Positions 1-20,013 of a stretch of DNA of 20,013 bases are shown here, in pieces. The notes beneath the pieces were generated by a model. It had not been told where the DNA came from. It saw nothing but the letters and a program-made list of their open reading frames with translations, and ran no database searches. The position numbers and the translations under genes are program-made. The DNA is from a virus, in IMG/VR virus record IMGVR_UViG_3300038305_000126, positions 1 to 20,013 of that record; one strand, 5' to 3'. Position 1 is the first letter of the stretch, and each line of letters opens with the position of its first letter.

Positions 1-517
1 AGTTAGTTCCGCCACCGTCACCGAGAGCTTCACCTGCAGCAGTACCCATACCTGCACCAGTATCAAATACTGATGTGTTTGGAACCGCACCACCCATGTC
101 ACCGACTTGTGTGCCAGCACCAGAGAATGTTGTGTCTGATTCGTTGTAGAACGTTTCCGCACCCGCTTGAGATGTTTTACGTGAACGCATTGCGAAGATC
201 AGTCCAGTTGGACCAGTCATTGGTTGAACACCTGCGATGTCATATGCAATTAGGTTTGGCATAGAACGTCGAATAAGTGAAATTAATACTGGATCGTAGT
301 TGTCGATGCCAGCGCCTGTTGCGTTAGCAGGTGCTTCTGAAAGCAATGATGTCATGCTTACGGATGCGTCACCCTCTTGAACTAGAGCACGCTCTGTGTT
401 CTCAAGAATGCTTGCAGTTACGCTTTTGCGATGCTTATCTGCGATAGGTGAAAAAGATTCGTGCTCAAGGATTGGGCCCCACTTTTCCACAAGTTTTTGA
501 TAGTTTGACTCAGTCAT
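1..517 (-). CDS. 23: Major capsid protein gp23, N-terminal part (cut by window edge)
   Basis: This is the main shell protein of the T4-like head, with 172 codons visible before the left edge. The start is ATG at 517-515, preceded by a strong AAGGAG about nine bases upstream. The translation begins MTESNYQKLVEKWGPILE and carries the family hallmark IAYDIAGVQPMTGPTG (about residues 91-106) followed by LIFAMRSR, which is diagnostic for gp23. Near residues 58-62 it reads LLSEA, matching the (L/I)-x-E site cut by the gp21 protease, so maturation probably removes residues 1-61, close to the position used in T4. It has its own perfect late promoter (TATAAATA, 563-556). It follows gp22, as in T4. The C-terminal two thirds lie outside the window. 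Identity is near certain. Confidence 0.97.
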   Translation of the reverse strand, partial: MTESNYQKLVEKWGPILEHESFSPIADKHRKSVTASILENTERALVQEGDASVSMTSLLSEAPANATGAGIDNYDPVLISLIRRSMPNLIAYDIAGVQPMTGPTGLIFAMRSRKTSQAGAETFYNESDTTFSGAGTQVGDMGGAVPNTSVFDTGAGMGTAAGEALGDGGGTN

Positions 518-555
518 TTTTACCATCTCCTTAGTGTTATTTTAATTACTGAATG

Positions 556-563
556 TATTTATA
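556..563 (-). promoter_or_regulatory. T4-type late promoter for gp23
   Basis: Read on the minus strand this is TATAAATA, the exact T4 late promoter consensus (recognised in T4 by gp55 with the gp33/gp45 activators). It lies 39 bases upstream of the gp23 start, in the short gap after the gp22 stop. It is AT-rich on both sides. Confidence 0.85.
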
Positions 564-587
564 AAATTTATTTTTTCAGTTTAAATT

Positions 588-1583
588 TCATGTTTTTCTT
601 GAGTTGAGCGCCTCAACAAGAGCATTAATTGAAGAGTGATCTGAGACAGGTTTTGTCACAGTTTCTTCTTCGATCATTACTTCGTCTTCCTCGTCAACAA
701 CATCTTCTTTTGGAGAAACATTAGTTTCTTTGAAGAACGACTCTTTGATTGTTTTCAGATTGTCTGTGTATGTGTCTAGATCAGTTGAGTCTAGGTTCTC
801 AGACAGTGTCTTTAAACGTTCACGCTGCGACATATTCAATTCACTTGTCATTTCTTCGAAGACTACACCTGCACGAAGTTCAGCAATATCTTTCGACAAA
901 CGAATATTTTCGTTTACGACAGCATTTGATTTCTCTTCAAGGGATGTCATCTCTTCTTCAAGATCAGAAACGATGTCATATGTTTCTTCATCTACTTTGA
1001 TGTTGTGTTCTCCGAACAATTCTTTCAAACCGTCCATCAAAGATTCCGCCATCTCTACTTTAATACCAGCTTCGATTGCGACTTCATTCTCTTCCATCCA
1101 TTCTGAAACGACATAATCAAGATATGCATCCAAGTTTTCAACCATTTCCGAAACTTTGGATTCAACAGCTTCAGTCAAATCAGTTTCCAGTTGAGTATTA
1201 AGTTCTTCTGTGATCTTATCTACTTTACCTTTAACTGCTTCTGTGACTGCAGCTTCAAAGACAACTGTTACCTTACCTTTGAATTCTTCTGAGAGATCCA
1301 TGCCTTCGAAGATGTCAGCGATTGACTCTTCTACAACGATCTCTTCTACTACTTCCACGTTCTCGTCATCAACAGGTGCTTCTGCAATTGTTGCGTCAAC
1401 GTCTACGTCAGCATCTTCTGTTTTCTTAGATGCTTTGATGTAACCCGCTTTTAGAGTTTCAGGTGACTTCTCACCTTTGTCGTGGTCAGCTTTTCTTTTT
1501 TTGTTTGTTCCGCCTTCAGGTGCAGTTGCAGTAGCTGCTGTTGAAACACCATCGTCGGAGACAAATTTCTTTTCATCTGCCAT
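588..1583 (-). CDS. 22: Prohead core scaffold protein gp22
   Basis: This 331-residue protein should form the internal scaffold on which gp23 assembles and which gp21 later degrades. It sits exactly between gp21 and gp23, as in T4. It is extremely rich in Glu, Asp, Lys and Ala. A basic, disordered N-terminal part (about 1-60, with KKRK near 28-31) is followed by an acidic stretch and long helices. The segment MDLSEEFKGKVTVVFEAAV (about residues 95-113) matches the conserved gp22 core motif. Many (L/I)-x-E tripeptides, such as LSE, offer gp21 cleavage sites. ATG at 1583 has AAGGAG upstream. The length is somewhat above T4 gp22 (269 aa), mainly from the charged N- and C-terminal regions. Identification rests on composition, motif and position. 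Confidence 0.92.
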   Translation of the reverse strand: MADEKKFVSDDGVSTAATATAPEGGTNKKRKADHDKGEKSPETLKAGYIKASKKTEDADVDVDATIAEAPVDDENVEVVEEIVVEESIADIFEGMDLSEEFKGKVTVVFEAAVTEAVKGKVDKITEELNTQLETDLTEAVESKVSEMVENLDAYLDYVVSEWMEENEVAIEAGIKVEMAESLMDGLKELFGEHNIKVDEETYDIVSDLEEEMTSLEEKSNAVVNENIRLSKDIAELRAGVVFEEMTSELNMSQRERLKTLSENLDSTDLDTYTDNLKTIKESFFKETNVSPKEDVVDEEDEVMIEEETVTKPVSDHSSINALVEALNSRKT

Positions 1584-1596
1584 TGTTTTTCTCCTT

Positions 1597-1614
1597 AAAT
1601 CTGATTATAGATTT
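1597..1614 (-). other. Possible hairpin next to the gp22 ribosome binding site
   Basis: AAATCT (1614-1609) and AGATTT (1602-1597) form a perfect 6-bp inverted repeat with a 6-base loop, directly upstream of the gp22 AAGGAG. The stem is AU-rich and weak, so it could tune translation or be chance. Confidence 0.3.
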
Positions 1615-1631
1615 TCTTTTATTACAAAAAG

Positions 1632-1640
1632 TATTTAGTA
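1632..1640 (-). promoter_or_regulatory. Late-promoter-like motif before gp22
   Basis: The minus strand reads TACTAAATA, a T4 late promoter variant (consensus TATAAATA), 49 bases upstream of the gp22 ATG. The same nine bases occur upstream of gp21 (2368-2360), which supports a functional role. Activity is inferred. Confidence 0.5.
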
Positions 1641-1645
1641 AAAAT

Positions 1646-2332
1646 TCATTTTCTTAACGAACTAATAAATGTTTCAAACATTCTAGCTGCTGTGGATTCA
1701 TCAATACGCTTATAAACAGTGCGGTATTGCTTCTCAACTGCTTCTTGAATTTCTTCAATTACTTCTTCAACTGGTTGCTGTGCAATCCAATTACTAGATG
1801 CAACATCATAGTAGAATTCTGTATTTTCCATAATACCATTTACAAACGCATTCGGCGCTGATGGGTCTGTAACAATATCTACTGTTGCCAAATGGAAATC
1901 GTCTTGAACTTCCATAACGCCATTTTTTTGTTTCACGGAACCAAGTCCACGTGTGGATACACCACAACGAACACCCTCTTCAAGAAAAGTCTTAACAATC
2001 TCACCCATTGGTGTGCCAAGAATTTTCGCTCTACCCATGAAATTATCACCTTCTCTTTGCATCGAAGTAATCAAGTGTGATACACGATCACCATTGATTT
2101 GTGGTCCGTCTGGATGTCCTAGTTCACCAAGTGCACGTTTCGTATCAATGAATTGTGTTTGATAACGACCCATCTCTTTTTCAAGTGTTTCAGTTTTATA
2201 GACACGTCCATTACGGTTCTTAAGGTTACCTTGCATGAAGATACCCTCGATAAAGAAACTCTTTTTACCAGTCTCTTCATTCAGTTCGGATGTTACTCCG
2301 ACATCTTCTGTAATTTCTGAGATTAGCTTCAT
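1646..2332 (-). CDS. 21: Prohead maturation protease gp21
   Basis: This 228-residue serine protease (peptidase family S80, T4 gp21 is 212 aa) processes the scaffold and the gp23 N-terminus during head maturation. The opening resembles other gp21 proteins, with FIEGIFMQGNLKNRNGRVY at about 28-46. Candidate catalytic residues are His73 or His86 (in GELGHP and VSHLI), Ser126 (in GVSTRGLG) and Asp156 (in VTDPSAPNAF). The VTDPSAPNAFV block is highly characteristic of the family. The C-terminal tail from about residue 185 is acidic then basic and contains possible self-cleavage sites. ATG at 2332 follows AGAGGAAACAG. It is flanked by two small core-position genes and gp22, the T4 order. The assignment of the catalytic residues is by motif only. 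Confidence 0.95.
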   Translation of the reverse strand: MKLISEITEDVGVTSELNEETGKKSFFIEGIFMQGNLKNRNGRVYKTETLEKEMGRYQTQFIDTKRALGELGHPDGPQINGDRVSHLITSMQREGDNFMGRAKILGTPMGEIVKTFLEEGVRCGVSTRGLGSVKQKNGVMEVQDDFHLATVDIVTDPSAPNAFVNGIMENTEFYYDVASSNWIAQQPVEEVIEEIQEAVEKQYRTVYKRIDESTAARMFETFISSLRK

Positions 2333-2359
2333 CTCTGTTTCCTCTCGAATTCTTTACTT

Positions 2360-2368
2360 TATTTAGTA
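2360..2368 (-). promoter_or_regulatory. Late-promoter-like motif before gp21
   Basis: The minus strand reads TACTAAATA, 28 bases upstream of the gp21 ATG. It is identical over nine bases to the motif before gp22 and one step from the T4 late consensus. This is the only promoter-like signal in the 46-base gap. Confidence 0.5.
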
Positions 2369-2378
2369 GTTCTAGTAC

Positions 2379-2669
2379 TTATTGCGCATCGTAGTAGTTT
2401 TTAGACAATTCTGACCAAGGTCCTGTAGCGTTAGTACCTGTGTATATCTTATTAGTCGCACCAGTGATTTTCTTACACTTGACATATGTCTGTTGTGCGG
2501 TTCCACCAGGCGGTGTGAAAGTTCTTATCCCTCCACTCACTGTTCCATTCGCTCTATAGTATTGATCATTTTCATGGGCTTTTGCATTTCCATTCACCAA
2601 CGTACCAAGAGTAGGACTATTGTCATACTGCCAGTTTCCGTTTGAGCCTGGAACATTCACCCACGCCAT
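2379..2669 (-). CDS. Small conserved phage protein, function unknown
   Basis: This protein has 96 residues, beginning MAWVNVPGSNGNWQYDN and ending ELSKNYYDAQ. It is rich in Gly, Asn, Thr, Tyr and Trp, with no membrane segment or signal peptide. The composition suggests a small beta-rich virion protein. Its TAATG start overlaps the stop of the gene upstream by one base, so the two are translationally coupled. It occupies the position of T4 gp68 (a prohead core protein) but does not look like it: gp68 is charged and helical, this one is not. I recall similar MAWVxVPGSNG proteins near virion genes in marine T4-like phages, but cannot confirm this here. No function is assigned. Confidence 0.85.
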   Translation of the reverse strand: MAWVNVPGSNGNWQYDNSPTLGTLVNGNAKAHENDQYYRANGTVSGGIRTFTPPGGTAQQTYVKCKKITGATNKIYTGTNATGPWSELSKNYYDAQ

Positions 2670-3193
2670 TAGTCTTCTACCGACTCGCCATAACCATATG
2701 ATGCCGCATAGTAATCGTTATCATCTGAATCATTGTACTGACTATTATGTCTTTGTGCATGACGCATAGAACCCTCTGCATATGCATGTAGAGTTTTCAT
2801 TTGATCGAAAGCAGAAGAGAGTTTATTCTGATACCACTCTGCAGGATCATTAGTCTCGTGCAAGTAGTCCATCACTTCCTCTGCCGCATAACAGATGAAT
2901 TCTAGTTGGCGAACCATCATAGGAACCTCTTCCTGTGGGTTTTCTGCCAGTACTTCATCATCAGTATCGGTTTCTTCCATTGCAGTTGCTTTGTCATAAG
3001 CTTTTTCGTCTTCATCTGCAACATAGTCAGACAGACGTTTTACTCTTGACTTGCCTTGGATCTCACCAGAGAATTGTTCTGGTTCGGCAACAGGATGATC
3101 GAACACCTGAATGGTGTGTTGATCTTTAAACTTTTGTTCTTCAGGGTTGTTAGGTTGTGCAACCTCTGAAAATAGATCTTTAAAACTTTTCAT
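2669..3193 (-). CDS. Acidic protein in the gp67 position, possible prohead core component
   Basis: This 174-residue acidic protein lies directly after the portal gene, where T4 has gp67, a small prohead core protein. The N-terminus MKSFKDLFSE, followed by a charged, probably disordered region (about 15-90), is a style common in T4-like core proteins. An aromatic and helical segment follows (MVRQLEFICYAAEEVMDYL, about 92-110, on through AEGSMRHAQ). The tail is rich in Asn, Asp, Tyr and Ser. It contains VLAE, a possible gp21 cleavage site. ATG at 3193 has GGAAT upstream. A CATAAATA promoter-like box lies 34 bases upstream. The gp67-like role is inferred from position and composition, not from recognisable similarity. 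Confidence 0.85.
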   Translation of the reverse strand: MKSFKDLFSEVAQPNNPEEQKFKDQHTIQVFDHPVAEPEQFSGEIQGKSRVKRLSDYVADEDEKAYDKATAMEETDTDDEVLAENPQEEVPMMVRQLEFICYAAEEVMDYLHETNDPAEWYQNKLSSAFDQMKTLHAYAEGSMRHAQRHNSQYNDSDDNDYYAASYGYGESVED

Positions 3194-3226
3194 TGTTTTA
3201 TTCCTATATTATCTGTCTGATAGGTT

Positions 3227-3234
3227 TATTTATG
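3227..3234 (-). promoter_or_regulatory. Late promoter variant before the gp67-position gene
   Basis: The minus strand reads CATAAATA, one base from the T4 late consensus, 34 bases before the next ATG (3193). The TAA stop of gp20 (3232-3230) lies inside it, an arrangement seen twice more in this window. Confidence 0.6.
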
Positions 3235-4762
3235 ACTCATCAAATTCGTCTTCGGCATTTCCGAATTGTTCTTTTTCGACTTCAATCTGTTCTAGTTCAT
3301 CTTTAAAATCATCTTCGTTCATTTGAAGGATGTTTTTAACAACCCAGTTACGTGAATAGTAAACACCAACGTGCTCTTCAACATCTCTTAGAGTTGTCAT
3401 ACGTTCACGAATAATCTCAGACTGCTTAAGTTCTTCGAAGTAATTATCTTTTACGAAATCATAACGAATTTTGTTCTTGATTAATGCAAACTCTTCTGGT
3501 CCAATGATACCCTTGAGGATAAGTTGTTTTTCCAGAATATGGTTAAAGATGCCTGCAAACCTAGAACGTACTCTACGAATGAACTTACCAAACTTAAGTT
3601 CGTCACGTGTTATCTCAGAAGTACGACCAAATGAAGCCATAGTTTCTGGTTCAAGTCTTGAGATCGGAACCTTCAAAGACTTGTACACTTTTTTCAAGAA
3701 GTACTGCATGTTCTCATCTGTAGATAAGACTTGTGCACCACCACCTGCAAGCGTGTCCACTTCTGTAGACCTCTCACCACCACGGCGAGGGAACCAGAAG
3801 TCTTCGGTCATAGTCATCATTTTCTTCGCATCTGTAATCTCACCAGTTGCAGAGTTATACTGCAATTTGTTTTTATGACGAACCATCATATCACGTAGGT
3901 ATTGTTCTGCCTTCGCTTTTGGAAGGTTACCCACATCGATATAAAAGATTCGACGTTCTGGTGCACGTGTCAGTGCATAAATGATTGTTGCGTCTTCCAA
4001 CATACGTAGTTGGTTCAGCGGTTTAATTGCAGGATGCAAATGTCCAAGAACCATAGAATTACTTTCATTCATCAATCCTGAAGTAATACGTGCAACAGAA
4101 TCTTTTGAGATCCTGTGTTGGTTCTGTGATCCGTTCCCACCTAAGTTAGAGGAACTATTGCCAAATCCTTGATCTGAGTACAGGAAGTACTCGTTCTTTA
4201 CTTTCTTAGTAGGTACACCAGAAGGATCTTTATCTTTTTTGTCGATTTCTCTTACGAGTTTAATCTTTCGTGGATCGACGTATCGTAGTTCAATAACGCC
4301 TCTCTTAAGATCTTCTTCATCAATGATAATGTGAAAGTTAAGTCTTCCATCTACGTAAAACCTACTGAATAAATCATATGCGGTGTTGGTAAAGTCTAGA
4401 AGAGATAGAACAGTATCAAACTCTTCTGCAATTCTGTCTTTAACTTTATCAGGAATTTCATCCGTATCATCTAAGACAATCTCAACGACTTTTTCATTAA
4501 CATCAACACTAATCGCTTCGTTAATAACTTCATCAAGTGCCTGAGAGATTTCAGGCTGCATTGCCATTCCACGGTATTTGGTTACAAGTTCAGATTCTGT
4601 TTTCGCAGAACCTTCCATATCCAACATGGTTCCATAGAACCCACCCATAGCGTTACCAACAGTGATAGCGCCGTCTTCATTAGAGGGCTCGACAAAAGAA
4701 ACAGGTTGTGCCTGTCCCCCTTGTCCGCCGTCTCTTTTTATTTCAAAACCAAATAATTTCAC
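3230..4762 (-). CDS. 20: Portal vertex protein gp20
   Basis: This 510-residue protein (T4 gp20 is 524) forms the dodecameric portal that starts head assembly, passes DNA during packaging and joins the neck. Family features are a Gly/Gln-rich N-terminus, then VTKYRGMAMQPEISQALDEV (about 62-81), the YVDGRLNFHIIID block, LRYVDPRKIKLVREI, RAPERRIFYIDVGNLPK and DFWFPRRGGERSTEVDTL. The C-terminus is acidic (ending DEFDES). The start is GTG at 4762-4760, with GGAAT just upstream. No in-frame ATG is available near it. It follows gp19 by 18 bases and precedes the two core-position genes, as in T4. Identity is near certain. Confidence 0.96.
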   Translation of the reverse strand: MKLFGFEIKRDGGQGGQAQPVSFVEPSNEDGAITVGNAMGGFYGTMLDMEGSAKTESELVTKYRGMAMQPEISQALDEVINEAISVDVNEKVVEIVLDDTDEIPDKVKDRIAEEFDTVLSLLDFTNTAYDLFSRFYVDGRLNFHIIIDEEDLKRGVIELRYVDPRKIKLVREIDKKDKDPSGVPTKKVKNEYFLYSDQGFGNSSSNLGGNGSQNQHRISKDSVARITSGLMNESNSMVLGHLHPAIKPLNQLRMLEDATIIYALTRAPERRIFYIDVGNLPKAKAEQYLRDMMVRHKNKLQYNSATGEITDAKKMMTMTEDFWFPRRGGERSTEVDTLAGGGAQVLSTDENMQYFLKKVYKSLKVPISRLEPETMASFGRTSEITRDELKFGKFIRRVRSRFAGIFNHILEKQLILKGIIGPEEFALIKNKIRYDFVKDNYFEELKQSEIIRERMTTLRDVEEHVGVYYSRNWVVKNILQMNEDDFKDELEQIEVEKEQFGNAEDEFDES

Positions 4763-4780
4763 TTTAATTCCATTCTATAT

Positions 4781-5314
4781 TTAAGATGTAGAGATGCCAG
4801 TCGATCCCTCTACACGCCAGAAGTCGTATTGGAACGTAACTGTAAACTCTTCGATTTGATCTGTAGATGACCAGTCCATTGCGATTTCACTTACATTGAT
4901 TGGGTACATACCCTCAAAAATGTAAGAGCGCAAGGATGAACCATCCTTCGAATATTGTGTAATCAAACCGTTAGATTTATAGTCTTGCGGCAATGAACGG
5001 ACGTTTGCATCGTGAGATGCGATACTATTCATCCATGCTTCCATTGCGTTACGTACAATAAAATCTTCATCATTGATAATTGTAATAGTCCAGTCAGCAA
5101 AAGTCCTATCACCTGCGTACTTGATTTCCCTACCAAAATATGGAACGGTATATGCTCCAATAGTTGATTCGGGAATTCCCGCTGCCCTTGCCATGAAGGG
5201 CACCTTGAAGTCTGCCGCAGGTACGATTGGGTTTGTGACCTGACATTGAAACAGGGTGGGACGTGCGCCCCCTCCTGTAAGTTCAGATTTAAACTCGTTT
5301 ATGTTAAAAGCCAT
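4781..5314 (-). CDS. 19: Tail tube protein gp19
   Basis: This 177-residue protein (T4 gp19 is 163) polymerises into the inner tail tube that the sheath surrounds. It starts MAFNINEFKSELTGGGARPT and carries the typical ADFKVPFMARAAGIPESTIG and VPYFGREIKYAGDRTFADWT blocks, ending with YDFWRVEGSTGISTS. ATG at 5314 has GGAGAGG upstream, and that ribosome binding site begins at the gp18 stop. No promoter is visible between them, so gp18 and gp19 are probably on one message, which fits their joint role. Identity is near certain. Confidence 0.96.
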   Translation of the reverse strand: MAFNINEFKSELTGGGARPTLFQCQVTNPIVPAADFKVPFMARAAGIPESTIGAYTVPYFGREIKYAGDRTFADWTITIINDEDFIVRNAMEAWMNSIASHDANVRSLPQDYKSNGLITQYSKDGSSLRSYIFEGMYPINVSEIAMDWSSTDQIEEFTVTFQYDFWRVEGSTGISTS

Positions 5315-5327
5315 ATCTTACCTCTCC

Positions 5328-7346
5328 TTAAGTCAATTGACCAACGATCTCGTCGAATTCGACACCAGACCTAGTTGCGACAAATGTGAGTTCGATTGTG
5401 TTAATAGAACGTGCAGGTTTGATGAAGATACTCGCTTTAAACATGTTTGCATCAATGACTTGTGGTGTATTGACAGTTGCATCAGATACAACTCTAAAGT
5501 CTATGATACCACGTCTACCTTGAATTTCACGTAGGAACGGTTCTACAATATTGCGGAACTGTGTCTGTGTAAATTCGTCATTCAGTTCAAACAAGAACGA
5601 TTGCGCTGCAGTTGCGATTGCTTTTTCGACTGCGATGAACAATCTACGAACGTTAATTCTATCAAATGCACTTGCAAAACCTTGTCCAGTTTTATCACCA
5701 AACAACAAAATACCTTGTCCTACTTGTGAGATAACTGGGTTAATCTCTGAACTGTATAGTTGATCTCTTTGATCTTTGTTTGGATTGAATGCCAGTTTAA
5801 TAACATTCTTGATAACACCTTTACGATAACCTGCAGGAGACTCAAATGGTTGTACACGTGAACAAAGACCTGCCATGTCACCATTCAATGGTGTCCAACG
5901 ATACAAATCATTGTATTTGTCATACCTATATTTATAACCACTGTCAAGAACCATATATGAACTTGCAGTTAGTTTGTTTCGGTATGCAATTGCATTTGTC
6001 ATCTTCGCATTTGTTTTGACTTCATCTACCACCGCTTCTTTGGATGGTGAACAGAATGCAACACAATCTCTACGACTATCTGCAATGTTACCAATAATGT
6101 AGTTTGCAATCTGACCATTGTCGTCACCTTTACCCTGTAGGACAAAAGAGATGTCAATTTCGTTTGCATTTCCAAAGTTATCGTATGCCAATGCAGTAGC
6201 ACCAAACGATGCAGAACCTTCTGCAGTACCGTCATTACCATCTGTTAGCGTTTCGTAATTAGATGTACCTAAAAGGAAAGCTGCAGTGTTTGCAACATTT
6301 ACCCAAGAACTTAGGTTCTCAATTACTGTTTCGTAATAGTTTGTTCTACCATCTGATACAGTTGCGCCTGGTGTAGTTGAGATATTCTCAAACTTTTCTA
6401 GGACTGTACCTGCAGTACCACTTACGCTACCACCACGGTCAATAACTGCAACGTGGTAGTTGTTCGTGTCTGGTGCTTTACCAAACAAGTTACCATGTTT
6501 CCATTTACGTACCATGGAAAGTTTGTTAAGTGTTCCATCTGCGAGAGTAAATTTGTTTTCAAAACCCATTGTGTATCGGAACGCACCGAACAATGCAGTG
6601 TTTGCAGCATCGGCACCTGTTAAGATCGAACCGTTTGCACCGATTGTTTCTTTTGAGAATGCAGATACAGTTAAGGTTTGATATCCAACTGAGTCGTTAC
6701 CGAGTGTTACATTATCACCTGCGGCGATTTCTGTAATGTCGACTGCGTCTGTAGTTTGGAATTGTGTCGTAGTACTTGCGAATGCCACGTTTTGTGTAAA
6801 TTGAACGCCGAGATCACCACCAAATAAAATCTTTTGGTTAGGAATATCGCCTTCATCAAAAATGTCTGATTGATATGAGGATGATTTGACATATGCAACG
6901 TCGATTGAGTTACCTAAATCACCAACATATTTTGCTTCAAATGCACCGTATACTGTGTTACCAGTATCTAAAGCGCCGATTGAACCCTCAGTAGTACCTG
7001 CAACATAACCGTTTGCGGATGTGTTAGCATATGCAGTGTTTGCATCAAATAATACTATAGTATCAGAATCTGCTTTCGCAGAACCAGTAGTTTCTGCACG
7101 ATGAATAAACAATGCATTAGAATATGCAAGGTAATCAGCAGCAGTGAACCATGTTTCATAATTGGATGCGCCAGGTTTCCCATAACGATCCACAAGTTGT
7201 GTTTCGGAAGTAATAAGAATTGTTTCGTCGGTAGGACCCCAACCAAAAACGCCTGCGATTGCAGCAGGAGGTGTTGCAATAGCCGGGACGACTTGGCTTG
7301 CGTCTACTTCACGAACGATTACTGAAGGACTTACGGAAAAAGCCAT
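5328..7346 (-). CDS. 18: Tail sheath protein gp18
   Basis: This 672-residue protein (T4 gp18 is 659) forms the contractile sheath. The N-terminus MAFSVSPSVIVREVDASQVV and the block AAIAGVFGWGPTDETILITS are typical of the family. The middle, about 90-380, is Gly, Asn, Thr and Ala rich and variable, as expected for the exposed domains. The conserved C-terminal part includes NDLYRWTPLNGDMAGLCSR, GKTGQGFASAFDRINVRRLF-type sheath core sequence and the final ELTFVATRSGVEFDEIVGQL. ATG at 7346 follows AAAGGAG. It has its own perfect late promoter at 7405-7398, as expected for a protein needed in large amounts. Identity is near certain. Confidence 0.97.
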   Translation of the reverse strand: MAFSVSPSVIVREVDASQVVPAIATPPAAIAGVFGWGPTDETILITSETQLVDRYGKPGASNYETWFTAADYLAYSNALFIHRAETTGSAKADSDTIVLFDANTAYANTSANGYVAGTTEGSIGALDTGNTVYGAFEAKYVGDLGNSIDVAYVKSSSYQSDIFDEGDIPNQKILFGGDLGVQFTQNVAFASTTTQFQTTDAVDITEIAAGDNVTLGNDSVGYQTLTVSAFSKETIGANGSILTGADAANTALFGAFRYTMGFENKFTLADGTLNKLSMVRKWKHGNLFGKAPDTNNYHVAVIDRGGSVSGTAGTVLEKFENISTTPGATVSDGRTNYYETVIENLSSWVNVANTAAFLLGTSNYETLTDGNDGTAEGSASFGATALAYDNFGNANEIDISFVLQGKGDDNGQIANYIIGNIADSRRDCVAFCSPSKEAVVDEVKTNAKMTNAIAYRNKLTASSYMVLDSGYKYRYDKYNDLYRWTPLNGDMAGLCSRVQPFESPAGYRKGVIKNVIKLAFNPNKDQRDQLYSSEINPVISQVGQGILLFGDKTGQGFASAFDRINVRRLFIAVEKAIATAAQSFLFELNDEFTQTQFRNIVEPFLREIQGRRGIIDFRVVSDATVNTPQVIDANMFKASIFIKPARSINTIELTFVATRSGVEFDEIVGQLT

Positions 7347-7360
7347 ATTTTTCTCCTTTG

Positions 7361-7372
7361 AATAAATTTATT
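7361..7372. repeat. 12-bp AT palindrome in the gp18 leader
   Basis: AATAAATTTATT is a perfect palindrome between the gp18 late promoter and its ribosome binding site. In a region this AT-rich it could easily be chance, and no function is assigned. Confidence 0.3.
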
Positions 7373-7397
7373 TTTTATCAGTTCATATCACTGTTTT

Positions 7398-7405
7398 TAT
7401 TTATA
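7398..7405 (-). promoter_or_regulatory. T4-type late promoter for gp18
   Basis: The minus strand reads TATAAATA, the exact T4 late consensus, 52 bases upstream of the gp18 ATG and in the gap after the gp17 stop. It is flanked by A/T runs, as T4 late promoters often are. Confidence 0.85.
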
Positions 7406-7421
7406 AAAACAAATGATTGGA

Positions 7422-9053
7422 TCACATTATCCAATCGTCCTCTGTCTTTACTGGTTGAAAACCACCTTGCGGCAGATCTTCACCCACATCGATGAACCCA
7501 AAAGGAAGTAAGTTATCTTCAATTTGTTCGTCTGTTTTTTCTCTTAACATCATCATGGTATTGATATCAGTCATATCTTTAAAATATGTCTGATCTGTTA
7601 GCCATGCAAAAATGACCAAGTTCATCACTAAGTCGTCATGAGTTCCAGACTCTGCCTCGTATGAGTTTGCTTTTTTGGAAAAACGTGATAATTCCTGAAT
7701 TGTGTTAAAATCTGATAAGATAAGTTGATTCTGTTCTATCAACATTTTCAATATAGAACAGCCAACTGACTTTACGCTTTTTGTTGTTCTTATTCCATTG
7801 TCAACGCTACGTCCAAAGCCACTTGAAATCCTTTTGCCGAGTCGTCCTGCGTTTTCTGTATACAGAATGTTTTCATAACCATAATCCATCAATAGTACAT
7901 CTGAAACTTGTTCACCAATGTCGTTTATCTCGACGAGAACCGCTGCTTCATTGTACATCATTCCTACTCTATATATGATTGACGCAAAGTCGACAGGTCC
8001 TATCATGTTATCCCTGAAGACGCATACTTGTTTGTAAGGCATCTCAGTAATATCAAGTACCGTGAAAGTAGAATAATCCAATCCTTTACCACGAGAAACA
8101 TCACAAGTCATACTATATGTGTGACCTTCTATTGCCATTTCGTATTGATAAAGGTTCTCTTGTTCTCTAAGTGGTCTTGAATATGCAAGTTCTTTTAATT
8201 TCTGTCCACTAATAAGTGTACCAGAACTTCCCAAAAATTCACAACAGTACTCCTGTCTGAATTTTTGATCATCATAATCTAATGCGGCAAGAGTTTCGTC
8301 GTGCCATTTTTGGTCTCGCCCAGGCACGTCATTCCACATCACCTTAACAAATTCATAACCATTTGTTTTTTCTTCAGCACCTTTACAGGTTTTCCAGAAG
8401 TGGTTTAATCCATTTGGTGTGGATGTCATTAGAAGTTTTGTTGACTCGCCAGACGAAATAGTAGGATAAACGGAAGCGAAAAATTCGTCATATCCTTCGA
8501 TGAATGCAACCTCATCAAGATAAAGAAAGGAAATCGACTTACCACGAATTGCACTGGAAGATGTAGTACCTGCATAGATCTTACATCCGTTTTCTAATGT
8601 TATGTTTCCCTTGTTCCATTCTTCAACTCCTTGTTGCATCCATTTTGGAAGTGCTTCATATGCAAGTTGCACACGACTGAGAACTTCTCTGGCGGAATCA
8701 CCTTTGTTCGCAAGGATTGCGACTGTCTTGTATTCATTAAAAAGAATGTAATGAAGAATAATAGCTGTTGCTGTGGTTGTCTTACCAGACTGACGTGCAG
8801 TGAGAACTGCGACACGTCTACTGTCTGTTATCTTATTGACAATATCTTCTTGGTAATCATACAGTTTAAAAGGTATGAGACCTCTATCAACGTGTACAAT
8901 CTTAATGTATTTCTTTGCAAAGTAGATTGGATCTTGTGCACACTTCATATACTCTTTGAGCATCTTCTTAGTGTATTCTATTTCTTCGCCAATCCTTTTG
9001 AGATTGTTATTACCAAGATAACCCCTAGTTAGTGGATTACTTATCGCTACCAT
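7422..9053 (-). CDS. 17: Terminase large subunit gp17
   Basis: This is the DNA packaging motor ATPase and headful nuclease. From the preferred ATG at 9053 (after AAGGTGAGG) it has 543 residues; a GTG at 9062 would add three. T4 gp17 is 610. The ATPase domain has a Walker A, TARQSGKTT (85-93), a Walker B, SFLYLDE (175-181), and the coupling motif LLMTSTPNG (207-215). The nuclease domain has TCDVSRGKGLDYS with Asp318, then VEINDIG with Glu375, then THDDLVMN with Asp473/Asp474, matching the three-acid RNase H-like site. The Asp318-Glu375 spacing equals that of T4 Asp401-Glu458. It overlaps the gp16 end by 17 bases, so translation is coupled. All key residues are present. Confidence 0.98.
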   Translation of the reverse strand: MVAISNPLTRGYLGNNNLKRIGEEIEYTKKMLKEYMKCAQDPIYFAKKYIKIVHVDRGLIPFKLYDYQEDIVNKITDSRRVAVLTARQSGKTTTATAIILHYILFNEYKTVAILANKGDSAREVLSRVQLAYEALPKWMQQGVEEWNKGNITLENGCKIYAGTTSSSAIRGKSISFLYLDEVAFIEGYDEFFASVYPTISSGESTKLLMTSTPNGLNHFWKTCKGAEEKTNGYEFVKVMWNDVPGRDQKWHDETLAALDYDDQKFRQEYCCEFLGSSGTLISGQKLKELAYSRPLREQENLYQYEMAIEGHTYSMTCDVSRGKGLDYSTFTVLDITEMPYKQVCVFRDNMIGPVDFASIIYRVGMMYNEAAVLVEINDIGEQVSDVLLMDYGYENILYTENAGRLGKRISSGFGRSVDNGIRTTKSVKSVGCSILKMLIEQNQLILSDFNTIQELSRFSKKANSYEAESGTHDDLVMNLVIFAWLTDQTYFKDMTDINTMMMLREKTDEQIEDNLLPFGFIDVGEDLPQGGFQPVKTEDDWIM

Positions 9054-9633
9054 CCGCCTCACCTTTTATCATACTCAACAGATCTGCAGTAGAAACAATC
9101 AAGTTATTATTAGTAACGTTTGTTTCTGGGCGACCATACTTCTCTTCATCTTTCACTAATTTCTTTTTAGAAGAGATATCTACGAATTCTTTGTTGGCAT
9201 CCAACAATGTTTTCATGAGCGTAGAAACCACCTCGAATGCACGAGGTGATTCCGATTGTTTGGCTATCTCTACCATTTCCTTCACTGCGTCATCACCTAG
9301 ACTAATAATGTTCTGGACGTTAGATCGGGCAAGTTCGAGATCCGTTAAGTTCTCATCGTCGTTCGTTGTTGCAGGTGTGAGTACCTGCTCTCCAACAGTT
9401 TGCAGATTGTTTTCCTGCGACGACGATCCTTCTGCTTGCGAAGTTTTCTCCAATTTAGGTTTCGCCAGTACCTGTGCGCTCTGTTGTCTATTCTCGTCAG
9501 TTTGACTTTGTTCTCCACTAGATCCGAGTCTTCGTAGAGATCCAACATTTTCATGTGGTTCTGTAATGTCTTCTGCTTGAGTTTCTGCAAGTGAACGTAC
9601 CCCCATTGATTGTGAAATTTGATCGTTTATCAT
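9037..9633 (-). CDS. 16: Terminase small subunit gp16
   Basis: Its role is recognition of DNA for packaging and regulation of gp17. I choose the ATG at 9633, giving 198 residues starting MINDQISQSMGVRSLAETQ, because AGAGGTGA lies correctly before it and it forms an ATGA overlap with the gp15 stop. A longer frame from 9669 would run into gp15 and lacks a good site. The first 90 residues are Gln, Ser and Glu rich and probably disordered. The central part, LTDLELARSNVQNIISLGDDAVKEM split around residues 95-120, and LMKTLLDANKEFVDISSKKK (about 139-158) are helical and typical of T4-like gp16. The tail reads ADLLSMIKGEADGSDK. T4 gp16 is 164 residues. Identity rests on sequence character and the fixed gp15-gp16-gp17 order. 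Confidence 0.93.
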   Translation of the reverse strand: MINDQISQSMGVRSLAETQAEDITEPHENVGSLRRLGSSGEQSQTDENRQQSAQVLAKPKLEKTSQAEGSSSQENNLQTVGEQVLTPATTNDDENLTDLELARSNVQNIISLGDDAVKEMVEIAKQSESPRAFEVVSTLMKTLLDANKEFVDISSKKKLVKDEEKYGRPETNVTNNNLIVSTADLLSMIKGEADGSDK

Positions 9634-10451
9634 GATATATTCACCTCTGTGAGATTGATGACTCCCCAATCGTCGTCAAAGTCAATCTGTGTATATGGTA
9701 TAGTTTCATTAATGTCCACAGTGGGCGCACCGTTTGCGGTTAACCCAGGCTGTGACGTGTATCGTGATTGATACACTTCGTCAATATCGGCGGTAGGACT
9801 AGTATTTTGTGTTACCTTCACATCAACAAATTTGATCATAGGTTTGGTTCTATTTGGTCCAAAGTACCACGCTTTCATAGTAAAGCTTAAAGTATAAAGA
9901 ACACTTTGTCTTTCGGTAAAGTCTCCCTCATACACTTCCTCTGTACTTACACTGTTAAGTACGAGCGGAATATCGATTGGATCTAGATTGTCAAGTAACT
10001 TCACGGTAGATGTAAATTCAGGATTGAAGAATGGGACAATCTGTTCCATAATCTTTGCTGCATCCTCTGAGTACTTAGTCATTATGTACAAAGAGAACTC
10101 TAAATTATATGGAACGCCAGCATAAACAAACCCACGTCCGATTGCACCCTCTTCGATGGTGGACTTACGGATCTTCATGGTGTTGTTGATTTTGCGTTCC
10201 CCATCATATGTCATACTGTTCAATTCGAATGACATACGTGGTAGTGTAATTGCTGCAGGACGATCAAGACTTGCGTCCTGAGTAATCCTAGCAAGGACTT
10301 TTTGGAATGGTGAATAAGAAATCGGGACAATCATCTCCTGCTCTGTGGTAGAGTCGATTGTTCTCTTTATCTTAAGTTGGTTGAAATACGTACCAAAGAT
10401 GGCAACATATTTTCTTGTAGTTTGGTTGTAGAAATAATTTGCGATTGCCAT
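9630..10451 (-). CDS. 15: Tail completion and sheath stabiliser protein gp15
   Basis: This protein has 273 residues, almost the same as T4 gp15 (272). In T4 it caps the tail tube and sheath as a hexamer and makes the connection to the neck. The N-terminus MAIANYFYNQTTRKYVAIFG is characteristic, as are VPISYSPFQKVLARI, AAITLPRMSFELNSMTYD and the GVPYNLEFSLYIMTKYSEDA block. The C-terminal 70 residues are polar and less conserved. The TAATG start overlaps the gp14 stop by one base, and AGAGG lies upstream. The stop overlaps the gp16 start (ATGA). The three-gene neck set gp13-gp14-gp15 is complete. Confidence 0.95.
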   Translation of the reverse strand: MAIANYFYNQTTRKYVAIFGTYFNQLKIKRTIDSTTEQEMIVPISYSPFQKVLARITQDASLDRPAAITLPRMSFELNSMTYDGERKINNTMKIRKSTIEEGAIGRGFVYAGVPYNLEFSLYIMTKYSEDAAKIMEQIVPFFNPEFTSTVKLLDNLDPIDIPLVLNSVSTEEVYEGDFTERQSVLYTLSFTMKAWYFGPNRTKPMIKFVDVKVTQNTSPTADIDEVYQSRYTSQPGLTANGAPTVDINETIPYTQIDFDDDWGVINLTEVNIS

Positions 10452-11161
10452 TATGTGTTCGCCTCTTCTGGTTCATCATCTCCAAACGCTATTGTTTCAC
10501 TGAATGGGTCCATCTCTGAGAAGTCTATGATATCGTCTGCTTCTTTCTCAAAGAAGAAATTGTCTGCGATTGGATCTGTGTTAGATAGAGCTTCAAGTGT
10601 ATTAACGTTTGCAGTACCACCAACTGTTGATATATGATCTCTGAATATTTTATCTATGTGTTCGTAACCAGTCTCAATTCTCTCGTTACTATATTCCATT
10701 AGTTCACATCTCAAGTCATAGACCTGCAATCCACCACTCTGATAGAACACACTCTCATGTTCAACATACATTACAGAAAAGATCTTACCATTAAGTGGGA
10801 AATAAATTAGATCTCCCTCAAGAGGTCTTGTCTGTTGTGGTTCATCTTTTGTGACATAACGTTCGAATGTTCTTATCGCAACAGTGAAAGTAACCTGATC
10901 TCTGATCTGCAAACCAAACTTAGAAAGGAAGTCACCTTCACCTTCGAAACCATCTACACTCTTAACATACATCTCCATTTTAAACAGACGATTGTAAAGA
11001 GGCGTGGTGTCTTCGTTAAGTATATTATCAACTTGTCCTTCAGTACGAGGCAAGTATTCGCAATCCACACCATAGATGCGAATTGATTCGATTACTAGAT
11101 CATCGATGAGTTGTTGTTCATTGAAGTGATCAGTATTGCGGAAGAATGTTGACGTTGCCAT
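10451..11161 (-). CDS. 14: Neck protein gp14
   Basis: This 236-residue protein (T4 gp14 is 256) works with gp13 to seal the filled head and provide the tail attachment site. Family features are MATSTFFRNTDHFNEQQLID at the start, then SIRIYGVDCEYLPRT (about 27-41), DTTPLYNRLFKMEMYV and the aromatic PLNGKIFSVMYVEHESVFYQ block (about 126-145), then a C-terminal acidic tail ending DDEPEEANT. The Shine-Dalgarno match before ATG at 11161 is poor. The gap to the gp13 stop is only three bases, so it probably depends on translational coupling. Confidence 0.95.
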   Translation of the reverse strand: MATSTFFRNTDHFNEQQLIDDLVIESIRIYGVDCEYLPRTEGQVDNILNEDTTPLYNRLFKMEMYVKSVDGFEGEGDFLSKFGLQIRDQVTFTVAIRTFERYVTKDEPQQTRPLEGDLIYFPLNGKIFSVMYVEHESVFYQSGGLQVYDLRCELMEYSNERIETGYEHIDKIFRDHISTVGGTANVNTLEALSNTDPIADNFFFEKEADDIIDFSEMDPFSETIAFGDDEPEEANT

Positions 11162-11164
11162 ATT

Positions 11165-11908
11165 TTAACCAATAAAGTTATATACAAGTGGTTGAAGATT
11201 TTGAATGGACTCTTCTTCCATACGTTCTCTTTCGGTACGTGCCTCTTGTAAAATTTGTTCTCCGTTGAACTGAACTCCACCAACAAGTTGCATACCTGTG
11301 AACTTAGTTAGGTTGAGACCCCATTGTTCACGAACTAGTACAGAGGAATAGTTTTGTAACCAACGATCACCCCAGACATCAGGATAAGTTCCTTCATCAA
11401 TGATGTCATATGCTTCGATGATAATATAATCACCAGGCACAAAGAATTCTTTGGTTATGTCTATAAAGAGTTTGTTTACATGTTTATTGTATCTAACCAT
11501 TGGTTGACCAACAAGCATGTCTTGGAGTAATGTCATGTGCGACATTGTCATGTAATAATTTGCAACGTCATACCCACTAATATCGTTGACGTTGTTTAAA
11601 ACATATTGATATGGAACATTGAACATACCTGCACCTGCAGACATGGATGATTTCATATCAAATACTTTTGAAATACCCAATAGATTTTGTGGTAGAGGAA
11701 AATATCCGTTGTCGATATCGTCTTGTGTGATTTGATGTTTCAGATAAACGAGTTGACTTCCATTGTAGTGGTAGTCTCTCCAAAAAGAAACAGCTTCATC
11801 TACACGATCCTCGACTTGTTCGTCTGAGACGTTAACCTCAATAACTGGTGCACCAATTTTTCTTAAGATATATTCGATAAATTCTTGTCTAGTTACTGGC
11901 TGTGCCAT
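11165..11908 (-). CDS. 13: Neck protein gp13
   Basis: This protein has 247 residues (T4 gp13 is 309). It binds the portal after packaging, closes the head and recruits gp14. The N-terminus MAQPVTRQEFIEYILRKIGA with VEDRVDEAVSFWRDYHYNGS (about 31-50) is conserved in marine T4-like gp13. Also visible are FPLPQNLLGISKVFD, SGYDVANYYMTMSHM and the aromatic YIIIEAYDIIDEGTYPDVWG block (about 162-181). The C-terminus is GEQILQEARTERERMEEES then LQPLVYNFIG. ATG at 11908 is preceded by AAGGGAC, and a perfect late promoter lies 35 bases upstream. This promoter marks the start of the core T4 block after the non-core cassette. Confidence 0.95.
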   Translation of the reverse strand: MAQPVTRQEFIEYILRKIGAPVIEVNVSDEQVEDRVDEAVSFWRDYHYNGSQLVYLKHQITQDDIDNGYFPLPQNLLGISKVFDMKSSMSAGAGMFNVPYQYVLNNVNDISGYDVANYYMTMSHMTLLQDMLVGQPMVRYNKHVNKLFIDITKEFFVPGDYIIIEAYDIIDEGTYPDVWGDRWLQNYSSVLVREQWGLNLTKFTGMQLVGGVQFNGEQILQEARTERERMEEESIQNLQPLVYNFIG

Positions 11909-11942
11909 GACATGTCCCTTGTGAACTTTTAGTTTCAGCCAT

Positions 11943-11950
11943 TATTTATA
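11943..11950 (-). promoter_or_regulatory. T4-type late promoter for gp13-gp14-gp15
   Basis: The minus strand reads TATAAATA, the exact late consensus, 35 bases upstream of the gp13 ATG. The TAA stop of the nucleotidyltransferase-cupin gene (11948-11946) is embedded in it. No terminator is visible between the cassette and gp13, so cassette transcripts may also read into the neck genes. Confidence 0.85.
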
Positions 11951-12707
11951 AAGAACGGCGCTCTATGTCCTCTTCACTGAGAGTATTTCCTTGCCATACT
12001 TCAATAACTTTGACAGGAACAGAACCAACATTGGTTGCTTTATGCCAAGTTTTGACAGGTATGTCAATACTGTCACCTCTTTTATATATCTTTGAGGTTT
12101 TGTATTGATTTTGAAATTCCAAATCCATTTCAAGTTCACCACTAACAATATGCCAGTGTTCTGAACGAATAAAGTGACGTTGATCTGATAGAGATTTACC
12201 AACATCAATTGAAAGTTCTTTAACTCTCCAATAACCGTTTGTATCAAGAACAGTATAAGTTCCCCACAATCGAGTTACCTTTGGGTTTTTCCATTCCTTT
12301 AAGATCCACGACGAAGAGTTTTTCTTATCTTCCCCACCAATACCAAAAGCAAATTCTACTTTATCGTAAATCATTTCTGGTATATTTTCTTTTGTACGAT
12401 CTCCACCATTGGCAAAGACTACAGTGTCACTTCCTCTTTTAGTAGATAGTATTTGAAAGATTGCATTACATGCTGTATCGTCATCATCATTAAATCCAAT
12501 CACTTGATCGACACAACCCAGTGCTTCAATAATATTACATCGTTCATGGAAGGGCATAAATGATCTACCCTTTTTGCGTGTCAACCATTCATCTGAGTTT
12601 ACTGCAACCACGAGTTTGTCTCCAAGTTCTCGTGCCGATTTAAACATCGCAATGTGACCCGAATGAAGTGGATCAAATCCACCTGATACGATTACAATCT
12701 TACTCAT
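11946..12707 (-). CDS. Nucleotidyltransferase fused to sugar-isomerase-type cupin
   Basis: I choose ATG 12707 (after AAAGGAAAG), which makes an ATGA overlap with the previous gene and gives 253 residues. Residues 1-140 are a HIGH-superfamily cytidylyltransferase of the RfaE2/TagD kind. They include VSGGFDPLHSGHIAMF with nucleotide-binding HSGH at 15-18, VAVNSDEWLTRKKGRSF, the MPFHERCNIIEALGCVD block and SSSWIL (131-136), close to the usual C-terminal motif of the fold. Residues 141-253 resemble the cupin of type II mannose-6-phosphate isomerase. They show RLWGTY (146), RSEHWHIVSGELE (181-193), IPVKTWH ending at His222, and VIEVWQGNTLSEEDIERR. Likely metal ligands are Gln176, His178, Glu183 and His222. 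It probably makes or activates a nucleotide-linked sugar or polyol. The substrate is not determined by the sequence. Confidence 0.9.
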   Translation of the reverse strand: MSKIVIVSGGFDPLHSGHIAMFKSARELGDKLVVAVNSDEWLTRKKGRSFMPFHERCNIIEALGCVDQVIGFNDDDDTACNAIFQILSTKRGSDTVVFANGGDRTKENIPEMIYDKVEFAFGIGGEDKKNSSSWILKEWKNPKVTRLWGTYTVLDTNGYWRVKELSIDVGKSLSDQRHFIRSEHWHIVSGELEMDLEFQNQYKTSKIYKRGDSIDIPVKTWHKATNVGSVPVKVIEVWQGNTLSEEDIERRSL

Positions 12708-13924
12708 TTCTTTCCTTTCATCATGTAGTCCCAAAAGAAATTCTTTGCATCAGACTTAATAAGTCTTTGAGGAATGTTATCAATGATGTCTCTATGAACA
12801 AACCAATCTTCGTATTCTACGTCTGGTCTAAAGGATATATTCTGTGCTACAATTTCATATCCTGCGTCTCTCATTATCTGTCTAGCTTCTTGACGAATTG
12901 CATCATCTAACCTATACGCATCATGTTCAAACTGAACCACATTGAATTTATATCTATGGAAAGGCATATTGCGCAATACTTGGATAGATGTTTCATCAGT
13001 ATCTATCTGTAAGAAGTCAATCGTATTTTCCATACAATGTTTAACGAGAAGATCTTCAAAATCGATCTCTAGTGCATTGGCATTGATAATAGTATTGGAT
13101 CTACGTTGTGCGAAGTCATATGCAAGGTGCGCAGACCATTCAATAGAAATACCTTTCCAATCAAATTCAGTTTCTAAGAGTGCAGTGTTGTTGTGAGTAA
13201 AAGGATTACCTGCACCAATCTCTAAGTATGTACCTTTACGTTTACCATCAAGACACGCAAGAACAAACATATCTTGGAAGTGTTTAGAATAGTTTTTCTC
13301 AACATCTTCTATACCTTTAAACGGTGCAACAAATAAATCTTTGTCATTTTTACTGTAAGTCGTCGCATCTGGCCATCCAATGTTATTCAGAATACCAATG
13401 ATGTATTCGTCAAATGATTTGTCAGCACGAAAGGGTCTTCTATAAAGTAGATCAAAGAACATCTGTCTACCATATTCAACTCCTGAGATTGACCATGACG
13501 CACTCGCCCGTAAGAACCACAGTTCTTTTTCACCAGGCCAATCAATACCAATATCTTTCTTGTCTTTGAATTCAAGACCAAGTAATGCATGGTTAAGACA
13601 CATACGCCAATCTGTAGTCTTCTCTCCATGTTTGGAAAGAAAGTAATGCGCTTCTGGTCTAGTAGGAAGGATACTCACTGCGTGTTGTAACAACCCTAAC
13701 ACAGTGTAGTTGCGTCTCTCTTGCCTTGCATATGCAAGTCCTGCGTAGATCATACACTTATATTGTAGTTCTTTATCGTCATCTTCAAGATCAGCGCATC
13801 GAATATAAAACGATATTGCTGCCGCACCATTCTCTAGTTTATCATACTCACGTGCAAGATCAAACATTTTATAGGTGTTCTTTGGATCGAATACATGTTC
13901 ATTAACTAATTGTTGCAAATTCAT
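12704..13924 (-). CDS. TPR-like domain plus FkbM-family methyltransferase
   Basis: I choose ATG 13924 (406 residues, GGAGAG upstream); a TTG at 13930 is the alternative. Residues 1-190 are helical with TPR-like pattern, such as AGLAYARQERRNYTVLGLL (61-79) and SILPTRPEAHYFLSKHGE (84-101), like the repeats attached to many bacterial glycosyltransferases. Residues 220-390 are a SAM-dependent methyltransferase of the FkbM type. They show YLEIGAGNPFTHNNTALLE (233-251) as the SAM loop, KGISIEW (267-273), DFLQIDTDE (303-311) and NVVQFEHDAYR (328-338). FkbM enzymes typically O-methylate sugars or glycans. The C-terminus reads NFFWDYMMKGKK. It starts two bases after the previous stop and overlaps the next gene (ATGA), so the cassette is tightly coupled. 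The methyl acceptor is unknown. Confidence 0.9.
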   Translation of the reverse strand: MNLQQLVNEHVFDPKNTYKMFDLAREYDKLENGAAAISFYIRCADLEDDDKELQYKCMIYAGLAYARQERRNYTVLGLLQHAVSILPTRPEAHYFLSKHGEKTTDWRMCLNHALLGLEFKDKKDIGIDWPGEKELWFLRASASWSISGVEYGRQMFFDLLYRRPFRADKSFDEYIIGILNNIGWPDATTYSKNDKDLFVAPFKGIEDVEKNYSKHFQDMFVLACLDGKRKGTYLEIGAGNPFTHNNTALLETEFDWKGISIEWSAHLAYDFAQRRSNTIINANALEIDFEDLLVKHCMENTIDFLQIDTDETSIQVLRNMPFHRYKFNVVQFEHDAYRLDDAIRQEARQIMRDAGYEIVAQNISFRPDVEYEDWFVHRDIIDNIPQRLIKSDAKNFFWDYMMKGKK

Positions 13925-13926
13925 AA

Positions 13927-14961
13927 TCAAGCTCTCTCCAAAAATTCTGTAAATACGTTGCCAGGAATTTCAAGAATGAAAGTTGCATTATCCTGTAATC
14001 CATAAGAGATGTACACTTTATTATTGTGGAACATCATTCCAGTTGCGAACTCAATATGAAATTGATTGCCTGTCACTGGATCTGTTTGTGTTCCCATAAA
14101 GTGGAATTCTTGAGTGTGATGTACAATGTTCCAATCATTGTCCCAAACAATCGCACGATGGACGTAGTGACCATCCTTACGACCAAATACATCTTTACCT
14201 AAATCAACTTCATGTGATATTGTAATTCTTTGTTCATCATTAAGACGAAGAACTTGCGTACCACCACGAAGATCCCTTGGCATCTTTCTTTTATTTTTTT
14301 CATCAAGAACGACTGTCTCTGTAGTACCTTCATCAATGTTAAACTTGATGACTTCTGTGGGATTAGTCCACTTGACAAAGTGGTAAGGCATGTCTAGAAT
14401 AGGAACCCAGTTCTTTTCACAATAAGTTTTATCTGGTGGTGGTGCAGGAATTGGATGACGAGAAATTTCTTTCCATTCTCCATCAATCCAGTCAATCTCT
14501 TGCATTTCCATGCGACCCTTACCATGTTCATCATAGCAATCACGACGAACACCACAAAGGAAGAGACGATCATCCCAAGAGAACAAACGACCATCTTCCA
14601 GTCCAATAAATGTCCAAGTGGGATCTGTGTCTAATTCAGATGTGTTGATACGACCTGCATGTTTGATCTGCATATTCTCATCAAGTTCAACCATAATGTT
14701 ATAAGTTGTAAGAGTAACATCATTTTCTGGATGAATATATGCAAGAGGTCCGAATTGGTGTGGCCATTTCTTACCTTCACTGTGATACAGAGTATAATTG
14801 ACATGCCGAATATTCATGAGGATCTTTCCATTATGCATGTAAATGGAAGGATTCATGATCCCTGTTTCGCCAGTCAATTCTGAGGGTAAGGTAATGGGGT
14901 GGAGTTTACCACCCCTCTTTAGGGCAAATGTAGCAAGCCCATATAGATGCATGTCGTGCAT
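13927..14961 (-). CDS. GH130/GT108-like five-bladed beta-propeller protein, likely glycan-active
   Basis: This 344-residue protein has the pattern of beta-propeller glycoside phosphorylases and hydrolases (GH130) and the related mannosyltransferases (GT108). It shows repeated blade-type strands such as NPSIYMHNGKILMNIRHVNY (37-56), FIGLEDGRLFSWDDRLFLCG (118-137) and HIEFATGMMFHNNKVYISYG (302-321). GLEDGR (120-125) corresponds to the GxEDPR motif of GH130, with Gly in place of Pro. CEKNWVPI (181-188) is a further conserved-looking motif, and GLQDN (321-325) lies near the end. No signal peptide or membrane segment is visible, so it acts in the cytoplasm. ATG 14961 has GGAGG four bases before it; ATG 14952 is less well placed. 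It is the first gene after a near-ideal sigma70 promoter. Whether it transfers, phosphorolyses or hydrolyses sugars cannot be told. Confidence 0.85.
   Translation of the reverse strand: MHDMHLYGLATFALKRGGKLHPITLPSELTGETGIMNPSIYMHNGKILMNIRHVNYTLYHSEGKKWPHQFGPLAYIHPENDVTLTTYNIMVELDENMQIKHAGRINTSELDTDPTWTFIGLEDGRLFSWDDRLFLCGVRRDCYDEHGKGRMEMQEIDWIDGEWKEISRHPIPAPPPDKTYCEKNWVPILDMPYHFVKWTNPTEVIKFNIDEGTTETVVLDEKNKRKMPRDLRGGTQVLRLNDEQRITISHEVDLGKDVFGRKDGHYVHRAIVWDNDWNIVHHTQEFHFMGTQTDPVTGNQFHIEFATGMMFHNNKVYISYGLQDNATFILEIPGNVFTEFLERA
14896..14915. other. GC-rich hairpin near the start of the beta-propeller gene
   Basis: GGGGTGG and CCACCCC form a perfect 7-bp stem with a 6-base loop. On the mRNA it spans codons 16-22, about 45 bases after the ATG. 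It lacks a following U-run on the minus strand, so it is not a typical terminator. It could affect translation or mRNA stability, or simply reflect the Gly/His/Pro codons used. Confidence 0.35.
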
Positions 14962-14995
14962 GACACCTCCATAATTTAGTGTTCAAATTTATACC

Positions 14996-15024
14996 ATTAT
15001 ATCACATCAAATGAGGTTTGTCAA
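14996..15024 (-). promoter_or_regulatory. Host sigma70 promoter driving the glycan cassette
   Basis: On the minus strand TTGACA (15024-15019) is followed by a 17-bp spacer and TATAAT (15001-14996), with an extended -10 TG one base before it. All twelve core bases match the bacterial sigma70 consensus at the best spacing. The -35 overlaps the TGA stop of the gene upstream (15023-15021). Transcription should begin near 14989, about 28 bases before the cassette ATG. In a late region this implies expression by unmodified host RNA polymerase. A TATAAATT box at 14993-14986, close to the late consensus, lies just downstream. Confidence 0.85.
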
Positions 15025-15359
15025 GACCAAGGTGCTTGTCTAACAATAGTATTTTTCTTATCAATTCTGCGTTCGATAATGTTGTCAATTTTGAGGATCT
15101 CACCATCAGTAAGTTTGTCAGTCAACCAAGTAACAACTTGATCTTCTGTCAGACTAAAGAAATTAACAAATTCATCTGTAGATTTGTCGACTGCGGTAAA
15201 CCATGAACTGCCTAGGAAACTGTGAGTGACCCCATCAGAATCTGTGCCTACTCGTTTCCAAGTAACACGCACAACAGAGTTTTGAAGGACATCACCATTT
15301 TCATTGGTCTCGTCCTTCGTCTCCATGTTCACAATTTCCCAAACATAGTTGATTGACAT
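15021..15359 (-). CDS. Small conserved phage protein, second of a paralogous pair
   Basis: This protein has 112 residues. It starts MSINYVWEIVNMETKDETN and ends RQAPWS. It shares with its upstream neighbour (15370-15795) an N-terminal YxWxI-type strand, KDETNxxG, a W followed by GTxSxG, the FxxLTExxVxxW helix and a terminal PW. It resembles a family of 100-140 residue proteins encoded next to virion genes in cyanophages and other marine T4-like phages (I believe DUF7936), whose role is not established. AAGGAAT precedes the ATG at 15359, ten bases after the previous stop. The stop codon overlaps the -35 of the cassette promoter. Placement after the fibre gene suggests a virion or fibre-assembly role, but that is inference. 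Confidence 0.85.
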   Translation of the reverse strand: MSINYVWEIVNMETKDETNENGDVLQNSVVRVTWKRVGTDSDGVTHSFLGSSWFTAVDKSTDEFVNFFSLTEDQVVTWLTDKLTDGEILKIDNIIERRIDKKNTIVRQAPWS

Positions 15360-15369
15360 GGTTTATTCC

Positions 15370-15795
15370 TTAATCAGGTGCCGCTTCACTAGCTGGATCT
15401 GGTTCTGCATCAGCATCTGCTTCAGCATCAACAACTGGTGCCCAAGGAAGTGCTTTTGCTTCAATTTCTTCACTTTGACCGAATTCACGTTCAATTTCTT
15501 CATCCAAACGTTCGGTGATGTGGGCAAGATAAGCACCATCTGCTTCTACAATGGATTGAATCCATCCTGTGACCGTTTCCTCTGTCAAATCGTCAAATGC
15601 GACGAAAGATCCTGCAGGCACGTTTGCCGCAGAAAGAGGTGTTGCACCAGACCAAGATGCAGATTGACCTGCAGAGTTAGTACCTGTGATTGTCCAATAG
15701 GTTTGATATACGGCACGTGCTAATGTTGCGCCTTCGTGGTTTGTCTCATCTTTAAGTTTGAGACTGTTAATGCTATAGCTATAAGTGTATGACAT
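15370..15795 (-). CDS. Small conserved phage protein, first of a paralogous pair
   Basis: This 141-residue protein starts MSYTYSYSINSLKLKDETNH. The core (about 1-115) has the same plan as the next gene: N-terminal strand, KDETNxEG, GTNSAGQSASWSG, FDDLTEETVTGWIQ, then a helix (HITERLDEEIEREFG) and ALPWAP. After ALPWAP it has an added low-complexity acidic tail rich in Asp, Ala, Glu and Pro (about 120-141). It is probably a member of the DUF7936-like phage family (from memory). ATG at 15795 has GGAGAAAT upstream, and an AATAAATA late-promoter-like box lies 33 bases before it. The function is unknown; position after the fibre suggests a small virion protein or fibre accessory. Confidence 0.87.
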   Translation of the reverse strand: MSYTYSYSINSLKLKDETNHEGATLARAVYQTYWTITGTNSAGQSASWSGATPLSAANVPAGSFVAFDDLTEETVTGWIQSIVEADGAYLAHITERLDEEIEREFGQSEEIEAKALPWAPVVDAEADADAEPDPASEAAPD

Positions 15796-15826
15796 AAGAT
15801 TTCTCCAATTTCCTTTAATTTACTGT

Positions 15827-18800
15827 TTATTTATTCAAAAGCATGTTTTTCAATTCTGCAATCTCTTCACGAAGTTCTGAGACTTCTTCCTTGTATTTAT
15901 TATCAACTTCTTTAACTGCTTCGATAAGTAATGATGTGATTCGTTCGTAATCGACTGTTAGGTAATGATTATCATGTACCGCAGCCAGTTCTTTTTGTTC
16001 GTCATGTGAGAGTTTTTCGAACTCTTCTTTTGCTTCTTTCTTGTCCCATTCTTTACCGTCACGTTCTTCAAGTGTCTCTTTAAATGCAAGACGTGCTTTC
16101 TGCATGTTGTAATTGGCATTGAAAGGTGCTTCGTTGACGACTTCTGGAAGTACTGCTTCGACCTCTTGTGCGATAACACCAACTTCGTGCATCTTAGTCG
16201 GGTGGAAGTCGTATTCCTCTGTAATGTTTTGTACCCAGTCGTACTCAACACCACGCATCTTATGAAGTTTATCGAGCGCTTCGGTGATAGGTGTTACGTT
16301 TTCTTTCAAACGTCCATCAGATGCATATGCAACAATGTTACCAGTCGCAGAGACTGCACCGTTTGAACCAGACAACTGAACACGAGCGTCACCGTCTGCA
16401 GAAACATAGAAACCCCAACCAGACTGACCAGACAAACTAAAGAAGGATGCGTTGGTGTGCGCATAACCATAACCATAGTGGTTTGATAGACCAGTACCAG
16501 ACGGACGATAGTTGTAACCGATAGAGTAACCAGGCGATGGATACGCATCTGTGTTTAGACCACCAGAGTTTGAACCGTGACGACCAATGAAACCACCACG
16601 TGATTCTGCGTTGGTTGCACCAAAGTGGATAGCACCATTGACTCTCATAGATGTATCAGACGCAGGGTTCACATAGTATGAAGTACTGTTCAGATCGTAG
16701 AAGATTGGAGAACGTGATGATCTCTCTGCACGCCAGTAACCTGAGTCTGCACGAGCCTCCCATCTACCATTATAGTATAGGTAGGTATAAGAGTTCTCAT
16801 ACATGTAAACTGCCCACTCGCCGTTGGCATGTTGAAGTCCAAAGTGTTGACCATCATCATCCCAGTAGATACGTCCACAAGCGGTAGAGTTACTATCCCT
16901 AAAGATAAGTTCACCGTGGTCAGAGTTGTTGGAACGAAGACTGATAGTGTCAGAATCATCATCATACATATCGAAACCATCGTTCCATGATATGTTATTG
17001 ATGTTAACTGAGTTCATACGAGAAGTTGACGCAGGATCTTGGTAGTAACCTGTGTTGTTTCTATCATAGAAGATTGTCGCACGAAGATCAGTTGGCCACA
17101 GATCTCTGTTGTTTGATGCCATTACGTATGATGCAGTACGAGACGTACGCTGAGTACCATAGTTGGTTGTACGGAACCCGACTGCCCAACCGTCACCCCA
17201 GCTTGTAGAGAAACTACTGTAACCAGTATGAACGTTAGTAACTTCTACCTGTGGATATGTCCAGTTAGAGTTTGTATCACCAATACAAACCATATGACGA
17301 GAACCGTCATCACACCAACGAATTGTGTACGGACCATCATCATCCTCAGAAAGCTGTGTACAAGAAACGTTTGTCCAACGACCACTTGAATATGCGTAAC
17401 CACCAATTCTAAACTGATGCATACGACCAGTATTGTATTCGTAAATGTTAACAGTGAAGTGCAACATGGTGTTACCACCACGTCTGCTAGTTGGTAAGTA
17501 AATAGTACATGCACCGTTGATACTTGAAGACGAAGTAGTATATGTACCACCATTTGGCATAGCAAATCTACGTTCGGCACCATCATATAAGTTACGTACT
17601 CTTTGATAGTTGTGGTAAGATGTACTTGCTTGGTTGGTGTAGTAACCAGTATTGTTTAGATCATAGAAGATTGGAGCACGTGAGGATCTCTCAGCACGCC
17701 AGTAACCTGAGTCTGCACGAGCTTCCCATCTACCATTGTAGTAAATGTAGGTATACGAGTTTCTGTTTGCATACAAAATCCACTCATTATCGACATCGTT
17801 GTAGATACCAACTTGGTTACTATCTGCAGACATGAATACATATCTGTCATTAATAGAGTAACCTTCCCATCCACCACGACCACCACCTTGAACTGCAACA
17901 GTACCGTAGTTACCATTTGGAAAATCCATATATGCATCATTGGCATTATCATACGCAAAGTACAAACGGTTTGTACGTAGTGTGTTCAAACGTGAAGTTG
18001 ATGCAGGATCTACATAATAACCAGTGTTATTTCTGTCATAGAACAGGGGTGAACGAATGTCAGAGATGTGATCCAAATAGTCAGTATTGAAACGACCATA
18101 TTTCGTAGTCTGATACCACCATCCCATCATCTCTGTACTGTCAGAACTTGAAAGGTTAGAGTGAACTTCTGTGCGACCCTGTAAACGGATATAGTCAGAA
18201 GATCCAGTACCATCGTTGTCAACACCGATAACCATTGCGGCGTTTTCACCAGTGTTATTGAAGTCTGGATCAAACGTGATGTAACCGTAATCAGATGGTG
18301 CGTTAACACCAGAACGGAAGTACAGTGTTACAGGTGCATCATTACCTGACCAGAATTCTGCGGCAACGTTGTTTAGATAGTCAGTACCTGTAACGTCATA
18401 AGATGAGTGAGAACCTGCAGAGTCATTTTGACGTGCTTTAAAGTACGCTTTACCGTTAAAGTTAACAGTATTGAATGTAGATGTTCCTGCAAAATCACCG
18501 TAATAACCTGTGTTGTTCAAGTCATAGAAAATAGGCGCACGAGACGAACGTTCTGCTCTCCAGTAACCGTTATCCGCACGGGCTTCCCATCTACCATTAT
18601 AGTAAATGTAGGTGTATGAGTTACGTGCTGAATAAAGAACCCACTCGTTTTCAATACCAGTTCTTAGACCGAAGTGGTTATCATCATCCCAGTAAATACG
18701 TCCACACGCAGTACTGTTCGAGTCTCTGAAGATGATCTCACCGTTGTCACTGTCATTCGAACGAATAGACAATGTGTTTGCGTCATCGTCATAAATGTCG

Positions 18801-20013
18801 AAACCATTGTCAAACGATAAGAAGTTCATCGTTACGTTTGCGAAACGTGAAGTCCCTGCAAAGTCACCATAGTAAGCTGTGTTATTGCGGTCATAGAAGA
18901 TGTTTGCACGGAATGATGATTGCGCATAAGAGTTACCATCTGCCATTGCTTGGAATGCCCAACCAGAGATATTACCTGTTGCGGCACCATGTTGACCAAC
19001 GTAGAAACCTGTTGACCCAGTAGAGTTATTATTGTTCGAGTCTAGGTTAAAGAAAATATCGTGATAAGAGTTAAATCTCAAATCATCAGTAACACCACCA
19101 CCATTATCACGAGATGCAATTCCATGATATGTTGAATCGTCACCATAGAATGTAATCCAGTCACCACGATCTGCCATGTTGATCTGATCAACAGTGACAA
19201 CATTTAGACGAGAAGTAGATGCAGGATCTGCGTAGTAACCTGAGTTGTTTCTGTCATAGTAACGTTGTGCATATGCGTTTCTGTTTGTAAGGACATCACC
19301 ATCACCACGGATGATCATGTTCCATGCACCAGCCATACCACCGTCACGGAACGAGATATCTTCACCACCAGATGTGGCGATAATGAAATGCGCATCATTT
19401 GTTTCAGTTGCACCAATGTAACCACGATGGTTACCAGAACTTGTGTAGAAGTGCGCTTGACCACCTGACCAGTATTCTGTTTCGTTAACACGGTTCACGT
19501 TCATACGTGATGTAGACGCAAAGTCACCATAGTAACCAGTGTCACTTGTGTCATAGAAGATTGGGGATCTCATAGATCCTTTTGCTTCTGAGTAACCTGT
19601 ACGGATTAGGAAACGAGTAAATGAAGACTGTGACCAACTGACACCAACACCATAGTGTGGGTTTTCTTGGTTGTCATAGTAACCAAAGTCAAGTGAGTTC
19701 GCTTGATAGTTCGCAGTACCAATGTTCCATCTACGACGATTGTTGGAAGAATCTTTTCTTGAACGGAAAGAAATTACCGCACCGTGATTGGTGTTTGTAC
19801 CCCAAGAGTTCAGAGTGAAATGTGGATACGCATGTTGGTTACCAATTTCGATCTGTGGTCTGTTAGTATCCAATGTTGTAACTGGATTAGAGTTAGACCC
19901 AACTTTCAGATACGAATCACTTGCACTTAGTCTCAGTCTATTGAAACGTGAAGTTGACGCAAAGTCACCATAGTAAGCTGTGTTGTTGTAGTCGTAGTAA
20001 ATCGGTGAACGAA
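15827..20013 (-). CDS. Giant modular tail fibre with C-terminal S74 chaperone domain (5' end outside window)
   Basis: This is a receptor-binding fibre of at least 1394 residues. An apparent start at 19873 is only an internal Leu (TTG) codon: the frame stays open to the window edge and the residues beyond it contain another copy of the same repeat, so the true start is outside. Nine copies of an RSPIFYDxNNTGYYxDPASTSR-like module punctuate the chain, separated by aromatic and Asn/Ser/Gly-rich beta segments. A distinct domain with four Cys lies at about 17100-17590. From Ser-Asp at 16321 the last 164 residues form a Peptidase S74-type intramolecular chaperone: ASDGRLKENVTPI, ALDKLHKMRGVEYDW, GVIAQEVEAVLPEVV and VDYERITSLLIEAVKEV, then a coiled coil. 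Such domains trimerise fibres and then cut themselves off just before the Ser. Fibre identity is secure; the receptor is unknown. Confidence 0.95.
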   Translation of the reverse strand, partial: RSPIYYDYNNTAYYGDFASTSRFNRLRLSASDSYLKVGSNSNPVTTLDTNRPQIEIGNQHAYPHFTLNSWGTNTNHGAVISFRSRKDSSNNRRRWNIGTANYQANSLDFGYYDNQENPHYGVGVSWSQSSFTRFLIRTGYSEAKGSMRSPIFYDTSDTGYYGDFASTSRMNVNRVNETEYWSGGQAHFYTSSGNHRGYIGATETNDAHFIIATSGGEDISFRDGGMAGAWNMIIRGDGDVLTNRNAYAQRYYDRNNSGYYADPASTSRLNVVTVDQINMADRGDWITFYGDDSTYHGIASRDNGGGVTDDLRFNSYHDIFFNLDSNNNNSTGSTGFYVGQHGAATGNISGWAFQAMADGNSYAQSSFRANIFYDRNNTAYYGDFAGTSRFANVTMNFLSFDNGFDIYDDDANTLSIRSNDSDNGEIIFRDSNSTACGRIYWDDDNHFGLRTGIENEWVLYSARNSYTYIYYNGRWEARADNGYWRAERSSRAPIFYDLNNTGYYGDFAGTSTFNTVNFNGKAYFKARQNDSAGSHSSYDVTGTDYLNNVAAEFWSGNDAPVTLYFRSGVNAPSDYGYITFDPDFNNTGENAAMVIGVDNDGTGSSDYIRLQGRTEVHSNLSSSDSTEMMGWWYQTTKYGRFNTDYLDHISDIRSPLFYDRNNTGYYVDPASTSRLNTLRTNRLYFAYDNANDAYMDFPNGNYGTVAVQGGGRGGWEGYSINDRYVFMSADSNQVGIYNDVDNEWILYANRNSYTYIYYNGRWEARADSGYWRAERSSRAPIFYDLNNTGYYTNQASTSYHNYQRVRNLYDGAERRFAMPNGGTYTTSSSSINGACTIYLPTSRRGGNTMLHFTVNIYEYNTGRMHQFRIGGYAYSSGRWTNVSCTQLSEDDDGPYTIRWCDDGSRHMVCIGDTNSNWTYPQVEVTNVHTGYSSFSTSWGDGWAVGFRTTNYGTQRTSRTASYVMASNNRDLWPTDLRATIFYDRNNTGYYQDPASTSRMNSVNINNISWNDGFDMYDDDSDTISLRSNNSDHGELIFRDSNSTACGRIYWDDDGQHFGLQHANGEWAVYMYENSYTYLYYNGRWEARADSGYWRAERSSRSPIFYDLNSTSYYVNPASDTSMRVNGAIHFGATNAESRGGFIGRHGSNSGGLNTDAYPSPGYSIGYNYRPSGTGLSNHYGYGYAHTNASFFSLSGQSGWGFYVSADGDARVQLSGSNGAVSATGNIVAYASDGRLKENVTPITEALDKLHKMRGVEYDWVQNITEEYDFHPTKMHEVGVIAQEVEAVLPEVVNEAPFNANYNMQKARLAFKETLEERDGKEWDKKEAKEEFEKLSHDEQKELAAVHDNHYLTVDYERITSLLIEAVKEVDNKYKEEVSELREEIAELKNMLLNK
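15828..15835 (-). promoter_or_regulatory. Late-promoter-like box before the paralog pair
   Basis: The minus strand reads AATAAATA, one base from the T4 late consensus, 33 bases upstream of the ATG at 15795. Its last two bases are part of the fibre gene TAA stop, the same stop-in-promoter layout as before gp13 and before the gp67-position gene. Confidence 0.55.
15830..16321 (-). other. Peptidase S74 intramolecular chaperone domain of the fibre
   Basis: Residues from SDGRLKEN to the end (164 aa). Self-cleavage is expected between Ala and Ser at 16321, as in endosialidase-type fibres. Between the LPEVV strand and the VDYERI helix is a charged insertion of roughly 55 residues (about 15960-16130), rich in Lys and Glu, longer than in the minimal domain. 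The final segment, EEVSELREEIAELKNML, is a heptad coiled coil. Confidence 0.85.
16691..17085 (-). repeat. Duplicated fibre block, downstream copy
   Basis: Contains, in order, the FYD...TSR module, a segment with GFDMYDDDSDT and RDSNSTACGRIYWDDD, then a segment with NSYTYLYYNGRWEARAD, GYWRAERSSR and PIFYDLN. The same order occurs at 18520-18915. A third copy of the GRWEARAD part alone lies at about 17660-17766. Confidence 0.85.
18520..18915 (-). repeat. Duplicated fibre block, upstream copy
   Basis: Same order of three segments as 16691-17085: FYD...TSR module, GFDIYDDDANT with RDSNSTACGRIYWDDD, then NSYTYIYYNGRWEARAD and GYWRAERSSR. The two blocks are nearly identical in protein over long stretches, showing segmental duplication within one gene. 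Confidence 0.85.

Follow-up and report, generated by a model that had tools for sequence, protein, structure and literature searches.

A co-conserved three-gene cassette of predicted glycan enzymes beside the tail fiber genes of T4-like aquatic phages

Bacteriophage T4 glucosylates its own DNA. Pelagimyophages carry glycosyltransferases in their host-recognition clusters, and these have been read as acting on the host surface against competing phages (PMC7029224). Among carbohydrate enzymes, the GH130 family, in which a catalytic Asp (Asp142 in PMC4599007) has been described, consists mostly of phosphorylases as far as its members have been characterized (PMC8950772). The viral DNA analyzed here, a stretch of 20,013 nucleotides from IMG/VR record IMGVR_UViG_3300038305_000126 (hereafter the window), carries three coupled genes whose status as a co-conserved glycan unit is supported. 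We tentatively read them as a mannose-type glycan-building unit, a separately transcribed module beside tail fiber genes whose acceptor would most likely be the virion's own fiber or adhesin.

The cassette occupies positions 11946-14961 on the minus strand and comprises three intact open reading frames, encoding a GH130/GT108-like propeller (13927..14961), a TPR-FkbM methyltransferase (12704..13924), and a fusion of a nucleotidyltransferase to a cupin (NTase-cupin; 11946..12707). The best start codons are ATGs at 14961, 13924, and 12707, respectively, with upstream TTG codons disfavored. The first two genes are 2 bases apart, and the second and third are joined by an ATGA stop/start overlap. 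On one side, the cassette is bounded by two genes for DUF7936 proteins and by a fiber gene, all on the minus strand. DUF7936 protein a (15021..15359) matches PF25590 with 56.3 bits, and protein b (15370..15795), which lies between fiber and cassette in the close lineage, does so with 44.5 bits (cut-off 27). The C-terminal part of the tail fiber gene falls inside the window (15827..19873), and its reading frame stays open upstream as far as the window end at 20013. The encoded protein has PHROG tail fiber matches and recurring YYDxNNTxYYxDPxxTS motifs, and an S74 chaperone (PF13884, 60.6 bits, cut-off 22) lies at its C terminus. The right boundary is formed by the gene for the gp13 neck protein (head-tail adaptor; 11165..11908, minus strand; phrog_211, E 2.3e-38), and the surrounding T4 late block yields PHROG matches to gp13, 14, 15, 17, 18, 19, 20, and 21 and to the scaffold. 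The initial annotation had placed a three-gene cassette at this point in a T4 late block, which the intact frames, tight junctions, and PHROG matches bear out.

It had also been proposed that the three genes travel as a unit rather than occurring independently in relatives, and they indeed prove to be co-conserved. A propeller gene is followed by a gene for a TPR protein at all 79 close viral loci and at 26 of 28 distant ones, and this pair is followed by a cupin gene at 74 of 76 close loci. Distances among the propeller proteins correlate with those among the TPR-FkbM proteins at r=0.91, compared with 0.70 (propeller) and 0.67 (TPR-FkbM) when each is set against gp13. Dozens of diverged loci preserve this gene order, and dN/dS values of about 0.05-0.24, where they could be computed, show purifying selection on the cassette; the coupling is therefore not due to chance. 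DUF7936 is likewise syntenic with the cassette (73/73 close loci). The cassette is present at 39 of the 41 gp13-lineage loci that have enough upstream sequence; its original description as "inserted" thus needs qualifying, since within this lineage its presence is the normal state. One locus has a gp13 region with no cassette. Three other loci retain the cupin only, and three more lack both the NTase and the cupin domains, so the making of a donor is not always encoded.

More broadly, the propeller family accounts for at least 572 confirmed viral loci among the 600 pattern matches listed, and distant relatives have glycan-enzyme neighbors. The cassette is carried by nearly all members of a group of T4-like aquatic phages that is widespread and for the most part uncultured. 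The propeller-TPR pair is also carried by the isolated cyanophages DSL-LC02 and S-SCSM2R. A cyanobacterial host is not supported, and psbA was not found in ten cassette-bearing records, all of which are possibly fragments.

The AlphaFold model of the propeller protein (pLDDT 84.6, pTM 0.88) is a five-bladed beta-propeller of the GH130/GT108 type. Its Foldseek matches in the PDB are all of this type from rank 1 through 44, with a Leishmania GT108 structure (6q50) being the best (E 1.4e-8), and they include the GDP-Man-dependent MPT-1 and MPT-2 as well as the mannoside synthase Uhgb_MS. Sequence searches of the PDB with the propeller, both singly and as a profile, returned no real match, and the fold was therefore decided by structure comparison. 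PF04041 (GH130) is matched by only 5 of 29 relatives at E<=0.05 (best 4.1e-4), and direct profile comparison with canonical GH130 gave a weak C-terminal match and nothing more. Profile comparison does join the propeller to a PF04041 protein (E 1.4e-6), a bridge provided by a protein from a chlamydial MAG. Invariant residues of the propeller include R139-R140, K183, R232, H250, and D324, along with E122-D123 of the ED(P)R catalytic motif; E122-D123-x-R125 is invariant across 29 sequences and aligns with AEDAR of a PF04041 protein that scores above the cut-off. Because the propeller itself scores 16.7 bits against a family threshold of 26, it represents a new family related to GH130/GT108 and is not a GH130 member. 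We predict that it acts as a beta-mannosyl transferase or a synthetic phosphorylase.

The second protein combines a TPR domain (approximately residues 1-185) with an FkbM-type SAM methyltransferase (approximately residues 190-400; PF05050, 27.6 bits, cut-off 22.7), and its AlphaFold model (pLDDT 90.9) matches TPR and SAM-methyltransferase structures in Foldseek. The third contains a PF01467 nucleotidyltransferase domain (60.2 bits, cut-off 21) and a PF01050 PMI cupin (80.1 bits, cut-off 23.6). Conserved motifs include HSGH, GGDR, and KNSSS of HIGH-type nucleotidyltransferases and RSEHW and IPxxxWH of type-II phosphomannose-isomerase cupins. Conservation does not extend to the second His of the cupin HxH, so that a PMI metal ligand may have been lost, although the rest of the motif is intact. 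The match to TIGR01479 (E 1.2e-20, 73.8 bits, cut-off 372.95) covers only positions 357-460 of the 467 in the model; as judged from sequence, the PMI-type cupin part is present and the full bifunctional protein with its NTP_transferase domain is absent. TIGR02199 (HldE/RfaE domain II) gives E 2.4e-19 and 69.6 bits, below its equivalog cut-off of 181.5. The domain assignments made at the outset thus stand for FkbM, nucleotidyltransferase, and cupin, and for a likeness to GH130/GT108, though not for GH130 membership, and the predicted folds are those of glycan enzymes, as had been anticipated. Elsewhere, NTase-cupin genes adjoin the gene for GDP-mannose 4,6-dehydratase and recur, independently of the cassette, in clusters of sugar-nucleotide and glycosyltransferase genes. 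The PMI cupin and the proximity to GDP-mannose 4,6-dehydratase would both speak for a mannose theme.

It is reasonable to speculate on how these activities might be joined. The cupin domain would interconvert fructose-6-P and mannose-6-P (or a related sugar phosphate), and the fused nucleotidyltransferase would generate an activated sugar donor. The propeller would then transfer the sugar with inversion, either from an NDP-sugar or from a sugar-1-P, and the FkbM domain would cap it by O-methylation, while the TPR domain might bind a partner enzyme or grip the protein to be modified. The acceptor would most likely be a neighboring virion fiber or adhesin. The folds, conserved active-site motifs, strict co-conservation, fiber adjacency, and separate promoter sequence are observed, and we infer every substrate and the direction of the propeller reaction. 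The initial annotation had suggested a pathway that activates, transfers or trims, and methylates a sugar; this chain is plausible, but trimming is less likely, since mannosyltransferases and a mannoside synthase are among the nearest solved folds and giant-virus relatives are fused to glycosyltransferases. The viral structure matches indeed include giant-virus proteins named for fused fucosyltransferase, LicD, or pyruvyltransferase domains. Fusion of a chlamydial-MAG relative to GT2 and TPR domains likewise speaks for synthesis over trimming.

Those fusions also weigh against a catabolic role, in which the propeller would release mannose-1-P by phosphorolysis of a beta-mannoside reserve or wall glycan of the host, and the sugar would enter metabolism during infection through the NTase-cupin. 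Such a role would accord with the prevalence of phosphorylases among characterized GH130 enzymes, and the invariant basic residues R139, R140, K183, R232, and H250 could bind phosphate; GH130 phosphorylases are marked by three basic residues of that function, and the hydrolases of the family by paired glutamates. However, it leaves the co-conserved methyltransferase, the TPR domain, and the fiber adjacency unexplained, and no transporter or glycosidase lies near the cassette. We consider it improbable.

We infer the acceptor from the gene neighborhood. Phages of the window's clade have S74 or repeat fibers upstream of the cassette, and at nine distant loci collagen-like or S74 fibers are encoded 38-89 bp directly upstream of the propeller. 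DSL-LC02 has its propeller-TPR pair among tail fiber genes, and a DUF7936 protein also sits between tail fiber genes there. Membrane segments are absent from all three cassette proteins, in keeping with a protein substrate in the cytosol. Counting against a fiber acceptor, a large close sub-clade has no recognizable large fiber within 6 kb upstream and has only small structural-looking genes downstream. The sequence points both ways on the two roles raised in the initial annotation: fiber adjacency would favor the virion as the target, whereas the promoter found before the cassette would favor the host.

That promoter is a perfect sigma-70 sequence, TTGACA-17-TATAAT (14996..15024, minus strand), whose -35 element overlaps the DUF7936a stop codon. 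It is the only perfect match in the window (0.03 expected), and perfect matches occur in 14 of 109 distinct relatives versus 5 of 3000 random stretches. A weak T4-late-like motif, TATAAATT, is located at 14986..14993 (minus strand). In the gap before the propeller, an exact TATAAATA occurs in several relatives, and many have a T4-type late motif there instead of the sigma-70 promoter. The same exact T4-type motif, TATAAATA, stands before gp13 (11943..11950, minus strand) and overlaps the cassette end; the 37-bp gap before gp13 has this late promoter motif inside and shows no hairpin by eye. As read from these motifs, a cassette with its own sigma-70 promoter and a gp13 gene with its own late motif form a moron-like layout, with a matching promoter sequence between structural genes and absence of the cassette from some relatives, as at the locus described above.

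The sigma-70 promoter suggests expression independent of the late genes, which would suit a host-directed role. Perhaps the cassette is a moron, run by the host polymerase, that makes and methylates a sugar for host LPS, O-antigen, or capsule and thereby excludes superinfection. This close rival to fiber decoration is a serious though doubtful possibility. It gains from a perfect promoter in the middle of a late block, unique in the window and enriched in relatives, from the restart of gp13 at its own late motif, from the recurrence of NTase-cupin genes in sugar-nucleotide/glycosyltransferase clusters, and from the similar reading of the pelagimyophage glycosyltransferases (PMC7029224). However, the cassette includes no membrane protein, flippase, or lipid-carrier enzyme, the propeller-TPR pair trails fiber genes in unrelated genome contexts, and many relatives have the late motif in place of a sigma-70 promoter. 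Decoration of the fiber or adhesin stays a tentative preference. The sigma-70 promoter, the near-universality of the cassette in its lineage, and the independent use of NTase-cupin genes in sugar-nucleotide clusters are new in this follow-up.

The position of the cassette in the structural block beside fibers bears on one further proposal, namely that it glycosylates and methylates phage DNA bases as a defense against restriction. T4 offers a precedent, as do the phage DNA-hypermodifying glycosyltransferases cited in PMC12619734. Yet the window holds no hydroxymethylase or other base-modifying gene, and known DNA glucosyltransferases are absent among the listed propeller fold matches, leaving DNA hypermodification very improbable.

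If fibers are the target, then these aquatic phages would chemically adjust the very proteins with which they select a host, a factor left out of account when host range is predicted from genomes. A host-surface target would make the cassette a common, undescribed superinfection barrier. In either case, several hundred viral loci at least encode an uncharacterized carbohydrate-enzyme family, and the core pair in two isolated cyanophages makes cassette function open to testing. A more specific proposal is a dedicated phage protein-glycosylation system in which a GT108-like family shared with giant viruses mannosylates tail fibers or collagen-like adhesins. Such a system would make its own sugar donor, cap the product by O-methylation, and be fixed in a large T4-like lineage of uncultured phages; in this full form, we regard it as rather unlikely.

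Among known systems, the GT108/GH130 beta-mannoside enzymes (Leishmania MPT-1/2/4, Uhgb_MS, and beta-1,2-mannobiose phosphorylases) share the five-bladed fold and ED-type catalytic motif with the propeller. In contrast to them, the propeller has virus-specific invariant motifs (GVRRD, YCEKNW, and RGGS), shows 10-14% identity over the match at a Foldseek TM of about 0.5, and is nearly always paired with a TPR protein. Glycan enzymes of giant viruses (Pithovirus, Solivirus, Indivirus, and Satyrvirus) are its best viral structure matches (TM up to 0.73), but in this comparison of proteins they show 12-20% identity, and they belong to another virus realm. ManC/AlgA (type II phosphomannose isomerase / GDP-mannose pyrophosphorylase) likewise joins a C-terminal cupin of the PMI type to a nucleotidyltransferase, although that of the phage is HIGH-type PF01467 (RfaE/TagD-like), whereas ManC has an NTP_transferase domain. 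Mycobacteriophage glycosylation of the capsid and tail tube, as cited in PMC12619734, also involves phage-encoded glycan enzymes and a virion acceptor, the latter being presumed for the cassette; the enzymes, hosts, and target all differ. Finally, the host-recognition clusters of pelagimyophages and cyanomyophages (PMC7029224) similarly mix glycan and tail fiber genes in T4-like marine phages, but their glycosyltransferases are mostly GT8-type, whereas the cassette keeps a fixed propeller/TPR-FkbM/NTase-cupin order across its lineage.

Three minus-strand genes lie between a fiber gene with two DUF7936 genes (15021..15359 and 15370..15795) on one side and gp13 on the other, a site equivalent to that at which T4 carries wac. 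They encode a five-bladed propeller protein (344 aa, 13927..14961), a TPR-FkbM protein (406 aa, 12704..13924), and a nucleotidyltransferase-cupin fusion (253 aa, 11946..12707), and are joined by one 2-base gap and one ATGA overlap. The window is a 20-kb T4-like virus fragment in which every clear gene is on the minus strand, with PHROG matches to gp13, 14, 15, 17, 18, 19, 20, 21, and the scaffold, arranged in the same order as in T4. Its portal protein is closest to those of Sinorhizobium phages phiM12/M7/M19 (~54%), followed by cyanophages (~48%). A 96-aa ORF (2379-2669), flanked by the gp21-type protease and a small acidic gene, has no PHROG match.

The initial annotation regarded the three genes as a glycan cassette, and their co-localization in relatives indicates that the trio is a real unit. 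IMG/VR was searched with each cassette protein and with gp13, and the matches were co-mapped and tallied non-redundantly; at most the best 80 matches per query were used, so the fractions apply to the query's nearest relatives. Among the matches listed, loci whose propeller is at least 55% identical (the close group) carry the TPR protein 3′ of the propeller in 79/79 cases, the cupin gene next in order in 74/76, and DUF7936 ahead of the cassette in 73/73. The distant remainder of the listed matches has the TPR protein after the propeller in 26/28, the cupin gene in only 1/28, and DUF7936 ahead in 0/23. Because the TPR gene is kept in both groups whereas the cupin gene is nearly absent from the distant one, the core is the propeller-TPR pair, and the putative donor-making gene is largely confined to one lineage. 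Consistent with a unit, propeller and TPR-FkbM distances correlate at 0.91 (37 loci), exceeding the correlation of either with gp13. Values for the nucleotidyltransferase-cupin are lower (0.75 and 0.65), and at locus L007 the propeller matches at 87% versus only 62% for this fusion, which looks to have been partly exchanged. In the reverse tally, 68 of the 91 listed nucleotidyltransferase-cupin genes with enough upstream sequence adjoin a propeller; the remaining 23 are located elsewhere, some within sugar clusters. Where computable, cassette dN/dS is 0.05 to 0.24.

The cassette is present in 39/41 gp13-lineage loci among the matches listed. L104 lacks it, and in L111, also outside the 39, the flank is taken up by adhesin-like genes. 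Arrays of adhesin-like ORFs precede gp13 in L016, L020, L068, L071, L084, and L111; many start with MAIKI..GT.VI N-termini, and those examined have no Pfam match.

The glycan-enzyme assignment of the propeller is likewise upheld by structure prediction. When its model (pLDDT 84.6, pTM 0.88) is compared with the PDB, every structure at ranks 1-44 is either named as a GH130 or GT108 enzyme or carries no annotation, and most of the unannotated ones have a sequence match to a PF04041 protein; the best match is MPT-4, a GT108 mannose phosphorylase. Across 29 propeller sequences, residues E122-D123, R125, R139-R140, K183, R232, H250, and D324 do not vary. In profile searches the phage family scores under the Pfam GH130 cut-off, and it is therefore considered related to GH130 rather than a member. 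A chlamydial-MAG protein barely above the PF04041 cut-off (26.5 bits) aligns to the phage profile (E 1.4e-6) and bridges the two families, sharing in register AEDAR, KNWVP, RGSS, and a final KDD motif. In GH130, the Asp of the AEDAR-type motif never varies and is the candidate acid; replacing it with Asn abolishes activity (PMC4599007). The chlamydial MAG locus L125:4723-7923 encodes a GT2-TPR-propeller fusion and, after it, a protein that scores as GH130; both are possible cellular relatives of the family. Propeller fusions also occur in distant relatives (L027:496-2352, L028:1442-3976, L030:1034-3250), with a radical SAM/SPASM domain, FkbM plus radical SAM, or the TPR part directly as partners.

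In a viral structure library, proteins from giant viruses such as Pithovirus match the propeller best (TM ~0.7), and further matches are named for fused fucosyltransferase, LicD, or pyruvyltransferase domains. These matches favor synthesis as the propeller reaction. The TPR-FkbM model is a high-confidence fold that matches SAM-dependent methyltransferases as well as TPR superhelices, including O-GlcNAc transferase and SPINDLY; the latter resemblance to protein glycosyltransferases is generic, and we do not take it as proof. In the third protein, a HIGH-type nucleotidyltransferase is fused to a PMI-type cupin. Homologues in L137 and L168 adjoin GDP-mannose 4,6-dehydratase, and also a cytidylyltransferase with glycosyltransferases, a context that supports, without proving, a mannose-related donor as the product. 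A separate short HIGH-type nucleotidyltransferase gene (~140 aa) occurs at L071:5200-5619, L084:7151-7576, L098:5476-5901, and L128:1979-2425, after gp15 in the first three.

The initial annotation offered the virion or the host surface as the destination of the sugar. We tentatively suggest the virion, since the propeller is, in separate lineages, immediately preceded by fiber genes with S74-chaperone domains or collagen-like repeats, since the propeller-TPR pair of Synechococcus phage DSL-LC02 is located among tail-fiber genes, and since relatives add GT25, GT11, GT2, radical SAM, DUF6445, and 2OG-oxygenase genes. Several of these types modify proteins in other systems. In one sub-clade (L015, L022, L025), the DUF7936 pair is closely preceded by radical SAM genes and a 2OG-Fe(II) oxygenase, which suggests that the locus hosts further modification chemistry. 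No membrane segment was found in the three cassette proteins.

That the sugar is instead added to the host surface is a close, somewhat less likely alternative; a sigma-70 promoter sequence ahead of the cassette speaks for it, as does the published host-directed reading of pelagimyophage glycosyltransferases (PMC7029224). The single TTGACA-17-TATAAT match in the window falls within the gap 5′ of the propeller gene. Perfect copies occur in 14/109 distinct upstream stretches of relatives versus 5/3000 random stretches, and in other relatives a T4-type late motif occupies a comparable position. The −35 element shares bases with the stop codon of DUF7936a, an overlap that could help keep it in the closest relatives; perfect copies also stand amid other sequence in L020, L057, and L115, as does a near-perfect one in DSL-LC02. 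An exact TATAAATA of its own precedes gp13. Three cassette contigs of differing coverage (L117, L118, L119) were binned together in a single Rhodobacteraceae MAG; either this points weakly to an alphaproteobacterial host or the viral contigs are mis-binned.

Within open-licence full texts, we found no description of the fixed trio, of a GH130/GT108-related family in phages, of a PF01467-PMI fusion, or of a propeller domain common to phages and giant viruses. Single family members have already been labeled "beta-mannosyltransferase" and "MGP protein" by depositors. Phage-encoded glycan genes near fibers are already known. The layout of this cassette resembles that of a moron, except that no terminator is evident.
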